Positions 1-64,000 of a stretch of DNA of 64,000 bases are shown one piece after another (the stretch's first letter is position 1; each line of letters opens with the position of its first letter). The translations under genes were made by a program, and so were the position numbers. The DNA is from Pseudomonas sp. NC02 (GTDB lineage: Bacteria > Pseudomonadota > Gammaproteobacteria > Pseudomonadales > Pseudomonadaceae). The notes under the pieces are model-generated. The model ran no database searches, was not told the origin of the DNA, and worked only from the letters and a program-made list of their open reading frames with translations. Where the stretch lies: the NCBI RefSeq assembly GCF_002874965.1, contig NZ_CP025624.1, positions 2,418,001 to 2,482,000 on the forward strand, in the 5' to 3' direction.

Positions 1-1159
1 CCCGCACCATCGGTGCCGGGTTGGATATCTCGTCCACGCCAGCCTTCAACGGCACCGCCGCAGCCTTGACCGGCACTGCATGACTCTGAAGCGATAACGG
101 CTTAAGCACCTCCGCATGCCTATCCAGCGGGGCCGTACCGCCCAACTTGGCAATCTGTTCCAACCACTCCCGTGCCCGCTCGGACCTGACCTTGCCCAGC
201 ACCTGCGCGCCTAGCCGTACCGCCACACCCATACCGCCGGTAGCCCACAGCAACAGCAGGTTGAGCAACACCTCGGTGGTGATTTCCCCGAGCAACTCAA
301 ACATGTAATGCGGCGGCAGCATGCGCATCCAGCTGACCATCGCGGACAGGTAGATGAACAGCAGCGGCTCGTCGCTGAGAATCAACAATCCCTTGGCAAT
401 CGCCTCATGACTGAGCTTCAGGAGCGCTCCAAGCTCGGCTTGGGAGAGGTACTGCAGGAGCTTTTCGCTGTTGGGCTTGATGTCTGCCAACCACTGGTAC
501 AGCTGCGCAATACCGTCCCAGAGGCCGTAAAGCACGTTTTCAAAGCCCCGCGCATAAGCCAGTTGCAGCGAGGTGTAGCGCTCGCCATAACCCGCCTTGG
601 CATAGCTCTCCCATATCGGCTTGAACGTGCTCGTCCACTGACCGCGCAAGTTGCCTTCCAGCGAGCTGAGCTCGGACTGATAGGAGGCATACAGTGCCTT
701 GATGTGATCCTGGGAAACGTTGGGATAAAAACTGACCCGGTACTGCCGGTCGACGGTGCACTCGGTGACTTCGAGAATGCCGCTGGGGCCGATGGTTTTA
801 TGGATGGGGTCGCCGAGGGCGCCACCGTCTTGCGCGACTTCCTGCAGCATCACCGGCGTATTGCCGATGGGCACGAACCGTGTGCTCTGGAACATGTGCA
901 CCAGGGTCAACGGTGAGTTGGCCTTGCAGGTCGCGACGGTGCTGGCGGGATACAGGGAACGGGTGATGGGCGCGACCAGCGAAACCTCGTCGCCGACCTT
1001 GAACACCTGCTCGACATCCAGTGCCGAAAAGCTCCAGAAGCTCTCGGCCCACGCGTCGTAGGTGTTCAGGCAATGTGTGAAGTCATTGAGAACCCCATCG
1101 ACGTCGCGCGTCTTCGGGTCCATCGCCGCCACGACCAGAAAGCCTATGGCGGGATTCAA
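1..1159 (-). CDS. Polymorphic-toxin/T6SS-effector-like large protein, 5' part only
   Basis: The frame is open from TTG at 1159 to the window edge, so the C-terminal part that would name the activity is missing. The visible ~386 residues contain a mixed N-terminal domain, a helical middle (around GYGERYTSLQLAYARG) and a hydrophobic stretch (around EVLLNLLLLWATGGMGVAV, residues ~300-325). A linker rich in Ala, Val and Pro follows. A soluble N-part followed by a hydrophobic helix is common in secreted polymorphic toxins and T6SS cargo effectors, and this is the basis of the call. I do not recognise the family with certainty. The start is odd: a good ribosome site serves an ATG at 1200 whose frame stops after 14 codons and overlaps this TTG as TTGA. 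Either translation is coupled or there is a one-base frameshift. Confidence 0.5.
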   Translation of the reverse strand, partial: MNPAIGFLVVAAMDPKTRDVDGVLNDFTHCLNTYDAWAESFWSFSALDVEQVFKVGDEVSLVAPITRSLYPASTVATCKANSPLTLVHMFQSTRFVPIGNTPVMLQEVAQDGGALGDPIHKTIGPSGILEVTECTVDRQYRVSFYPNVSQDHIKALYASYQSELSSLEGNLRGQWTSTFKPIWESYAKAGYGERYTSLQLAYARGFENVLYGLWDGIAQLYQWLADIKPNSEKLLQYLSQAELGALLKLSHEAIAKGLLILSDEPLLFIYLSAMVSWMRMLPPHYMFELLGEITTEVLLNLLLLWATGGMGVAVRLGAQVLGKVRSERAREWLEQIAKLGGTAPLDRHAEVLKPLSLQSHAVPVKAAAVPLKAGVDEISNPAPMVR

Positions 1160-1200
1160 GAGGCAGCCCCATCGGGCAGGGCATTAATCGAAAAAAACAT
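1156..1200 (-). other. 14-codon leader ORF or frameshifted N-terminus
   Basis: ATG at 1200 has an AGGGA ribosome site about 6 bases upstream and reads MFFSINALPDGAAS before TGA at 1158-1156. The following large frame has no comparable ribosome site of its own. Adding one base to the G4 run at 1170-1167 (minus-strand reading) would join the two frames as one N-terminus without a stop. Confidence 0.5.
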
Positions 1201-1297
1201 CGGCGTTCCCTCGCGCTGTGTGATCAGGCGAGGGACTTTGCAGAGGTTCTCAGGGCAGGGGAGTAGAGGTTATCCGGCAGTTCGGTAGGACGTTTCG

Positions 1298-2059
1298 TTA
1301 AACCTCCGGCAAGGTCGAGCCGCCATCCACCACCAGCGTCTGCCCAGTGATATAGCCCGCCAGGTCCGATGCCAGGAACAGCATTGCCCCGGCAATATCC
1401 GACGGTGCGCCCAGCCGTCCCAGCGGTACCCGGCTGGCGATCTGTGCATTTACCTGGTCATCCCCCAGGTTGCCCATGGCCGGGGTTGCGATCATGCCGG
1501 GCTCCACACCGTTGACTCGCACATTCAAACCGGCCAGTTCCAGCGCCGCATTGCGAATGAACCCGTTGACCCCGGCCTTCGACGCCGCATAGTGACTCAA
1601 CCCCGGAAACGCAACCCGGGGACCTGTGACAGACGACGTAACCAGCACGCAGCCCCTACCCTGACGGCGGAACATCGGCAGCGCCGCCTGGGTCAGCCAG
1701 AACAACGCCGAGAGGTTGACCGCCAAGGTGCGGTCGAGCATCGCGGGAGTGATCTCGGCAAAGGGCGTCAGCGGAAAATACCCGGCGTTATGCACCAGAA
1801 TATCCAGCCGCCCCCAGTCGTGTTCCACCCCTGCAATCAGCTCGAAAACCGCAGCCGCATCCGCCAGATCCACCGTCACCGCTTCCACCTGGCAGCCGCG
1901 CCCGCACAGCTCCAGCGCGAGCGCCTCTGCCAGTTGCAGGTCGGCGATCATCACCCGCGCACCCCGCAGGGCAAACGCTTCGACGATGGCCCGACCAATA
2001 CCCTGGGCGCCACCCGTTACCAATACGTTGCGACCAGTGAAATCCAGGTCTTCATTCAT
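1298..2059 (-). CDS. SDR family NAD(P)-dependent oxidoreductase
   Basis: This is a classical short-chain dehydrogenase of 253 residues. The Rossmann motif TGGAQGIG is at about residues 15-22, NAG follows near residue 90, and the catalytic Ser plus the YAASK Tyr-Lys pair come after that. The C-terminus ends in the usual ITGQTLVVDGGS signature. It should oxidise a hydroxyl or reduce a carbonyl with NAD(P) in the cytoplasm. The start is the ATG at 2059, which overlaps the stop of the upstream SDR by 8 bases and implies coupled translation. It is the last gene of the MoaF-SDR-SDR operon. The substrate cannot be read from the sequence; an aryl alcohol or hydroxyl from amine catabolism is an inference from context. 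Confidence 0.85.
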   Translation of the reverse strand: MNEDLDFTGRNVLVTGGAQGIGRAIVEAFALRGARVMIADLQLAEALALELCGRGCQVEAVTVDLADAAAVFELIAGVEHDWGRLDILVHNAGYFPLTPFAEITPAMLDRTLAVNLSALFWLTQAALPMFRRQGRGCVLVTSSVTGPRVAFPGLSHYAASKAGVNGFIRNAALELAGLNVRVNGVEPGMIATPAMGNLGDDQVNAQIASRVPLGRLGAPSDIAGAMLFLASDLAGYITGQTLVVDGGSTLPEV

Positions 2060-2852
2060 GACGCTGCTCCATACGCGCATAGGCCAGCGTCGGCACATCG
2101 ACGATGCTTGAGCCCCCGTCCGCCACCAGCGTCGCACCCGTAATGATCGACGCGTCACTGGATGCCAGGAAGCGGCACACCCTGGCGATTTCTTCAGCGC
2201 TGGCCGGCCGGCGCAACGGCACATCGGCGCACACCCGGTCATAGGCGTGCTGCAGCGTCTCGCCATGGAAATCCATCAACGGCTGCATTTCCTCATCCGC
2301 CATCGGCGTGCGCACCCAGCCGGGGCACACCGCGTTCACCCGCACCCCGCGCGGGCCATAATCTCGGGCCAGCGAGCGATTGAGCCCGAGCAAGGCATGC
2401 TTGGCCGTGGTGTAGCCGCACACCTCGGGCCCGGCAGCCAGTGAGGCAATCGAACCCATCAGCACGATGTTCCCGGCGCTTTCCAGCAGCAGCGGCAAAC
2501 ACGCCCGCGCACTGTAGAAGGCGCTGTCGAGGTTGCTGCGCAGCGCCGCTTCCCAGGTCTGCGGGCTGGTGTCGGTGGCGCTGCCCACGCCATGGCCGCC
2601 CGCACAGGCCAGCAGCACGTCGATCCGCTCATAGTGCTGGCGAATCTGCGCAATAAAACCCTCCCAGGTCTGCGGGCAGGCTGCATCACCCACCAACACC
2701 AACCTCCCGGTTTCCCGCGCGACCTGCTCCAGCGGCTCGCGGCGACGGCCGATCAGTACCAACTGCGCACCCTCGGCGGCGTACAGCCGGGCGCACGCGG
2801 CACCGATGCCCGTGCCGGCCCCGGTGATCACAATCGTGCGCGGCTCAGTCAT
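2052..2852 (-). CDS. SDR family oxidoreductase
   Basis: A 266-residue short-chain dehydrogenase with cofactor motif TGAGTGIG at residues 11-18 and the active-site Ser and YTTAK (Tyr-x3-Lys). A C-terminal GATLVADGGSS segment is present. Its start at 2852 overlaps the end of the moaF-like gene by 8 bases, and its own end overlaps the next SDR gene by 8 bases, so the three genes form one tightly coupled operon. It is only moderately similar to its neighbour, so the pair looks like two enzymes with separate steps and not a recent tandem duplicate. Substrate unknown. Confidence 0.85.
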   Translation of the reverse strand: MTEPRTIVITGAGTGIGAACARLYAAEGAQLVLIGRRREPLEQVARETGRLVLVGDAACPQTWEGFIAQIRQHYERIDVLLACAGGHGVGSATDTSPQTWEAALRSNLDSAFYSARACLPLLLESAGNIVLMGSIASLAAGPEVCGYTTAKHALLGLNRSLARDYGPRGVRVNAVCPGWVRTPMADEEMQPLMDFHGETLQHAYDRVCADVPLRRPASAEEIARVCRFLASSDASIITGATLVADGGSSIVDVPTLAYARMEQRHE

Positions 2853-3666
2853 CAGGATGCTCCGTGCGATTGAGCACCTGGCAGTAGGAGCTGATGGGAA
2901 AGTTCGATAGCTCATCGAAGGAGGCGTCGGCATAGCCGAAGATCTTGCCGTCGCTGCGGTGTTGCTGCAGGTCGATCAGCACCAGGCCGAGGGTGGGGAT
3001 GATTTTTTCGCGCCAGACGAACAGGTAGAGCTGGTCGGCGATCTTGTAGTAATCGCAGCGGTCGGTGTCGCACAGGCCTTGCTCGACACCCTTGAGGCAT
3101 TGCCAGGCGTAGAACTGGTGGTTGAGGTAGATGTGCTCGTAGACCTCGCTCGGGCTGTAGCGGTACTGGTTGCGCAGGCCGATCAGGTCGGTGGTTGGTG
3201 CGTGGGGGCATTGGCCTGGCTGCCACGGGCGGTCGAGATTGCCGTGGAGAAATTCCACTTCCACCGAAGTCAGCGGCTTGCCGGCAAGGGCGCGGCTGTA
3301 GAGGCCTTCGCGGGTTTGTTCCTGGGTGGGCATGCGCCCGAGCACAGCGGTGAACGAAGCGCTGGCGGTGTCGAGCACTAGGCTGACCGACCAGGCCTGC
3401 GTGCCTTCGCGCTTGATGAAATCCACCAGGTACAGGCCGGGGCGCACCGAGGTCGCACGGTAGGTGGCGCTGCCGCTGGAGTGACCGTCGGCTGCAACCC
3501 AGGAGAGGCTGTCGCGCTCGAAACGGTGCTCGATCTGCCAGCCATTGGCGAAGTGCAGGGTGAAGGCCTTGCCGCTCAGGTCGGCCAGGTTCGGCAGGAT
3601 AAATGCCTCTGGGGCGAAGCCGTCGGCCAGGGCGCCCACGGTGATCCAGTCAGAAGGGGTGGTCAT
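2845..3666 (-). CDS. MoaF-like protein (monoamine-regulon MoaF family)
   Basis: A 273-residue cytoplasmic protein that I recognise as the two-domain MoaF family (MoaF N plus MoaF C; aromatic-rich segments around YRYSPSEVYEHIYLNHQFY in the second half). The family was named in the Klebsiella monoamine regulon, where it lies beside an SDR (MoaE); its biochemical role is unknown and the label 'molybdenum cofactor' is misleading. The start at 3666 is chosen because of GGAG eight bases upstream. It is the first gene of an operon with two SDR genes and lies downstream of a LuxR-type regulator gene on the same strand. The same MoaF/SDR pairing as in the monoamine regulon supports a role in aromatic amine catabolism. 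Confidence 0.75.
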   Translation of the reverse strand: MTTPSDWITVGALADGFAPEAFILPNLADLSGKAFTLHFANGWQIEHRFERDSLSWVAADGHSSGSATYRATSVRPGLYLVDFIKREGTQAWSVSLVLDTASASFTAVLGRMPTQEQTREGLYSRALAGKPLTSVEVEFLHGNLDRPWQPGQCPHAPTTDLIGLRNQYRYSPSEVYEHIYLNHQFYAWQCLKGVEQGLCDTDRCDYYKIADQLYLFVWREKIIPTLGLVLIDLQQHRSDGKIFGYADASFDELSNFPISSYCQVLNRTEHPDD

Positions 3667-3752
3667 TTGCGAAGCTCCGGTTGGGTGGGTGAACACCACG
3701 AATCATCGCGCCCGGGAGCAGGCGCGGGTATCAACCGGATGGTTGAGGCGAA

Positions 3753-4412
3753 CTACAGGAAAAGACTTCCCACCAGTTCTGTGCGACTGCTGACGCCGGC
3801 CTTGCGAAACAGGTTGATCAGGTGGGTCTTGATGGTGGGCAGGCCGACATCCAGCTCCTGGGCCAACTGTTTATTGCTGGCGCCCTGGCGCAACAGCAGG
3901 GCGATCTGGCGCTCCTTGGGTGTGAGACCGGCCAATGCATCTTCAGTGGGCTGCATGTTGGCCACCGCCAGTTGCAGCAAGGTTTGCAGGGCGTTCAGTT
4001 GGGCCAGTTGCTCGCCGGTGAAAGTGCCCTGGTCGGCGGTGCGCAACAGCGAAATCGCCGCCTGGGGCTGGCCGGCGCGCTGGGCGAAAATCTCCACCAC
4101 ATCGACCACGCCATAGCGCCGCAGAAAATCCCCATAGCGCCGGGTATCCCGCGCCGGCTGGCGGGCCATGGCAAGGCCCAGCGGCACCACCGCCAGGCCA
4201 CTGGACAGGCAGTTGCGCGGTTGCAACGGGTCGAATTGGCGGTAGTTGTCGAGGTAGTCGCGGTGCATTTCGCCGCTCATGCCGTGCAACTGGAAATCCC
4301 GGGCTTGCAGCTGGCGGTCGACGCAATAGAACGCGGCCTGGCTGACCGGAATCAAGCGGGTGAAAGCCTGCAGGCACTGGCCGGCGACTTCGTGGGCGGG
4401 GAGAGCGTGCAT
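3753..4412 (-). CDS. LuxR family transcriptional regulator
   Basis: A 219-residue protein with a variable N-terminal ligand or signal domain (residues 1-150) and a C-terminal LuxR/GerE helix-turn-helix (about 155-215, core LTPKERQIALLLRQGASNKQ). It has no receiver-domain Asp motif, so it is not a NarL response regulator. The N-domain does not show the conserved Trp/Tyr/Asp set of acyl-homoserine-lactone receptors, so a catabolic ligand is more likely. It lies just upstream of the moaF-SDR-SDR genes on the same strand, with an 86-base gap, and is the obvious candidate regulator for them. Confidence 0.8.
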   Translation of the reverse strand: MHALPAHEVAGQCLQAFTRLIPVSQAAFYCVDRQLQARDFQLHGMSGEMHRDYLDNYRQFDPLQPRNCLSSGLAVVPLGLAMARQPARDTRRYGDFLRRYGVVDVVEIFAQRAGQPQAAISLLRTADQGTFTGEQLAQLNALQTLLQLAVANMQPTEDALAGLTPKERQIALLLRQGASNKQLAQELDVGLPTIKTHLINLFRKAGVSSRTELVGSLFL

Positions 4413-4464
4413 GGGTGGGCACCTGCGCCAAAAGGCTGCCGACGGGTGCCGGCAGCCGGGGCTA

Positions 4465-4830
4465 TCACACCACGGCGAAGTAGTGTTTGACGAAACTTTC
4501 GCTGACCACTTCCCATAGCACCGGGGTGCCCTTGGTCACGAACCAGCTGTCACCGGCCTTGTAGCGGGTCCTCTGGCCGGTGGACTCGTCGGTGAGCACC
4601 ACTTCGCCGGTGACCACGGTGGCTTGTTCGGCAAACGGGTAGACCATGCGGAACTTGCCCTGGGTGGTGCCGAAATAGGCGCTGCTGACCGGGTCGGTGG
4701 GGGCACCGAAGGTCATTTTGCCGAAGGCCCGGACTTCGCCTTCGAGGATGGTCGAGCCGAGGTCGGCGACGGTGCCCCAGGCGTCGAGTTCGGATAGCTG
4801 GATGTCTTTCTTGAGGGTAACGAGGGTCAT
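4465..4830 (-). CDS. Cupin domain protein (EutQ/DUF861-like)
   Basis: A 121-residue single-domain cupin related to the EutQ/(S)-ureidoglycine aminohydrolase cupin type (segments YPFAEQATVVTGEVVLTDE and AGDSWFVTKGTPVLWEV). The His-rich metal-binding set of canonical cupins is weak here, so it may be a non-metal or scaffold cupin. The start at 4830 has AGGAG eight bases upstream. Small cupins of this type often sit beside FAD amine oxidases in Pseudomonas, as here (oxidase at 4985-6283 upstream, separated by a REP doublet). A role in binding a catabolic intermediate is inference. Confidence 0.75.
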   Translation of the reverse strand: MTLVTLKKDIQLSELDAWGTVADLGSTILEGEVRAFGKMTFGAPTDPVSSAYFGTTQGKFRMVYPFAEQATVVTGEVVLTDESTGQRTRYKAGDSWFVTKGTPVLWEVVSESFVKHYFAVV

Positions 4831-4867
4831 GGCAGTTGCTCCTGATGAGAAAAAATTAGTGACCAAC

Positions 4868-4967
4868 TGTAGGAGCGAGCTTGCTCGCGAAGGTCGTCAA
4901 CGATGACGTTGGCGTCCTGGATTAACGCGGCGCCCTTGGGTTTTTCGCGAGCAAGCTCGCTCCTACA
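4868..4967. repeat. REP doublet (inverted pair)
   Basis: TGTAGGAGCGAGCTTGCTCG and its complement face each other across a ~53-base spacer. This is the Pseudomonas REP/REPIN arrangement. It lies between the FAD oxidase and cupin genes, which are on the same strand, and could form a hairpin in the transcript. Confidence 0.9.
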
Positions 4968-4984
4968 GGTGTCAGGCGTGGGAT

Positions 4985-6283
4985 TTAGCGGCGGCCGTTC
5001 CAGTAACCGGAGAGCTGATGCCAGGACTTGCCGGCGGTAAGCAGCAGCGGGCGGATCGCGTCCTTGCCGATGATGGTCGGGCGATGGATCGAGCTGACCA
5101 AGTCATACCGCGCCGAGCCTTCGCTCATGCCTTCGGCCAGCACCTTGCAGATGATGTGGCTCGGCGTCACGCCGAAGCCCGAATAGCCCTGCACGTAGAA
5201 CGCGTTGCTGCGCCCGGGCAAGGTGCCGATCTGTGGGAACAGGTTCGGGCTGCAGGCCATCGGGCCGCCCCAGGCCAGGTCGATCTTCACGTCCTTGAGG
5301 TACGGGAAAATCTTCAGCATCAGGTTGCGGTTCCAGGCTTTCAAATCGCCGGGAATGTGCTCCACCAAAGGCGTGGCGGCGCCGAACAGCAGGCGGTTTT
5401 CGTTGGTGACGCGGTAGTAGTCGATCACCGGGCGAATGTCGCTGTAGGCCCCGCGAATCGGGCTGATACGGTTGATCAGCTCTTCTGGCAACGGCTCGGT
5501 CATCATCTGGAACGCGTAGGTGTTGATGGTCGAGCGGTGCAGTTCCGGCTCCAGCTTGTTGAGGAAACTGTCGCAGGCCCACAGCAGCTTGCTGGCCTTG
5601 ACCGAACCGCGGCCGGTGCGCACGGTGATGCGCTCGCCATAACTGATTTCCAGCGCCGGGCTGTTCTCGAAAATCCGCACGCCGTGGCCGGCCAGGGCCT
5701 TGGCTTCGCCCAGCAGCAGGTTCAACGAGTGCACATGCCCGCCGCCCATGTGCAGCAGGGCGCTGCTGTAGGCGTCGGAGCCGATGATCTGCTTGACGTC
5801 GGAGCCGCCAAGAAAGCGGATCTCGTGTTGGGTGTTGATGGATTTGAAGTCTTTCTCCCAGGCGCGCAGGGTCTTTTCCTGGCGGGCGTTGAAGCCCATG
5901 TAGCCATAGCCGTGGCAGAAGTCGGCATCGATGTCGTACTTGGCGATGCGGTTCTTGATGATGTCGGCGCCCAGGTCGCTGATCTCGAAGATCTGGCGCA
6001 GGCCGTCTTCACCCACGTCCTTCTTGATCTTTTCCAGGTCGTGGCCGATGCCGGCCATGATCTGCCCACCGTTGCGCCCGGTACCGCCAAAACCCAGGTA
6101 ACGCGCTTCCAGCACGACGATGTTGGTGATGCCTTTTTCGGCGAGCTCCAGGGCGGTGTTGATCCCGGAAAAGCCGCCACCGATGATCACCACGTCGGCT
6201 TCCACGTCCTGCTCCAGGGTGGGGAAGCTGAGGTTGTATTTCTTGGTCGCCGTGTAATAGGTCGGCGTTTCGATATTGATCAT
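4985..6283 (-). CDS. FAD-dependent amine oxidase-like protein (DAO/PuuB type)
   Basis: A 432-residue flavoprotein of the D-amino-acid-oxidase/glycine-oxidase fold. The dinucleotide-binding motif VVIIGGGFSGI is at about residues 30-40 and the second motif FGGTGRNGGQI at about 64-74. The latter is typical of gamma-glutamylputrescine oxidase (PuuB/PauB) relatives. These enzymes oxidise primary or secondary amines to aldehydes and release H2O2. The ATG at 6283 is used because the homology begins there; an upstream extension adds a non-homologous stretch. Context (cupin, LuxR, MoaF, SDRs, then the homoprotocatechuate cluster) suggests an aromatic or polyamine substrate. I cannot tell which. Confidence 0.8.
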   Translation of the reverse strand: MINIETPTYYTATKKYNLSFPTLEQDVEADVVIIGGGFSGINTALELAEKGITNIVVLEARYLGFGGTGRNGGQIMAGIGHDLEKIKKDVGEDGLRQIFEISDLGADIIKNRIAKYDIDADFCHGYGYMGFNARQEKTLRAWEKDFKSINTQHEIRFLGGSDVKQIIGSDAYSSALLHMGGGHVHSLNLLLGEAKALAGHGVRIFENSPALEISYGERITVRTGRGSVKASKLLWACDSFLNKLEPELHRSTINTYAFQMMTEPLPEELINRISPIRGAYSDIRPVIDYYRVTNENRLLFGAATPLVEHIPGDLKAWNRNLMLKIFPYLKDVKIDLAWGGPMACSPNLFPQIGTLPGRSNAFYVQGYSGFGVTPSHIICKVLAEGMSEGSARYDLVSSIHRPTIIGKDAIRPLLLTAGKSWHQLSGYWNGRR

Positions 6284-6440
6284 TGCGCTGCCTGACAGTG
6301 AAGAGCTAATGAGTGTATTAAGGCCGTTGGCGCGCTGGATGTCTTGATTCTGTGTGCCGCCGGTTTTGATCCTGCGCGCCAGAGCCTTCGCCGGCTTCAC
6401 AAGTTATAGCGTGAGGTGGGGAGGAGAGTGTTAGAGTTTC

Positions 6441-6454
6441 GTTAAAACATTAAC
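6441..6454. promoter_or_regulatory. Putative HpaR operator upstream of hpaR-like gene
   Basis: GTTAA-AACA-TTAAC is a perfect inverted repeat 24 bases before the MarR-type start at 6479. The same TTAA-N4-TTAA architecture recurs at 14515-14548 and, in less perfect form, at 16841-16854, which suggests autoregulation by the HpaR protein. Confidence 0.6.
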
Positions 6455-6478
6455 TAAATCTATCGTGACCCTGAGCCT

Positions 6479-6901
6479 ATGTTGAAACCCAGACAATCCC
6501 TGACCCTGACCTTGCTTCAGGCCCGTGAAGCGGCCATGAGTTTTTTCCGGCCCTCGCTGAATGAGCATGGGCTGACCGAACAGCAATGGCGGGTTATTCG
6601 AATTCTCAGCCAGCATGATGAGCTGGAGATTTACCAACTGGCGGAACTGGCGTGCATCCTCAAGCCGAGCATGACCGGCGTGCTGGTGCGCATGGAGGCG
6701 GCGGGGATGGTGCACCGGCGCAAGGCCGAGCAGGATCAGCGGCGGGTGCTGGTGACGCTGGCGGAGAAGGGCAAGGCCAGTTTCGAGTCGATGAGCCAGT
6801 GCATGGAGGAGAATTACCAGCGGTTGCAGGAGCAGTTCGGGGAGGAGAAGTTGCAGGTGTTGCTGGGGTTGCTGGATGAGTTGAAAACCATCAAGCGCTG
6901 A
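6479..6901 (+). CDS. hpaR: HpaR-type MarR repressor (copy 1)
   Basis: A 140-residue MarR-family protein very like HpaR of the homoprotocatechuate operon. It shows the family N-terminus LTLTLLQAREAAMSFFRP, LTEQQWRVIRIL, the recognition helix LKPSMTGVLVRME and the wing DQRRVLVTL. HpaR is a dimeric repressor released by aromatic pathway compounds. The gene lies downstream of, and points toward, the hpa catabolic operon, with which it is convergent. A second paralogue lies at 16989-17411 on the far side. A TTAA-N4-TTAA palindrome at its promoter fits autoregulation. Confidence 0.85.
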   Translation: MLKPRQSLTLTLLQAREAAMSFFRPSLNEHGLTEQQWRVIRILSQHDELEIYQLAELACILKPSMTGVLVRMEAAGMVHRRKAEQDQRRVLVTLAEKGKASFESMSQCMEENYQRLQEQFGEEKLQVLLGLLDELKTIKR

Positions 6902-6918
6902 CACACCGCCGATCCAAA

Positions 6919-7008
6919 TGTGGGAGCGGGCTTGCTCGCGAATGCGGTGGGTCAGCCAACAAACCTGGCACTGATACACCGCTTTCGCGAGCAAGCCCGC
7001 TCCCACAT
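6919..7008. repeat. REP doublet
   Basis: ATGTGGGAGCGGGCTTGCTC and its complement, separated by about 42 bases, lie between the convergent hpaR-like and hpaI genes. The position suits a bidirectional transcript end or an mRNA-stabilising hairpin. Confidence 0.9.
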
Positions 7009-7033
7009 TTTGGATCTTTGTGGTTTCAGAGCG

Positions 7034-7834
7034 TCAGTACACGCCGCCGGTAATGGCCGGTGTTGCGGTGTCTTTGAATTTCGCCGCCAACCCCTGCAAC
7101 CCGCGCATCAACACCGTCGTATCCACCCCTACCGCCACAAACGCCGCCCCAAGCTCGATATACCGCCGCGCCAGTTTCTCATCCGCACTCAAGATGCCCG
7201 CCGCCTTGCCGGCTTTTTGAATCCGCCCAATCGCGTCCTCAATCGCCGCCTGCACCTCGGGGTGCCCGGGATTCCCCCGGTGCCCCATGGCCGCGCTCAG
7301 GTCCGCCGGGCCGATAAACACCCCGTCCACTCCGTCAACCGCCGCAATCGCATCGAGGTTGTCCAGGCCTTCACGGTTCTCGATCTGCACCAGCAGGCAC
7401 ATCTGCGCATCGGCCTCATCCAGGTAACCGGGAATCCTGTTCCAGCGCGACGCCCGCGCCAGTGCGCTGCCCACGCCCCGTACACCACCCGGTGGATAAC
7501 GCATCGCCCGCACCAGCTGCCGTGCCTGGTCAGCCGTCTCCACCATCGGCACCAACAGCGTCTGCACGCCGATATCCAGCACCTGCTTGATCAACGCCGT
7601 ATCGCCGATCACCGGGCGAATCACCGGTTGGCTGTCATAAGGCGCGACAGCCTGCAGTTGGCCGAGCATGCCGCGCAGGTCATTGGGCGCGTGCTCGCCG
7701 TCGATCAGCAGCCAGTCGAACCCGGCATTCGCCGCCAGTTCGGCGCAATAAGCGTCCGCCAAACCGAGCCACAGGCCGATCTGGGTCTCGCCACGTTGCA
7801 GGCGCTGCTTGAAACGGTTGATGGGCATGTCCAT
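7034..7834 (-). CDS. hpaI: 4-hydroxy-2-oxoheptane-1,7-dioate aldolase HpaI
   Basis: A 266-residue class II HpcH/HpaI aldolase, the last step of the pathway. It cleaves 4-hydroxy-2-oxoheptanedioate to pyruvate and succinate semialdehyde. The catalytic and metal regions are visible: IDGEHAPND (His base), VQIENREGL (metal Glu) and [12 protein letters not shown] (metal Asp). The start at 7834 has GGAGG seven to eight bases upstream. It is the distal gene of the hpaG1-G2-E-D-F-X-H-I transcription unit and follows hpaH by 18 bases. Confidence 0.95.
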
Positions 7835-7852
7835 GAAACAGTCCTCCAGTAT

Positions 7853-8656
7853 TCAGACAAAGCGGCAGGAGATGGAACCCAGCATGTCGTAGTCGACATG
7901 GAAGGTGTCACCCGGATTCGCCGCCACCGGGCGGGTGAAGGAGCCGCCGAGGATGATCTGGCCGGGTTGCAGGGTGACGTCGTACGGCGCCAGTTTGTTC
8001 GCCAGCCAGGCCACGCCCTTGGCCGGATGGTTAAGTACCGCAGCCGACACCCCGGACTCTTCGATCACCCCGTTGCGGTATAGCACCGCCGGCACCTTGC
8101 GCAGGTCGATCTCGGTGGGGCGCACGGCGCGGCCGCCCATCACCACGCCGGCATTGGCGGCGTTGTCGGAAATGGTGTCGAATACCTTGCGGGTGGCGTT
8201 GGTGTGCGGGTCGATCTGCTGGATGCGTGCGTCGATGATTTCCAGCGCCGGGATCACCCATTCCGTGGCATCGAGCACATCGAAAATCGTGCAGTTCGGG
8301 CCCTTGAGCGGCTTGCCGAGGATGAACGCCAGTTCCACTTCCACCCTCGGCACGATGAAGCGCTCGAAGGGGATGTCGGTGCCTTCGTCGAAGAACATGT
8401 CATCGAGCAGGGCGCCGTAATCCGGCTCGGTGATGTTCGACGACACCTGCATCGCCCGCGACGTCAGGCCGATCTTGTGCCCGACCAGCTTGCGCCCGTC
8501 CTTGATTTTCCGGGCCACCCAGGCGCGCTGGATGGCGTAGGCGTCTTCAATCGTGATGTTCGGATGCTCCAGGGAAAACTGGCGCACCTGTTCACGGGAA
8601 CGCTCGGCCTGGTCGAGGCGGGCGGCGGCTTGCTGAATAAGGGCTTGATCAAGCAT
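7853..8656 (-). CDS. hpaH: 2-oxo-hept-4-ene-1,7-dioate hydratase HpaH
   Basis: A 267-residue member of the FAH/MhpD hydratase family with [11 protein letters not shown], the acidic metal-binding region [15 protein letters not shown], and GGSFTRP near the C-terminus. It adds water to 2-oxohept-4-enedioate, giving the substrate of HpaI. The ATG at 8656 was chosen because the family starts with MLDQ; the frame is open further upstream without support. It follows the transporter hpaX by 10 bases. Confidence 0.93.
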
Positions 8657-8666
8657 GACAAAATCT

Positions 8667-9971
8667 CTACTGGGGATTGACGATGGCCGCATGGGTGCGC
8701 AGCACCAGCAGGCCGCCGAGGGCGATAAGCAGCGCCAGCACGTACAGGGCCAGGCTCGCGCTTTGGGTGGTGTCGCGCATCCAGCCGATCAGGTAGGGCG
8801 CGAGGAACGAAGCGATGCTGCCGAACGAGCTGATCAGCGCGATGCCGGCCGCCTGGGTGCTGTTGGACAGGAACGCCGGCGGCAATTGCCAGAACATCGG
8901 CAGCGCAGCGCTGGCGCCCATGCCGGCGAGGATCAGGCCGCCCAGCACCAGGGTCGGGTTGGTGGGCGAGAGCCCGGCCACCGCAATACCGATGGCCGAC
9001 ATCAGCAACGGCACGCACAGGTGCCAGCGGCGTTCGCGGTTGCGGTCGGACGAGCGCCCGCAGCCGATCATGAAGAAGCACCCGGCCAGATACGGTACGG
9101 CGCTCAGCAAGCCGACCTGGCTGTCGCGGCCGATGCCGGCGCCGTGGATCAGGGTGGGCATCCAGAACGCCAGGGTGTTCACCGCCAGCATCACCGCGAA
9201 GTACACCGCCACCAGCAGCCACACCTGCGGGTCACGCAGGATGCCGCCGAAGGAGGTGATGGATTTGCGCTGTTCTTCAGTGCTCAGTTGCTCGCGCAGT
9301 TGTTGCTTTTGCGCGGGCTCCAGCCACTTCACGGTTTCGAAGCTGTCGGGCAGGTATTTCAGGACGACCAGGCCGAGCAGCACCACCGGGGCGCCTTCGA
9401 TCAGGAACATCCACTGCCAGCCCCGCAGCCCGCCGAAATCATGGAAGTTCTCCAGGATCGCACCGGACAACGGGCCACCAATCACACCGGCCATGGGCAC
9501 GGCAATCGCAAACAGCGCGGTGACTTGCGCCCGGCGGCGGGCCGGGTACCAGCGGTTGAGGAACACCAGGATCCCCGGGAAGAAGCCGGCTTCGGCCACC
9601 CCGAGCAAAAAGCGCAGCACGTAGAAGCCGGTGGAGCTTTCGATCCACAGCATGCTGGTGGACAGCACGCCCCACACCACCATCAGGCAGGCGATCCAGC
9701 GCCGTGGGCCGACCCGGTCCAGGGCCATGTTGCTGGGTACGCCGAACAGCGCGTAGGCGATGAAAAACAGGCCGGCACCGAGGCCATACACCGTGTCGCT
9801 GAAGTGCAGGTCGGTGCTCATCTGCATCTTGGCGAAGCCGATGTTGATGCGGTCCAGGTGGGCAAACAGGTAGCAGATCAGCAGCAACGGCATCAGTCGC
9901 CAGGAGACGATGCTGTGGGTGCGCTGATGGTCGATCAGGGTGGTGCTGTCGGCGGTATTGGCTGTGCTCAT
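8667..9971 (-). CDS. hpaX: 4-hydroxyphenylacetate MFS permease (HpaX-like)
   Basis: A 434-residue inner-membrane protein of the anion:cation symporter MFS family with about 12 hydrophobic segments. The first carries the [10 protein letters not shown] motif and the loop after TM2 has [13 protein letters not shown]. It resembles HpaX of E. coli in length and motifs, and it sits inside the hpa operon between hpaF and hpaH. It likely imports 4-hydroxyphenylacetate or homoprotocatechuate. ATG at 9971 is preferred over ATG at 10001 because an A-rich weak ribosome site precedes it; neither is strong. Confidence 0.85.
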
Positions 9972-10022
9972 GATGTTGTTCTTTTTTGTTTGAGTGGCCA
10001 TGGGCGGAAAGGTGGGCTGTGC

Positions 10023-10415
10023 TCAGCCCGCCTGGTTCTTCAGGAATGCGTGCACGTTGTTCTGCTTGAAATTCAGCTCGGGGTGCAGCTCGATCATCTC
10101 GAACGACAACGCCAGCAACCGCTGGGATTGCAGCGCGGCGAAGTGTTCGGTGATGACCTTGAACAGGGCTTCGGCCACCGTTTTTCGGGTTTCCAGGTCG
10201 CGCCCGTGGCCGACCTTGAGGGTCATGTGGACGAAGGCGTAGTCATGCTTGCCGTCGGCCATGCGCCAGGTGTCCAGGCGCACTCCGCGACTGCGGATGC
10301 CCCCCAGGGGAAACACGCCGCTGTCCCCCAGCACGGCGTGAACCTGCTCGAACAGGGCCGGCAGGTTGGCCTGCTGCTCGATGTTGTCGGTGTATTCGGC
10401 GATGAAGTGCGGCAT
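10023..10415 (-). CDS. hpaF: 5-carboxymethyl-2-hydroxymuconate isomerase HpaF
   Basis: A 130-residue protein of the CHMI family, related to tautomerases. It starts MPHF, so Pro2 is the catalytic base after Met removal. It isomerises 5-carboxymethyl-2-hydroxymuconate before decarboxylation by HpaG. The start at 10415 has AGGAG seven bases upstream. It lies between hpaD and hpaX; a REP doublet separates it from hpaD. Confidence 0.93.
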   Translation of the reverse strand: MPHFIAEYTDNIEQQANLPALFEQVHAVLGDSGVFPLGGIRSRGVRLDTWRMADGKHDYAFVHMTLKVGHGRDLETRKTVAEALFKVITEHFAALQSQRLLALSFEMIELHPELNFKQNNVHAFLKNQAG

Positions 10416-10452
10416 GTGTATCTCCTCTTGGGGTGAGGTGCAGCGAATTCCT

Positions 10453-10539
10453 TGTAGGAGCTGGCTTGCCTGCGATGGCATCAACTCGGTGCGACAGATA
10501 CACCGAGGTGCCTGCATCGCAGGCAAGCCAGCTCCCACA
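10453..10539. repeat. REP-like doublet inside the hpa operon
   Basis: TGTAGGAGCTGGCTTGCCTG and its complement face each other between hpaD and hpaF. The stem differs from the GGAGCGAGCTTGCTCGCGA type, so this is a second REP subclass. Confidence 0.85.
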
Positions 10540-10557
10540 TTTGATCCTCACCAATGC

Positions 10558-11415
10558 TCATAAAGGGAAAATGGCATTGATCTGCCCGGTGCCCGAACTG
10601 CCGAACGGCTGGGTGATGATCTCGGCCGGCTGGTTGTAGTCCGGCCCGCCCAGCAGTCCCAGGAGCATCGCGGTGTCGTGCATCTTGCCTTCGCCGAAGC
10701 AGTGCTCGGCGTAGTCCGGCAGCATCGCGCAGAACTCCTTGAAGCGGCCTTGCTTCCACATCTCCACCACGTGCAGGTCCATCTGTTTGTCGAATTCACG
10801 GGTCCAGTTGTGGATGTTGGCTTCGGCTTCGCGGTCGTCCGAGAAACGGTGGGAGAGGGAGCCCGAGGCCAGCACCAGGACTTTGCGGTCGCTTTTCTCG
10901 ATCGCCCGGCGCACGGCGGCGCCGAACGCAAAGCTGTCTTCCAGGCGGTGCCAGGCGCACCACGCGGCAATCGAGATCACGTCGAACTTCTGCGCGTCCG
11001 GCACGCCCATGTGCATGTAGCGCATCGGCACCAGGGTGCCGTATTCCAGCTCCAGGCTCGGGATGTTGTGGGCCATGGTGCGCACGCCGGCCAGGTTGGC
11101 CTCGGCGGCGATCAACTCGCCCAGCTCGGGGCAGCCCGGGTACTCGTACTCCATGTTCTTGATGAAGTGCGGCAGCTCGTTGCTGGTGTAGGTGCCCTTG
11201 AAATGCTCGCCGCAGTTGACGTGATAGCCGCTGTTGACCAGCCAGTGCACGTCGAACACCACCGCGGTGTCGGCCCCCAGTTCACGGGCGCGCCGCCCGA
11301 TTTCCTTGTGCCCGGCGATGGCTGCTTCGCGGCAACCGTGGTGCTTGCCGGGCAGTTCCGACAGGTACATCGAGGGGACGTGGCAGATCTTCGCTGCCAG
11401 AACCACTTCGCCCAT
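10558..11415 (-). CDS. hpaD: 3,4-dihydroxyphenylacetate 2,3-dioxygenase HpaD
   Basis: A 285-residue class III (LigB-type) extradiol dioxygenase. It opens the homoprotocatechuate ring with O2 and Fe(II) to give 5-carboxymethyl-2-hydroxymuconate semialdehyde. Visible active-site regions are CHVPSMY near residue 11, the HGCREAAIAGHKEI segment, and SGSLSHRF. The ATG at 11415 is used because AGGAG is seven bases upstream; the ATG six bases further up lies too close to that site. It sits between hpaE and hpaF, with REP doublets on both sides. Confidence 0.93.
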   Translation of the reverse strand: MGEVVLAAKICHVPSMYLSELPGKHHGCREAAIAGHKEIGRRARELGADTAVVFDVHWLVNSGYHVNCGEHFKGTYTSNELPHFIKNMEYEYPGCPELGELIAAEANLAGVRTMAHNIPSLELEYGTLVPMRYMHMGVPDAQKFDVISIAAWCAWHRLEDSFAFGAAVRRAIEKSDRKVLVLASGSLSHRFSDDREAEANIHNWTREFDKQMDLHVVEMWKQGRFKEFCAMLPDYAEHCFGEGKMHDTAMLLGLLGGPDYNQPAEIITQPFGSSGTGQINAIFPL

Positions 11416-11442
11416 GATCATTCTCCTGAGTATTTATTCTTT

Positions 11443-11542
11443 TGTAGGAGCGAGCTTGCTCGCGAAAAACGTCAACGATAACGCAGCACTTCTGTTAGCC
11501 CGCGGCGCCTGCGGGTTCTTCGCGAGCAAGCTCGCTCCTACA
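11443..11542. repeat. REP doublet inside the hpa operon
   Basis: TGTAGGAGCGAGCTTGCTCG and its complement, separated by about 52 bases, lie between hpaE and hpaD. Confidence 0.9.
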
Positions 11543-11563
11543 GGTAGCGTTGTTATATCCGGG

Positions 11564-13024
11564 TTACACACCCCAGCGCGGGATGTGATGACTGCCCATG
11601 GAAATGCACACGTTCTTGATCTCGGCAAACACTTCGAAGCTGTACTGGCCGCCTTCACGGCCGGTGCCGGAACCTTTTACCCCACCAAACGGCTGGCGCA
11701 AGTCCCGCACGTTCTGGCTGTTGATGAACACCATGCCGGCTTCGATGCCGTAGGCCAGACGATGCGCCTTGCCGATGTCCTGGGTCCAGATATAGGACGC
11801 CAGGCCGTACTCGGTGTCGTTGGCCAGTTGCAGCGCCTCGGCTTCGTCCTTGAACGGGATCAGGCACACCACCGGGCCAAAGATTTCTTCCTGGGCGATG
11901 CGCATGTTGTTGTTCACATCGGCAAACACCGTCGGCTGGATAAACTGCCCGCGGCTCAAGTGCGCCGGCAGGTTGGCCGGGCGTTCCAGGCCGCCGGCCA
12001 GCAGGGTGGCGCCTTCTTCGAGGCCAATCCTGATGTAGCCGGTGACCTTGTCGTAGTGGGCCTGGGTGATCATCGAGCCAACCTGGGTCTTCGGGTCCTG
12101 TGGGTCGCCGACGATCAGGCGTTTGGCGCGGGCGGCAAATTCGGCGACGAACTGCGGGTACACGCTCTCCTGAATGAAGATCCGGCTGCCAGCGGTGCAG
12201 CGCTCACCGTTGAGCGAGAAGATGGTGAACAGTGCCGCGTCGAGGGCGCGGTCCAGGTCGGCGTCTTCAAAGATCAGCACCGGCGACTTGCCGCCCAGTT
12301 CCATGGAGTACTTTTTCAGCCCGGCGGTCTGCATGATTTTCTTGCCGGTGGCGGTACCGCCGGTGAAGGAAATCGCCCGCACGTCCGGGTGGCGCACCAG
12401 CGCATCGCCGGCGGTGGCGCCGTAGCCCTGGATCACGTTCAGCACGCCTTTGGGGAGCCCGGCTTCGACCGCCAGGCGCCCCAGTTCATTGGCCGTCAGC
12501 GGCGACAGCTCGGACATCTTCAGCACCGCGGTATTGCCCAGCGCCAGGCACGGCGCAGTCTTCCAGGTGGCGGTCATGAACGGCACGTTCCATGGCGACA
12601 CCAACGCACACACACCCACCGGCTGGTAAAGCGTGTAGTTGAGCATCTGGTCGTCCACCGGGTAACTGTGGCCGTCCATGCGGGTGCAGACTTCGGCGAA
12701 GAAATCGAAGTTGTGGGACGCCCGGGGAATCAGCACGTTCCTGGTCTGGTGGATCGGCAGGCCGGTGTCGAGGGTTTCCAGCTCGGCCAGGTGCGGCACG
12801 TTCTGTTCGATCAGCTCACCGAGCTTGCGCATCAAGCGGGCCCGTTCCTTGGCTGGCGTTCCCGCCCACTTCGGAAAGGCTTCCTTGGCTGCTGCAACGG
12901 CCTGCGCCACTTCCTCGGCACCGCCGCTGGCCACTTCACCGATGGCTTCGCCGGTGGCCGGGTTGTAGTTGATGAAGGTGTCTTTGCTCTCGACCTCACG
13001 GCCGTTGATCCAGTGTTTGATCAT
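11564..13024 (-). CDS. hpaE: 5-carboxymethyl-2-hydroxymuconate semialdehyde dehydrogenase HpaE
   Basis: A 486-residue aldehyde dehydrogenase that oxidises the ring-cleavage semialdehyde with NAD. Landmarks: SPWNVPFMTATWK, ISFTGGTATGKKI, the catalytic Glu in SMELGGKSP, the catalytic Cys in NGERCTAGSR, and EEIFGPVV. The protein matches E. coli HpaE from its first residues (IKHWING), so the ATG at 13024 is the likely start; a TTG at 13033 overlapping the hpaG2 stop is the alternative. It follows hpaG2 by 5 bases. Confidence 0.95.
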   Translation of the reverse strand: MIKHWINGREVESKDTFINYNPATGEAIGEVASGGAEEVAQAVAAAKEAFPKWAGTPAKERARLMRKLGELIEQNVPHLAELETLDTGLPIHQTRNVLIPRASHNFDFFAEVCTRMDGHSYPVDDQMLNYTLYQPVGVCALVSPWNVPFMTATWKTAPCLALGNTAVLKMSELSPLTANELGRLAVEAGLPKGVLNVIQGYGATAGDALVRHPDVRAISFTGGTATGKKIMQTAGLKKYSMELGGKSPVLIFEDADLDRALDAALFTIFSLNGERCTAGSRIFIQESVYPQFVAEFAARAKRLIVGDPQDPKTQVGSMITQAHYDKVTGYIRIGLEEGATLLAGGLERPANLPAHLSRGQFIQPTVFADVNNNMRIAQEEIFGPVVCLIPFKDEAEALQLANDTEYGLASYIWTQDIGKAHRLAYGIEAGMVFINSQNVRDLRQPFGGVKGSGTGREGGQYSFEVFAEIKNVCISMGSHHIPRWGV

Positions 13025-13029
13025 ATTGC

Positions 13030-13800
13030 TCAAGCCTCTTTACGGGCGGCGAAAAAGTCCGCCTCGCTGACAATTCGATTGACCAGGCGGCCTACGCCTT
13101 CCACTTCCACGACCACTTCATCCCCCGGCACCACATCCGCCAGGCCTTCCGGGGTGCCGGTGGCGATCATGTCGCCGGGCTGCAAGGTCATGAAGCTGGA
13201 CAGGTACTCGATCAAATACGGGATGTCGAAAATCATGTCTTTCGTACTGCCTTCCTGGCGCAGTTCACCGTTGATCCAGGTGCGCAGCTTCAGGTTGCTC
13301 GGGTCCGGCACGTCGGCGACATCCACGATCCATGGGCCCACGGGCGTGGTGGCGTCGCGGTTTTTCACCCGCAGGTTGGGGCGGTAGTAGTTTTCCAGGT
13401 AGTCGCGGATCGCGTAGTCGTTGCACACCGTGTAGCCGGCCAGATACTCCAGGGCGTTCTCGCGCTTGACGTTGCGCGCCGGCTTGCCGATGACCGCCAC
13501 CAGCTCGCACTCGTAGTGCATGTAGGCGACGTTGTCCGGCCGCCAGGTCACCTGGTTGTGGCCGGTGTAGGTGCCGGGAGACTTGATGAACGCCAGCGGT
13601 TCGGTCGGCGGCTTGAAGGCCAGTTCGGCGGCGTGGTCGGCGTAGTTCAGGCCCAGGGCAAACATGCTGCCGGTGGCCGGTGGCAGCCATTCGACCTGGT
13701 CTTCGGCCAGCAGGCGACCGTCGGCCAGGCGCACGGCGTTTTCAGCTTCTACCAGCACCTGGTGGGCTTCACCTTCAAAGCGAATACGGGCGTGTTTCAT
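13030..13800 (-). CDS. hpaG2: HpaG second half: fumarylacetoacetate-hydrolase-fold decarboxylase/isomerase (HpaG2)
   Basis: A 256-residue FAH-fold protein corresponding to the C-terminal half of the fused E. coli HpaG (LFALGLNYADHA-type motif, YMHYECELVAVIG metal-binding Glu residues, GDMIATGTPEGL). HpaG decarboxylates 5-oxo-pent-3-ene-1,2,5-tricarboxylate and isomerises the product. The start at 13800 overlaps the stop of hpaG1 as ATGA. In this organism the two halves are separate adjacent genes and presumably form a heteromer. Confidence 0.92.
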   Translation of the reverse strand: MKHARIRFEGEAHQVLVEAENAVRLADGRLLAEDQVEWLPPATGSMFALGLNYADHAAELAFKPPTEPLAFIKSPGTYTGHNQVTWRPDNVAYMHYECELVAVIGKPARNVKRENALEYLAGYTVCNDYAIRDYLENYYRPNLRVKNRDATTPVGPWIVDVADVPDPSNLKLRTWINGELRQEGSTKDMIFDIPYLIEYLSSFMTLQPGDMIATGTPEGLADVVPGDEVVVEVEGVGRLVNRIVSEADFFAARKEA

Positions 13801-14462
13801 GACAGCTCCTCTGCCTTGATGTGGTTGACCAGGCGGCCCAGGCCGCTGATCTCGACTTCAACCGTGTCGCCGGGTTGCACATCCACCCGGCCTTCGGGGG
13901 TGCCGGTGATCAGCAGGTCGCCCTCGTGCAGGGTCATGAACTCGCTGATCTCGGCGATCAACTGCGGCAGGCTGCGCACGAAATTGGCGGTGGAGTTTTG
14001 CTGGCGCAGTTCACCGTTGACGAACAGCTTCACGCTCAATTGATGCGGATTGGCGACCTGGTCGCGGGCTACCAGTTCCGGGCCCAATGCGCAGAAACCG
14101 TCCCGGCACTTGGCTTTCACCGCCGGGCGGTAGTAGCTGTCTTCCGGCAGGCTGAACTCATTGACGATGGTGTATCCCGCCACATGCTCCAGGGCATTTT
14201 CGACGCTGACCCGGCTGGCGCTCTTGCCAATCACCACCCCGAGTGCCGGGCCCGGTTGCAGGCGTTCACCCTGTGGGTGCAGCACCACGCCGTCGTGGCC
14301 GTTGCGGGTATTGGGCGTCTTGATGAACAGCACCGGCTTCACCGGTGGTTTCTGGTAAGGCGCTTGTTCGAATTCGGCGAGACGTTGATTCAGCAACCCC
14401 TGGTAGTTCAGCGCAACGCCGAACAGGGTGCCGTTCGCAACATCATGCAGGGCACGGCTCAT
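13797..14462 (-). CDS. hpaG1: HpaG first half: FAH-fold decarboxylase/isomerase subunit (HpaG1)
   Basis: A 221-residue protein matching the N-terminal half of fused HpaG (GTLFGVALNYQGLL near the start, SYYRPAVKAKCRDGFCALG, and GDLLITGTPEGRV near the end). The start at 14462 has AGGAG seven bases upstream. It is the promoter-proximal gene of the hpa catabolic operon, divergent from the activator hpaA. The palindromic TTAA-N4-TTAA sites at 14515-14548 lie 53-86 bases upstream of its start. Confidence 0.92.
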   Translation of the reverse strand: MSRALHDVANGTLFGVALNYQGLLNQRLAEFEQAPYQKPPVKPVLFIKTPNTRNGHDGVVLHPQGERLQPGPALGVVIGKSASRVSVENALEHVAGYTIVNEFSLPEDSYYRPAVKAKCRDGFCALGPELVARDQVANPHQLSVKLFVNGELRQQNSTANFVRSLPQLIAEISEFMTLHEGDLLITGTPEGRVDVQPGDTVEVEISGLGRLVNHIKAEELS

Positions 14463-14514
14463 GCTTTTCTCCTGGCAGTGGCGGGGCAGGTTCGGACCTG
14501 CACCGTGGGAAATT

Positions 14515-14548
14515 CGTTAACGTGTTAACGTTATAATTAAGATGTTAA
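14515..14548. promoter_or_regulatory. Paired HpaR-type operators between hpaG1 and hpaA
   Basis: CGTTAACGTGTTAACG (14515-14530) is a perfect 16-base palindrome. TTAAGATGTTAA (14537-14548) is a second, less extended site. The AT-rich TTATAATTAA between them could serve as a -10 element. Both sites share the TTAA-N4-TTAA core. Confidence 0.65.
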
Positions 14549-14605
14549 CTATCGTCAAGCGTGGCAATATTTCAGGGCAGTCAAAACAACAAAGAGAATG
14601 CAGTG

Positions 14606-15508
14606 ATGAGCGATCGTCAGCCGATCCCCAACATCAACATCGGGCAGGTCTACGACCAGCGTTACAGCGATGCCGAGGTGCACTACGACCGGCTCGGCAA
14701 CCTGGCGGGATTTTTTGGCCGCAACATGCCGGTGCATCGCCATGACCGGTTTTTCCAGGTGCATTACGTCAAGACCGGCGCGGTGCGGGTCTACCTGGAC
14801 GACCAGCAGTACCTCGAATCCGGGCCGATGTTTTTCCTCACGCCGCCGACGGTGGCGCATTCCTTCGTCACCGAAGCCGACGCCGACGGCCATGTGCTGA
14901 CCGTGCGCCAGCAACTGGTGTGGGCCTTGATTGACGCCGACCCCAGCCTGGCCCCCGGCGCACAATTGCCGGCGGCCTGCGTGGCGTTGGCGCGGCTGGC
15001 ACCGGAGTTTCAGCCCGAGGTGCGCCGCCTGGAATTCCTGTTTGATGAGCTGTGCAGCGAGATCAACGCCCAGGCCAGCGGACGCGGTTCGGCCCTGGAC
15101 AGCCTGACGCGGCTGATCATGATCAGCCTGCTGCGGCTCTGCGCCAATTCCCTGGAAGCCCGTCCTGCACGGCACGAAGACCTGCGGATTTTTCACCGCT
15201 TCAACGAACTGATCGAAGACCACTACCTGCAACACTGGCCGCTGTCGCGCTACGCCGACGGTATCGGCGTCACTGAAGCGCGGCTCAACGAGGTGTGCCG
15301 ACGCATCGCCGATCTGCCGTCCAAGCGCCTGATTCTGGAGCGGCTGATGCAGGAGGCCCGGCGCCTGCTGCTGTTCACCGGCAGTTCGGCGAATGAAATC
15401 TGCTACCAGCTGGGGTTCAAGGACCCGGCGTATTTCAGCCGGTTCTTCCAGCGCTACGCGCAGATGACGCCGGGGGAATACCGCCAGCGTCAATCGGGGT
15501 TGCGTTGA
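14606..15508 (+). CDS. hpaA: AraC-family activator of the hpa genes (HpaA)
   Basis: A 300-residue regulator with an N-terminal cupin-like effector domain (GRNMPVHRHDRFFQVHYV) and a C-terminal AraC double helix-turn-helix. Its last motif is EICYQLGFKDPAYFSRFFQR. HpaA proteins activate the 4-hydroxyphenylacetate genes with the pathway substrate as inducer. The start at 14606 (MSDRQ) has a GAGA-type ribosome site. The gene is divergent from the hpaG1 operon across a 143-base region holding the putative HpaR sites, and convergent with the OprD-type porin gene. Confidence 0.85.
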   Translation: MSDRQPIPNINIGQVYDQRYSDAEVHYDRLGNLAGFFGRNMPVHRHDRFFQVHYVKTGAVRVYLDDQQYLESGPMFFLTPPTVAHSFVTEADADGHVLTVRQQLVWALIDADPSLAPGAQLPAACVALARLAPEFQPEVRRLEFLFDELCSEINAQASGRGSALDSLTRLIMISLLRLCANSLEARPARHEDLRIFHRFNELIEDHYLQHWPLSRYADGIGVTEARLNEVCRRIADLPSKRLILERLMQEARRLLLFTGSSANEICYQLGFKDPAYFSRFFQRYAQMTPGEYRQRQSGLR

Positions 15509-15519
15509 GGCGCCCGGCG

Positions 15520-16776
15520 TTACCACAGGGCCACGGTGTAGCCGATGATCACCCGGCTTTCGTCGATGTCGCTGGTCAGGCCGTTGCTTGAGCGCAGGGT
15601 CGCATTGCGCAGGCGCACGTTGACGTTCTTCAGCGGGCCGCTCTGCACGGTGTAGACCAGGTCGGTGTCGCGCTCCCATTCCCGGCCGTTGCGCACCGTG
15701 GCGGTTTGCGCGTGGCTGCCGTCGACGTAGCGGGTCATGAAGGTCAGGCCCGGCAGGCCGAGGGCGGCGAAGTTGTAGTCGTAGCGCGCCTGCCAGGCAT
15801 CGGTGTTGGCCTTGGTGAAGATATTGATTGTCACCAGGTTGACCGAATACGGATCTTGCCCCGGGAAGGCAAAGTCGCCGTCACCGGAAAGGTTCTGGAA
15901 GCCCAGGCCGAATTTGTGTGCGCCCACCGACAAACTGAACATGCCGTTGAAAAAGCGGTTGTCGATCCGCCCGCCGTCGACCCGCGAAGCGTTGCGCAGC
16001 AGGGCGCTGCCTTGCTCGCGGGTGTCGAAGTAGCGCAGGTCGGTGCGCAGGTTCACGCCCTGGGCCAGCGGCAGGTCATGCACCAGGCCGATGAAATTCT
16101 GGCGGTAGATGTCCTGCATCTGCGCGTAGTAATAGGTCGCGGCCAGGTGCGGGTTGATCGCGTAGGTGCCGCCGGCAAGGTCCAGGTGGCTGCTGTTGAC
16201 GCCGCCGTAGCTCATGGACTCGTTGTTGGAGGAGTCCCGCAGGTTCTGCTTTTCCAGGCGGCCGACGTTCAACGTCAGGCCGTCGATGTCCTGGGAGGTC
16301 ACCAGTTCACCGTTGTAGGTCGACGGCAACAGGCGCGTGTCGTTGTAGGCGGCCACCGGCAACAGCGGTTGCAGGGTGCCGAGCTTGAGCACGGTTTTCG
16401 ACACGCGCAATTTGGCGGTCAGGCCGAGTTCGCTGTAGCTGTCGGCCGGCTCGCCGCTGGCGCCAGACGGCAACAGCCCGGTGCCCCGGCGGTCGCGGCT
16501 GGAGTCGAGCTTCAGGCCCATTTCACCCAGGGCGTCCACGCCAAACCCGACCACGCCTTCGGTATAGCCCGACTCCAGGCGCAGCACAAAACCTTGCGCC
16601 CATTCGTCTGCCTTGTTCTGCGGCGCGTTGGCCTGGCGAAAGTCGCGGTTCATGTAGAAATTGCGCAGGTCCAGGCTGGCCTTGCTGTCCTGGATGAAGT
16701 CGGCGTGGGCGACCAGAGGGCTAAACGCGGCGCACAGGCCAGCGCTTGCCGCCGTGCGAAAGAGGCACGAATGCAT
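15520..16776 (-). CDS. OprD-family outer-membrane porin
   Basis: A 418-residue precursor with a signal peptide (cleavage likely near AHADFIQDSKA) followed by a β-barrel with the OprD-type start DFIQDSKASLDLRNFY. It ends in an aromatic residue (VALW). OprD-family channels take up amino acids and aromatic acids; the position beside hpaA suggests uptake of 4-hydroxyphenylacetate. The start at 16776 has AAGGA about 9-10 bases upstream. A GTTAACATGTTATC site 65-78 bases upstream of the start links it to HpaR control. Confidence 0.88.
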   Translation of the reverse strand: MHSCLFRTAASAGLCAAFSPLVAHADFIQDSKASLDLRNFYMNRDFRQANAPQNKADEWAQGFVLRLESGYTEGVVGFGVDALGEMGLKLDSSRDRRGTGLLPSGASGEPADSYSELGLTAKLRVSKTVLKLGTLQPLLPVAAYNDTRLLPSTYNGELVTSQDIDGLTLNVGRLEKQNLRDSSNNESMSYGGVNSSHLDLAGGTYAINPHLAATYYYAQMQDIYRQNFIGLVHDLPLAQGVNLRTDLRYFDTREQGSALLRNASRVDGGRIDNRFFNGMFSLSVGAHKFGLGFQNLSGDGDFAFPGQDPYSVNLVTINIFTKANTDAWQARYDYNFAALGLPGLTFMTRYVDGSHAQTATVRNGREWERDTDLVYTVQSGPLKNVNVRLRNATLRSSNGLTSDIDESRVIIGYTVALW

Positions 16777-16840
16777 GAGGGGCGTTCCTTTTGTTGTTTT
16801 TGTTGGTAGAGCCCGCCACCAGGGCAGGGGCGGGCATATT

Positions 16841-16854
16841 GTTAACATGTTATC
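16841..16854. promoter_or_regulatory. Putative HpaR operator between oprD-type and hpaR-like genes
   Basis: GTTAACATGTTATC matches the sites at 6441 and 14515 (TTAA-N4-TTAA/TTAT) and lies in the divergent promoter region of the porin and the second HpaR-like gene. Confidence 0.55.
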
Positions 16855-16988
16855 TTTAAGCTGAATAGCTGGATTAACAGGTTTTTATGAATTCGTTTCG
16901 AAATTAACGACTTGCTGCGTGCGTCGGGTTGCGCACGCGGGACACCGACTCTAAGCTTCGTCGCTTCGACCTCTATTGCGCGTGAACC

Positions 16989-17411
16989 ATGCCCACCCCC
17001 AGACCGTCCCTTACGCTCACCTTGCTCCAGGCCCGCGAAGCGACCATGGCGTTCTTCCGGCCGTTGCTCAATGAACATGACCTGACCGAACAGCAGTGGC
17101 GGGTGATCCGCATCCTGCGCCAGCAAGGCGAACTCGAAAGCCACCAACTGGCGCACCTCGCATGCATCCTCAAGCCGAGCATGACCGGCGTACTGGGGCG
17201 GCTGGAGCGTGACGGCATCGTGCGCCGGCGCAAATCCGCCGAAGACCAGCGCCGGGTGTTCGTCGCCCTGACCGAACAGGGCCAGCAGTGTTTCGTCGAC
17301 ATGAGCGCCGGGATGGAAAGCAATTACCTGAAGATCCAGGAGCAGTTCGGCGAGGAATCCCTGGAGCAATTGATGGAGCTGCTCCAGAAGCTCAAAGGCA
17401 TCAAACCGTAA
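16989..17411 (+). CDS. hpaR: HpaR-type MarR repressor (copy 2)
   Basis: A 140-residue MarR protein, paralogous along its full length to the one at 6479 (same length, same LTLTLLQAREA N-terminus, same LKPSMTGVL recognition helix, DQRRVFVAL wing). It is divergent from the OprD-type porin. Having two HpaR homologues bracketing one pathway is unusual. One may answer to the amine or aldehyde side and the other to homoprotocatechuate. Which is the orthologue of E. coli HpaR cannot be decided here. Confidence 0.83.
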   Translation: MPTPRPSLTLTLLQAREATMAFFRPLLNEHDLTEQQWRVIRILRQQGELESHQLAHLACILKPSMTGVLGRLERDGIVRRRKSAEDQRRVFVALTEQGQQCFVDMSAGMESNYLKIQEQFGEESLEQLMELLQKLKGIKP

Positions 17412-17499
17412 TAATCAAAAAATAGTGGCTGAAGCCTGTCCCTTTTTTTCACGTGACTGGTCATTCCAGGTAAGTGAACAAAATCGAGAGCTTCTTCCA

Positions 17500-19890
17500 A
17501 TGCCCGCAATACGCCCGTTGCTGAACCTCAGCCTCATGCTGAGCCTGAGTGCCAGCCCGTTGTTCGTTCCCATCAGCTATGCCGAAGACGGTGCGTCCCG
17601 GCGCAGCTACCAGGTGCCGGCCGGCAGCCTGAGCGCCGCGCTGACCCGTTTCGCCGGGCTGGCCGGGGTCAACCTCTCGGTGGACCCGGCGCTGGTCAGC
17701 GGCCGCAACAGCAGCGGGTTGTCCGGCGAATACGGCGTCGAAGAAGGTTTCGCGCGCCTGCTCCAGGGCTCCGGCCTGCAACTGCAGCCAATGGGCGAGC
17801 AGGCCTATAGGCTGACCCCGATTCCCGAAGGCGGCAGCCTGCAACTGGCGCCCACCTCGATTCTCGGCACCACCGGCGATGCCGGCAGCGAGTCCTTTGC
17901 TGGTGGCCAGGTGGCGCGCCGTGGCTCCCAGGGCCTGCTGGGCTCGAAGGACTTCATGGATACCCCGTTCAGCATGACCACCTACACCAGCGCGGCAGTC
18001 AAGAACCAACAGGCGCGTACCCTTGGCGACCTGATTGCCAGCGACCCCTCGGTGCGCGCCACCAACCCGGCCGGCGGGCGCTATGAGCAATTCACCATTC
18101 GCGGCTTCAGCCTGTTCAACAGTGATATCGCCTACAACGGCCTCTATGGCGTATTGCCGACCTACACCATCGACATGGAAATGGCCGAGCGCGTCGACAT
18201 CATCAAAGGCCCCAGCCAGTTGATCAACGGCATCTCGCCACGGGGCAGCGTGGGCGGCGGGATCAACGTGGTGCCCAAGCGTGCCACCGACACACCCATC
18301 ACCTCGCTCACCGGCAGTTGGGCCTCCGACAGCCAGGCGGGCGGAGCCGTGGATATCGGCCGGCGTTTTGGTGAAGACAACCAGTTCGGCCTGCGTTTCA
18401 ACGGCGTGAAACAGTCCGGCGACACCGCCTGGGATCACCAGAGTGTCGACCGCGAAATGGCCGTGCTGGGCCTGGATTTTCGCGGTGAACGCCTGCGACT
18501 CTCCACCGACATCGGTCGTACCGAGCGCGACACCGACGCCCCCCAGGAACGTGTGCAAGTCGGGCCCGACGCCAGGGTGCCGAGTGCCAACGACGTACGC
18601 CACAACTACGCGCAGCCCTGGAGCAAGGCAAGCACCAACGACACCTTCGGCACGGTCAACGGCGAGTTTGATCTCAGCGACAACGTAATGCTCTACGGCG
18701 GCGTCGGTGCGCGCAAAAGCAACCATGACTTCCTGCGCCATGCAGTGTCGGTGGCCAACAACGCCGGCGATTTCAGCGTGCAGCCCCGCGACTTCACCCG
18801 TGATGAAAACGTGCGCACCGCCACGGCGGGCGTGCGCAACTGGTTCCATACCGGCCCGGTGAGCCATGAGGTCAACCTGGCGGCCAGCTACTTCTACATG
18901 GACTTCGAAAACGGCGGCGCGCGATATGCGCAGGGTTCAAGCAATATCTACAACCCTGTTGAAACCCCCGCGCCTGGCCGGCCAACGCGATTTGACTCGA
19001 AGGTCTACACCGAAAACCGTTTCAGCGGTGTGGCGTTGTCCGACACCCTGGGTTTTTTCGATGACCGGTTGCTGCTGACCCTCGGTGCGCGCTGGCAGCG
19101 GGTCAAGGTCGACGACTGGACCGACAACGTCAAAGGCGACACCGCCTACGACGAGGAAAAAATTTCACCGTCCGGCGGCATCCTGTTCAAGGCCACCGAC
19201 AAGCTCTCGTTGTACGCCAACTACATGGAAGGCCTGAGCCAGGGCAAGGTCGCGCCGTCGGCGTCGGTCAACGATGACGAAATCTTCCCACCGTTCATCA
19301 GCCGTCAGGTCGAAGTCGGCGCCAAGTACGACGCCGGTGCGTTCGCGGTGACGGCCGCTGTATTCCGGATCAAGCAGCCGGCCTACGAGACCAACGCCAC
19401 CACGCTGGTCTTCGGCCCCAATGGCAAGCGCCAGAACGATGGTGTGGAACTCAGCGTGTTCGGCGAGCCGCTCAAGGGTTTCCGCCTGCTGGGCGGGGTG
19501 ATGTACATCGACAGCGAACTGACCCACACCACCAACGGCACCTACGACGGCAACCGCGCGCCGGCCACGCCCAAGTACAACGTCAACCTGGGCGCGGAGT
19601 GGGACGTGCCGACTGTTGAAGGCCTGACCCTGACCAGCCGCGGGATCTATTCCAGCTCGCAGTACCTGGACCAGTCCAACGTCAAGGAAATCGACGCCTG
19701 GACGCGGCTTGATGTCGGCGCACGCTACGCCTTCAAGGTCGACGACAAGCACATCACCCTGCGGGCCAATGTCGAGAACGTGGCCGACCGGCGCTACTGG
19801 AGTTCGGCCGGTGCCTCGGATGACAGCGAGCCGGGGTTGACCTTGTCGACGCCGCGCACGTATTTACTGTCGGCGACCGTCGACTTCTAG
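17500..19890 (+). CDS. TonB-dependent siderophore receptor with STN signalling domain
   Basis: A 796-residue outer-membrane receptor. A signal peptide (about 1-30) is followed by an STN/secretin-TonB short N-terminal domain (SLSAALTRFAGLAGVNLSVD, ~45-100), the plug (FTIRGF, VDIIKGPSQLINGISPRGSVGG) and a 22-strand barrel ending in Phe. The layout is that of FoxA/FiuA/FpvA-type transducers, which signal to a FecR-like anti-sigma factor. No fecI/fecR pair is present in the window, so its partner must be elsewhere or signalling has been lost. The start at 17500 has GAGAG nine bases upstream. The ligand cannot be read from the sequence. Confidence 0.88.
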   Translation: MPAIRPLLNLSLMLSLSASPLFVPISYAEDGASRRSYQVPAGSLSAALTRFAGLAGVNLSVDPALVSGRNSSGLSGEYGVEEGFARLLQGSGLQLQPMGEQAYRLTPIPEGGSLQLAPTSILGTTGDAGSESFAGGQVARRGSQGLLGSKDFMDTPFSMTTYTSAAVKNQQARTLGDLIASDPSVRATNPAGGRYEQFTIRGFSLFNSDIAYNGLYGVLPTYTIDMEMAERVDIIKGPSQLINGISPRGSVGGGINVVPKRATDTPITSLTGSWASDSQAGGAVDIGRRFGEDNQFGLRFNGVKQSGDTAWDHQSVDREMAVLGLDFRGERLRLSTDIGRTERDTDAPQERVQVGPDARVPSANDVRHNYAQPWSKASTNDTFGTVNGEFDLSDNVMLYGGVGARKSNHDFLRHAVSVANNAGDFSVQPRDFTRDENVRTATAGVRNWFHTGPVSHEVNLAASYFYMDFENGGARYAQGSSNIYNPVETPAPGRPTRFDSKVYTENRFSGVALSDTLGFFDDRLLLTLGARWQRVKVDDWTDNVKGDTAYDEEKISPSGGILFKATDKLSLYANYMEGLSQGKVAPSASVNDDEIFPPFISRQVEVGAKYDAGAFAVTAAVFRIKQPAYETNATTLVFGPNGKRQNDGVELSVFGEPLKGFRLLGGVMYIDSELTHTTNGTYDGNRAPATPKYNVNLGAEWDVPTVEGLTLTSRGIYSSSQYLDQSNVKEIDAWTRLDVGARYAFKVDDKHITLRANVENVADRRYWSSAGASDDSEPGLTLSTPRTYLLSATVDF

Positions 19891-20219
19891 CGGCAATCGC
19901 GCCACAGGGAAGTGGCACTCTTGTGCAGTTCAAAATTAAACGACGAGAAGTTCAATGATTAGTACTGTTGCAGTGGGCTGGCTATTTGCAATCGTGAACT
20001 AAGCATCAATATGTTAGTCGATGTGTTTAACAAGATTTTATGAATTGTGGCGAACTAATGGCCTTGGTCAGTAGTTCTAAAAGGCCATGATTTGCCACGG
20101 CTGTCCTGCACATCGCTTGTGTGCAGGGTCTTGATCTTGTTCAAGGCGCCGCTGGGACTAGTTGTTGTTTCTGCACCCTTGGAAACAGCCTCTTCAACTA
20201 GTTGTTCAGAATGGTGCAG
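19891..20219. other. Intergenic region before the type II secretion operon
   Basis: No gene is visible in these 329 bases. They contain a small hairpin (CCTGCACA...TGTGCAGG, 20105-20127). The 10-mer ACTAGTTGTT occurs twice, at 20157-20166 and 20197-20206, exactly 40 bases apart. No convincing Pho box is seen. Confidence 0.6.
20157..20206. promoter_or_regulatory. Direct repeat ACTAGTTGTT x2, 40-base spacing
   Basis: Two identical 10-mers on the same strand are spaced about four helical turns apart, just upstream of gspE. They could be tandem binding sites for an activator of the secretion operon. Confidence 0.35.
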
Positions 20220-21956
20220 ATGTCTCAACCGATACCGTCAATGCCCATCGATGCATGCCGAATGCAGATTCCGGATGCCGAACAAGTGTGCGCGTGGCTG
20301 ATGCGAAAAGCCGGTCTGAAAACCGTCGACCTGGAACGTGCTCGACGGTTATCCCAGGAATCCGACGACCCCGAACTGCTCGGCCTGCTGACGCGCCTGG
20401 GGCTGGTTTCCGAAGTGGAACTGGCGCGGGCCTGGGCCGATTTGCTCGGCGCGCCGTTGCTGCTGGCCGATGCCGCACCGCCCGTGCTCGACCCGCTGCC
20501 GGCGCTGACCGAACGCTTCATGCGCCATTACCAGGTGGTGCCGGTAGGCTGGAGCCACGGTGGTGTGCGGGTGTTGGCGGCCAACCCGGCGCTGCTGTAT
20601 CCGTTCCAGGCCCTGGCGTACGCGTGCGGCGTGCCGGTGTGGCTGGCGGTCGGGCCGCGCAACGAAGTCGAAACCCTGATCGAGCGTTACTACGGCCAGG
20701 GCCGTTCCGCCATGGGCACCCTGATCGAAAACCTCGACGAACAAGGCGGCGCCCTGGAAGACATCGAACACCTCAAGGACATGGCCTCCGAAGCCCCGGT
20801 GATTCGCCTGGTCAACCTGATCCTGCAACGGGCCGTGGAGCACCGCGCCTCGGACATCCATATCGAACCCTTTGAAAACCAGCTCAAGGTGCGCTACCGC
20901 ATCGACGGTGTGCTGCATGAAGCGGAAGCGCCGCCGGCGAGTTCCTCGGCGGCGGTGATTTCCCGGGTCAAGATCATGGCGCGCCTCGACATCGCCGAGC
21001 GCCGCCTGCCGCAGGACGGCCGGATCATGTTGCGCATCCAGGGCAAGGAACTGGACCTGCGGGTATCTACGGTGCCCACCAGTTTTGGCGAGTCGGTGGT
21101 GATGCGCCTGCTGGACCGCCAGACCGTGCAGTTCGATTTCCAGAGCCTGGGCTTTGATGGCCAGCGCCTGGCAACCTTTCTTGAAGTGCTCGAGCGGCCC
21201 CACGGCATCCTGCTGGTCACCGGGCCCACCGGCTCGGGTAAAACCACCACGCTCTATACCGCGTTGTCGCGGCTCAATACCGCCGAGCGCAAGATCATCA
21301 CTGTCGAAGACCCGGTGGAATACCAGCTGGAAGGCATCAACCAGATCCAGGTCAAACCCGCCATTGGGCTGGACTTCGCCGGCGCGCTGCGCTCCATCGT
21401 GCGCCAGGACCCGGACGTGATCATGATCGGTGAAATCCGCGACCTCGAAACCTGCCGCATCGCCATCCAGTCTTCCCTGACCGGCCACCTGGTGCTCTCG
21501 ACCCTGCACACCAACAGTGCCGCAGCAAGTATCACGCGCCTGCTGGACATGGGGGTGGAGAGCTACCTGATCGCCTCGACCGTCAATGGCATCCTCGCGC
21601 AGCGCCTGGTGCGCCGCCTCGACCTGGCGACCCGCGAGGCGTTCGAAGCCCCGCCGGAGCTGATCGAGGAACACGGCCTCGACCGCTTCACCGAGCAGCG
21701 CCCGATCCTGCTTTACCGGCCTCGCGCCAACGCCGCCGGCGGCGGTTACCACGGCCGCAGTGCAATCACCGAATTGCTGGTGATGAATGACGAACTGCGC
21801 AGCTTGTTGATGCGCCAGGCCGACGCCGCGACCCTCGAACAGGCCGCCCGCCGTGGTGGCTTGCGCACCCTGCATGAAGAAGGCCTGCGCCAGGCGGTGG
21901 CCGGTGTCACGTCCCTTGAAGAAGTGTTGCGCGTCACCCGTGGAGAGGGCGCGTGA
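20220..21956 (+). CDS. gspE: Type II secretion ATPase GspE
   Basis: The 578-residue cytoplasmic ATPase that drives pseudopilus assembly. Walker A GPTGSGKTTT is at about residues 335-344 and Walker B with VIMIGEIRD at ~400-408; the Asp and His boxes lie between. The C-terminal part reads RPRANAAGGGYHGRSAITEL. The tetracysteine zinc motif found in XcpR/PulE is absent here. The start is uncertain: ATG at 20220 is used, with others at 20202, 20211 and 20241. It opens an operon in which nearly every gene overlaps or abuts the next; its stop overlaps gspF as GTGA. Confidence 0.93.
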   Translation: MSQPIPSMPIDACRMQIPDAEQVCAWLMRKAGLKTVDLERARRLSQESDDPELLGLLTRLGLVSEVELARAWADLLGAPLLLADAAPPVLDPLPALTERFMRHYQVVPVGWSHGGVRVLAANPALLYPFQALAYACGVPVWLAVGPRNEVETLIERYYGQGRSAMGTLIENLDEQGGALEDIEHLKDMASEAPVIRLVNLILQRAVEHRASDIHIEPFENQLKVRYRIDGVLHEAEAPPASSSAAVISRVKIMARLDIAERRLPQDGRIMLRIQGKELDLRVSTVPTSFGESVVMRLLDRQTVQFDFQSLGFDGQRLATFLEVLERPHGILLVTGPTGSGKTTTLYTALSRLNTAERKIITVEDPVEYQLEGINQIQVKPAIGLDFAGALRSIVRQDPDVIMIGEIRDLETCRIAIQSSLTGHLVLSTLHTNSAAASITRLLDMGVESYLIASTVNGILAQRLVRRLDLATREAFEAPPELIEEHGLDRFTEQRPILLYRPRANAAGGGYHGRSAITELLVMNDELRSLLMRQADAATLEQAARRGGLRTLHEEGLRQAVAGVTSLEEVLRVTRGEGA

Positions 21957-23155
21957 GCCTGTTCAAATACCGTGCCCTGGACAGCCAGGGCGTCGCGCAG
22001 AACGGCACCCTCGAAGCGAAGGACCAGGCCGCCGCCGTCGCTGCGCTGCACAAGCGTGGCCTGCTGCTATTGCACATCGATGCCGCCGGTGCCCAAGGGC
22101 TGCGCAATGCCTTCGGGCGCGGCCAGTTGAATGGCGCGGCGCTGGTCAGTTTTACCCAGCAACTGGCCACCCTGCTGGGCGCGGGCCAACCGCTGGAGCG
22201 CTCGCTGGGCATCCTGCTCAAGCAGCCCGGCCAGCCGCAGACCCGGGCACTGATCGAGCGTATCCGCGAGCACGTCAAGGCCGGCAAGCCATTGTCGGCA
22301 GCGCTGGAAGAGGAGGGCAGCCAATTTTCGCCGCTGTACCTGAGCATGGTGCGTGCCGGTGAGGCGGGCGGTGCGCTGGAGAACACCCTGCGCCAACTCA
22401 GTGACTACCTGGAACGCAGCCAGTTATTGAGAGGCGAGGTGATCAACGCGCTGATCTATCCCGCCTTCCTGGTGGTGGGCGTGCTCGGTTCCCTGGCGCT
22501 GTTGCTGGCTTACGTGGTGCCGCAGTTTGTGCCGATCTTCAAGGATCTGGGCGTGCCGATTCCGTTGATCACCGAAGTGATCCTGGGCCTTGGGCAGTTC
22601 CTCGGCGCCCATGGCCTGGCGGTACTCGCCGGGTTGATCGTGACGGTCTGGGCCCTGGCGGCACGCCTGCGCAACCCACGACACCGCGAGCAGTACGACC
22701 GGCGCGTGCTGGGTATCCGCGTTATCGGCCCGCTGTTGCAGCGGGTCGAAGCCGCACGCCTGGCACGCATCCTCGGCACCTTGCTGAGCAACGACGTGGC
22801 GCTGCTGCAAGCGCTGGTGATCGCGCGCCAGGTCTGCACCAACCGTGCCTTGCAGGCACAAGTGGCCCAGGCCGCCGAGTCGGTGAAAGGCGGCGGCACC
22901 CTGGCCAGTGCATTTGGCAGCCAACCGCTGCTGCCGGACCTGGCCCTGCAAATGATTGAAGTCGGCGAACAGGCCGGTGAACTGGACAGCATGCTGCTCA
23001 AGGTCGCCGACGTGTTCGACGTCGAAGCCAAGCGCGGCATCGACCGCCTGCTCGCCGCCCTGGTGCCGTCCCTGACGGTGGTCATGGCGGTGCTGGTGGC
23101 GGTGATCATGCTCGCGATCATGCTGCCGCTGATGAGCCTGACCAGCAATATATGA
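21953..23155 (+). CDS. gspF: Type II secretion inner-membrane platform protein GspF
   Basis: A 400-residue protein with two T2SSF domains and about three membrane segments (for example YPAFLVVGVLGSLALLLAYVV and the last at ~375-395). It starts at GTG 21953, overlapping the gspE stop by 4 bases. It connects GspE to the pseudopilus base. The sequence SLFKYRALDSQGVAQNGTLEA is typical of GspF N-termini. Confidence 0.93.
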   Translation: MSLFKYRALDSQGVAQNGTLEAKDQAAAVAALHKRGLLLLHIDAAGAQGLRNAFGRGQLNGAALVSFTQQLATLLGAGQPLERSLGILLKQPGQPQTRALIERIREHVKAGKPLSAALEEEGSQFSPLYLSMVRAGEAGGALENTLRQLSDYLERSQLLRGEVINALIYPAFLVVGVLGSLALLLAYVVPQFVPIFKDLGVPIPLITEVILGLGQFLGAHGLAVLAGLIVTVWALAARLRNPRHREQYDRRVLGIRVIGPLLQRVEAARLARILGTLLSNDVALLQALVIARQVCTNRALQAQVAQAAESVKGGGTLASAFGSQPLLPDLALQMIEVGEQAGELDSMLLKVADVFDVEAKRGIDRLLAALVPSLTVVMAVLVAVIMLAIMLPLMSLTSNI

Positions 23156-23175
23156 AGACCCAAGGAAGCAAGCCG

Positions 23176-23601
23176 ATGCGCCATACCCGTTTCAAACCCG
23201 CCCGCCGCCAAGGCGGTTTCACCTTGCTGGAAATGCTCGCGGTGATTGTGTTGCTGGGCATCGTCGCCACCATCGTGGTGCGCCAGGTGGGCGGCAACGT
23301 CGACAAGGGCAAATACGGCGCGGGCAAGGCGCAACTGGCCAGCCTGAGCATGAAGATCGAGAGCTACGGCCTGGACGTCGGCTCGCCACCCAAGACCCTC
23401 CAGCAATTGGTCGACAAGCCCGGCAACACCGCCGGCTGGGCCGGACCGTACGCCAAGCCCTCAGACCTCAAGGACCCGTTCGGCCATGCCTTCGGCTATC
23501 GCTTCCCCGGTGAACATGGCGCCTTCGACCTGATCTTCTACGGTCAGGACGGCCAGCCCGGCGGCGAAGGCTACAGCGCCGACCTGGGCAACTGGGAATA
23601 A
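23176..23601 (+). CDS. gspG: Major pseudopilin GspG
   Basis: A type IV pilin-like protein with the prepilin peptidase site RRQGG|FTLLEM (Glu5 present) and the GspG C-terminal region around KDPFGHAFGYRFPG...FDLIFYGQDGQPGG. The ATG at 23176 is chosen because AAGGAA lies 8-9 bases upstream; an ATG at 23152 overlapping the gspF stop is possible and would lengthen the leader to 22 residues. Processing must rely on PilD, since no prepilin peptidase is encoded here. Confidence 0.93.
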   Translation: MRHTRFKPARRQGGFTLLEMLAVIVLLGIVATIVVRQVGGNVDKGKYGAGKAQLASLSMKIESYGLDVGSPPKTLQQLVDKPGNTAGWAGPYAKPSDLKDPFGHAFGYRFPGEHGAFDLIFYGQDGQPGGEGYSADLGNWE

Positions 23602-24032
23602 TGCCGGCCCTCCAACGCGGCTTTACCCTGCTGGAGATGCTGGTGGTGATCGTGTTGATCAGCATCGCGGCCGGGTTGGTGGGATTTGGCCTGCAACAAG
23701 GCCTGCGGGTAGCGAAAGAGCGCCAGGTGGTCGGGCAGATGGTGGATGCCCTGCGCAGCACACGGGCACGGGCGATTGTCAGCGGCAGGTCGGCCAAGAC
23801 CGTCTTCGACTTGGCCCGGCTGAGCTTTCAGGCGCCGGGGCAACCCATCAAGCACTGGCCGGCCGATCTGCAAGTGACCCTGCACACCGCCGAACACGCA
23901 GGCGCTGCGGTGGAGTTTTACCCCGACGGCAGCTCTACCGGCGGCAACCTGTTATTGGCCAATGGCACGCGACGCTGGCGCATCGACGTCGGCTGGCTGA
24001 CCGGCAGCGTGCAGTCCAGGGCATTGCCATGA
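23601..24032 (+). CDS. gspH: Minor pseudopilin GspH
   Basis: A 143-residue pseudopilin with a short leader and the site LQRG|FTLLEMLVV. The remainder is a GspH/FimT-like β-rich domain (VEFYPDGSSTGG). It overlaps the gspG stop by one base (TAATG) and gspI by 4 bases. Confidence 0.9.
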   Translation: MPALQRGFTLLEMLVVIVLISIAAGLVGFGLQQGLRVAKERQVVGQMVDALRSTRARAIVSGRSAKTVFDLARLSFQAPGQPIKHWPADLQVTLHTAEHAGAAVEFYPDGSSTGGNLLLANGTRRWRIDVGWLTGSVQSRALP

Positions 24033-24397
24033 AGCGTCAGTCGGGTTTCACCTTGCTGGAAATGCTCGCAGCGCTGACCCTCATGGCGATCTGCAGCACG
24101 GTGTTGCTGGTCGCGTTCGGCCAAAGCGCGCGCTCGTTGTTGCAGGTGGCCCACAGCGACCGCCTGACCCATACCGCCTTGAGCGTGATGGATCAGGAGG
24201 CGTCGGGGCCCCTGGCCAGTGGCGTGCGCGAGGGCGAGCTGGACGGCATTGCCTGGCAACTGCGCGTCGCCCAGCAGCCCACCCGCATCGGTCAGCCACA
24301 TTTGTTTCGCCTTGATCTCAGCGTCAGCGAAGGTCCGCGCCGCGCAAATTTCAGTACCTTGAAACTGCGCGCCAGCCGCGACGGGAGCCTCCAGTGA
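24029..24397 (+). CDS. gspI: Minor pseudopilin GspI
   Basis: A 122-residue pseudopilin with the cleavage site KRQSG|FTLLEML and the usual short GspI length. It forms the pseudopilus tip with GspJ and GspK. It overlaps both neighbours by 4 bases (ATGA, GTGA). Confidence 0.9.
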   Translation: MKRQSGFTLLEMLAALTLMAICSTVLLVAFGQSARSLLQVAHSDRLTHTALSVMDQEASGPLASGVREGELDGIAWQLRVAQQPTRIGQPHLFRLDLSVSEGPRRANFSTLKLRASRDGSLQ

Positions 24398-25011
24398 AGC
24401 AGCAGCGGGGCTTCACGTTGCTCGAAATCATGATCGTGCTCAGCCTGCTGGGCGTGTTGTTGGCCCTGGTGGGCGGCGCGCTCCTGGGAGCCAACCGTGC
24501 AGTACTCAAGGCGCAGCGCTACACCGTCAACCTGGATGAAAGTCGCGCCGCGCAACAGTTCCTGCGCACTTCCATCAGCGAGGCGCTGCCCCTGGACGTG
24601 ACCGAGGACGACAGCCAGACCAACGGCTTTTTTGTCGGCGCTCCCCAGCGCCTGCAATACGTCGCGACCTTGCCGGGCGTGCTCGGCGGCGGTATCCAGC
24701 GTTTCACCTTGCAGTTGACCGAGCGCGAGTTGCAGGTGGCGTTCGCACGGTTTGAGTCCAATGCCCAAGTGAGCGTGCCGGCCACCCGCAGCGAACCGCA
24801 GGTGTTGCTGAAGAACGTCGAGGATCTGCAATTCAGCTATCGCGGCCTGTCGCCCAAGGGCCAGGCCACCGGTTGGATCAGTGACTGGCCGTGGACCAAA
24901 CGCCTGCCTTATGCGGTACGCATTGCAGCACAAGTCAACGGACCGGTGCCGTGGGTCACCCAAGTGGTTGCCCTGCGGCTGAACCTCTCTAGCGGAGCAT
25001 CAGGCGAATGA
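24394..25011 (+). CDS. gspJ: Minor pseudopilin GspJ
   Basis: A 205-residue pseudopilin with KQQRG|FTLLEIMIVLSLLG and the longer GspJ globular domain (VEDLQFSYRG, WPWTKRLPYAVRI). It starts at GTG 24394, overlapping gspI, and overlaps gspK by 4 bases. Confidence 0.9.
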   Translation: MKQQRGFTLLEIMIVLSLLGVLLALVGGALLGANRAVLKAQRYTVNLDESRAAQQFLRTSISEALPLDVTEDDSQTNGFFVGAPQRLQYVATLPGVLGGGIQRFTLQLTERELQVAFARFESNAQVSVPATRSEPQVLLKNVEDLQFSYRGLSPKGQATGWISDWPWTKRLPYAVRIAAQVNGPVPWVTQVVALRLNLSSGASGE

Positions 25012-25730
25012 AGCGTCAGCGCGGCGTTGCATTGCTGCTGGTGCTGTGGGTACTGGCGTTGCTCAGCTTGCTGCTGGGCGGCCTGGCCGGTTGGGTACAA
25101 CTGGAAAGCCGCCAGGCCCTGTGGCATCGCCAGCATACCCAGGCGCTGCTGGCGGCGGAGGCGGGCGTGGCGTTGGCCATGCAGGCCCTGGCCGACCCGC
25201 TGCAACGCAAGCAATGGATCGCCGACGGCCGCGAAATGCCCCTGGTATTTGATGACGCACAGCTTCACGTGAGCCTGCACAGCGAGCGCGGCAAGCTGTA
25301 TTTGAACAGCGCCGAGGCCGCTGACTTTGCCCGCCTGGCCCTGGCCTGCGGCGCCACCCAGGCCCAGGCCAGCCGGCTCGCCAGGGACCTGGAAATGCGG
25401 CGCAACGCAGGCCTGGCGCCGTTCCGCGTGGTGGAGGAAGTGCGGCAATTGCCCGGCATGACCCAGGCGCTGTACAGCCGGCTCACCCCGGAAATCAGTT
25501 TGTGGAGTGGCCTCGACCGGCCCGATCCCGCCTTCGCCAGCCCCTTGATGCGCCAGGCGCTGAACCTGCCCCGGCAGAGCGCGGTAGGGGCCGACCCCGG
25601 TGACGTGCTGGTGATCGACAGCCGCGCACAACGCCCCGGCGGTTACCACGCCCGGTTACGAACCACGGTTTTATTGAGCCCATCGGAGGGAAGCGCACAA
25701 CCTTATCGGGTGCTGCGTTGGCAAGAATGA
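25008..25730 (+). CDS. gspK: Minor pseudopilin GspK
   Basis: A 240-residue protein with KRQRG|VALLLVLWVLALL. It lacks the Glu at position +5, as is characteristic of GspK, which sits at the pseudopilus tip. It is shorter than many GspK proteins (about 300), so one globular subdomain may be reduced. It overlaps gspL as ATGA. Confidence 0.88.
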   Translation: MKRQRGVALLLVLWVLALLSLLLGGLAGWVQLESRQALWHRQHTQALLAAEAGVALAMQALADPLQRKQWIADGREMPLVFDDAQLHVSLHSERGKLYLNSAEAADFARLALACGATQAQASRLARDLEMRRNAGLAPFRVVEEVRQLPGMTQALYSRLTPEISLWSGLDRPDPAFASPLMRQALNLPRQSAVGADPGDVLVIDSRAQRPGGYHARLRTTVLLSPSEGSAQPYRVLRWQE

Positions 25731-26767
25731 ATCCAAACCTTTCGGCGCCAGTGGCGCGCCTTCAACAGCTGGCCGAACCGCTCACCCGGCGCTGGCGCGG
25801 CAGCTTGCTGCAAGTGGGCTGGCGTCTGTGGCTCAAGGAGCTGCGTGGCTGCCTGCCGGCGTGGCTGTCGGTCCGTGACATCCCCGAGCACCGCTACCAC
25901 TGGCCGTTGACCGGGCCGGTGGCAAAACCTGCCGACGAGGTGCGCCAGGTGCTGGTGCTCGCGCCCTCGGCGGTGTTGCTGCAAACCCTGCAACTGCCCC
26001 TGGCGGCCGCGCGCAACCTGTCGACCGTGGTGGGTTATGAGCTGGACCGCTTTACCCCGTTCGAGGCTGAACAGTTGTACTTCGTGGCCCGTCAGGAACG
26101 GCGCACCGCCACGCATGTGCAGGTGACCCTGGTGGCCATCCTGCGGGAGCGCCTGGATCAAGTCCTGTTGGACTGCGCTGCCCTCGGCTTGCAGCCCCAT
26201 GCGGTGGATGTGGACGGGCCAATGGGCATCGACCTGCTGCCGGCGCCGTTGCGCCCACGCCAGCGCCCGGCCGGGAAGGGCTTGCAACGCAGCCTGCCCT
26301 GGCTGTGCGGCGCCTTGCTGATTGCCGCGATGCTGCTGTGGCTCAACGACCGCCAGCGGGTGCTCGACGTCATGCAGGCGCAGGTGCAACAACAGAAAGC
26401 CCAGGTCGCCGAGGTCCAGAGCCTGCGCCAGCAACTGCTCAATACCCGTGGCGCCGCGCAGTACCTGATTCGCCGCAAGTCGGCACAACCGCCGTTGGCG
26501 GCGTTGCTCAACGAGCTGACCGCCTGCCTGCCCGCCGATACCTGGATCGACCAGTTGGACGTCAACAACGGCGCCGACGTGTCCTTCTCCGGGCAAAGCG
26601 CCAAGGCGAGTGCCCTGATCACTCGGATCAAGGCGTGCCACAGCCTGGAAAACCCCCAGTTCGAAGGGGTGATCCAACCCGATGCGCAAACCGGCAAGGA
26701 TCAGTTTTCCCTGCGCGCCCACTTGCACCAGGAGGCCGCCGATGCGCCGACCACTGACACCCCGTGA
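25727..26767 (+). CDS. gspL: Type II secretion protein GspL
   Basis: A 346-residue bitopic protein. The cytoplasmic half has a degenerate actin-like fold that recruits GspE. A single membrane segment (LPWLCGALLIAAMLLWL, about 185-205) follows, then a PilN-like periplasmic domain with a coiled coil. ATG 25727 overlaps the gspK stop. It continues 26 bases into gspM. Confidence 0.85.
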   Translation: MNPNLSAPVARLQQLAEPLTRRWRGSLLQVGWRLWLKELRGCLPAWLSVRDIPEHRYHWPLTGPVAKPADEVRQVLVLAPSAVLLQTLQLPLAAARNLSTVVGYELDRFTPFEAEQLYFVARQERRTATHVQVTLVAILRERLDQVLLDCAALGLQPHAVDVDGPMGIDLLPAPLRPRQRPAGKGLQRSLPWLCGALLIAAMLLWLNDRQRVLDVMQAQVQQQKAQVAEVQSLRQQLLNTRGAAQYLIRRKSAQPPLAALLNELTACLPADTWIDQLDVNNGADVSFSGQSAKASALITRIKACHSLENPQFEGVIQPDAQTGKDQFSLRAHLHQEAADAPTTDTP

Positions 26768-27353
26768 GCGTCGCGGCGCCGCCTTGCTGGTCCTGGCGCT
26801 GGTGCTGGGCGGCGGTTACTGGCTGCTGATCGACAGCTGGTTCGCCGGGCCATTGCGTGCCATGGGCGAGCAGGCCGAACAGCTGCGCGAACAACAGCAA
26901 CGCTATGCGGGCCTGCTGCACCAGGGTGCCGCCTTGCGTGAGCAACTGGAGCAAGCCCGCCAGGACCCGGCCAGCAGCACCAGCCTGTTGCCGGGGGATG
27001 ACCCCAGCGCCGTGGCGGCGGACCTGATGCAGCGCATCGCCGACCTGATCAACAGCCGCGCCGGCCTCGGCGGCGGCTGCAGCCTGACCCAGCGCATGCC
27101 CATCACCCCGGAGCAGGACGACACCGAGCCCTATCGCCAGGTCAAAGTCAGCCTGACCCTCAACTGCGCCATCGAACCCTTGACTGCGATCCTGCATGAG
27201 CTGGAGTACCAGCGACCGTTCCTGTTCGTGGATGAAATGAGCGTCCGTCGCGGGCCGAATGCCCCCGCCAGCGGCGGTGCCGGAAAGCTGGTGGTGCACC
27301 TGTTGGTGCGCGGTTATCTGCAACCGGCAGCCGCCACGCAGGCCCGCCGATGA
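26742..27353 (+). CDS. gspM: Type II secretion protein GspM
   Basis: A 203-residue protein with a short cytoplasmic arginine-rich start, one membrane helix (about 12-30), a coiled coil (GEQAEQLREQQQRYAGLL) and a small ferredoxin-like periplasmic domain. The start at 26742 has AGGAGG seven bases upstream, inside the end of gspL. GspM partners GspL at the inner membrane. Confidence 0.85.
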   Translation: MRRPLTPRERRGAALLVLALVLGGGYWLLIDSWFAGPLRAMGEQAEQLREQQQRYAGLLHQGAALREQLEQARQDPASSTSLLPGDDPSAVAADLMQRIADLINSRAGLGGGCSLTQRMPITPEQDDTEPYRQVKVSLTLNCAIEPLTAILHELEYQRPFLFVDEMSVRRGPNAPASGGAGKLVVHLLVRGYLQPAAATQARR

Positions 27354-27874
27354 TCAATTCATTGCGCCCCCTCGAGTGGGTGTTGCTCGGTGTGGCCGGG
27401 CTGCTGGGCCTGCTGATGGTGGGCATCTTGAGCAGCATCGGCGATGCGCCGCAGTGGCTGGATGAGCCTGCCTCCGCCGTGCGCGCCAATGCTTCGGCGA
27501 AGGTTCACGTGGCCCCGAGTGCGACCCTGGAAAGCCTCGCCGGCACCTGGCAGGCGCCGCTGTTCAGCCCCGACCGCAGCCCCGATGCCGCCGTTGGCCA
27601 GGCCGAGATTTCCAGCCTGTCGAGCCTGAAGCTGACCGGCGTGCTGCTCGACGGCGACCTGCGCGTCGCGCTGCTCAAGCGTGCCGACGGCCCGCCGCTC
27701 AAAATCCATCAAGGCCAGACCCTGCCCAACGGCTGGCGCCTGGAACACCTGACACCGCTGCACGCCCGTTTTGTGCTGGATGGCCGCACGCAAACCCTGA
27801 GCCTCAGCGTTCCGCGTTTGCCGCCGCCGTCCACCACACCACCGATTTCCCTTCCTCACGAGCCCGCCCCTTGA
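27350..27874 (+). CDS. GspC/GspN-type HR-domain protein
   Basis: A 174-residue bitopic protein with one N-terminal membrane helix (WVLLGVAGLLGLLMVGIL), then a small domain resembling the GspC homology region (LKLTGVLLDGDLRVALL, GQTLPNGWRLEHLTPLHARFVL) and a Pro-rich tail. It lacks a PDZ or coiled-coil C-terminus, so it is a minimal GspC (HxcP-like) that would link the inner-membrane platform to the secretin. Databases often call such proteins GspN. It overlaps gspM as ATGA, and its stop overlaps the TTG of gspD. Confidence 0.75.
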   Translation: MINSLRPLEWVLLGVAGLLGLLMVGILSSIGDAPQWLDEPASAVRANASAKVHVAPSATLESLAGTWQAPLFSPDRSPDAAVGQAEISSLSSLKLTGVLLDGDLRVALLKRADGPPLKIHQGQTLPNGWRLEHLTPLHARFVLDGRTQTLSLSVPRLPPPSTTPPISLPHEPAP

Positions 27875-30072
27875 TCGATACTTCCCCTAGCGCCTTGCGC
27901 ACCAGTGTGTTTTGCCTGGCCACCGCCGTCGCCTTGGGCGGCTGTGGGTCATTCCCCGATCACCTCGACCCGGACGATGCCTTGCTTCACGAGGCGATGC
28001 AGGGCACCGGTTCGCAACGGCCGCCCGTGGACCCGGCCAGCGAGTCGCCTGCGGCCGACAGCCGCCAACCCCAGGCGCCTACGCCGCCCCAGCGCCAGTT
28101 GATTCGCGGTAACCAGCAGTTCGTGCGCCAGCCCGCACCTGCGCCGGCGGTCAAGGATGAAGCCAGCGGCGACATCGTGTTCAACTTCGCCGACCAGCCG
28201 ATTGAGGCGGTGATCAACAGCGTCATGGGCGACCTGCTGCACGAGAACTACAGCATCGCCCAGGGTGTGAAAGGCAACGTAAGCTTCTCCACCTCAAAGC
28301 CGGTGAGCAAGCAGCAGGCGCTGTCGATCCTCGAAACCCTGTTGTCCTGGACCGATAACGCGATGATCCGCCAGGGCCAGCGCTACGTGATCCTGCCCGC
28401 CAACCAGGCGGTGGCGGGCAAGCTGGTGCCGGAAATGAGCGTGTCGCAACCCTCCAGCGGGCTCTCGGCCCGGCTGTTTCCGCTGCGCTATATCTCGGCC
28501 ACGGAAATGCAGAAACTGCTCAAGCCGTTCGCCCGGGAAAACGCATTCCTGCTGGTGGACCCGGCGCGCAACGTGCTGAGCCTGGCCGGTACGCCGGATG
28601 AGTTGGCTAACTATCAGGACACCATCGACACCTTCGACGTCGATTGGCTCAAGGGGATGTCGGTGGGGGTGTTCGGTTTGCAACGGGCCTCGGTGGCCGA
28701 GTTGATGCCCGAGCTGCAAAAAATGTTTGGCCCCGACAGCGGCATGCCCCTGGCGGGCATGGTGCGCTTCCTGCCCATCGAGCGGACCAATTCGGTGGTG
28801 GCGATCTCGTCCCAGCCGCAGTACCTCAGTGAAGTTGGCGACTGGATTCACACCATAGATGAAGGCGGCGGCAACGAGCCGCAGATGTACGTCTACGACG
28901 TGCGCAACATGAAGGCCACGGACCTCGCCAAATACCTGCGGCAGATCTACGGCACCGGCGCGATCAAGGACGATGCGCCGGCCAAGGTGGCGCCGGGGCT
29001 GCGCACGGCGACCTTGTCGTCACTCAACACCAGCGGCGGCACCTCGGGTGGCTTGAACAACAGCAGCAATAGCCCGCCCGTCAGTGACGATGAGGACCAG
29101 GCCCCGGCCGCCACTGAAGACACTGAAAACGCCGAGCCAGGCCCCGCCCCCAAAAGCCTCGATGCCGGCACCCGGATCACCGCGCAAAAAAGCAGTAACC
29201 AGTTGCTGGTACGCACCCGACCGGTGCAGTGGAAGGAGATCGAATCGGCGATCAAGCGCCTCGACAACCCGCCGCTGCAAGTGCAGATCGAGACGCGCAT
29301 CCTCGAAGTCAAACTCACCGGCGAACTGGACCTCGGGGTGCAATGGTACCTGGGCCGCCTGGCGGGCAACTCCACCAGCACCACGGTAGCCAATACCCCT
29401 GGCAGCCAGGGCGCCCTGGGTGGCGGCGGTGCGGGATTGGGCGCGGATTCGCTGTTCTATTCCTTCGTCAGCTCCAACCTGCAAGTGGCCTTGCACGCCC
29501 TGGAAACCAACGGCCGCACCCAGGTGCTGTCGGCGCCATCGCTGGTGGTGATGAACAACCAGCCGGCGCAGATCCAGGTGGGGGACAACATCCCCATCAG
29601 CCAGACCACGGTCAACACCGGCAACGCCGACAGCACCTTGAGCAGCGTCGAATACGTGCAGACCGGGGTGATCCTCGACGTGGTGCCGCGCATCAACCCG
29701 GGCGGCCTGGTGTACATGGACATCCAGCAACAGGTCAGCGACGCCGAGAACCAAACCACCAACAGCAGTGACACGCCCAACAACCCGCGTATCTCCACGC
29801 GCTCGGTGTCGACCCAGGTGGCGGTGCAAAGCGGCCAGACCGTGTTGCTCGGTGGGTTGATCAAGCAGGACAACACGGAGAGCGTCAGCGCCGTGCCGTA
29901 CCTGGGGAAAATCCCCGGGCTGCGCTGGTTGTTTGGCAACACCAGCAAGTCCAGGGATCGCACCGAGTTGATCGTGCTGATCACGCCGAAGGTGATCACC
30001 AGCAGCGGTCAGGCGCGGCAGGTGACGGATGACTACCGCCAGCAGATGCAGCTGTTGCGACCGGCCAACTGA
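27871..30072 (+). CDS. gspD: Type II secretion secretin GspD, lipoprotein type (HxcQ-like)
   Basis: A 733-residue outer-membrane secretin. It starts with a lipobox signal (LATAVALGG|C) instead of a plain signal peptide. HxcQ of P. aeruginosa is likewise a lipoprotein secretin that reaches the outer membrane without a separate pilotin. N0 (IVFNFADQPIEAVINS), N1 and N2 domains come next. N3 carries a long Ser/Asn/Gly and acidic insertion (about residues 390-430). The secretin core follows, with VPRINPGGLVYMDI and VPYLGKIPGLRWLFG. The start is TTG 27871 in a TTGA overlap; a TTG at 27895 would also give a good lipoprotein signal. Confidence 0.92.
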   Translation: MIDTSPSALRTSVFCLATAVALGGCGSFPDHLDPDDALLHEAMQGTGSQRPPVDPASESPAADSRQPQAPTPPQRQLIRGNQQFVRQPAPAPAVKDEASGDIVFNFADQPIEAVINSVMGDLLHENYSIAQGVKGNVSFSTSKPVSKQQALSILETLLSWTDNAMIRQGQRYVILPANQAVAGKLVPEMSVSQPSSGLSARLFPLRYISATEMQKLLKPFARENAFLLVDPARNVLSLAGTPDELANYQDTIDTFDVDWLKGMSVGVFGLQRASVAELMPELQKMFGPDSGMPLAGMVRFLPIERTNSVVAISSQPQYLSEVGDWIHTIDEGGGNEPQMYVYDVRNMKATDLAKYLRQIYGTGAIKDDAPAKVAPGLRTATLSSLNTSGGTSGGLNNSSNSPPVSDDEDQAPAATEDTENAEPGPAPKSLDAGTRITAQKSSNQLLVRTRPVQWKEIESAIKRLDNPPLQVQIETRILEVKLTGELDLGVQWYLGRLAGNSTSTTVANTPGSQGALGGGGAGLGADSLFYSFVSSNLQVALHALETNGRTQVLSAPSLVVMNNQPAQIQVGDNIPISQTTVNTGNADSTLSSVEYVQTGVILDVVPRINPGGLVYMDIQQQVSDAENQTTNSSDTPNNPRISTRSVSTQVAVQSGQTVLLGGLIKQDNTESVSAVPYLGKIPGLRWLFGNTSKSRDRTELIVLITPKVITSSGQARQVTDDYRQQMQLLRPAN

Positions 30073-30080
30073 AGGACCTT

Positions 30081-30743
30081 TCAGCCCTTGCGTTGCAGGG
30101 TGTGATAACCCAGCGCCGCCCGTGCTTCACGCAGGGATTTGCCTTCATCGAGCAGCGTCCGGATACGCGCTTCCACCGCTTCAATCGAGCGTGCACAGGC
30201 TGCCACTTCATGGGCCCGCTCGCGCGGCACGATCACCACGCCATTGGCGTCGGCGACCACGATGTCCCGGGCGCACACCCGGGCCTGGCCGATGGACACC
30301 GGCTGGTTTACTGCTTCCACTTCAACCCGGTCCTTGCCCGTGCGCATGAACCGGCCCTTGGTGAACAGCGGGTAGCCGTCGCCCAGGGCCTTGCTCACGT
30401 CGCGGCACACGCCATCGATCACCGTCGCGGCGATCCGCTGGCTGCCGGCGTACTGGGTCATGATGTCGCCCCACACCGTGCAGTCGGTGCGTCCGTCATT
30501 GTCGATCACCACCACATCGCCTTCGGCCACGTCATCGATAAAGTCGCCTACGGTGCCCGGCGGGGTGCTGGCGCTGACGTAGCGCACCGTGAAGGCCGGG
30601 CCGACCACCACCTGGCGATAGTTGTCCAGGGGCATGATTCCCAGGCATTGGCCGGGCAGGCCTAGCTTGTCCAGGGCGTCGGACACGCCCGGGGTGTCCA
30701 GGCCGGCAAACAGGGCAACCAATTCTTGGTCTTGGGGTGACAT
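30081..30743 (-). CDS. RraA-like aldolase/decarboxylase (copy 1)
   Basis: A 220-residue protein of the RraA/4-hydroxy-4-methyl-2-oxoglutarate aldolase family. The active-site signature is intact: VWGDIMTQYA, then ATVIDGVCRD with the Arg-Asp pair that binds substrate and metal. Such enzymes split 4-hydroxy-2-oxo acids to pyruvate or decarboxylate oxaloacetate. The start at 30743 has AGGAG eight bases upstream. It is the distal gene of an operon with an MFS carrier, an aminotransferase and a second RraA-like gene. The end is 8 bases from the convergent gspD stop. Confidence 0.85.
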   Translation of the reverse strand: MSPQDQELVALFAGLDTPGVSDALDKLGLPGQCLGIMPLDNYRQVVVGPAFTVRYVSASTPPGTVGDFIDDVAEGDVVVIDNDGRTDCTVWGDIMTQYAGSQRIAATVIDGVCRDVSKALGDGYPLFTKGRFMRTGKDRVEVEAVNQPVSIGQARVCARDIVVADANGVVIVPRERAHEVAACARSIEAVEARIRTLLDEGKSLREARAALGYHTLQRKG

Positions 30744-30769
30744 GGATAACTCCTCGTGGTGGTGACAAA

Positions 30770-32107
30770 TCAGGTCGGGTGGCTGGAGGCCGGGCGGGGC
30801 TCGGCAATGGTCAGCAAAATGATGAAGCTGATGAACGAGCCGATCGCCAGCCAGGCAAATACGTAGTTCCAGCCGTAGTTGTCCAGCAGCAGGCCGGTGA
30901 TGAAGGGTGTGGCGGCGGCGCCCAACTGGCCGATCATGTTCACGATGGCGTTGGAGATCGGGAAGGTCTTCTTGGTGGTCAGGCCCATCGGGTAGACCAT
31001 GTAGGACGAGAAGCCGAGGCTCAGCACCACGCCGGTCAGCATCAGCAGCAAGCCGTAGGGCAGGGGCTCGGCCGGTGAATTGATCAGCAGGTACATCATC
31101 AACGAGGTGCCGACCGCCGACAGCAACATGCCCGGCTTGCGGCGCCCGCCCATCAGGCGGTCCGAGCAGAAACCGCCCAGCAGGTTGCCCAGCACCGCGC
31201 CCACCCAGGGCGCTGCCGAGACCAGGCCCATGTTCATGATCGAAAACTGCTTGACGGTCATCAGGTAGGTGGGAATCCACGCCAGCAGCACGCTGGAGAC
31301 ACCGAGCTGGAAGCAGTAGCTGGTGGCGCACCCCCAGATATTCCATGAGGTGAAAACCTGACGGTTGGTTTCCAGGGGCTTTTCATCGCGGGTGCGGATC
31401 ACCCGGTCGAGCTTTTTCACCCACGCCGGCGTCTTGTGCACACGGGCGGTCTGGGCGATTGCGGTGTCTTCGACGATGTATTGAAGTTCGGCCTGGTTGA
31501 CGAAGCGGCTGCGGGACGGATGGTCGGTGACCATGAAGTACCAGACCACCGCCAGCACGATGCCCGGGATCGCAAAGAAGTAGAAAATCTCGCGCCAGCC
31601 CCATACCGAAATGATCACGGCACACAGCGGCGGCACGATCACCGGTCCGAACTTCACGGCCGACAGAAAGATCCCCGACGCGGTGCCTTTTTCCCGTGCC
31701 GGAAACCAGTTATTGATGGTGGTGGTCATGCTGATGGGCAGCGGGCCTTCGGCGATGCCCAGGCCCAGGCGATAGAGTTTCAGCGCCAGCAGTGAGCTGG
31801 CGGTGCCTACCAGGCCGGTCAGCAACGAGGTCAGCACCATGGCCCCCGGCAGGATCCGGCTGACGCCAAAGCGCCCGAAGGCAAAGCCCGACGGCAGTTG
31901 TGCCAGGGCGTAAGCCAGCAGGAACAGGCTGACCAGGCCACCGGCCTGGGCGTTGCTCATTGCAAATTCCTGGCGAATGAACGGCAGCGCCACGCCGAGG
32001 TTGGCCCGGTCGGCGGCGGCCACGGTGTAGATCAGGAAAATCAGCGCAGCAACCACCCAGCGGTATTGGCTGCGCACAGCGGGTTTTATGACTTCAGGCA
32101 TAGACAT
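30770..32107 (-). CDS. MFS transporter, anion:cation symporter type
   Basis: A 445-residue carrier with 12 predicted segments. It has ADRANLGVALPFI after TM1 and FGRFGVSRILPG in the TM2-3 loop, typical of the family that imports organic acids (ExuT/GudP/HpaX group). It lies between the RraA-like and aminotransferase genes and likely brings in the amino or oxo acid they degrade. The start is ATG 32107 or ATG 32101; neither has a strong ribosome site. Confidence 0.85.
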   Translation of the reverse strand: MSMPEVIKPAVRSQYRWVVAALIFLIYTVAAADRANLGVALPFIRQEFAMSNAQAGGLVSLFLLAYALAQLPSGFAFGRFGVSRILPGAMVLTSLLTGLVGTASSLLALKLYRLGLGIAEGPLPISMTTTINNWFPAREKGTASGIFLSAVKFGPVIVPPLCAVIISVWGWREIFYFFAIPGIVLAVVWYFMVTDHPSRSRFVNQAELQYIVEDTAIAQTARVHKTPAWVKKLDRVIRTRDEKPLETNRQVFTSWNIWGCATSYCFQLGVSSVLLAWIPTYLMTVKQFSIMNMGLVSAAPWVGAVLGNLLGGFCSDRLMGGRRKPGMLLSAVGTSLMMYLLINSPAEPLPYGLLLMLTGVVLSLGFSSYMVYPMGLTTKKTFPISNAIVNMIGQLGAAATPFITGLLLDNYGWNYVFAWLAIGSFISFIILLTIAEPRPASSHPT

Positions 32108-32210
32108 GGGGGCGGACCTTGTTGTTGTGAGTGTTGTCCTGTTCGGCCTTAATCTTAAGAAGGGGCGCACGCCACCATTAGCGATATTTATCTATGTGAA
32201 CTCATCACTT

Positions 32211-33434
32211 TTATTCTTCTGCCAGCAAGCTGCTGCAGAAGCCGCGGATTGCCTCGCACGCCTGGCGCAACGACTTGTCATCCAGGGCATAGGCGATGCG
32301 GATGTACGGCCCCAGGCCAAAGGCGCTGCCATGCACCACGGCTACATTGGCCTCATCCAGCAGCGCCAGGGCCACGTCTTCATCGCTGCGCAGCAGCCGC
32401 CCGCCCGCCGAGGTGCGCCCGATCAGCGCGGCGCATGAGGCGAACGCGTAGAACGCGCCGGCGGGGCTGATGCACGTCAGGCCTGGCGTGTCGTTCAGCA
32501 ACTGGACCATCAAGTCCCGGCGCGCCTGGAACACCCGGCGGCTGTCGCGGATGAAATCCCTGGGGCCTTCCAGTGCAGCGAGGGCCGCCTGTTGCGAGAT
32601 CGAACAGGCGCCGGAGGTCTGCTGGCCCTGGAGTTTTTCCATGGCCTCCAGCAGCCAGCGTGGGCCGGTGGCGAAACCGATGCGCCAGCCGGTCATGGCG
32701 TAGGCCTTGGACACGCCGTTCATGGTCAATGTGCGTGGTGCCAGCCGGGGTTCAACCTGGGCCAGGGTATGGAACACCTGGCCGTCGAAGATCAGGTGCT
32801 CGTAGATGTCGTCCGCCAGGATCAGCACCTGCGGGTGGGCCAACAGCACTTCGGCCAGCGCCCGTAGCTCGCCCTCGCTGTACACCGCACCGGTGGGGTT
32901 GGACGGTGAGTTGAGGATCAGCCAGCGCGTCTGCGGGGTCATTGCAGCGGCCAGGGCCTCGGGTGTCAGCTTGAAACCGCTGTCGGCATCACAGGTGACG
33001 ATGCGCGCTTCGCCGCCGCACAGTTGCACCATCTCCGGGTAACTGACCCAGTACGGCGCGGGCACGATCACCTCGTCGCCTTCATTGAGTGTGGCTGCCA
33101 GGGCGTTGTAGATCACCTGCTTGCCGCCGTTGCACACGAGGGTGTCCTGCCAGGACACGTCCAGGCCGTTTTCGCGCCGGAACTTCGCCGCCACCGCCTC
33201 CCGCAGGGCCCGCGCACCGGCCACCTGGGTGTAGCGGGTATGCCCGGTTTCAATGGCCTGGATCGCGGCTTCGCGGATATGCGCCGGGGTGTCGAAATCC
33301 GGTTCGCCGGCGCACAGCGAGATAATCTGCGCGCCTTGCGCCCGGCGTTCGGCGACGCGGTCCATGATGCGATAGGTGGCGGACGGTTGTGCGCTGGCCA
33401 GGCGCGGGTTCAGCCGCTGGATATCGGCGCTCAT
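32211..33434 (-). CDS. Class I PLP aminotransferase (aspartate aminotransferase type)
   Basis: A 407-residue fold-type I aminotransferase. CAGEPDFDTP is at the N-terminus and NSPSNPTGAVYS in the middle. DDIYEHLIFDG and the PLP-lysine in NGVSKAYAMTGWRIGF follow, then the carboxylate-binding Arg near PYIRIAYA. It transfers an amino group from an amino acid to 2-oxoglutarate or a similar acceptor. Its ATG overlaps the stop of the RraA-like gene upstream (ATGA). Paired with two RraA-type aldolases it probably generates their 2-oxo acid substrate. Confidence 0.9.
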   Translation of the reverse strand: MSADIQRLNPRLASAQPSATYRIMDRVAERRAQGAQIISLCAGEPDFDTPAHIREAAIQAIETGHTRYTQVAGARALREAVAAKFRRENGLDVSWQDTLVCNGGKQVIYNALAATLNEGDEVIVPAPYWVSYPEMVQLCGGEARIVTCDADSGFKLTPEALAAAMTPQTRWLILNSPSNPTGAVYSEGELRALAEVLLAHPQVLILADDIYEHLIFDGQVFHTLAQVEPRLAPRTLTMNGVSKAYAMTGWRIGFATGPRWLLEAMEKLQGQQTSGACSISQQAALAALEGPRDFIRDSRRVFQARRDLMVQLLNDTPGLTCISPAGAFYAFASCAALIGRTSAGGRLLRSDEDVALALLDEANVAVVHGSAFGLGPYIRIAYALDDKSLRQACEAIRGFCSSLLAEE

Positions 33435-34087
33435 CGGCTGATCGCCTCAAACTGTGCGTCGTGCATCACCTCGACCACCGAACGCCCGCTGCGCACGGCC
33501 TGCACCATGCCGTCCTGGCGGCGGGCAATGCGCTCGCCCAGGTCCAGGACCTTTTCGATCACCGCCTGGGCCACGAATACCGTGCCGCAGGTATCGGCAA
33601 TCACGTAGTCGTCCTCGCTGACGCTTACGCCAGCAACGCTGAGGGTCACGCCGGCGTCGAGCTGCACCACGCGGTTGCGCGCACTGATCATGGTCACGCC
33701 GCGTCCGTACACCGGATAGCTGATGGCTTCGCTGCCGTCGATATCGCGGCTGAAACCATCAATCACCGTACCGCGTATGTGTTTGCGCAACGCCGCGTTG
33801 GCGATGATGTCGCCCCAGCAGGAAATGCCCTCGATACCGCCGGCAATCACCAGCACCCGGTCGTCTGTCGCGACCTGTTCGATCACCGGGGTGATCAAGT
33901 GCACGGTCGGGGCGATGTCGGACTTGGGGCCGAGCAGTACGGTACTGGCGCGGCCAACGATCTTCGGGCAGTTCCACAATGGGCGCAGGCCCACCGTGGC
34001 GCCGGGCAGGCCGAGGAAGTCGAGGGCGTCGGACACGGTGTTGGTGTCCAGTGCGGCCAGGCGGTCGAGCAAACGGTCAGGGGTCAT
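33431..34087 (-). CDS. RraA-like aldolase/decarboxylase (copy 2)
   Basis: A 218-residue RraA-family protein, clearly different from the copy at 30081 but with the same signature (CWGDIIANAA, GTVIDGFSRD). ATG 34087 has GAGG seven bases upstream; a TTG at 34093 is less likely. It is the first gene of the operon, 92 bases from the divergent LysR gene. Two distinct paralogues in one operon suggest a hetero-oligomer or two sequential aldol steps. Confidence 0.83.
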   Translation of the reverse strand: MTPDRLLDRLAALDTNTVSDALDFLGLPGATVGLRPLWNCPKIVGRASTVLLGPKSDIAPTVHLITPVIEQVATDDRVLVIAGGIEGISCWGDIIANAALRKHIRGTVIDGFSRDIDGSEAISYPVYGRGVTMISARNRVVQLDAGVTLSVAGVSVSEDDYVIADTCGTVFVAQAVIEKVLDLGERIARRQDGMVQAVRSGRSVVEVMHDAQFEAISR

Positions 34088-34179
34088 GGGCAAGCCTCGG
34101 GTGACGGAGGCGGCCAGTGTCAGGCAGTGCCTATGATAGGTATATTACGAAGTACAGAAGCCTTGCATACGCTTAACCT

Positions 34180-35076
34180 ATGGATAAGACCATGATCAAC
34201 TTTCGCCTGATTCGTCACCTCTGGTTGTTCCTGGCCGTGGCTGAAGAGCAGAACTTTGGCCGTGCGGCCAAGCGCCTCGGCATGTCCCAGCCACCGCTGA
34301 GCGAGCAGATCCAGGTGCTGGAGCAGGCGCTCAAGGTCAAGCTGTTCGACCGCTCCCGACGGGGGGCCAAGCTGACTCCGGTGGGCGCGGCGATCCTGCC
34401 GGCGGTGCGCAAGTTCGCCGAGCAGCTGGAGCGCCTGGAACTCGCCGTGGAAGAAGCGGTGGCGGGGCAGTCGGGGATGTTGACCATCGGCGCGATCTCC
34501 ACGGCGATGTTTGATGTGCTGCCGGGGTTGATCGAGCAACTGAAGCTTGATTACCCGCAGCTCACGGTGTCGGTGCGGGAAATCGACAGCGTCGAGGCGT
34601 TGCCGGCGCTGGAGGCCGGGGATATCGACCTGGCGTTTGCCCGGCTGGATGGTGACCTTGGGGCTTCGGTGCAGTCATTGCCGCTGACGGAGGACCGGCT
34701 GGTGGTGGCGCTGCCGGTGGATCATCCGTTGGCGAGTCGTACGCGGATCAGTTTGTCGAGCCTGGCGAATGAGCCGTTGGTGATGTTTTCGCGCAACGTC
34801 AGTCCGGTGTATTTCGACAATTTGATCGCGACCTGTCGTGCCAGCGGGTTTTCGCCTCGGGTGCTGCATGAAGTGCGGTCGGTGGCTTCGCAGATCGCGT
34901 TTGTCAGCTATGGGCAGGGCATTGCGTTGGTGCCGGCGTCGTTGAAGAAGCTGGCGCCGGCCAATGTGGTGTTTCGTGGGTTGAGTCAGAAACTCAATGT
35001 GGTGACTACGGCTGTCGCGTGGAATACCCAGCGGCCGAATCCGGTGGTGGAGGCGGTGATTGCGCGGTTTCGCTAG
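34180..35076 (+). CDS. LysR family transcriptional regulator
   Basis: A 298-residue regulator with an N-terminal LysR winged helix (FLAVAEEQNFGRAAKRLGMSQPPLSEQI) and a two-lobed effector-binding domain. It is divergent from the RraA/aminotransferase/MFS operon and is its likely activator. The first half uses C-ending codons; from about 34500 to the end the codons end mainly in G or T, just before the palindromic element starting at 35091. Confidence 0.88.
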   Translation: MDKTMINFRLIRHLWLFLAVAEEQNFGRAAKRLGMSQPPLSEQIQVLEQALKVKLFDRSRRGAKLTPVGAAILPAVRKFAEQLERLELAVEEAVAGQSGMLTIGAISTAMFDVLPGLIEQLKLDYPQLTVSVREIDSVEALPALEAGDIDLAFARLDGDLGASVQSLPLTEDRLVVALPVDHPLASRTRISLSSLANEPLVMFSRNVSPVYFDNLIATCRASGFSPRVLHEVRSVASQIAFVSYGQGIALVPASLKKLAPANVVFRGLSQKLNVVTTAVAWNTQRPNPVVEAVIARFR

Positions 35077-35090
35077 GGGTTGGGGTTGAG

Positions 35091-35762
35091 TACATATCCG
35101 TTATTTAGGTAACGGCGGCTTATGGTTACGCTCTTACAGCGGGTCACTTTTGGCAAACGCCCGGAATGCCGGCCCAGCCAAAAGTAACCAAAAGGTCTTT
35201 GCCCCACCACTCGGTGCCTCGCCTAGGCTCGGCATGCCCGCACTCCGGCCCGGCTCCGCGGGCCGCCGCGACGGGCCATCCATGGCCCGGCGCGGCTAAA
35301 CCGGCATCCTTGCCGGTTTACCCGCTCCACCGTGCCTACTTGCGGCCATCGTGGTTGACGGGGCCCGCAGATCAAAATCAGAGCACAGCGGCCTACCGGC
35401 CGGCTTGAGTGTTAAAAGCAAAAGCAAAGACCAGAGCGAAAACAGAGCTGCTTTTCTGTGGGAGCGGGCTTGCTCGCGAAAAACCTGAGAGCGCCGCGTT
35501 CATCCAGAATGCCCGCGTCATCGTTAACGACCTTCGCGAGCAAGCCCGCTCCCACATTTGGACCGTGCCCGCTTTAGCTTTTGATTTGGCTTTTAAACAC
35601 TCAAGCCGACCGGTAGGCCGCTGTGCTCTTGATCTGCTTTTGATCTTGATCTTGGGCGCCCCGTTAAACCACGCTGGCCGAACTGGACTTTTGCGCTTTT
35701 CAAAAGTGAGCCGCTGTAAGAGCGGAACCAATAGCGGCCATAACCGCAAAAACGGATATGTA
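35091..35762. repeat. Large palindromic intergenic element, copy 1 (672 bp, internally deleted)
   Basis: The element is bounded by TACATATCCG and CGGATATGTA. The outer ~60 bases of each end are imperfect complements (GCTCTTACAGCGG..TCACTTTTG at left, CAAAAGTGAGCCGCTGTAAGAGC at right). A REP doublet (35457-35556) sits in the middle. Most of it matches the copy at 51068-51898, but the stretch that forms the inner part of the right arm there (about 160 bases) is missing here. No convincing gene is visible. Confidence 0.85.
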
Positions 35763-35772
35763 CCCAGGCAGA

Positions 35773-38145
35773 TCAGAAATTCTGCCCCATGGAGAACTGG
35801 AACACCTGCTTGGTCGCATTCTCCGGCGTACGAACCGGCAACGCCAGGTTGATACTCAACGGCCCCAACGGGCTGTACCACGTAGCCCCAACCCCCACAG
35901 ATGCACCCAGCTGACTCAGGTCAACCCCATTACAACCCTGGGTAGTACTGAGGGCACACTTGTCCGAATAAACGTTACCCACATCCCAGAACACAGACGT
36001 TCGCACCGATTTATTATCTTTAAGGAACGGCATCGGAAACAGATATTCCGCCCCCCCGGTAATCAGGATGTTGCCCCCCAACGCCTCAGGACTGCGGTCG
36101 CTGTAGTACTGCTGGCCCGCACTGGCATACGCCCCTGTCGCCGGCGTACTGCGCGGCCCAAGCGTGCCGCTTTCAAACCCGCGCACCGAACCTTCACCCC
36201 CGGCCGTGTAGTTTTCATAAAACGGCAGGCCGTCCGTCGAGCCGTACCCGTTGGCGTAACCGAGCTTGGTATGCAAACGCAGCGTCGTCGAATTGGTGAT
36301 CGGCACAAATGTCTGCCCGGAATAATCGAGTTTGTAGAAACTCAAGTCACTGCCCGGAAGCGTCACCGTCAGGTTCAGGTTCTGCGAGTAACCACGGGTC
36401 GGCATCACGCCTTTGTTCAACGTCGACTCCGACCACCCAAGGTTGGCCTTGAAGTTGGTGAACTCACTGCCTTCGCGCTGAAGAAAATCGTAGATCTCAT
36501 CAGAGCTGTAGATGCCCGGGTCGATACTGTCGTGTTGCACCGTCAGGCCGAAACTCAACCGCGAGGTTTCATTGATCGGGTAGCCGAGTGTGGCCCCCAG
36601 GCCGTAACTGTTGATGGAGTAGTAGGAAACACCGCTGCCATCGTCGTAGTAGTTGTTGTAATCGGTGGCACTGTAGAACGCGTTATAGCCCAGGCTCACC
36701 CCGTCCGGCGTGAAGTAGGGGTTGGTAAAGCCAATGTTGTACTTGCTCTGGTACTGCGAGCGGGTCAGGCCCAGGCTGGCGTAATCCCCGGTGCCCAGGA
36801 AGTTGTTCTGGGTGATCGAACCGCCAAGGATCAGCCCGGCATCCTGGGCAAAACCGACGCTGGCGGTAATCGAGCCGGACGCTTGTTCTTCGACCGCGTA
36901 GTTCACATCAAGCTGGTCGTCGACCCCCGCCACGGCTGGGGTTTCGACGTTGACCTCCTTGAAGAAGCCCAGGCGCTCAAGGCGAACCTTGGACTGGTCG
37001 ATCAGGTAGGTCGACGCCCAGCCACCTTCCATCTGGCGCATTTCCCGGCGCAGCACTTGGTCGTCGGTCTTGGTGTTGCCACGGAAGTTGATGCGGTTCA
37101 CATAGGCCCGTTTGCCCGGGTCGACCGCAAACACGATGTCCACGCTGTGGTCTTCATCGTGGGGCGTGGGCATGCCGTTGACGTTGGCGAAGGTGTAGCC
37201 GTCGTTACCCAGGCGCCGGGTGATCAGGTCCGAGGTGGTGGTCATCAGCTTGCGCGAGAACACCTGGCCTTTCTGCACCAGCAACAGGGCTTCAAGCTGG
37301 TCCTGGGGCACTTTCAAGTCGCCGCTGAGCTTCACGTCACGCACCGTGTATTTCTCGCCTTCGTTGATGTTGACGGTGATATAGACGTGCTTCTTGTCCG
37401 GGGTGATGGACACCTGGGTCGAGGTGATGTCCATGTTGATATAACCACGGTCCAGGTAATAGGAGCGCAGGCGTTCCAGGTCCCCGGTGAGTTTTTCACG
37501 GGCGTACTTGTCATCGTTGGTGAAGAACGAGAGCCAGTTGCTGGTCTTGAGGGTGAACGTGCCGATCAGTTCCTTGTCGGTAAACACGTGGTTGCCCACC
37601 ACGTTGATGTGCTGGATCGCGGCCACGGAGCCTTCGTCGATCTTGACCTTCAGGCCCACGCGGTTACGCGGCTGCGGCAGCACTTCGGTGTCGACCGTGG
37701 CCGAATAGCGACCCTGGGCCACGTACTGGCGCTGCAGTTCGTTGCGCATGCCTTCCAGGGTGGCGCGCTGGAAGATCTCGCCCTCGGCCAGGCCCGACTG
37801 CTTCATGCCCTTGAGCAGGTCTTCGGTGGAGATGGCCTTGTTGCCTTCGAACTCGATGCTGGACACCGATGGGCGCTCGACCACATTGATGATCAGCACC
37901 GTGCCGTCGCGGCTCAATTGGATGTCCTGGAAGAAGCCGGTCTTGAACAACGCACGGGTGGAATCCACCAGCCGTCGGTCATCCGCTTCGTCCCCCACGT
38001 TCAGGGGCAAGGCACCAAACACGCTGCCCGCCGAGACCCGTTGCAGACCGTTGATACGGATATCCGAGATTTTGAAGGCTTCAGCGTGTGCAAGTGTGAC
38101 ATTGAGCAGCAGCGCAACCGAGCAGAGCAGGCGCGAAAAATTCAT
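35773..38145 (-). CDS. bamA: Outer-membrane protein assembly factor BamA (atypical locus)
   Basis: A 790-residue precursor with a signal peptide (cleavage after AHA), five POTRA domains (about 24-421) and a 16-strand Omp85 barrel with the loop-6 motif VRGFESGTLGPRSTP. The C-terminus is QFSMGQNF. It is closely similar to P. aeruginosa BamA in the POTRA region. Canonical bamA lies between rseP and ompH/lpxD, which are absent here, so this is probably a second BamA. The start at 38145 is chosen for the signal peptide; a TTG immediately precedes it. It is divergent from a CpxRA-like pair and ends 11 bases from the palindromic element. Confidence 0.9.
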   Translation of the reverse strand: MNFSRLLCSVALLLNVTLAHAEAFKISDIRINGLQRVSAGSVFGALPLNVGDEADDRRLVDSTRALFKTGFFQDIQLSRDGTVLIINVVERPSVSSIEFEGNKAISTEDLLKGMKQSGLAEGEIFQRATLEGMRNELQRQYVAQGRYSATVDTEVLPQPRNRVGLKVKIDEGSVAAIQHINVVGNHVFTDKELIGTFTLKTSNWLSFFTNDDKYAREKLTGDLERLRSYYLDRGYINMDITSTQVSITPDKKHVYITVNINEGEKYTVRDVKLSGDLKVPQDQLEALLLVQKGQVFSRKLMTTTSDLITRRLGNDGYTFANVNGMPTPHDEDHSVDIVFAVDPGKRAYVNRINFRGNTKTDDQVLRREMRQMEGGWASTYLIDQSKVRLERLGFFKEVNVETPAVAGVDDQLDVNYAVEEQASGSITASVGFAQDAGLILGGSITQNNFLGTGDYASLGLTRSQYQSKYNIGFTNPYFTPDGVSLGYNAFYSATDYNNYYDDGSGVSYYSINSYGLGATLGYPINETSRLSFGLTVQHDSIDPGIYSSDEIYDFLQREGSEFTNFKANLGWSESTLNKGVMPTRGYSQNLNLTVTLPGSDLSFYKLDYSGQTFVPITNSTTLRLHTKLGYANGYGSTDGLPFYENYTAGGEGSVRGFESGTLGPRSTPATGAYASAGQQYYSDRSPEALGGNILITGGAEYLFPMPFLKDNKSVRTSVFWDVGNVYSDKCALSTTQGCNGVDLSQLGASVGVGATWYSPLGPLSINLALPVRTPENATKQVFQFSMGQNF

Positions 38146-38358
38146 CAAGATCTTTTCCAGAACACATCGACAAGCAGCGCAAGCGCGCCGGGATGACTCG
38201 CCGCAGACGGGTCACCACAACGCGGCCAGACGGGTGGACGGCAAGCATAAGAGCGGCGCGGGTTTGGTGCGGTTAACCAAGTGTCAAGTTAGGTAAAGGT
38301 TGGCCCCGGGGCGATGAGGCTGGGCGATACTGTGGGGGTACCCTTTCACGAGCTCGCC

Positions 38359-39042
38359 ATGATCCGCGTATTGCTAGTCGACGATGACCAGGAACTGACT
38401 GAAATGCTGGGCCAATACCTGGAGCATGAAGGCTTTGAGGCGACCTGCGTGCACACCGGCGAGGAGGGTGAGGTCGAGGCACTGTCGGGGCGCTACAGCA
38501 TTGTGGTGCTGGACGTGATGCTGCCCAGGCTGTCGGGCATAGAAGTGCTCAGGCGCATCCGCGCCAGCAGCCAGGTGCCGGTGGTGTTGCTCACGGCCCG
38601 GGGCGACAACATCGACCGGATCACCGGGCTGGAACTCGGCGCGGACGATTATGTGCCCAAGCCCAGTTCCCCGGGTGAACTGGTGGCGCGGCTGCGCGCG
38701 ATCATGCGCCGGGTGCAACCCGTGGGCCAGCCGACCGGGGAGGTCATAACGACCGGCGCCCTGATGCTGTGGCCCGGCAAACGCCAGGCCCGTTGGAACG
38801 GTTGCGAGCTGGGGCTGACCAGTACCGAATTCAGCCTGCTTGAAGTGCTGGCCCGGTGCGCCGGCCAGGTGGTGAGCAAAAAGGACCTGTCCCTCAATGC
38901 CCTGGGCTGCCCGTTGACCCGTTACGACCGACGCATCGACGTGCACATCAGCAGCATTCGCCAGAAATTGGGCCCGCGCCCGGATGCCAAGGCCTGGATC
39001 CAGAGCGTGCGCGGCCTCGGTTACCTGTTGATCGCCGAATGA
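38359..39042 (+). CDS. OmpR/CpxR-type response regulator
   Basis: A 227-residue two-domain regulator. The receiver has acidic residues DDD at 8-10, phospho-acceptor Asp52 (VVLDVMLPR) and Lys in YVPKP near 101. The C-terminal winged helix (LTSTEFSLLEVLARCAGQVVSKK, YDRRIDVHISSIRQKLG) is of the OmpR class and resembles CpxR. The ATG at 38359 is used. It overlaps the kinase gene as ATGA and is divergent from bamA across about 213 bases. Confidence 0.9.
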   Translation: MIRVLLVDDDQELTEMLGQYLEHEGFEATCVHTGEEGEVEALSGRYSIVVLDVMLPRLSGIEVLRRIRASSQVPVVLLTARGDNIDRITGLELGADDYVPKPSSPGELVARLRAIMRRVQPVGQPTGEVITTGALMLWPGKRQARWNGCELGLTSTEFSLLEVLARCAGQVVSKKDLSLNALGCPLTRYDRRIDVHISSIRQKLGPRPDAKAWIQSVRGLGYLLIAE

Positions 39043-40319
39043 TGAAACCCAGCCGGCTGTTCTGGAAACTGTTCCTGGCCTTTTGGCTGGCCACCAGCCT
39101 GACGTTCCTGGTGGGGTTGAGCATTCTCGTGGCGGGCAGCCTTGGCCCGGGGGATCACCATCTGGATGCGATCCTGGCCAGCGAAGAACAGTTGCTGGAA
39201 CAGTACGGTGTCGAGTCGGGCCGCCAGCTCCTGGCGGTGTGGCAGCCACCCCACGGCCAAGCCATTGGCGTTTATGACAGTGCCGGTCAATTGCTGGCCG
39301 GCACGCCGGTCTCGCAGGTGGCTTATGAAAAGTCGCTGATCAGCAAGGACGGGGCCGCGCTGTCCCTCAGGTCTTCCCATCCTCCCCACGAACCCGGGCG
39401 CCTGGGCCACTGGATCCCGCTGATCATCGGTACGCTGATGAGCGCGCTGTTCAGTGGGTACATGGCCTACTACCTGGCGTGGCCGCTGGCTTATCTGCGG
39501 CGGGCGATGGGCGACGTTGCGCTGGGCCGCTTCGAAACCCGGGTGCGGCCGATGATGGGCAAGCGCCGTGATGAAATCGTCGACCTGGCCGAAGACTGCG
39601 ACCGCATGGCCAACCAGCTCAAGCTGCTGGTGGAGGCCCAGCAACAGCTGCTGCACGACATCTCCCATGAACTGCGCTCACCGTTGACGCGCCTGCAAGT
39701 GGCCATCGGGCTGTTGCAGCAAGACCCGGCACGCCAGGAAATGCTCGGGCGCATCCAGCGTGAATCGGCGCGCATGGACACGCTGATCGAGGCGCTGCTG
39801 ACCCTGGCGCGTGTGCAGGGCCGTCCCGAAAGCATCGAGCGCGAGCCGGTGGATATCGTCGAATTGCTGGCCGTGATTGTCGAGGATGCTCAGTTCGAGG
39901 CGGGTATCAAAGGCTGCAGTGTCAGCTTGCAGGCGTGTCCGGACTTTGTCAGTCGGGCCAGCGGCGAGCTGCTGTATCGGTGTTTCGAAAATGTCATTCG
40001 AAATGCCGTGCGCTACACGCAGCCTGATACCACGGTGCGGGTTTCGGCGGAGGTCAGCCCCGACACCCGTTGGCTGCGGGTATTGATCACCGATCAGGGT
40101 CCGGGCGTTGAAAACCTGCGGTTGCGGAGTATTTTCGAGCCTTTCGAACGTGGCCCGCATGACACCGATGCCGGTTTCGGACTGGGCCTGGCGATCGCCT
40201 TGAGGTCCGTGGAAATGCATGGCGGCACCATCGAGGCGCACAACGAGCCGTCCGGCGGGTTGAGCGTGGAAATCATCCTGCCTCGGGTGGGATCTTTACA
40301 CGATATTACATTGGCTTGA
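39039..40319 (+). CDS. CpxA-like sensor histidine kinase
   Basis: A 426-residue inner-membrane kinase. TM1 (~7-30), a short periplasmic sensor (~31-125), TM2 (~127-147), HAMP, then the dimerisation helix with the phospho-His at about residue 210 (HDISHELRSPLTRL). The ATP-binding domain has an N-box (CFENVIRNAVRYT), G1 (DQGPGV) and G2 (GFGLGLAIA). It partners the upstream regulator. The CpxA-like layout and the bamA neighbour suggest sensing of envelope stress. Confidence 0.9.
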   Translation: MMKPSRLFWKLFLAFWLATSLTFLVGLSILVAGSLGPGDHHLDAILASEEQLLEQYGVESGRQLLAVWQPPHGQAIGVYDSAGQLLAGTPVSQVAYEKSLISKDGAALSLRSSHPPHEPGRLGHWIPLIIGTLMSALFSGYMAYYLAWPLAYLRRAMGDVALGRFETRVRPMMGKRRDEIVDLAEDCDRMANQLKLLVEAQQQLLHDISHELRSPLTRLQVAIGLLQQDPARQEMLGRIQRESARMDTLIEALLTLARVQGRPESIEREPVDIVELLAVIVEDAQFEAGIKGCSVSLQACPDFVSRASGELLYRCFENVIRNAVRYTQPDTTVRVSAEVSPDTRWLRVLITDQGPGVENLRLRSIFEPFERGPHDTDAGFGLGLAIALRSVEMHGGTIEAHNEPSGGLSVEIILPRVGSLHDITLA

Positions 40320-40399
40320 CCGCCCTGTACGCCCTGCGCCTTTAGACTTTTCTCCTGCGTGAGCTGATGTTCAGTGACGCCATTGGCGTGGAGGTGGCG

Positions 40400-40849
40400 A
40401 TGTTTCAGGTGCACAAAAAAGGCTTCGTGGCCGGCAAGAAAATGGTCGACGGCCTGGTGCCTTACGATTTCTTCTGCGAAGACAGCCCGGCGATCAACCT
40501 GTTCGTGTTTACCGGCTCTGCCGCCCTCGGCGAAACGGTGGAGGAGCAGACACTGTGGGGCTTTACCCGGCTGGAACGGTTTGAAGCCATGACCGGCGCC
40601 CTGGTGGCGAACCGGAAGAACGACGGCTGGTTTCAAAGTGTTAGCGTGCTCACCGGGCCCAACCAGAACGGTACCCAAAGTGTGAAATTCCAGCGCGTGC
40701 TGAAGATCATCAAGCACGCCACCGCCACGGGCCGCGCGACCAGCAAGTTTGAATATGAGATTCATACGGATGAAGGCGACACCTACTTCACCCGCCGACC
40801 CGCTGCACCCGACAGTGCGCAAACCGTCATTTATGCGGCGGATCAATAG
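40400..40849 (+). CDS. Hypothetical protein
   Basis: A 149-residue soluble-looking protein without signal peptide or membrane segment. The ATG at 40400 is chosen because GGAGG lies five bases upstream; an ATG at 40367 in frame lacks such a site. I do not recognise a domain; the sequence is of mixed α/β character with a basic middle. It follows the kinase by 80 bases on the same strand and ends just before a long perfect palindrome, so it may be read through from the two-component operon or have its own promoter. Confidence 0.65.
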   Translation: MFQVHKKGFVAGKKMVDGLVPYDFFCEDSPAINLFVFTGSAALGETVEEQTLWGFTRLERFEAMTGALVANRKNDGWFQSVSVLTGPNQNGTQSVKFQRVLKIIKHATATGRATSKFEYEIHTDEGDTYFTRRPAAPDSAQTVIYAADQ

Positions 40850-40876
40850 CGCGGCTGCCGGAGTTCAAAAAGAGCG

Positions 40877-40919
40877 AAAAGGGGACAGATTTATTTATAA
40901 AATAAATCTGTCCCCTTTT
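40877..40919. terminator. Perfect 20-base-arm palindrome, probable bidirectional terminator
   Basis: The arms at 40877-40896 and 40900-40919 are exact complements (AAAAGGGGACAGATTTATTT) with a 3-base loop. Each strand ends the hairpin with a T-run. It sits between the convergent hypothetical gene and the STAND regulator. The AT-rich apex is unusual for a plain terminator. Confidence 0.75.
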
Positions 40920-40955
40920 TACCGTCCTCTTTTTACCGTTACCTGCCGGCAGCCT

Positions 40956-43781
40956 CTACCGGTGCTGAAACCTTGGCAACGAAGCAATCCGCATCTTCGG
41001 CTCCTGCAACCTGGCCAGGTCACTGGCAATCTGCGCCCGCCAGAAATGCGCCCCGGCCAACTGCGCATCCACCCACGCCTGGCGCAGCAACACCTTGGCC
41101 TTGTCCACCGACCCGTACTGGGCCTGGCGCAGAATCAGCTGCGCCTTGATCCGCAACATCTGCGGCACGAACCAGCGCTCATGCCGGCCCAGCGCCAATT
41201 GCAGGGTGTCTTCCAATACCTCCAGCGCCAGTTTCTCCAGGCCCAGCCGCGCCAGCCCCAGGGCGTATTCACAACGCAGCAAGCTATAAAGCTGGCTGTC
41301 GCCTTGCCCATGCAGGTGATGCAAGGCCTCACCCAGCAACGGCACGCCTTCTTCGGGCGACCCCTGGCGGATCAGCAGGATGCTCTCGAAGCACAGCCGA
41401 AACTGACGCCAGATGTGCAGGTCCTGCTGGGTCGTGCTGTCTTGCAGCAAGCCCAGGTAGTACCGCACCTTGGGCAGGTTGGACGCCAACAGCGCCAGGG
41501 GAATTGCCCCCAGGCACAGGGTGTACCAGAGTGTCGCGGGGTGATCGAGGGTGATGGCTTCATCGACGCAACTGCCGATCAGGCGCAGCGCCGGGTCGAC
41601 ATCGCCTTCCAGCAACTGCACCTGTGCCTTGAGGCAGCGGGCGGCGATGCGCTGGTCAAAATGCACGTCGATAATATGCGAGCGCGGCGCTGACGGTGAC
41701 CCCAGCGCCTCGTCGATATTCTGTCGGGCGCCGGCCAGGTCGCCCATGTGAAACAACGCCAGCGCGCGCATGCGTTTACCCAGCAGTTGCTGGTTGCCGC
41801 TGTTGTTCAGGCTGATGTAGCGCTCGGCCAATTCCAGCGCTTCGGCGTACTGGTTGCAGCCGCAGCGGTCACTCCACAGGCCCCACAGCGCCCGCAGCTT
41901 GTGCTCGGCATCGCCCAGGTCGCGGGCGTCTTCACGCACCTGGCGCCAGGCTTCGCGCATTGGCCCGCCGGTGCCATAGGTGAGCATCAGCACGCTGGCC
42001 AGGGCGGTTTGCAACAGCATGCGCTGGCGCAGCGGCAGCGGGGTGGTGGCGGCGCTGGCCAGGCCTTTGTCGACCCAGGTGCGGCACTCGCTGACCAGCG
42101 ACAGGCGCAGCCACAAAGGCACACCGCCCAGGGTCAGTTCGATGCCGGTGGGCAGGTCGCCCGAGGCTGAAAAGGCCCACTCCAGCGCGGTGCGGATGGT
42201 GTTGATTTCCGGGCCGTAGAGGCCGATCCAGGTCTCGGGAGAAAGCCCGTCGAGGGTCTGCCCGGCTTCCTGCAATACGCCCAGCGCATACAGTGCATGA
42301 CGCTGGCGGGTGGCGTCGGCTTCGCCGTGTTCGTTGAGCTTCTCCAGGGCGTAGGCGCGGGTGGTTTCCAGCAGGCGGTAGCGCTTGAGCAACTGCGATT
42401 CACCGGCGATCAGCAGCGACTTGTCCATCAGGCTTTCCAGCAAGGGCAGGGCATTGCGGGCATCGAGGGTGCTGCTGGCGGTCATGGCCTTGACCGCGTC
42501 CAGGGTAAAAGAACCGGTGAACACCGCCAGTTGGCGCAACATGGCCTGTTCGTCGCCGGTGAGCATCGAGTAGGTCCAGTCCAGGGTCGCGCTCAGTGAA
42601 CGGTGGCGGGCGAGGGCGGTGCGCCGGCCGGTCATTTGCAGGCGGAAGCTGCCGTCGAGCAACCCCACCAGGTCCTGGATGCCAAAGGTGCGCACCCGCG
42701 CTGCGGCGATTTCGATGGCCAGGGCGTTGCTATCGAGCTTGCGACAGATGGCGCTGGCGGCGGCGACGTCGGTGTCCTTGAACACGAAGGCGGGGTCGAG
42801 GGCCTTGACCCGTTCGATGAACAGGGCGATGCCCGACCAGGTCATGGCTTGCTCGGCACTCAAGTTCACGTCTTCGTCCGGCACCAGCAACGGGGCGAGG
42901 TCGTGCACCCGTTCGCCCTCGGCCCGCAGCGGCTCGCGGCTGGTGGTCAGCACGCAGCACTGGGGCGCGCAACGCAGCAGCACTTCGACGACGTCGGCGG
43001 TGGCTTGCAGCACGTGCTCGCAGTTGTCGAGCACCAGCAGCAACGGGCTGTTGGCGAGCATCGCGGCCACGCTTTGCAAGGGCTCGTCACTCACGCTCTG
43101 GATGCCCAGGGCGTTGGCGAGCATGCCGGCCACCCATTGGCCGCTGGTGGCGGGGGCCAGGTCGACGAAGCACATGCCCTGGTGAAAGCGGCCCTGCAGC
43201 AGTTGCGCCACGGCCAGGGCCACGGTGGTCTTGCCGATGCCGCCGGGGCCGGTGATGGTCACGAAGCGCTGGCTCAGTACCTGGTCGGCCAGGCTCAGGA
43301 TCAGCTGTTCGCGACCAATCACTGTGCTGGGTGGCGGTTGCAGGTTGGGCACGTCCACCGTCGGGGTGGGTACCAGCGCCTGGGCGATGGCGCCTTCACT
43401 CACTGCCTGCATTGTCACCGGCGCGACAAACCGATAACCCCGGCCTGGCACGGTGACGATGTAGCTGAAGTTGCCGTCATCCCCCAGCGCCCGGCGCAGC
43501 GCAACGATCTGCGCGCGCAGGTTACATTCCTCCACCACCACCTTGGGCCAGGCGAAAGAGATCAGCTCGGACTTTTCCAGCAACTCGCCAGCCCGGCTGG
43601 CGAGGGCGATCAGCAGGTACAAGGCGCGGCTGCCGAGGGTCACCGGCTCGCCGTTGCGCAGCAATACATGCTGGCGCGCCAACAAGAGAAAGGGGCCAAA
43701 ACCGATTGCATTCTCGGTGTGGTCCGGGGCCTGGGGGACGAGGTCCGTGAAGGACGCTGCGGGGTATTTGCTCGAACTCAT
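40956..43781 (-). CDS. STAND-type transcriptional regulator (winged helix + NB-ARC-like ATPase)
   Basis: A 941-residue cytoplasmic protein. The N-terminus is an OmpR/PhoB-type winged helix (about 30-120; GSRALYLLIALASRAGELLEKSEL, VPGRGYRFVAPV). A STAND ATPase comes next, with Walker A GPGGIGKTT (about 178-187), Walker B LLLVLDNCEH and a TSREPLRAEGE sensor segment. A long helical TPR-like region (~480-941) forms the signal-binding part. Such proteins integrate a ligand with ATP-driven oligomerisation. The start at 43781 has AAGGA eight bases upstream. It is divergent from the bufferin operon and is the best candidate to regulate it, although bufferins elsewhere are under ECF sigma control. Confidence 0.85.
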   Translation of the reverse strand: MSSSKYPAASFTDLVPQAPDHTENAIGFGPFLLLARQHVLLRNGEPVTLGSRALYLLIALASRAGELLEKSELISFAWPKVVVEECNLRAQIVALRRALGDDGNFSYIVTVPGRGYRFVAPVTMQAVSEGAIAQALVPTPTVDVPNLQPPPSTVIGREQLILSLADQVLSQRFVTITGPGGIGKTTVALAVAQLLQGRFHQGMCFVDLAPATSGQWVAGMLANALGIQSVSDEPLQSVAAMLANSPLLLVLDNCEHVLQATADVVEVLLRCAPQCCVLTTSREPLRAEGERVHDLAPLLVPDEDVNLSAEQAMTWSGIALFIERVKALDPAFVFKDTDVAAASAICRKLDSNALAIEIAAARVRTFGIQDLVGLLDGSFRLQMTGRRTALARHRSLSATLDWTYSMLTGDEQAMLRQLAVFTGSFTLDAVKAMTASSTLDARNALPLLESLMDKSLLIAGESQLLKRYRLLETTRAYALEKLNEHGEADATRQRHALYALGVLQEAGQTLDGLSPETWIGLYGPEINTIRTALEWAFSASGDLPTGIELTLGGVPLWLRLSLVSECRTWVDKGLASAATTPLPLRQRMLLQTALASVLMLTYGTGGPMREAWRQVREDARDLGDAEHKLRALWGLWSDRCGCNQYAEALELAERYISLNNSGNQQLLGKRMRALALFHMGDLAGARQNIDEALGSPSAPRSHIIDVHFDQRIAARCLKAQVQLLEGDVDPALRLIGSCVDEAITLDHPATLWYTLCLGAIPLALLASNLPKVRYYLGLLQDSTTQQDLHIWRQFRLCFESILLIRQGSPEEGVPLLGEALHHLHGQGDSQLYSLLRCEYALGLARLGLEKLALEVLEDTLQLALGRHERWFVPQMLRIKAQLILRQAQYGSVDKAKVLLRQAWVDAQLAGAHFWRAQIASDLARLQEPKMRIASLPRFQHR

Positions 43782-44357
43782 CAATTTGTCCTTTTTTGTA
43801 GTCGGGCTTGTTATTGGCGATCAGGCCATTCGCCCTTTTGGGTGCTTACGTGCGGCAGCAGGCTTGGAGAGTTGAAGTCGATCAAAAAGGTGAGAGTTGT
43901 CGCCCTCCTTTGGGGCATGGACGTTGTTATAGGGCGCGGGGCCGTTGGGTTTCAGGCGATGAGACTGTTTCAATTTAGAAACATTTTATTACTAGAAAAC
44001 CTGATGTAGCAGAATGTATGCCAGTTGGCATGTAACAAAGATGACAACAACCGTATGAAATTTATGGGGATTTTTGAGGTCGTCGAAAGCGGGGGAAGGT
44101 GGGTGTTCGGAAAGGCGAATATTTCTAATTGTGTCGTTCGGGATGCCGAATAAAACGGCGGTGGTTTGGCGTGGTTTTTTTGGCTGTGTATCAGACTGTG
44201 TATCAGCACCCACCTGATACACCGGCATGAATAGAAGGAGGAAACGCGACACAGACGGGATACACGCCTGGCTTTAAATCTGTCTACCAGATGGCGCAGG
44301 CGGTCACCCACCGCACAAGCGCCCTGGCCACATTCAGTCAAGCCAGGAGATTCAACA
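43782..44357. other. AT-rich intergenic region upstream of the bufferin operon
   Basis: These 576 bases are clearly richer in A and T than the rest of the window, especially about 43970-44130. I see no credible gene on either strand. The region holds the palindromic site at 44185-44222 and must contain the promoters of the STAND regulator and of bufA1. Confidence 0.7.
44185..44222. promoter_or_regulatory. Operator-like repeats upstream of bufA1
   Basis: TGTGTATCAG occurs twice in direct orientation (44185-44194 and 44197-44206). The second copy forms a perfect inverted repeat with CTGATACAC (44214-44222) across a 7-base spacer. The array lies 136-173 bases before the bufA1 start. Confidence 0.6.
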
Positions 44358-44630
44358 ATGAAGCGCCATTACGCAGCCCTTGCCGCCACCCTCGCACTGT
44401 CCCTCGGTGCCTTCGCCGCCACTGCCCATGCCGAGGATGCCAAGCCTCAGGAAAAATGCTTCGGCGTGTCCCTCGCCGGTGCCAACGATTGCGCCGCCGG
44501 TGCCGGGACTTCCTGCGCCGGCACCGCCAAGGCGGATTACCAGGGCAACGCCTGGGTGCTGGTGGACAAAGGCACCTGCACCCAGATCAAAACCCCCAAA
44601 GGCTTCGGCAGCCTGACGGAACAACCATGA
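44358..44630 (+). CDS. bufA1: BufA1-family bufferin precursor (DUF2282)
   Basis: A 90-residue secreted peptide. A Sec signal peptide (about 1-25, cleavage after AHA) precedes a core with four cysteines: [14 protein letters not shown] (C34, C45), SCAG (C53) and KGTC (C74). The spacing matches DUF2282 proteins now known as BufA1 bufferins. In these, an MNIO enzyme converts core cysteines to sulphur heterocycles and the product binds copper in the periplasm. It is the first gene of the operon. The stop overlaps the DoxX start as ATGA. Confidence 0.88.
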
Positions 44631-45055
44631 TTGCCCTGGCCCCTGCGGTGCTCAAGCGTGTGCTGCCTGAGGCGCTGCTGTTGCTGGTGGCCCGCCTCGG
44701 GATCGCTTCGGTGTTTTTCCTCTCGGGCCGCACCAAGGTGACCGGTTTCCTGCAGCTCAAGCCGTCGACCTACACCTTGTTTCGCTCGGAATACGCCTTG
44801 CCGCTGGTGCCGCCGGACTGGGCAGCGCACCTGGCGACCTACGCCGAGCATCTGTTCCCGCTGTTGCTGGTGCTGGGCCTGCTGACCCGCCCGGCGGCTG
44901 CCGCGCTGTTGGGCATGACCCTGGTGATCGAGGTGTTCGTGTACCCCGACGCCTGGCCGACCCACCTGACCTGGGCGGGCTTGTTGCTGCCGCTGCTGGC
45001 GTATGGCGGCGGGGCCTGGTCACTGGACCGCGTGCTGTCCGGCCAACGCCGTTAA
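44627..45055 (+). CDS. bufD: DoxX family inner-membrane protein (BufD-like)
   Basis: A 142-residue protein with about four membrane helices and the DoxX features [20 protein letters not shown] and [17 protein letters not shown]. DoxX proteins are regular members of bufferin (gig/buf) operons, probably linking the matured peptide or its thiol chemistry to the respiratory membrane; the exact role is not known. It is translationally coupled to bufA1. Confidence 0.85.
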
Positions 45056-45100
45056 CCCTTTCACAACAATGATCAGGCCCCAAGGCCTGTGGAGAGTCGC

Positions 45101-45868
45101 ATGCGTATTCTTTCTTCCCTGGCGATCGCCATGGCACTCGCTACACCGTTGGTGGCCTCGGCCGCCGATGCAGCCAAGCCCCAGCCGGGCACCGGTAAAA
45201 GCGTGGTGATCGTGCCCGGTTCCTTTGTCGACGGCTCCGGCTGGCGAGTGGTGCACGACATCCTGATTCACAAGGGCTACAAGGTCACCGTGGTGCATCA
45301 GGGCCATGAAAGCCTCGCCGCCGACGTGGCCGAGGCCCGCGAAGTGCTGGAGCAGCAGGTCGGCCCGGTGGTGCTGGTGGGTCACAGCTCCGGCGGCGGG
45401 GTGATCTCGATTGCCGGTGACCGCGACAAGGTCAAGTCGATGGTCTATGTCTCGGCCCTGCAACCGGAAGTCGGCGAGAACATGAGCCAGTTGCTGTCGT
45501 CGATGCCGGCGCCGAGCAATGACGTGATGCAGACCCGCGACGGCCATCTGTTCTTTGATCGCACCAAGTTCAATGCCGACTTTGCTGCCGACCTGACCAC
45601 CAACCGCACCGACTTCATGGCCGCCTCCCAGGTGCCGGCCACCACCGCGCTGTTTGGCGGCACCGTGTGGGCCGCGGCCTGGCACAAGAAGCCGACCTAC
45701 GCCGTGGTGTCCACCGAAGACCGTGCCCTGAGCCCCGATCTGCAGCGCTGGATGTACAAGCGCGCCGGCTCGAAAGTCACTGAAATCAAGGCCAGCCACT
45801 CGGTGTACATCTCCCAGCCCGAGGCTGTGGCGAAGGTCATCGAAGACGCGGCATCCGTCATCAAATAA
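45101..45868 (+). CDS. Secreted α/β-hydrolase
   Basis: A 255-residue precursor. A signal peptide (about 1-25, ending SAADAA) is followed by an α/β-hydrolase fold with an oxyanion segment VPGSFVDGSGW, the nucleophile elbow VGHSSGGG (Ser), and the catalytic His in ASHSVYISQP near the C-terminus; the acid is in the VSTEDRAL segment. It resembles the EstC/salicylate-esterase-like periplasmic hydrolases. The ATG at 45101 has GGAG six bases upstream. Its presence between the two bufferin precursor genes is unusual and its substrate is unknown. Confidence 0.82.
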   Translation: MRILSSLAIAMALATPLVASAADAAKPQPGTGKSVVIVPGSFVDGSGWRVVHDILIHKGYKVTVVHQGHESLAADVAEAREVLEQQVGPVVLVGHSSGGGVISIAGDRDKVKSMVYVSALQPEVGENMSQLLSSMPAPSNDVMQTRDGHLFFDRTKFNADFAADLTTNRTDFMAASQVPATTALFGGTVWAAAWHKKPTYAVVSTEDRALSPDLQRWMYKRAGSKVTEIKASHSVYISQPEAVAKVIEDAASVIK

Positions 45869-45893
45869 ACCCCACCCCCGAGGAGTAATACCC

Positions 45894-46166
45894 ATGAGCA
45901 CATCCATCAAATCCCGCTTGAGCCTTGCCACTGCTGCCGCCCTGATCGCCATGGCGTCCGCTTCCTTCGCGGCCGCCGCCAGCGCCGCCGACCAGCCGGA
46001 ACAGCCGGGTCGCTGCTACGGCGTGAACAACTGCAAGGGCGAAAGCCTGTGCGCCACGGCCAAGAACGATTGCAAGGGCCTCAACAGCTGCAAGGGCCAG
46101 GGCGTTGTCGTCAAGACCCCGTCCGAGTGCCTGAAGCTGGGCGGCACCACTACCGAACCGAAGTAA
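45894..46166 (+). CDS. bufA2: BufA2-family bufferin precursor
   Basis: A 90-residue secreted peptide. A signal peptide (about 1-32) precedes a core with six cysteines at 41, 47, 53, 60, 66 and 79: CYGVNNCKG, LC, NDCKG, NSCKGQG and SEC. This CxxC-free pattern with CKG repeats is that of BufA2-type bufferins, a different family from BufA1. It is followed by a stable hairpin (46173-46195) and then by the maturase gene, a usual way to make more precursor than enzyme. It should be modified by the MNIO enzyme downstream and bind copper or a similar metal in the periplasm. Confidence 0.88.
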   Translation: MSTSIKSRLSLATAAALIAMASASFAAAASAADQPEQPGRCYGVNNCKGESLCATAKNDCKGLNSCKGQGVVVKTPSECLKLGGTTTEPK

Positions 46167-46172
46167 CACCCC

Positions 46173-46195
46173 GGCGGGCCCAGGTTGGGCCCGCC
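46173..46195 (+). terminator. Hairpin between bufferin precursor and maturase genes
   Basis: GGCGGGCCCA and TGGGCCCGCC are exact complements around a 3-base loop. Only a weak T-run follows (CTATTTATG), so it should act as a partial terminator or mRNA stabiliser rather than a full stop. Confidence 0.7.
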
Positions 46196-46219
46196 GCCTA
46201 TTTATGCAACGGAGACCAC

Positions 46220-47074
46220 ATGATGCCGACACCCAACCCGCGTTTTCCAGGCTATGGCCTGGGGCTGCGCAAGGAACACTACAGCGAGTTCCTGGAGAAC
46301 CCGGTGGCGGTGGATTTCGTTGAAGTGATCTCCGAGAATTTCATGGTCGCGGGCGGCCAGCCCCGGCACATCCTGCGCCAGATTCGCGAGCGGTATCCGG
46401 TGGCGCTGCACGGGGTGTCGATGTCGATCGGCACGGCCGAGGGCCTCGATCGCGATTACCTGAAACGCCTCAAGTCGCTGGTGGACGAGATCGAACCGCT
46501 GTTTGTGTCCGACCACTTGAGCTGGTCCCGCAGCGGGGGTTTCAACTCCCATGATCTGTTGCCGGTGCCTTACACCCATGAGGCATTGGACCGGGTCTGC
46601 GCCAATATCGACCTGGCTCAAGAAGTGTTGGGCCGCACGATGCTGTTTGAAAACCCGTCCAGCTACCTGGCCTTTGATGGCGCGTCCATGAGCGAGTGGG
46701 AATTCATCGCCGCCATGTCCCGGCGCACCGGCTGCGAGCTGTTGCTGGACGTCAATAATGTGTTTGTCAGCGCCAGCAACCATGGCTTTGACGCTCTCGC
46801 GTTTCTCGACGGGATTCCGGCCGAGCGGGTCCGGCAAATTCACCTGGCCGGCCATAGCCAGGGCCGCGATTTGCTGATCGACAGCCACGACAGCCCGGTG
46901 TGTGATGGCGTCTGGGACTTGTATGCCAAGGCCGTTGCGTTGCTCGGCCCGGTCGCCACGATGATCGAGCGCGATGACGAGATCCCGCCCCTGGCAGAGC
47001 TGCTGGAGGAGCTGTCGCTCGCCCGCATGCTCGGTGCCTCCGAGGCCTACAAGCGTGCGCAGGTGCGCTCATGA
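46220..47074 (+). CDS. bufB: MNIO family bufferin maturase (DUF692, MbnB/TglH-like)
   Basis: A 284-residue multinuclear non-haem iron-dependent oxidase with a TIM-barrel fold. The metal ligands of MbnB/TglH are all present: His64 (ALHGVS), His99 (SDHLSW), Glu144 and Asn145 (FENPSSY), Asp177 (LLLDVNN), His188, His208 and His212 (IHLAGH), His223 (DSHDSP) and Glu in MIERDDE. These enzymes use two or three irons and O2 to turn peptide cysteines into sulphur-containing heterocycles. GGAG is six bases before ATG 46220. Its stop overlaps the DUF2063 partner gene. Confidence 0.92.
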   Translation: MMPTPNPRFPGYGLGLRKEHYSEFLENPVAVDFVEVISENFMVAGGQPRHILRQIRERYPVALHGVSMSIGTAEGLDRDYLKRLKSLVDEIEPLFVSDHLSWSRSGGFNSHDLLPVPYTHEALDRVCANIDLAQEVLGRTMLFENPSSYLAFDGASMSEWEFIAAMSRRTGCELLLDVNNVFVSASNHGFDALAFLDGIPAERVRQIHLAGHSQGRDLLIDSHDSPVCDGVWDLYAKAVALLGPVATMIERDDEIPPLAELLEELSLARMLGASEAYKRAQVRS

Positions 47075-47847
47075 ATCTCGCGCAATGGCAGCAGGCTTTT
47101 CATACCTGGCTGGTGAGTGCCTCGGAGCAGTCGGCCGAGATGTTGGGTAACAAGGCCGCGGGACTGGCGGTGTATCAGAACAACTACCGCGCGCAATTGG
47201 TGGGTTGCCTGGAACAGGCGTTTCCCAACCTGCGGCGCTGGGTCGGGGACGAGGCGTTCCTGGCCGCGTGCGTCAGCCATATCGACCGGCATCCGCCCCA
47301 TGCCTGGACCCTGGACGTCTATCCCGAGGGTTTTCACCTGACCCTGGGCGAACTGTTCCCCAACAATCCCGACGTGCATGAACTGGCCTGGATCGAGTCG
47401 TCGCTCAATGAAGCGTTTGTCGCCGCCGATGCCAGCCCGTTGCCCATGGACGTGCTGGCGTCGGTGGATTGGGACACGGCACGCCTGCAACTCACGCCGT
47501 CGCTGCGGTGCCATGGGCTGACCACCAACGCCGAGGCGATCTGGTCGGCATTGTGGCAGCAAACCCCGGCGCCCGAGGCGCTGATGCTGGCCGAGGCCGG
47601 TGGGCTGCTGGTGTGGCGCCGCCAGTTCACCTCGCGCTTGCGCCAGGTCGATGCGCTGGAGTTCCAGGCCTTGGTGCACCTGCAAGGCGACGGCAGTTTT
47701 GCCGGGTTGTGCGAGTTTCTGGTAGCGCGCCTGGGGGAAGAGCAGGGCGTCGCGAAAGCCGGTGAGCTGTTGGCCGGCTGGATCGGCAGCGAGTTGATTG
47801 TGGGGGTCGTTGAAGACCTTTCTGTGTCGCATTTTTCGGAGCTATAA
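47071..47847 (+). CDS. bufC: DUF2063 protein, MNIO partner (BufC)
   Basis: A 258-residue protein of the DUF2063/putative DNA-binding domain family (N-terminal MNLAQWQQAFHTWL, then YQNNYRAQLVGCLEQAFPNLRRWVGDEAFL). In spite of the family name, its relatives (MbnC, BufC) bind the precursor leader and deliver it to the MNIO enzyme through an RRE-like fold. It is coupled to bufB by an ATGA overlap and followed after 4 bases by a truncated hydrolase gene. Confidence 0.88.
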   Translation: MNLAQWQQAFHTWLVSASEQSAEMLGNKAAGLAVYQNNYRAQLVGCLEQAFPNLRRWVGDEAFLAACVSHIDRHPPHAWTLDVYPEGFHLTLGELFPNNPDVHELAWIESSLNEAFVAADASPLPMDVLASVDWDTARLQLTPSLRCHGLTTNAEAIWSALWQQTPAPEALMLAEAGGLLVWRRQFTSRLRQVDALEFQALVHLQGDGSFAGLCEFLVARLGEEQGVAKAGELLAGWIGSELIVGVVEDLSVSHFSEL

Positions 47848-47851
47848 ACCT

Positions 47852-48388
47852 ATGTCTTTTTTCAATCGCCGGCGCTTTCTGATTTCCAGCGCCATTGCTT
47901 CAGTGGCGTTGTCACTGCCGGTCATGGCGACGCCCGCCCGTTGGACGATCCGCCAGGTCAGCACCGACCTGCTGGATATCGGCTACTACGAGGCCGGCCC
48001 GGAAGAGGGCAGGCCGATCATTTTGCTGCATGGCGCGGACGGCGACCTGGAGCGCTTCGCCGAGGTCGCACCCTACCTGGCCGCCCGGGGCTTTCGGGTA
48101 GTTGCCCCGTACCTGCGTGGCCATGGCACTACCACGCCGCTGGACAAGGCGGCACCCGCCAGCACTCAGGAAGTGGTGCTCGGCCAGGACGTGCTGGACT
48201 TGATGAACGCCTTGCACATCCCCGAGGCGGTGCTCGGCGGGTTCGATCTCGGCGGCCGCGCTGCCACCGCCGCGGCGACCTTGCGGCCAAGCCGTTGCGT
48301 GGCATTGGTCACCGTCAACAGCGCGCCGCAGCCCGCCCTGGCCGAGGTGCTGGTGCAGATGGCGCAGATGGGCAAATGGCGCACCTGA
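47852..48388 (+). pseudogene. Truncated secreted α/β-hydrolase
   Basis: A 178-residue frame starting with a Tat-like signal (NRRRFLISSAIASVAL). The first part of an α/β-hydrolase follows (PIILLHGADGDLERF oxyanion region, RVVAPYLRGHG, and GGFDLGGRAA). The last motif has Asp at the nucleophile position, as in haloalkane dehalogenases and epoxide hydrolases. The frame stops just after the elbow, so the cap and the catalytic His are missing. Normal family length is about 280-320 residues and no further part is found in other frames before the next gene. It is therefore probably a remnant, though still open and placed 4 bases after bufC. Confidence 0.65.
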
Positions 48389-48480
48389 ACATGAATATTT
48401 GGACAGCCGCGCATTTGCCCGCTGAAAAAAAAGGCCGCTGCCCGTAATCTAGACGCCTTTGCCACGTGTGCGGATTGTCC

Positions 48481-49845
48481 ATGTCTTCAGTAGCTGATGG
48501 GTTGCCCAGTGATAAGCGTCTAGCGGCGGTTGTCGCCATTTCCCTGGGGATCGGCATGGCGACCCTCGACACGGCCATCGTCAACACCGCGTTGCCGACC
48601 CTGGCCGAAGGGATTGGCACCGACTCCGCTTCGGTGATCTGGGTGGTCAATGCCTACCAGTTGGCGACCATTGCGGCGGTGCTGCCCTTTGCGTCCCTGA
48701 GTGATGTGGTCGGCCACCGCCGGGTGTTCCTCGGCGGCTTGCTGGTGTTTGTGGTGGCGTCGCTGTTTTGCGGGCTGGCCTGGTCACTGCCGACGCTGAC
48801 TGCCGCCCGGGTGGTGCAGGGCCTGGGCGCTGCGGCAATCATGAGCGTGAACATTGCGCTGTTGCGGCATATCTACCCGGCAAAAATCCTCGGCCGAGGG
48901 CTGGGGTATAACTCATTGGTGGTGGGGCTGGCCTTTACCCTGGGGCCGACGGCGGCGTCGGCGATTCTATCGGTGGCTACCTGGCACTGGTTGTACCTGA
49001 TCAACCTGCCCCTTGGGGCATTGGCCTTGTGGCTCGGGGTGCGGGCGATTCCGGTGATCCCGATCACCGGGCATGCCTTCGACCGGCTGGCGGCAATTCT
49101 CTGCGCCGGGTTGTTTGCCCTGCTGGTGCTGGGCCTGGGCTCGGCGGTGCACGGTGCGCAGGCGGTGTTGACGCTGGGGCTGATCGCCGTGGCGCTGCTG
49201 TGCGGGCTGTTGCTGATCCGCCGTCAGGCCGGGCACCCGGCGCCGATGCTCGCGGTGGATCTGTTCAAGCGCCCGCTGTTCACCTTGTCGGCCCTCACCG
49301 CGATTTGCGCGTTCAGCGCCCAGGGGCTGGCGTTTGTGTCGCTGCCGTTCCTGTTGCAAACGGTGTTGGGGCACAGCCAGGTGGCCACCGGTTTCCTGAT
49401 GACGCCGTGGCCGGCGGTGGTCGCGGTGATGGCGCTGATTGCCGGGCGCCTGGCGGACCGTATCTCCCTGGCGTTGTTGTGCGGCATCGGCCTGGTGATG
49501 TTGAGCGCGGGCATGGCCTCGCTGGCGACCCTGGGCAACGACGCCTCGACCTTCGATATCGGTTGGCGCATGGCCCTGTGTGGCGCCGGGTTCGGTTTTT
49601 TCCAGTCGCCCAACCTCAAGGCGATCATGACCAGCGCACCGATTGCCCGCAGCGGGGGAGCCAGCGGGATCGTCGCCACGTCGCGGTTGATGGGGCAGAC
49701 ACTCGGCGCTTCGTTGGTGGCGTTGTGTTTCCACCTGTCCCTGAGCAGCGGCCCGCAGTACGCGTTGTGGCTGGGCTGCGGGTTTGCCCTGGTGGGCGCG
49801 GTGGCCAGCGGGTTGCGCCTGATGCAGGACGGCGCCAAGGTTTAA
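48481..49845 (+). CDS. MFS drug transporter (DHA2/EmrB-QacA type)
   Basis: A 454-residue inner-membrane carrier with about 13-14 helices. It has the DHA2 signature TLDTAIVNTALPTLAEG after TM1 and DVVGHRRVFLGGL in the TM2-3 loop. It probably exports toxic organic compounds by proton antiport. The ATG at 48481 fits the family N-terminus; a GTG at 48466 is less likely. No linker (EmrA) or regulator gene is adjacent. Confidence 0.85.
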   Translation: MSSVADGLPSDKRLAAVVAISLGIGMATLDTAIVNTALPTLAEGIGTDSASVIWVVNAYQLATIAAVLPFASLSDVVGHRRVFLGGLLVFVVASLFCGLAWSLPTLTAARVVQGLGAAAIMSVNIALLRHIYPAKILGRGLGYNSLVVGLAFTLGPTAASAILSVATWHWLYLINLPLGALALWLGVRAIPVIPITGHAFDRLAAILCAGLFALLVLGLGSAVHGAQAVLTLGLIAVALLCGLLLIRRQAGHPAPMLAVDLFKRPLFTLSALTAICAFSAQGLAFVSLPFLLQTVLGHSQVATGFLMTPWPAVVAVMALIAGRLADRISLALLCGIGLVMLSAGMASLATLGNDASTFDIGWRMALCGAGFGFFQSPNLKAIMTSAPIARSGGASGIVATSRLMGQTLGASLVALCFHLSLSSGPQYALWLGCGFALVGAVASGLRLMQDGAKV

Positions 49846-49872
49846 TTATTTGGGCCTTGTAAAACCTTGAGG

Positions 49873-49895
49873 TAGACGGCTACCGTGGCCGTCTA
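49873..49895 (+). terminator. Small hairpin after the DHA2 transporter
   Basis: TAGACGGC and GCCGTCTA flank a 7-base loop, 27 bases after the stop. There is no T-run on this strand (AAATAATT follows), so termination is uncertain. Confidence 0.4.
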
Positions 49896-49920
49896 AATAA
49901 TTCTGAATGTTTCAGCTTTT

Positions 49921-51051
49921 ATGTCTGATCTGGCCCAACGCAGTGCTGATTCCCACTCCCGCCGTGCCGCGCTGACCCTTGGCCTGTGCCTGCCCAGTGA
50001 CGTGTTGCTGTACCTGGTGCTGCCGATGGAGTCCCAGGCGTTCGGTATCACCCTGGCCCAGGCCGGGGTGCTGCTGGCGGCCAACCGCCTGGTGCGGATC
50101 TTCGGCTACAAGCATGTTCTGAATTTCTACGCCCGCAACGGTGATCGGCTGACGTGCTCCATTGCCGCCGGCGCGGCGGCGGTGTGTGCTCTTGGCAACT
50201 CGATGCTGTCCGGGTTTGCGGCCTTGCTGGGGCTGCGGTTGGTCTGGGGCCTGTGTTTTGCGGCGTTGAACCTTTCCACTCAAGTATTGGCTACCTCTGA
50301 ACCGCTGGGTGCGGCGCGGCGGGCGGGGCGGTCGCGGGCGTTGATTGCCCTGGGGCCGATGCTGGCCTTGCCGTTGGGTGGGTGGCTGACGTTGCAGGTG
50401 GGGCCGCGGCCGATCTTCTGGATTCTGGCGGTGTGTTGCCTGGTGGGGTTGTGGATGGCGCGGGGGTTGCCGACTGCGGGTCACAATTTGCATGGCACGC
50501 CGGGGCGGCGGTTCAAGTTGCCTGACAGTGTGGCGACCTGGTCGTTTATCGAAGGGGTGGCGCTGGATGGGTTGTTTATCTTTGGCCTGTCGATTCAGGC
50601 GCAGAAGCTGCTGGGTGGCAATGCGGTATTGATTGCCGGTGGGTTGATGGCGCTGCGATATGTTTCGGAGTTGCTTCTGAGCCCGCTGGGGGGGCGTGCT
50701 GCGCAGCAGTTTGGTGCTACGTCGATGTTGCTGCTGTTTTCGTTTCTCAGTGCGTTGGCGTTGGGGGCGTTTGGTAGTCATTGGGTGATTGTGGGGGCGG
50801 CGGCGGTGTTGGTGCTGCGGGCGTTGCAGTTGCCGTTGGTGACGACGCTGGTGGCGGAGCGTAATCCGGGGGCGATGCGGGTTTCGGCGTTGGCGTCGAA
50901 TGCGGTGTGGCGTGATGTGGGGGCGGGGCTTGGGCCTTTGCTGGCGGGGTTGTTGTTGCCGGTGGCGTCGGCGCCTTGGGTGTTTGGCGTGGCGGGGGCG
51001 GCGATTGCGGTCAGTGCGGTGTTTTGCTGGCGGGCCAGGGGTTTAGCATGA
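49921..51051 (+). CDS. MFS transporter (small, unassigned)
   Basis: A 376-residue membrane protein with 10-12 hydrophobic segments and an MFS-like pattern (LAANRLVRIFGYKHVL in the TM2-3 loop). It is shorter than most MFS carriers and I cannot name a subfamily. Codon use changes along the gene: the first ~350 bases use many C-ending codons, while from about 50300 to the stop nearly all codons end in G or T. The stop is 17 bases before the second large palindromic element. Confidence 0.75.
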   Translation: MSDLAQRSADSHSRRAALTLGLCLPSDVLLYLVLPMESQAFGITLAQAGVLLAANRLVRIFGYKHVLNFYARNGDRLTCSIAAGAAAVCALGNSMLSGFAALLGLRLVWGLCFAALNLSTQVLATSEPLGAARRAGRSRALIALGPMLALPLGGWLTLQVGPRPIFWILAVCCLVGLWMARGLPTAGHNLHGTPGRRFKLPDSVATWSFIEGVALDGLFIFGLSIQAQKLLGGNAVLIAGGLMALRYVSELLLSPLGGRAAQQFGATSMLLLFSFLSALALGAFGSHWVIVGAAAVLVLRALQLPLVTTLVAERNPGAMRVSALASNAVWRDVGAGLGPLLAGLLLPVASAPWVFGVAGAAIAVSAVFCWRARGLA

Positions 51052-51067
51052 GATGGGGGGAGGGGGG

Positions 51068-51898
51068 TACATATCCGTTTCTTCGGTAACGGCCACTTAG
51101 GGTTCCGCTCTTACAGCGGGTCACTTTTGGCAAACGCCCGGAATGCCGGCCCAGCCAAAAGTAACCAAAAGGTCTTTGCCCCACCACTCGGTGCCTCGCC
51201 TAGGCTCGGCATGCCCGCACTCTGGCCCGGTTCCGCGGGCCGCCGCGACGGGCCATCCATGGCCCGGCGCGGCTAAATCGGCATCCCTGCCGATTTACCC
51301 GCTCCACCGTGCCTACTTGTGGCCATCGTGGTTGACGGGGCCCGCAGATCAAAATCAAAAGCAGATCAAAAGCAGAGCACAGCGGCCTCCCGGCCGGCTT
51401 GAGTGTTAAAAGCAAAAGCAAAAACCAGAGCGAAAACAGGTCTGCTTTTATGTGGGAGCGGGCTTGCTCGCGAAAAACCTGAGAGCGCCGCGTTCATCCA
51501 GAATGCCAACGTCATCGTTAACGACCTTCGCGAGCAAGCCCGCTCCCACATTTGGACCGTGCCCGCTTTAGCTTTTGATTTGGCTTCTAAACACTCAAGC
51601 CGGCCGGGAGGCCGCTGTGCTGTTGATCTGCTTTTGATCTTAGGCGCCCCGTTAAACCACGCTGGCCGAACGCAGGCTTTGGAGCGTGGGTAACCCGGCA
51701 GGACGCCGGGTTAGCCGTCCTGGGCCAGGGATGGCCCATGACGGCGGCCCACGGTCCAAAGCCGGAGTGAGGGCACTCCGAGCCTAGGCGAGGAGCCGAG
51801 TGGTGGGGCAAGAGCGTTTTGCTTACTTTTGCGCTCTTCAAAAGTGAGCCGCTGTAAGAGCGGAACCCATATCAGCCATCACCCAAATAACGGATATG
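51068..51898. repeat. Large palindromic intergenic element, copy 2 (831 bp, full)
   Basis: The element starts at TACATATCCG and ends at CGGATATG. The left arm (about 51068-51330) and right arm (about 51655-51898) are long imperfect complements; landmark pairs are GCCCCACCACTCGG with CCGAGTGGTGGGGC and CCTCGCCTAGGCTCGG with CCGAGCCTAGGCGAGG. The core holds a REP doublet (51451-51550) flanked by A-rich AAAAGCAAAAGCAAAA tracts and GATCTGCTTTTGATC motifs. It is non-coding as far as I can see. It shares most of its sequence with 35091-35762. Confidence 0.88.
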
Positions 51899-51906
51899 CC
51901 CCCCAA

Positions 51907-52428
51907 TCAGCGAGCCTTCACAGCCTCAACCCAATCCGGATCCAGCCGCGTCTGGTCAGGCTCAATCCCCAACCCCCGCATCTTCTCCAGATGCTCATCA
52001 ACCTCGCGCACCAACTGCGCCTGAGAACTCGAATTGGCGTCCAGTTCGTGCATCTGCATCAACCCAAGGTGATAAAACCGCAGCAACTTGATCGCCACCG
52101 GATCATTCGCCTTCACCCCGTCAGTCACCTTGTGCATCACATTAGTCACACTCATCAGGCTGCGCTTGAGCTGCCACCCATACACCGCCGGCGCGAACCA
52201 GGCCTGGTTCCAGAACGGCCCCCGCACCAGCCCTACGGTAATCAACACCCCGGCAAACACCCCGCCCACATTAAAGCGAAAATTATCCCCCCCAGGCTCA
52301 CCAAACAGCATCACCGCCAGGCTGGAAAGCACCATCGCCAACACCACAAACAACCCCGCGACTATCAACGTACTGCGTCGCGTCTGCTGGCGAAAAACAA
52401 TCGGGTCGCACGGTTTGAGCTCAAACAT
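51907..52428 (-). CDS. DUF3087 family membrane protein
   Basis: A 173-residue protein with two membrane helices near the N-terminus (LIVAGLFVVLAMVLSSLAVMLF and a second at about 52-68), followed by a cytoplasmic helical domain. I recognise it as the DUF3087 family of γ-proteobacteria, function unknown. The stop is 8 bases from the end of the palindromic element. Codons are rich in G- and T-endings, mirroring the transporter gene on the other side of the element. Confidence 0.72.
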   Translation of the reverse strand: MFELKPCDPIVFRQQTRRSTLIVAGLFVVLAMVLSSLAVMLFGEPGGDNFRFNVGGVFAGVLITVGLVRGPFWNQAWFAPAVYGWQLKRSLMSVTNVMHKVTDGVKANDPVAIKLLRFYHLGLMQMHELDANSSSQAQLVREVDEHLEKMRGLGIEPDQTRLDPDWVEAVKAR

Positions 52429-52581
52429 CCAGGGTCAGTCTCCATGGCACAAGTAGGGTTATAACGCCGGCCAGCATCTTCTCATGCTTCACCCGTCGGA
52501 GTGACGGTAATCAGGTTGAACGATGGATCAGCGCAATTTCTCTAACCCCTGTAGGCAACCGACCCCCAAGCGAGGTGAATC

Positions 52582-52755
52582 ATGACCCGGTACCAGCAAC
52601 AGCCGCCCGGCACACCCAACCCCGACCGCACGCCCGGCGAAGAGGAGCGTGACAACGACGCCCTGCGCCCCAACGACCCGGCCGAACGGCAAGACGACGA
52701 AGAGCAGGTCGAGGAAGACCTGGAAAACCTGCACGACAAGGCCCGCCCGCTGTAG
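52582..52755 (+). CDS. Small acidic, probably disordered protein
   Basis: A 57-codon frame with a clear ribosome site (GAGGTGAATC before ATG). The product is rich in Pro, Asp, Glu, Gln and Asn with no hydrophobic core (PGEEERDNDALRPNDP, DDEEQVEEDLENLHD), so it is probably unstructured. It is 24 bases upstream of another small disordered protein gene and probably cotranscribed. Function unknown; stress or desiccation roles are speculation. Confidence 0.65.
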   Translation: MTRYQQQPPGTPNPDRTPGEEERDNDALRPNDPAERQDDEEQVEEDLENLHDKARPL

Positions 52756-52779
52756 ACCCGGCGCGCCAAGGAGGTAGTT

Positions 52780-52974
52780 ATGACTAATCGTACAAGCGGC
52801 CCGCATTCATCCGAGCATTCCAGCGGCAAGGACGAATTGGGTTTCGACCCCGATTCCCCGGACGTCGCCGACCCACAGGTCGACCCGGTAGGTCCCGCCA
52901 TTGCCCCGTTGGACAAGCCAGAAAAAACCGGCAAGAAGCCGGCCTATGATCCCCTCGGTGATCTGAAAAAGTGA
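52780..52974 (+). CDS. Small Pseudomonas-specific protein (DUF6021-like)
   Basis: A 64-residue polar protein (KDELGFDPDSPDVADPQVDP, ending PAYDPLGDLKK) with a strong AAGGAGG ribosome site. I recall such sequences as the DUF6021 family of Pseudomonas, but without certainty. It is likely disordered. A rho-independent terminator follows directly. Confidence 0.72.
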   Translation: MTNRTSGPHSSEHSSGKDELGFDPDSPDVADPQVDPVGPAIAPLDKPEKTGKKPAYDPLGDLKK

Positions 52975-52978
52975 AACA

Positions 52979-53005
52979 AGCCCCGCCGTCGTGCGGGGCT
53001 TTTTA
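52979..53005 (+). terminator. Rho-independent terminator
   Basis: AGCCCCGC...GCGGGGCT stem followed by TTTTTATT, 5 bases after the small-protein gene. Confidence 0.9.
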
Positions 53006-53009
53006 TTCC

Positions 53010-53255
53010 TCAACCAAGCCGTTTCGGGGCTGTCCATGTCACCTCGGTGATGCCGAACTTCTCCGCCCAGGGCCGAGTGGTCTTTTTCACCCGCTCATGG
53101 CCCGGTCGGCCTATGCGCCCCACGTGGGCAATGTCGGCGTCAACGGCCGCCCAATGCCACGCTTCGGCGTTGTTCATGACCTCGGCACGCACCACAAAGG
53201 TTTTTGGTTCGCCGTGTAGCAAGTAGTGGATGGTGTAGATCATTGCGGTACTCAT
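53010..53255 (-). CDS. Small conserved protein (possibly DUF6555)
   Basis: An 81-residue cytoplasmic protein with a strong GGGAGG ribosome site before ATG 53255. The N-terminal half looks like a small β-rich domain (IYTIHYLLHGEPKTFVVRAEV, NNAEAWHWAAVDAD). I believe related Pseudomonas proteins are filed as DUF6555, but I cannot confirm it. Convergent with the small-protein pair; the terminator lies between them. Confidence 0.7.
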   Translation of the reverse strand: MSTAMIYTIHYLLHGEPKTFVVRAEVMNNAEAWHWAAVDADIAHVGRIGRPGHERVKKTTRPWAEKFGITEVTWTAPKRLG

Positions 53256-53413
53256 GATGCCTCCCTGTCTTGTAGTGAATGGATATAAATCAGTTCAGAA
53301 AGGTTCAGAAAGTTTGTGCATCTGAGGACTTGCATTTGATTCAACCCACAATTGGCAAATAACCGCCGTCAGGGTATTAGTGGTGCTTTCGCCACCGACT
53401 CCAGGATTGCGTC

Positions 53414-54244
53414 ATGCCAGAGCTGACCCACAGCCGCCTCTACCTGCAACGTCTGGGCTACGACACGCCGCCTCCGCCCACCCTGCAAACCCTGCAGGAT
53501 CTGCAGTTGCGCCATGTCAGCACCTTCGCGTTTGAAAGCCTGTCGACCCTGCTGCACGCACCGGTGCCGATCGATTTGCCGAGCGTCGAACAAAAAGTCC
53601 TGTTCGACGGCCGTGGTGGTTATTGCTACGAGCTGAACCAGCTGTTCCTGGCCTTGTTGCAGGAGTTGGGCTTCGAGGCGCGGGGCATTACCGGCCGTGT
53701 GGTGATGGGGGGGCCACCCGATGCACTGACGGCGCGCACCCATCGGCTGAGCTTGGTGACCCTGGACGGCGTGCGTTACATCAGTGATGTCGGCTTTGGT
53801 GGCATGGTGCCCACCAGTCCGTTGCAACTGGACACCGATGCCACCCAGGCCACCGCCCATGAACCCTATCGCCTGAGCCTGGAGGAGGGCAGCTACACCT
53901 TGTGGGCGCAGGTCGCCGGTGAGTGGCGCGGCTTGTATGTGTTCGACCTGCAGGTGCAGTCACACTTCGACTACGAGATCGGTAACTGGTACGTCTCCAC
54001 CCATCCGGATTCGCCGTTCCTCGGCCAGCTGAAAGTCGCACTGATTGGCCCGGGATTTCGCCGCACGCTGAACAACGGCCAGTACGCGATTCACTACCTG
54101 GACCGGGCCAGCGAAAAGCGTGCAATCGAGGACGTCGAAGAGTTGCTGAACCTGTTGCAGGCCAGCTTTGGCATTCGCCTGCCGGCGCATCCGCAGTTGC
54201 GGTCAATTCTCGGTCGTTTGCTGGCTCCCGTCCAAGACGCTTGA
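53414..54244 (+). CDS. nat: Arylamine N-acetyltransferase
   Basis: A 276-residue NAT. The catalytic triad is visible as Cys71 (GRGGYCYELN), His110 (ARTHRLSLV) and Asp125 (ISDVGFGG), at nearly the canonical spacing. It moves acetyl from acetyl-CoA to arylamines and hydrazines in the cytoplasm. It is monocistronic, with a 158-base upstream region. Confidence 0.93.
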   Translation: MPELTHSRLYLQRLGYDTPPPPTLQTLQDLQLRHVSTFAFESLSTLLHAPVPIDLPSVEQKVLFDGRGGYCYELNQLFLALLQELGFEARGITGRVVMGGPPDALTARTHRLSLVTLDGVRYISDVGFGGMVPTSPLQLDTDATQATAHEPYRLSLEEGSYTLWAQVAGEWRGLYVFDLQVQSHFDYEIGNWYVSTHPDSPFLGQLKVALIGPGFRRTLNNGQYAIHYLDRASEKRAIEDVEELLNLLQASFGIRLPAHPQLRSILGRLLAPVQDA

Positions 54245-54367
54245 TATAGAGCCTTCGCTGAACCGTTTTACCTCGAAAAAGGTGCAAATTAATTCGAACC
54301 TTTCGCCAAAACGAGGGTTCGAAGCGTTTCCTGAATAATTTGCCACCTGCAATGGAGACGTAAAACG

Positions 54368-55120
54368 ATGTCCAAACTATTCGGAAAGATCCTCAAGAAT
54401 TCCTCGGTCCTGGCCTTGATCGCGGCACCTGGTGTGGTGTTCGCCGCAGCGCCGACCGACCCGATTTCCACCTTCGGGATCCTCGGCAGCTACAACGACT
54501 TCAAACTCGAAGGCGGTAGCCAAAGCGACAAGGACCACATGCCTGAAGCCGGCCTGTTCTATAACTTCGGCAACAAGCTGACGGCTGAATCCGGCTTTAT
54601 CTACCAGGCCGGTATCGAAGCCAAGTACGGCGAGAAGAGCGACAACAAGCTCAAGGAAGGCCAGGCCGACCTCGACCTCGGCTGGCGTGCCGCGCTGGAT
54701 GCGCGCAACTTCGTCGACGTGCTGGTGGGTGGCGGCTACAGCTGGACCCGCTACGAGCCGGACTCGGGCGACTACGACATGAAACTCACCAACAAATCGC
54801 CGTTCGCCAAGGCGGCCCTGGGCTACAACCACCAGTTCGACGACATGACCATGCGTGTTGAACTGGGCGCCCGCCATACCATCGACGGCCGCGCCAAGCT
54901 CAAGGTCGACGGCATCGGCAGCGACACCGTGGACCTCAAGGACCGCACCAACCCGTACGCCGAAGTCAGCCTGCTGATGAACCAGAAAGGCGACCTGCCG
55001 GTGATGGCGGGCCTGTACTACACCCGCACCGAGTACAAGCTCGATGACGATTCGTACGTGGCCGACAACACCAAGCTCAAGCGTGACGAGTATGGGTTCA
55101 AGGTCGGTATCGCGTTCTAA
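54368..55120 (+). CDS. Outer-membrane β-barrel protein
   Basis: A 250-residue precursor. A signal peptide (about 1-27, FAAAPTDP) is followed by repeated amphipathic strands (AGLFYNFGNKLTAESGFIY, VDVLVGGGYSWTRYE, MRVELGARHTIDG) and a C-terminal Phe (GFKVGIAF). This suggests an 8- to 10-strand barrel. I cannot place it in a named porin family. It has its own 123-base upstream region and is followed by a structured repeat. Confidence 0.75.
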   Translation: MSKLFGKILKNSSVLALIAAPGVVFAAAPTDPISTFGILGSYNDFKLEGGSQSDKDHMPEAGLFYNFGNKLTAESGFIYQAGIEAKYGEKSDNKLKEGQADLDLGWRAALDARNFVDVLVGGGYSWTRYEPDSGDYDMKLTNKSPFAKAALGYNHQFDDMTMRVELGARHTIDGRAKLKVDGIGSDTVDLKDRTNPYAEVSLLMNQKGDLPVMAGLYYTRTEYKLDDDSYVADNTKLKRDEYGFKVGIAF

Positions 55121-55131
55121 ATCTGCCTGAC

Positions 55132-55239
55132 TGATTGTTCCCACGCTCTGCGTGGGAATGCATCCCGTGACGCTCTGCGTCACAACGCGGACGCAGAGCG
55201 TCCAAGGCGGCGTTCCCACGCAGAGCGTGGGAACGATCA
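55132..55239. repeat. Structured GCTCTGC-type intergenic repeat, copy 1
   Basis: Four short stem-loops in a row (CCCACGCTCTGCGTGGG, GTGACGCTCTGCGTCAC, GGACGCAGAGCGTCC, CCCACGCAGAGCGTGGG); the outer two are also complementary to each other. The ends are TGATTGTTC and GAACGATCA. A second copy lies at 61278-61414. Confidence 0.85.
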
Positions 55240-55353
55240 GCCGCTGAAGCCTGTCCGCCCAAGCCCCCCTTTCTGTCCCCCAATACCCTCAACGCCGCGC
55301 CCTGGCTGCCTTAGTGTGGATCACGCTTTCACACAATAAGAGAGAAGGTGGCT

Positions 55354-55722
55354 ATGCGGGCAATCAACCCCCGTCGCATCAGTCTGCTGCTGGCCGTGAC
55401 CTGCCTGCTGACAGCCTGTGGCGACAAACCGAAACATCCCCCCGAACGTGCCACGGCGGCCAATGCCATGCCGAGCGACGCAGCCCTGGCCCAGGTCTAC
55501 GACACCAGTTGCAAGCTGTGCCACGCCAACCCGGCCTCCGGTGCGCCGCTGACCGGTGACGGCCCGGCCTGGAGCCCGCGCATCGCCCAGGGCCCGGACA
55601 CCCTGCTGGACCACACCATCAATGGCTACAACGGCATGCCCCCGATGGGGATGTGCGTGCAGTGCTCCGAAGAGCAATTCCTGGGGCTGATCAGCTTTAT
55701 GTCGGGTCAACACATCCAATAA
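55354..55722 (+). CDS. Cytochrome c5-type lipoprotein
   Basis: A 122-residue protein with a lipobox signal (LLTAC) and one haem-binding motif CKLCH, followed by PASGAPLTGDGPAWSPRI and the axial Met region MPPMG. A second Cys pair (CVQC) is typical of c5-type cytochromes. It should sit in the periplasm, anchored to a membrane. ATG 55354 has AAGG six to seven bases upstream. It leads an operon with a flavoprotein oxidase and a PLP enzyme and could accept their electrons. Confidence 0.85.
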   Translation: MRAINPRRISLLLAVTCLLTACGDKPKHPPERATAANAMPSDAALAQVYDTSCKLCHANPASGAPLTGDGPAWSPRIAQGPDTLLDHTINGYNGMPPMGMCVQCSEEQFLGLISFMSGQHIQ

Positions 55723-55739
55723 GAATAACGGGGTAGGCG

Positions 55740-57128
55740 ATGGGGCTTTCACGGCGAGAATTATTGCAGCGCGGCGCGGTGGCCGGCGCGTTCATGGCAT
55801 TGACCAGTAACCCGGTACTGGCCCAGCTGGCCCGGGCACCGCGGCTGATTCCCTGGCGCAATTGGTCGGGGGCGCAAACCTGTCTGCCCCTGGCGCGGCT
55901 GGCGCCGAAGAACCTTGATGAACTGGTGCAGGTCATCGGCCAGGCACCGGGCAAGGTGCGGCCGGTGGGCTCGGGCCATTCGTTCAGTGCCCTGGTGCCC
56001 ACCGACGGCACGCTGCTGTCCCTGAGCTACTTCAATGGCCTGCTGGATCACGACCCGCAAACCTTGCAGGCCACCTTCGCCGCCGGCACGCCGATGTCGC
56101 GCATGGGCCAGGCCTTGAAAGACGTCGGGCAGGCGCTGCCGAACATGGCGGATATCGACTACCAGACCCTGGCCGGGGCGATCTCCACTTCCACTCATGG
56201 CACCGGCGTGGGCTTCACCTCATATTCCGGTTGCGTCACCGGCCTGCAATTGGTGACCGCCCAGGGTGAGGTGCTGGAGTGCGACGCCAAGCGTCACCCC
56301 GAGGTGTTCAGTGCCGCCCGGGTGTCCCTCGGGGCCCTCGGCGTGGCCACCCAGGTCCGCTTGCAAAACCGCGCACCGTACCGCCTGCGGGAGCGCCAGT
56401 GGATCGCCAAGACTGAAGAACTGCTGGAGGACGTGGCTAAGAACACCCGGGAAAACCAGCACTGGGAAATGCTCGTGGTGACCCATTCCGACTACGCCCT
56501 GTCCATCGCCCTGAACGAAACCACCGACCCCGAAACCCCGCCCATCGACCCGGCGGAGGCGGGCGGCAACGAGTTTGTGTCGATCATCGAGAAACTCGAC
56601 AAATACGGCAGCGATTTCCCCGAGGCCCGGCGTACCTTGCTCAACAGCCTGCGCTTTTTTGCCAGCTTCGATGACCGCGTGGCCGAGTCGTTCCAGGTGT
56701 ACGCCAACGTGCGAAACGTGCGTTTCAACGAGATGGAATATTCGGTGCCCGCCGAGCACGGACCGGCATGCCTGCGGGAAATCCTCAAGCTGATCAACGA
56801 CAAGGACCTGCGCACCTGGTTTCCCATCGAGTACCGCTACGTCAAGGCCGATGACATTCCGCTGAGCATGTTCGAGGGCCGCGACAGCTGTTCGATTTCC
56901 GTGCACCAGCACTACACCATGGACCACCACAACTTCTTCGCCGCCGTAGAACCGATCTTCTGGAAATACGCCGGTCGCCCGCACTGGGGCAAGTTGCACA
57001 CCCTCAATGCGCGCACTTTGCAGCCGCTGTATCCGCGCTGGGAGGAATTTACCCGAGTGCGCCGCGAGCTGGACCCCAGCGGCAAATTCCTCAATGCGCA
57101 CCTGTCGTCTATTCTGGGAGTGGCCTGA
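55740..57128 (+). CDS. Tat-exported FAD-linked oxidoreductase (ALO/VAO type)
   Basis: A 462-residue protein with a Tat signal (SRRELLQRGAVAGAFMAL). A PCMH-type FAD domain follows (VRPVGSGHSFSALV; the His is the usual covalent FAD site). A C-terminal D-arabinono-1,4-lactone oxidase domain completes it (WFPIEYRYVKADD, HQHYTMDHH, PHWGKLH). It oxidises a sugar lactone or polyol-like alcohol in the periplasm. Context with a cytochrome c suggests that it works as a dehydrogenase feeding the respiratory chain. It overlaps the next gene by one base. Confidence 0.87.
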   Translation: MGLSRRELLQRGAVAGAFMALTSNPVLAQLARAPRLIPWRNWSGAQTCLPLARLAPKNLDELVQVIGQAPGKVRPVGSGHSFSALVPTDGTLLSLSYFNGLLDHDPQTLQATFAAGTPMSRMGQALKDVGQALPNMADIDYQTLAGAISTSTHGTGVGFTSYSGCVTGLQLVTAQGEVLECDAKRHPEVFSAARVSLGALGVATQVRLQNRAPYRLRERQWIAKTEELLEDVAKNTRENQHWEMLVVTHSDYALSIALNETTDPETPPIDPAEAGGNEFVSIIEKLDKYGSDFPEARRTLLNSLRFFASFDDRVAESFQVYANVRNVRFNEMEYSVPAEHGPACLREILKLINDKDLRTWFPIEYRYVKADDIPLSMFEGRDSCSISVHQHYTMDHHNFFAAVEPIFWKYAGRPHWGKLHTLNARTLQPLYPRWEEFTRVRRELDPSGKFLNAHLSSILGVA

Positions 57129-58396
57129 TGAACCGCAGACATTTCATGCTCGGCACCGGCGTGTTGCTGGTGGGGGGGGCCATCTTGCTCAGGCCCGGCG
57201 ACCGGGGCAGCCCGTACACCGAGTATTTCCGCAGCCTCAACCAGGAACTCAAGGCCCATGGGCCGATGCGCCCGGTGATGCTGATCGACCTCGATCGCCT
57301 GGACCACAACATCGACGTGGTGATGCAGTCAGTGCAGCGCGGCGGCAAACATCTGCGGCTGGTGGAGAAATCCCTGCCGTCGCCGGGGCTGCTGGCCTAT
57401 ATCGCCAAGCGCGCAGGCACTCAACGGTTGATGTCGTTTCACCAGCCATTTCTGAATCACGACGCCCAGGTGTTTCCCGACGCCGACATCCTGCTGGGCA
57501 AGCCGTTGCCGGTGCGTTCCGCCGAGTTGTTTTACCAAACCCACAAGGGCCCGTTCGACCCGTCCCGGCAGCTGCAATGGCTGCTGGACACGCCCGAGCG
57601 CTTGCAACAATACCTGGCGCTGGCCCAGGGATTGGGCACGAAACTACGGGTCAATATCGAGCTGGATGTGGGCCTGCATCGCGGCGGCATCAGCGACAAC
57701 GCGGTGCTGGGGCAAATGCTCACGCTGATCAGCGCGCATCCGCAGCAGCTGGAATTCAGCGGGTTCATGGGCTACGACCCGTTCGTGGGCATGGGCGTGC
57801 CGGGGATTCTCGGCTCGCCCCAGGACCTGTTCGACAAAGTCATGCAGCGCTACAACGGCTATGTGGATTACACCCGCCAGCACTTTGCGCCGCTGTGGCG
57901 CGACGGGCTGACGTTGAATACGGCAGGCAGCCCGAGCTATCGCATTCACGAGCAGGAGAAGCTCAGCAGCGAGGTGTCGGTGGGCACGGCGTTGCTCAAG
58001 CCGACGCACTATGACTTGCCGTCGCTGAGCGAGCATGTGCCGGCGGCCTATATCGCCACGCCCGTGTTGAAAAGCACCGGGCCGGTGGACATTCCGGCGC
58101 TGGACGGCAAGTCGCGGTTGTTCTCGTGGTGGGATGCGAATCAGCGCGCCACGTTCTTTATTTATGGGGGCAACTGGATGGCGGAGTTTGAATCGCCCAG
58201 GGGCTTGCAGAGCAATGACCTGTATGGGCGCAGCTCCAATCAGGAGATGGTCAATGGTTCGCCCAAGGTGGGGCTGAACGTGGAAGACCAGGTGTTTCTG
58301 CGCCCGACCCAGAGTGAGTTTGTGCTGCTGCAGTTCGGCGATTTGCTGGCAGTACGGGGCGGGAAAATCGTCGATACCTGGCCGGTCTACACCTGA
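57128..58396 (+). CDS. Exported PLP-dependent enzyme, D-threonine aldolase/D-serine dehydratase (DSD1) type
   Basis: A 422-residue fold-type III PLP protein with an N-terminal signal or anchor (NRRHFMLGTGVLLVGGAILL). The alanine-racemase-like barrel has the PLP lysine in LRLVEKSLPS (about residue 79) and NIELDVGLHRGGI. Relatives are D-threonine aldolases and D-serine dehydratases, normally cytoplasmic; a twin-Arg start and hydrophobic segment are unusual for this class. It is coupled by a TGATG overlap to the flavoprotein. Substrate unknown; a β-hydroxy D-amino acid is likely. Confidence 0.8.
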   Translation: MNRRHFMLGTGVLLVGGAILLRPGDRGSPYTEYFRSLNQELKAHGPMRPVMLIDLDRLDHNIDVVMQSVQRGGKHLRLVEKSLPSPGLLAYIAKRAGTQRLMSFHQPFLNHDAQVFPDADILLGKPLPVRSAELFYQTHKGPFDPSRQLQWLLDTPERLQQYLALAQGLGTKLRVNIELDVGLHRGGISDNAVLGQMLTLISAHPQQLEFSGFMGYDPFVGMGVPGILGSPQDLFDKVMQRYNGYVDYTRQHFAPLWRDGLTLNTAGSPSYRIHEQEKLSSEVSVGTALLKPTHYDLPSLSEHVPAAYIATPVLKSTGPVDIPALDGKSRLFSWWDANQRATFFIYGGNWMAEFESPRGLQSNDLYGRSSNQEMVNGSPKVGLNVEDQVFLRPTQSEFVLLQFGDLLAVRGGKIVDTWPVYT

Positions 58397-58410
58397 CAAC
58401 GCCGTCCCAC

Positions 58411-58510
58411 TGTAGGAGCGAGCTTGCTCGCGAAAAACCCAAGGACGACGCGTTCATCCAGACGGCCCGCGTTATCGTTGACGTTTTTCGCGAGCAAGCT
58501 CGCTCCTACA
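58411..58510. repeat. REP doublet
   Basis: TGTAGGAGCGAGCTTGCTCG and its complement, 54 bases apart, lie between the convergent PLP-enzyme and SphA-like genes. Confidence 0.9.
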
Positions 58511-58523
58511 GTTTTTGCCGGGT

Positions 58524-59465
58524 TTACAGGGCAAACGGAATCGTCAACTTCGCCCACAACATGTCGCCTTCCGGCCGGTTCTGCACATCAAACTCCTTGG
58601 CCCAGCGCACCTCGGCACTCGCATACTTGAGGAAGGTGAAATACACCGCCGGACCGATCGCAAACACCTGGCCCTTGACCCCGTCATCCACATCTTCGCC
58701 ATAGATGTTCACCACGGTATGCCCGTATTGCTTATCGTCGGTGGTCTGCTTGAGGTAGTAGCCGTTGAGCCCAAGGCTGAGGTTATCCGTCACCTTGTAG
58801 CTGGCCGAGTAGTCGAAGTGAAAAATCTGCCCCGACCGGTAATGGGTGTCGGGGTTTTCCTTGTTGAAGCTGTAGGTGGTCTTGATCGACAGCTCAGTGC
58901 GCTCGTTGGGCATCCAGGTCGCCGACACCAACGGTTTGTAGGTGTAGAAATTGTTGCTGGTATTGGCCAGACGCGTGGCGTCGTATTCGCCGGTGGGCAG
59001 GGTGATTTCCAGGGCGGTGCCCACTGTCAGGTTCCTGCCCAGGTCCCAGAGGATGATCGGCGCCACGGTGGTGTCGCCCATGCTTTCCCGGGTGTCGGAC
59101 ATGCCGAACAGCGACACCTGTTGCTTCAGGTACGGCTGGGCGATGTAGCCGCCCAGGCGCCCGCCGAATACCCGCAACGGGCTGAGGTAATCCAGGCGCG
59201 GGATGATCGCGTCGGACTTGATCTTCACGTCCGGCACCTTGCCACCCAACGAGCTGATATCGAGCTTCCTGGCTTCGTAATGGTTGTAATAGATGTTGAA
59301 GGCGAACATGTGGTCGGGCAGGTTGTTGACGTCCAGCGGCAGGATGTAGAAGCCATCGGTGCCGGGGCCGATGTTGTCGACGCCGCCTTCGGTGGCCAGG
59401 GCCGGCAGGCTGATGAGGGTCAACAGGGCGAGTTGCACGGGGTAAAACGCACGGGTCGTGTTCAT
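58524..59465 (-). CDS. SphA-like outer-membrane protein (phenol_MetA_deg family)
   Basis: A 313-residue precursor with a signal peptide (cleavage near LPALATEGG) and a β-barrel of the MetA-pathway of phenol degradation / SphA family (GTDGFYILPLDVNNLPD, GTALEITLPTGEYD, KLTIPFAL at the end). Relatives are inducible outer-membrane channels, for example SphA for sphingosine in P. aeruginosa. It is divergent from an AraC-type regulator. The ATG at 59465 is preferred; an in-frame ATG at 59477 exists. Confidence 0.8.
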   Translation of the reverse strand: MNTTRAFYPVQLALLTLISLPALATEGGVDNIGPGTDGFYILPLDVNNLPDHMFAFNIYYNHYEARKLDISSLGGKVPDVKIKSDAIIPRLDYLSPLRVFGGRLGGYIAQPYLKQQVSLFGMSDTRESMGDTTVAPIILWDLGRNLTVGTALEITLPTGEYDATRLANTSNNFYTYKPLVSATWMPNERTELSIKTTYSFNKENPDTHYRSGQIFHFDYSASYKVTDNLSLGLNGYYLKQTTDDKQYGHTVVNIYGEDVDDGVKGQVFAIGPAVYFTFLKYASAEVRWAKEFDVQNRPEGDMLWAKLTIPFAL

Positions 59466-59668
59466 GTCTGGGCTCATTATTATTATCAGGACGACGCTGC
59501 CTATAGAAATAAGCCCTCGGCGCCCGGCGGGGCAGGGTATTGGCGGCCACATAGGGGGACTTTGGCGGACAGCTTTCATCCAGAGTGCAGCAGTTCTTGC
59601 AAGAGCCTATGATTGTCAGGATGTTTCCAAAACAAGAACTGAAGCACTCAGTCGGGAATCGAAGATCC

Positions 59669-60706
59669 ATGCAAAGGAAAGCCGTTGATCCGCACTATGA
59701 TCTGGCCCTGGTCTCGCCATTTCTGTTGCAAACCCTCGGCCAAGTGGTCGCGCAAAAAGGCGCGAGCGCCGAGCACCTGTGCCGTGGCCTGGGATTCACC
59801 CTGGCCGACCTGGACGACCCGGCCCAGCGCATTTCCTATCGCCAGGCGGTAGCGATGATCCAGCGTGCACTCAAGGTGTTGCCCGACCAGGGGCTGGGCC
59901 TGTGGGTAGGCCATCAGAACGTACTCGGCACCCTGGGCCTGCTCGGCCATGTGATTTCACTGTGCAAGACGTTGCGCGATGCGTTTGCCATCGGGGAACG
60001 TCATCAGCACACCTCCGGTGGTATCGCCACCTCGCGCACCCATGAAGGCCCCCAGGAAGTTTTCGTCGATATCGAATGCCTGCTGCCCTACGCCGAGGTG
60101 CAGGTGTTTGCCGCCGAGGAGTTCTTCGCCAGCCTGATGGTGTATGGCCGCGCCCTGGTGGGCGAGGGCTTCATGCCGCTGCGGGTCGAATTTATCCACG
60201 CCGCGCCCACCTATGTCGCTGACTATCACCAGCTGTTGGGTGCGGATGTGCGTTTTGGCTGCCTGCATAACCGCATGGTCCTGGCCAGCCACTGGCTGGA
60301 TGTGCGGCTGCCGAATCACCATGCCCTGGCCTTGCGCCAGGCCCTGGAACTATTGGAACTGGAAAGCGCGCAACTGCATCAGAAAATGGATTTGATCCAG
60401 GCGGTGGAGCGCGCGATTTCCCGGGATTTGCAGGGCAGCCAGCTGGAAAAGGTCGCCAGTGACTTGAACATGAGCGGGCGTACCTTGCGCCGGCGCCTGA
60501 CCGAGCATGGGCTGACGTTCGAGGGCTTGCTGGAACAGGTGCGCAGGGCAAGGACCATGGGCTTGCTGAGCAACCCGGGGTTGTCCATCGAACGGATCAC
60601 CGAGGAAGTTGGCTACAGCGATGTGCGCAGTTTTCGGCGGGCGTTCAAGCGCTGGACCGGGCTGAGCCCCAGTGCGTTTCGCGGTGAAGGCGCAGGGCCG
60701 GGGTGA
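59669..60706 (+). CDS. AraC family regulator (OruR/ArgR-like architecture)
   Basis: A 345-residue regulator. The N-terminal ~200 residues match the AraC-type arabinose-binding-domain family of Pseudomonas regulators (LGLWVGHQNVLGTLGLLGHV). The C-terminus is a double helix-turn-helix (LEKVASDLNMSGRTLRRRL, ITEEVGYSDVRSFRRAFKRWTG). It is divergent from the SphA-like gene across 203 bases; SphR of P. aeruginosa is an AraC protein paired with sphA in the same way. The start is uncertain (59669 chosen; 59621 and 59585 possible). Confidence 0.82.
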   Translation: MQRKAVDPHYDLALVSPFLLQTLGQVVAQKGASAEHLCRGLGFTLADLDDPAQRISYRQAVAMIQRALKVLPDQGLGLWVGHQNVLGTLGLLGHVISLCKTLRDAFAIGERHQHTSGGIATSRTHEGPQEVFVDIECLLPYAEVQVFAAEEFFASLMVYGRALVGEGFMPLRVEFIHAAPTYVADYHQLLGADVRFGCLHNRMVLASHWLDVRLPNHHALALRQALELLELESAQLHQKMDLIQAVERAISRDLQGSQLEKVASDLNMSGRTLRRRLTEHGLTFEGLLEQVRRARTMGLLSNPGLSIERITEEVGYSDVRSFRRAFKRWTGLSPSAFRGEGAGPG

Positions 60707-60817
60707 TCGTCAGGATTGGCCCCATTGGCTACCTGATCTTTCCCCGGATTGGCTATTTGTCCAATGCCCCCTCGTCACTACTCTAGACACCAATCCCCAC
60801 TGTTCTGGAGTATCACC

Positions 60818-61255
60818 ATGCAAGCTCGTACCGACTTCTACACCGCCTCCCCGGATGCCATGAAAGCCATGCTGGCCCTGGAGGCTGCCGTCGGCAAACT
60901 GTCCATCGAACTGCCGCTGCTGGAACTGGTGCGCCTGCGTGTGTCGCAGATCAACGGCTGCGCCTTCTGCCTCGACATGCACACCGCCGACGCCCGCAAG
61001 GGGGGCGAGACCGAGCGCCGCCTGTACACCGTGTCGGCCTGGCGTGAAACGCCGTTCTTCACCCCCCGTGAACGCGCCGCGCTGGCCTGGGCCGAAAGCC
61101 TCACCCTGCTCAGCCAGACCCACGCACCGGATGCAGACTTCACCGAACTGGCCGCCCACTTCAGCCCGCAAGAGCAAGTCGACCTGAGCGTGGCGATCGC
61201 CACCATCAACAGCTGGAACCGTCTGGCGGTGGGTTTTCGCAAGATGCCTAAATAA
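60818..61255 (+). CDS. AhpD-like carboxymuconolactone decarboxylase family protein
   Basis: A 145-residue alkylhydroperoxidase D-like protein with the redox pair in NGCAFCLDMH and the helical CMD fold. Such proteins reduce peroxides or act on reactive electrophiles. ATG 60818 has GGAG eight bases upstream. It is monocistronic and followed by a structured repeat. Confidence 0.88.
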   Translation: MQARTDFYTASPDAMKAMLALEAAVGKLSIELPLLELVRLRVSQINGCAFCLDMHTADARKGGETERRLYTVSAWRETPFFTPRERAALAWAESLTLLSQTHAPDADFTELAAHFSPQEQVDLSVAIATINSWNRLAVGFRKMPK

Positions 61256-61277
61256 CCCGACAAGACGCCGGGATGAC

Positions 61278-61414
61278 TGATCGTTCCCGCGCTCTGCGTG
61301 GGAATGCCGCCCCGGACGCTCTGCGTCCAGCGGGCGATGTAAGGCTCAAGTCTTGCGTACGGGTGACGCGGAGCGTCACGGGATGCATTCCCACGCAGAG
61401 CGAGGGAACGATCA
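61278..61414. repeat. Structured GCTCTGC-type intergenic repeat, copy 2
   Basis: Ends TGATCGTTC / GAACGATCA. It has the same outer stem-loops as the copy at 55132 (CCGCGCTCTGCGTGGG, CCCACGCAGAGCGAGGG) and two inner ones, with a longer spacer. It sits between the AhpD-like gene and the convergent AraC gene. Confidence 0.85.
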
Positions 61415-61453
61415 ATGAAGCCGATCTACCACCGGGTTACAGCCAGTCGGCAT

Positions 61454-62218
61454 TCACTTGAAGTAACCCCGTGGCGTGGCGCCGGTCATGGCCTTGAAGA
61501 AGGCGATCAGCGCACTGTCACTGGCAAAGCCCAACTCAAAGGCGCAGTACCCGAGACTGCGCCCGGTGGCGAGCAGCTCGATGGCGCGCATCAGGCGCCA
61601 CTGCTGGCGCCATTGCTGATAGCCCATGCCGGTTTCCCGCAGGAAGATCCGGCCGATGGTTTTGCCGCTGGCGGCCACCTGGCGTTGCAAGGCTTGCAGC
61701 TCCGGTGGCAGCGCGTCGAGGTTCTGCAATAACGGCGCCAGGCGTTTGTCCGTGGGCAGGGGCAGCAGCAGCGGTTGCTCGACTGCCTCGCGGATTTCAC
61801 TCAGGCACAGCGCCAGCAAATGCGCGTATTTGCCCTGTTGCCAATCGGTGTCGAACGCCGCCATTGCCATGGGCTCCAGCACCGCCCGCAGCAGCGCACT
61901 CACCTCAATCACCCGCACTTGTGCCGGCAACTGCCCGGCCAATGCCGGGCTGACATACACCGAACGGTAATCCACGGTCTGTTGCATCACTGCCCGGTGC
62001 GGCACACCGCCGGGAATCCACGCTGCCCGAGTGGGCGGCAACAGGCACAGTTGGTTGGCCAGGGTAATGCGCGTGCAGCCCTGTTGGGTGAACAGCAATT
62101 GCCCGCGCTGATGCTGATGTACACCGGAGTCGTGATCACCCAGCAGGGCGGCGATGCCCACCACGGGCGCGTCGAAGCGGTCGGGATCGAAAGGTGTCTG
62201 CGCCGCCAGCCATGCCAT
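61454..62218 (-). CDS. AraC family regulator with cupin domain
   Basis: A 254-residue regulator with a small N-terminal cupin (HDSGVHQHQRGQLLFTQQG) and a C-terminal AraC DNA-binding domain (ASGKTIGRIFLRETGMGYQQWRQQWRLMRA, FELGFASDSALIAFFKAMTG). It is divergent from an MFS exporter across 99 bases and is probably its local regulator. Confidence 0.85.
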   Translation of the reverse strand: MAWLAAQTPFDPDRFDAPVVGIAALLGDHDSGVHQHQRGQLLFTQQGCTRITLANQLCLLPPTRAAWIPGGVPHRAVMQQTVDYRSVYVSPALAGQLPAQVRVIEVSALLRAVLEPMAMAAFDTDWQQGKYAHLLALCLSEIREAVEQPLLLPLPTDKRLAPLLQNLDALPPELQALQRQVAASGKTIGRIFLRETGMGYQQWRQQWRLMRAIELLATGRSLGYCAFELGFASDSALIAFFKAMTGATPRGYFK

Positions 62219-62317
62219 GGGATGTCCGATTTCATTGATAAGGTGTCGAAGTCTGGATAATACGCCAGCTGCCGCTGTTTAGACTCCCTGGCCTGTTTAC
62301 TCGTGAAGAGCGTCTGG

Positions 62318-63448
62318 ATGATGTTGAAAAACTTGCTGGTGCTGGCGGTGGCGCTGCTGATGTTCCCGCAAATCGCACAAACCCTGTATAGCCCTGCGCT
62401 GGCGGATATCGGCCAGGCGTTTGCGGTAGGGCCCGAGGCGGCGGGGCAGACCTTGTCGGTGTACTTTCTGGCCTTCGCGTTCGGGGTCGTGGTGTGGGGA
62501 CGCTTGTGTGACCGCTTCGGCCGGCGCCCGGTGATGCTGGCCGGGTTGGCCCTTTATGGCGCGGCCACAGCGCTGGCCTTGGGCGTGCGTTCGTTCAACG
62601 GCCTGTTGCTGGCCCAGGCGGTGGCGGCGTTTGGTGCGGCGGTGGGGTCGGTGGTGACGCAAACCGTGCTGCGCGACCGCTTCAGCGGTGCCGGGCTGGC
62701 GCAGGTGTTTTCAGTCGTGGGCATTGCCCTGGCGGCCAGCCCCGCCATTGGCCTGTTCACTGGCGCGGGCCTGGTGCAGCACTTTGGCTATCGCGGGGTG
62801 CTCACAGGCTTGTTGCTGCTGGCGCTGACGTTATTGGCCTGGTGCCTGTGGGCCTTGCCGGAAACCCGCCCGGCCTCGCTGCCCACAGCGTCGTTGCGCG
62901 GCACCCTGGGCCTGATGCTCAAGGATGCGGCGCTGTGGCGTTCGGTGGGGCTGGTCGCGGTCTTCAATATCGCGCTGTTGAGCTATTACAGCCTGGGGCC
63001 GTTTGTGTTCCAGCGCCTGGGGTTGTCTGCCGAGCAGTTCGGCTACAGCGGCGTCCTGCTGGCGTTGGGCTCGGGGCTTGGGGCCTGGCTCAACAAGGGG
63101 TTGCTCAAGCGCGGGGCCGGCAGCGAACAGCTGGTGCTGGCAGCCGGTGGCGTGATGTTAGTGGGCAGCGTGCTGGTGGTGCTGTTACAGGACCGTTGGC
63201 TGTTCGTGTTGCCGATGCTGTTGGTGGTCATGGCCTTCGGCATGGCGATTCCCAATGTCCTGGGGGCGGCACTCACGGCTTATCGCGACCGCCTTGGCAC
63301 CGCCGGTGCCTTGTTCGGTTTGCTGTATTACCTGGTGATCGGGGTGGGGTTGACCCTGGCAGCCTGGGTCCAGCAGTTGGGCTGGACCCTGTTGGTGTGC
63401 GCCTTGGCGGCGCTATGCCTGGCGATCCCGCGTACCGTCAGAAATTGA
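62318..63448 (+). CDS. MFS multidrug exporter (Bcr/CflA-like)
   Basis: A 376-residue carrier with about 12 helices. It has QTLYSPALADIGQAF near TM1 and GRLCDRFGRRPVMLAGL in the TM2-3 loop, typical of drug:H+ antiporters. The ATG at 62318 is used; a GTG at 62303 is possible. It overlaps the convergent TonB receptor gene by 11 bases at the 3' end. Confidence 0.83.
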   Translation: MMLKNLLVLAVALLMFPQIAQTLYSPALADIGQAFAVGPEAAGQTLSVYFLAFAFGVVVWGRLCDRFGRRPVMLAGLALYGAATALALGVRSFNGLLLAQAVAAFGAAVGSVVTQTVLRDRFSGAGLAQVFSVVGIALAASPAIGLFTGAGLVQHFGYRGVLTGLLLLALTLLAWCLWALPETRPASLPTASLRGTLGLMLKDAALWRSVGLVAVFNIALLSYYSLGPFVFQRLGLSAEQFGYSGVLLALGSGLGAWLNKGLLKRGAGSEQLVLAAGGVMLVGSVLVVLLQDRWLFVLPMLLVVMAFGMAIPNVLGAALTAYRDRLGTAGALFGLLYYLVIGVGLTLAAWVQQLGWTLLVCALAALCLAIPRTVRN

Positions 63449-64000
63449 CCGTGGCACTCAAGCGCGCCGTCAACGGCGCACCCTGGAACAGGTAGTCATC
63501 GCCCATGTATTCGCCAGCATCGCGCCAGTAACGCTTGTCGAACAGGTTGTCGACGCTCAGGCGAAACACCGTTTCATAGCCATCGAGTTTGGTGGTGTAG
63601 CGGCTGCCGACGTTGACGATGGCGTAGTCGCCCACTTCCACATCACCGGTGCGATTGGCGTACTTGTTGGCGCTGTATTGCACGCCGCCGAGCAGCGCCA
63701 GGCCGTCGACCCAGGGCAGGGCGTAGTCGGCGTACAGACTGGCCCGCAGTTTCGGCACGTTGATCGCCTGATGGCGTTCGTATTCCGGCGTGCCGCTGCC
63801 CGTCACCCGTGCACGGATGGCCGCGACGCTGGCGGCGATCTGCAAGCGCTGGGTGGCCCAGCCGTTGGCGGACAATTCCAGGCCGGTGTTTTTCTGCTCG
63901 CCCTGTTGCACGTAGGTGTAGTCGCCGGCGTCATCCGGCCTGGCATATTGATAGGCCTGGCGAGTCTGGAAGATCGCGGCGGCAAAGCTGATGCGGCGCC
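63438..64000 (-). CDS. TonB-dependent siderophore receptor, C-terminal part
   Basis: The frame runs from beyond the window edge to the stop at 63438. About 187 residues are visible: the last barrel strands, including VGSRYTTKLDGYETVFRLSV and the TonB C-terminal box NLFDKRYWRD, ending in ATVNF. The 5' part with plug and any STN domain is outside the window. The barrel resembles ferrichrome/pyoverdine-type receptors. Confidence 0.88.
   Translation of the reverse strand, partial: RRISFAAAIFQTRQAYQYARPDDAGDYTYVQQGEQKNTGLELSANGWATQRLQIAASVAAIRARVTGSGTPEYERHQAINVPKLRASLYADYALPWVDGLALLGGVQYSANKYANRTGDVEVGDYAIVNVGSRYTTKLDGYETVFRLSVDNLFDKRYWRDAGEYMGDDYLFQGAPLTARLSATVNF

Follow-up and report, generated by a model that had tools for sequence, protein, structure and literature searches.

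The window analysed here, a 64,000-nucleotide stretch of the Pseudomonas sp. NC02 genome (contig NZ_CP025624.1, positions 2,418,001 to 2,482,000), carries on its forward strand a mixed bufferin locus, in which secreted Cys-rich peptides of two types are encoded beside one MNIO-DUF2063 pair. A first-pass annotation had described two Cys-rich precursors, one MNIO, one DUF2063 protein and one DoxX protein at 44358–47847, and profile searches confirmed every one of these genes at its position. The DUF2282 (Buf1-type) precursor comes first (44358–44630; 90 aa; PF10048, 84.3 bits, cut-off 22.4), followed by a DoxX membrane protein (44627–45055; PF07681, 67.9 bits), HydA, a secreted alpha/beta hydrolase (45101–45868; PF12697, 78.4 bits), the BufA2 (Buf2-type) precursor (45894–46166; 90 aa; NF050166, 86.9 bits, cut-off 60), an MNIO maturase of BufB type and Buf2 lineage (46220–47074; PF05114, 367.4 bits; NF050167, MNIO_BufB, 383.7 bits, cut-off 310) and its DUF2063 partner (BufC, PME type 1; 47071–47847; PF09836, 81 bits). 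The operon extends one gene past the earlier description, to 48388, with HydB, a shortened second alpha/beta hydrolase (47852–48388) whose PF00561 match covers 117 of the 245 model positions. The DUF2282 gene and DoxX overlap by 4 bases, as do MNIO and DUF2063, and the other intergenic gaps in the operon measure 45, 25, 53 and 4 bases, a spacing that would be consistent with a single transcript.

Both precursors begin with a signal peptide, as judged by eye, and the DUF2282 peptide has four cysteines after it while BufA2 has six. The four-Cys core of the NC02 DUF2282 peptide is common to its mixed-cluster relatives (75/80 by script, the remaining five being mis-anchored and showing four cysteines by eye), and BufA2 has six cysteines in all 80. 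The two precursors had been called unrelated, which is probably wrong. When canonical DUF2282 cores were compared with BufA2 cores by hhalign over the core length, two of four comparisons gave 93% and 78% and the remaining two were weak at 15% and 5%, with at most 0.66% in 20 column-shuffled runs of one comparison. Matches to the BufA2 model point the same way, although they are weak (22.3 bits for the NC02 DUF2282 peptide against NF050166, cut-off 60), and a remark in PMC12452194 terms the structural models of the two families related. We therefore reject the reading as unrelated families and regard the precursors as probably homologous but differently spaced.

The MNIO retains a set of polar residues that vary little or not at all across 221 MNIOs, for example E35, H64, H99, E144, D177, N179, H208, D221, H223, E250 and D252, which presumably include the MbnB iron ligands. 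Directly after the catalytic Asp252 stands Asp253, the Buf2-type residue, and in the NC02 BufA2 peptide Lys follows Cys2, Cys4 and Cys5 and Ala follows Cys3, so that this Buf2 pair combines Cys-Lys motifs with the accompanying Asp. An Asp at this place in the MNIO has been tied to Lys after Cys in the substrate (PMC13097082). It occurs in 34/35 BufA2-only loci against 61/80 mixed clusters, the remaining 19 of which have Ala (9), Gly (8) or Glu (2) compared with a single exception among the BufA2-only loci, and the residue is thus relaxed in mixed clusters. As the FonB F250D variant stayed active according to the same paper, the position is no strict switch. On the substrate side, Ala follows BufA2 Cys3 in 68/80 mixed clusters and likewise follows Cys2 in most of their DUF2282 peptides, whereas ten sphingomonads have Lys at both places. 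The correlation between Asp and Lys is confounded by phylogeny, and the Lys/Lys combination comes mostly from a single clade. Ala after BufA2 Cys3 was also seen in a BufA2-only locus (L235).

The two halves of the cluster differ in ancestry. In the trees, MNIO and DUF2063 of mixed clusters nest within the Buf2 clade, and the NC02 mixed operon has no Buf1-type MNIO but a BufB-type MNIO and a DUF2063 partner adjoining BufA2, as in Buf2. Mixed-cluster DoxX groups with the DoxX of DUF2282 operons, and DoxX was found in only 3/35 BufA2-only loci. With maturases of Buf2 descent and DoxX of Buf1 descent, a merger of two operons is indicated. The NC02 DoxX scored below the HvfX cut-off (45.8 vs 80) and the DUF2063 protein below that of HvfC (27.9 vs 142). 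Exact monophyly of the mixed-cluster MNIOs received weak support (0.505), and BufA2-only loci are interspersed among them inside a supported clade (1.0).

Of the 80 closest MNIO loci kept, 76 have both precursor types near a single MNIO-DUF2063 pair. Two of the four exceptions (L040 and L053) lie at contig ends, one (L039) carries a deletion that affects HydA and BufA2, and one (L090) has BufA2 only. In L084 the DUF2282 and BufA2 frames stand about 3 kb apart, a point against the shared-maturase reading. Sphingomonads, Burkholderiales and Pseudomonas all fall within the range over which the cluster is conserved, but it is a minority type: a phylum sample had none in 37 MNIO loci, and a genus sample had two in 42; three loci with adjacent separate A1 and A2 operons (L204, L211 and L213) were not counted as mixed, precursors being assigned to the nearest MNIO. 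The arrangement had been called unusual, which holds in so far as it is a minority type and fails in that it is widely conserved. A rare oddity is rejected by its presence in nearly all of the best relatives, and since the pairing recurs in many bacteria we view it as a stable version of a copper-defence system that is already known.

Taking gene content, conservation, enzyme ancestry and the genomes in which no other maturase was found together, we think it likely that this is a merged bufferin cluster, in which a Buf2 maturation module has been combined with a Buf1 precursor and DoxX, and in which one MNIO-DUF2063 pair matures both peptides. The order of events that we infer is that a Buf2-type module of BufA2, MNIO and DUF2063 fused with a Buf1-type operon of which the precursor and DoxX remain, its own maturase presumably having been lost. 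The single complex would act ahead of Sec export, binding the two precursors in the cytoplasm and converting core cysteines of each into thiooxazoles, presumably the two central cysteines in DUF2282 and probably the Cys-Lys/Cys-Ala cysteines in BufA2; both periplasmic peptides could then chelate excess copper. More tentatively, and with the balance of our judgement against it, the cluster may be a dedicated two-peptide copper buffer, in which an MNIO-DUF2063 pair of Buf2 descent broadened its specificity and selection keeps the peptides as a working pair and not as spare copies, for example for different copper states or a hand-over in which DoxX and the hydrolase might take part.

The NC02 genome alone decides nothing about the maturase, as canonical buf1 and buf2 operons lie elsewhere in it, the latter at 6.84 Mb, and give it two other MNIO-DUF2063 pairs. 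The first-pass annotation had left open whether one enzyme modifies two dissimilar cores or the DUF2282 peptide is matured elsewhere, and had named a second MNIO/DUF2063 pair dedicated to DUF2282 as evidence against the former. Such a pair does exist, in a complete DUF2282-MNIO-DUF2063-DoxX operon at 1.44 Mb, but it comes with a DUF2282 peptide of its own and so does not show who matures the mixed-operon peptide. That the buf1 maturase acts on the mixed-operon DUF2282, leaving BufA2 alone to the local pair, would agree with the similar DUF2282 cores of the two operons and with the Buf2-type Asp253 of the local MNIO, and in the 26 of 48 mixed-cluster genomes with another DUF2282-linked MNIO cross-maturation is possible. 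We nevertheless consider it improbable, because the other 22 genomes have no such MNIO. Twelve of these have no other MNIO at all, their one MNIO, their one DUF2282 and, over cut-off, their one BufA2 and one DUF2063 all lying in the mixed cluster; the further ten have other MNIOs, none DUF2282-linked, and each of the nine checked has a single DUF2282 gene. Genomes reached through their loci carry no completeness value. One relative (locus L096, genome G135), estimated to be 100% complete, keeps the MNIO lineage and DUF2063 with DUF2282 and without BufA2 (support for the MNIO placement is 0.995 in one tree and 0.32 at the matching node of another). Its one sister-lineage MNIO and one DUF2063 are divergent from DUF2282-DoxX; in three relatives in its family BufA2 lies in between. 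Comparison with relatives largely decides the question, the single-maturase genomes and the relative without BufA2 lending support to one enzyme acting on two cores.

An alternative raised in the Discussion of PMC12452194, that extra precursors go unmodified, would make the mixed-cluster DUF2282 an ordinary Cys-protein that is retained beside DoxX for some other function, and DUF2282 and DoxX do often move as a unit; in sphingomonads they are divergent from BufA2-MNIO-DUF2063. The peptides, however, have the NDC(A/K)AG..T(S/T)CA core and the four cysteines of many canonical maturase-linked DUF2282 peptides, the central two cysteines are the modification sites in Buf1 (PMC12452194), and L096 retains MNIO and DUF2063 although BufA2 is missing, so that we hold this explanation to be quite unlikely. 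We give very little credence to a chance neighbourhood of two unrelated transcription units with no functional link. Many genera retain the linkage through changes of gene order (of the 18 order strings, some are artefacts of the way open frames were sorted), and in a more distant cluster (L242) MNIO, DUF2063 and DUF2282 are joined by 4-base overlaps behind BufA2.

A shared maturase receives weak support from the leaders as well. Scored against a mixed-BufA2 leader model, mixed-cluster DUF2282 leaders exceeded canonical ones with an AUC of 0.89 (lineage-thinned), compared with 0.75 for a BufA2-only near-sister model and 0.53 for other BufA2. Canonical Luteibacter DUF2282 leaders have a similar motif, and under a canonical DUF2282 leader model mixed BufA2 leaders also come out higher than canonical ones (medians 19.8 vs 17.2), so part of the similarity may stem from inheritance or from a generic likeness among signal peptides.

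The same seven-gene order was listed earlier as the 'Pep4' BGC of Pseudomonas (DUF2282 peptide, DoxX, hydrolase, second short peptide, DUF692, DUF2063, hydrolase; PMC8719888), a match in gene order to a published gene list. There the second peptide is given as having 'no conserved domain' and the DUF692/DUF2063 proteins are suggested to act in metal or oxidative stress; in the text of that paper available to us we found neither the shared-maturase idea nor a spread beyond its own strains. The mixed cluster resembles the Buf1 BGCs of PMC12452194 in its DUF2282 precursor, DUF2063 partner and DoxX and differs in the lineage of MNIO and DUF2063. With the Buf2 BGCs and the captophorin 'Cys-Lys' class (PMC12452194; PMC13097082) it shares the six-Cys BufA2, the Buf2-type MNIO and DUF2063, but it adds the DUF2282 peptide and DoxX, and it departs from that class in the Ala after BufA2 Cys3 and in the frequent replacement of the Cys-Lys-linked Asp. 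PMC12452194 reports bufferin BGCs with tandem precursors as well as genomes in which a single MNIO/PME pair accompanies several precursors. One bufferin complex is already suspected there to modify several related precursors, and further studies are called for; the parts of its text available to us describe no Buf1+Buf2 cluster, no clade of such clusters and no case lacking one precursor. Mixed clusters bear on substrate choice by bufferin-type MNIO complexes among secreted Cys-peptides. Species with a single maturase (some Cupriavidus, Sphingomonas or Novosphingobium) offer a clean genetic test, and a Buf2-derived enzyme with two substrates would suit studies that map how DUF2063 recognises leaders and how the residue following the catalytic Asp bears on the tolerance for different cores.

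The accessory elements are less uniform. HydA has a GHSSGG elbow (S96), D207 and H233, and its sequence relatives in the PDB include SABP2, hydroxynitrile lyases and pyrethroid hydrolase. It is present in 67/80 mixed clusters, and since the nucleophile Ser is absent from 20 of 66 alignable copies (9 Asp, 11 Gly) we reject a conserved serine hydrolase. At the HydB position, 24 relatives' loci have open frames of 322–549 aa. In the gap between BufA2 and MNIO lies a GC-rich hairpin with a perfect 11-bp stem (46172–46196; −25.0 kcal/mol); stems of at least 7 bp occur in 33/74 real gaps against 2/74 shuffled ones (one letter shuffle each), and the hairpin is possibly an attenuator or an mRNA stabiliser. 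Upstream of the DUF2282 gene, a promoter module TGTATC ... TGTATC ... GATACA ... GATACA (44187–44264) has two GATACA 43 bases apart in 29/29 Pseudomonas loci listed, with TGTATC upstream in 28, and is absent or partial in other genera. A divergent winged-helix/AAA regulator is absent beside many relatives and was rejected as a universal part, and Pseudomonas loci that lack it still have the module.

The operon of the first-pass annotation, in which two dissimilar bufferin precursors lie beside one MNIO-DUF2063 pair (a BufB-type maturase and its BufC partner protein), is present as it was described, and its products match the family models. On the forward strand it comprises the genes for a DUF2282 (Buf1-type) peptide (44358-44630; PF10048), DoxX (44627-45055; PF07681), the secreted alpha/beta hydrolase HydA (45101-45868; PF12697), a BufA2 (Buf2-type) peptide (45894-46166; NF050166), the MNIO (46220-47074; PF05114 and NF050167) and DUF2063 (47071-47847; PF09836), each above the curated cut-offs, and then a shortened hydrolase, HydB (47852-48388). 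Hvf-type NCBIfam models stayed below cut-off for DoxX and DUF2063 in the profile search. A winged-helix/AAA regulator (40956-43784) is divergent from the operon, and upstream of the DUF2282 gene lie TGTATC (44187, 44199) and GATACA (44216, 44259) promoter elements. The two GATACA elements are 43 bases apart in 29/29 of the Pseudomonas loci listed, and the pair is kept also at loci of this genus without an adjacent regulator gene. Between BufA2 and MNIO there is a GC-rich hairpin (46172-46196); stems of at least 7 bp occur in 33/74 such gaps vs 2/74 after one letter shuffle of each, which would fit a surplus of precursor over enzyme.

The listed gene order of 'Pep4' (PMC8719888) is exactly that of this operon, and tandem precursors, as well as genomes in which a single MNIO/partner pair faces several precursors, are noted in PMC12452194, which does not settle whether all such precursors are modified. 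The gene order is already published, and the idea of one pair for several precursors has been raised. No description of a Buf1 and Buf2 cluster with a shared maturase was found in the titles and abstract openings of a partial library of the bufferin/MNIO literature. The mixed operon is a variant of the bufferin kind.

As to how often one MNIO accompanies both DUF2282 and BufA2 genes, a search of GTDB genomes gave 471 relatives of the MNIO, the nearest from Pseudomonas, and in 76 of the best 80 among these 471 both precursor types lie no farther than about 4.5 kb from the MNIO, measured on open frames (in one, L084, the two precursor frames are about 3 kb apart). The exceptions are two contig ends (L040, L053), a BufA2-only locus (L090) and L039, where BufA2 and the last part of HydA are deleted. 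The loci come from Pseudomonas, Caballeronia/Burkholderia/Paraburkholderia, Cupriavidus, Massilia/Duganella and their kin, Dyella/Luteibacter, sphingomonads and a Caulobacter MAG, a range that spans the groups formerly called Alpha-, Beta- and Gammaproteobacteria. Most beta- and gammaproteobacterial clusters have all genes co-directional, HydA included; in eleven sphingomonads BufA2-MNIO-DUF2063 is divergent from DoxX-DUF2282 and HydA is absent. Two further samples were selected independently of the window's MNIO. The phylum draw (110 genomes) held 37 MNIO loci outside the own one, all fetched: 23 with DUF2282, 10 of a further class (EGKCG), 2 with BufA2, 2 with none and 0 mixed. Among the 59 genomes of the genus draw there were 89 such places, of which the 43 from the first 25 matching genomes were examined; one (in G102) was assigned to the phylum set, and the remaining 42 loci were 19 DUF2282, 8 BufA2, 7 none, 6 EGKCG and 2 mixed. 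Close matches to the window's MNIO (E <= 1e-110, identity at least 80%) occur in 18/249 genus genomes, the own genome counted. Three Pseudomonas genomes (G530, G643, G676) carry a TGA within the region aligned to this MNIO.

In the MNIO tree 85/86 mixed-cluster enzymes fall in one clade (support 1.0), which also includes 12 BufA2-only, 2 DUF2282-only and 1 unclassified enzyme and is nested in a larger Buf2 clade (support 0.91). DUF2063 ancestry parallels that of the MNIO, mixed-cluster DoxX groups with the DoxX of DUF2282 operons, and DoxX was recovered in only 3/35 BufA2-only loci. The simplest reading is that a Buf1 precursor-DoxX unit and a Buf2 maturation unit merged. Three Luteibacter loci (L204, L211, L213), in which canonical DUF2282 and BufA2 operons adjoin, each with its own MNIO, possibly picture the state before the merger. 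A more distant mixed operon (L242:4920-7191; BufA2-MNIO-DUF2063-DUF2282, the last three genes coupled by 4-base overlaps) has an MNIO outside the mixed clade and suggests a separate second origin. BufA2 has probably also been lost. One genome (G135; 3 contigs, estimated 100% complete) has one MNIO, one DUF2063 and two DUF2282 genes, with no BufA2 match in a genome-wide search. Its MNIO joins the mixed clade with support 0.995, and 0.32 at the matching node of a tree with more taxa; it is divergent from DUF2282-DoxX and, by eye, an apparent sigma-factor gene adjoins. Since BufA2 sits between MNIO and DUF2282-DoxX in three other members of its family (G312, G404, G480), it was likely lost here. 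L039 is a second loss, in a genome that also carries a complete mixed cluster (L055).

As to which pair matures the DUF2282 peptide, the host genome, a single contig of 6.89 Mb with the window at 2418001-2482000, has 3 MNIOs, 3 DUF2063, 2 DUF2282 and 2 BufA2 genes in genome-wide searches. The second pair for a DUF2282 peptide, which the first-pass annotation had named as evidence against sharing, does exist, in a canonical buf1 operon at 1.44 Mb (DUF2282-MNIO-DUF2063-DoxX), and a canonical buf2 operon lies at 6.84 Mb (BufA2-MNIO-DUF2063), the mixed operon accounting for the rest of these genes; the presence of that second pair does not identify the maturase of the window's DUF2282 peptide. Fifty of the best 80 loci were submitted to a whole-genome MNIO count, giving 48 genomes. 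Maturation from elsewhere would be open to the 26/48 that carry another DUF2282-linked MNIO. In 12/48 the mixed-cluster MNIO is the sole one, and the one DUF2282, one over-cut-off BufA2 and one over-cut-off DUF2063 all lie inside the cluster; extra weaker BufA2-model matches coincide with the DUF2282 gene, and a further, sub-threshold DUF2063 match occurs in one of these genomes (G028). For the remaining genomes, every additional MNIO locus save one 31-bit fragment in G043 was fetched and classified; in 10/48 none is DUF2282-linked, and nine of these ten have one DUF2282 gene each (G022 left out). Where no other DUF2282-linked MNIO exists, the mixed-cluster DUF2282 peptide is matured locally or not at all, unless a distant BufA2-type or unassigned MNIO acts. 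We consider it likely that one MNIO-DUF2063 complex matures both peptides, and the single-maturase species, together with the case without BufA2, make shared maturation directly testable.

The leaders (N-terminal precursor parts) bear on the same question. The likeness between DUF2282 and BufA2 leaders is greater in mixed clusters (mean z 3.1) than in canonical (1.6) or crossed pairs (2.0 and 1.8), with an AUC of 0.89 by HMM. This likeness fits a shared reader, since preliminary results in PMC12452194 report the signal peptide as part of BufB-BufC recognition. The canonical DUF2282 leader model also scores mixed BufA2 leaders higher (19.8 vs 17.2), so that inheritance or generic likeness may partly underlie the resemblance. 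Within BufA2, Ala follows Cys3 in 68/80 mixed clusters vs 2/35 of the BufA2-only set, one of the two (L053) being probably a cut mixed cluster; L235, a BufA2-only locus additional to the 35, has this Ala too. In the MNIO, the catalytic Asp is followed by Asp in 34/35 BufA2-only and by Phe in 16/16 EGKCG enzymes; at this position the 80 mixed-cluster enzymes have Asp (61), Ala (9), Gly (8) or Glu (2), and DUF2282-only enzymes (76 loci) Asn (20), Asp (8), Gly (7), Ala (3) or Glu (1), no ERD motif being found in 37/76. According to PMC13097082, Phe or Asp at this position is tied to residues around the modified Cys, but a Phe-to-Asp variant of the studied MNIO retained activity.

HydA, whose sequence kin are hydrolases of the SABP2/hydroxynitrile-lyase type, was found in 67/80 clusters. 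Its chemistry is not uniform, because the nucleophile Ser, kept in 46/66 alignable copies, is replaced in 20/66 (Asp 9, Gly 11), none of these from Pseudomonas. HydB frames of about 150 aa, shorter than that of the window, occur in many P. fluorescens-group relatives; in many other genera, as in some Pseudomonas outside this group, the frames exceed 320 aa. One locus (L239) has a tandem of three BufA2 genes ahead of one MNIO. EGKCG-type MNIO loci, too, can have winged-helix regulators nearby, together with HydA-like hydrolases that score 242 and 130 bits (L114:7289-8188, L111:9158-10786).
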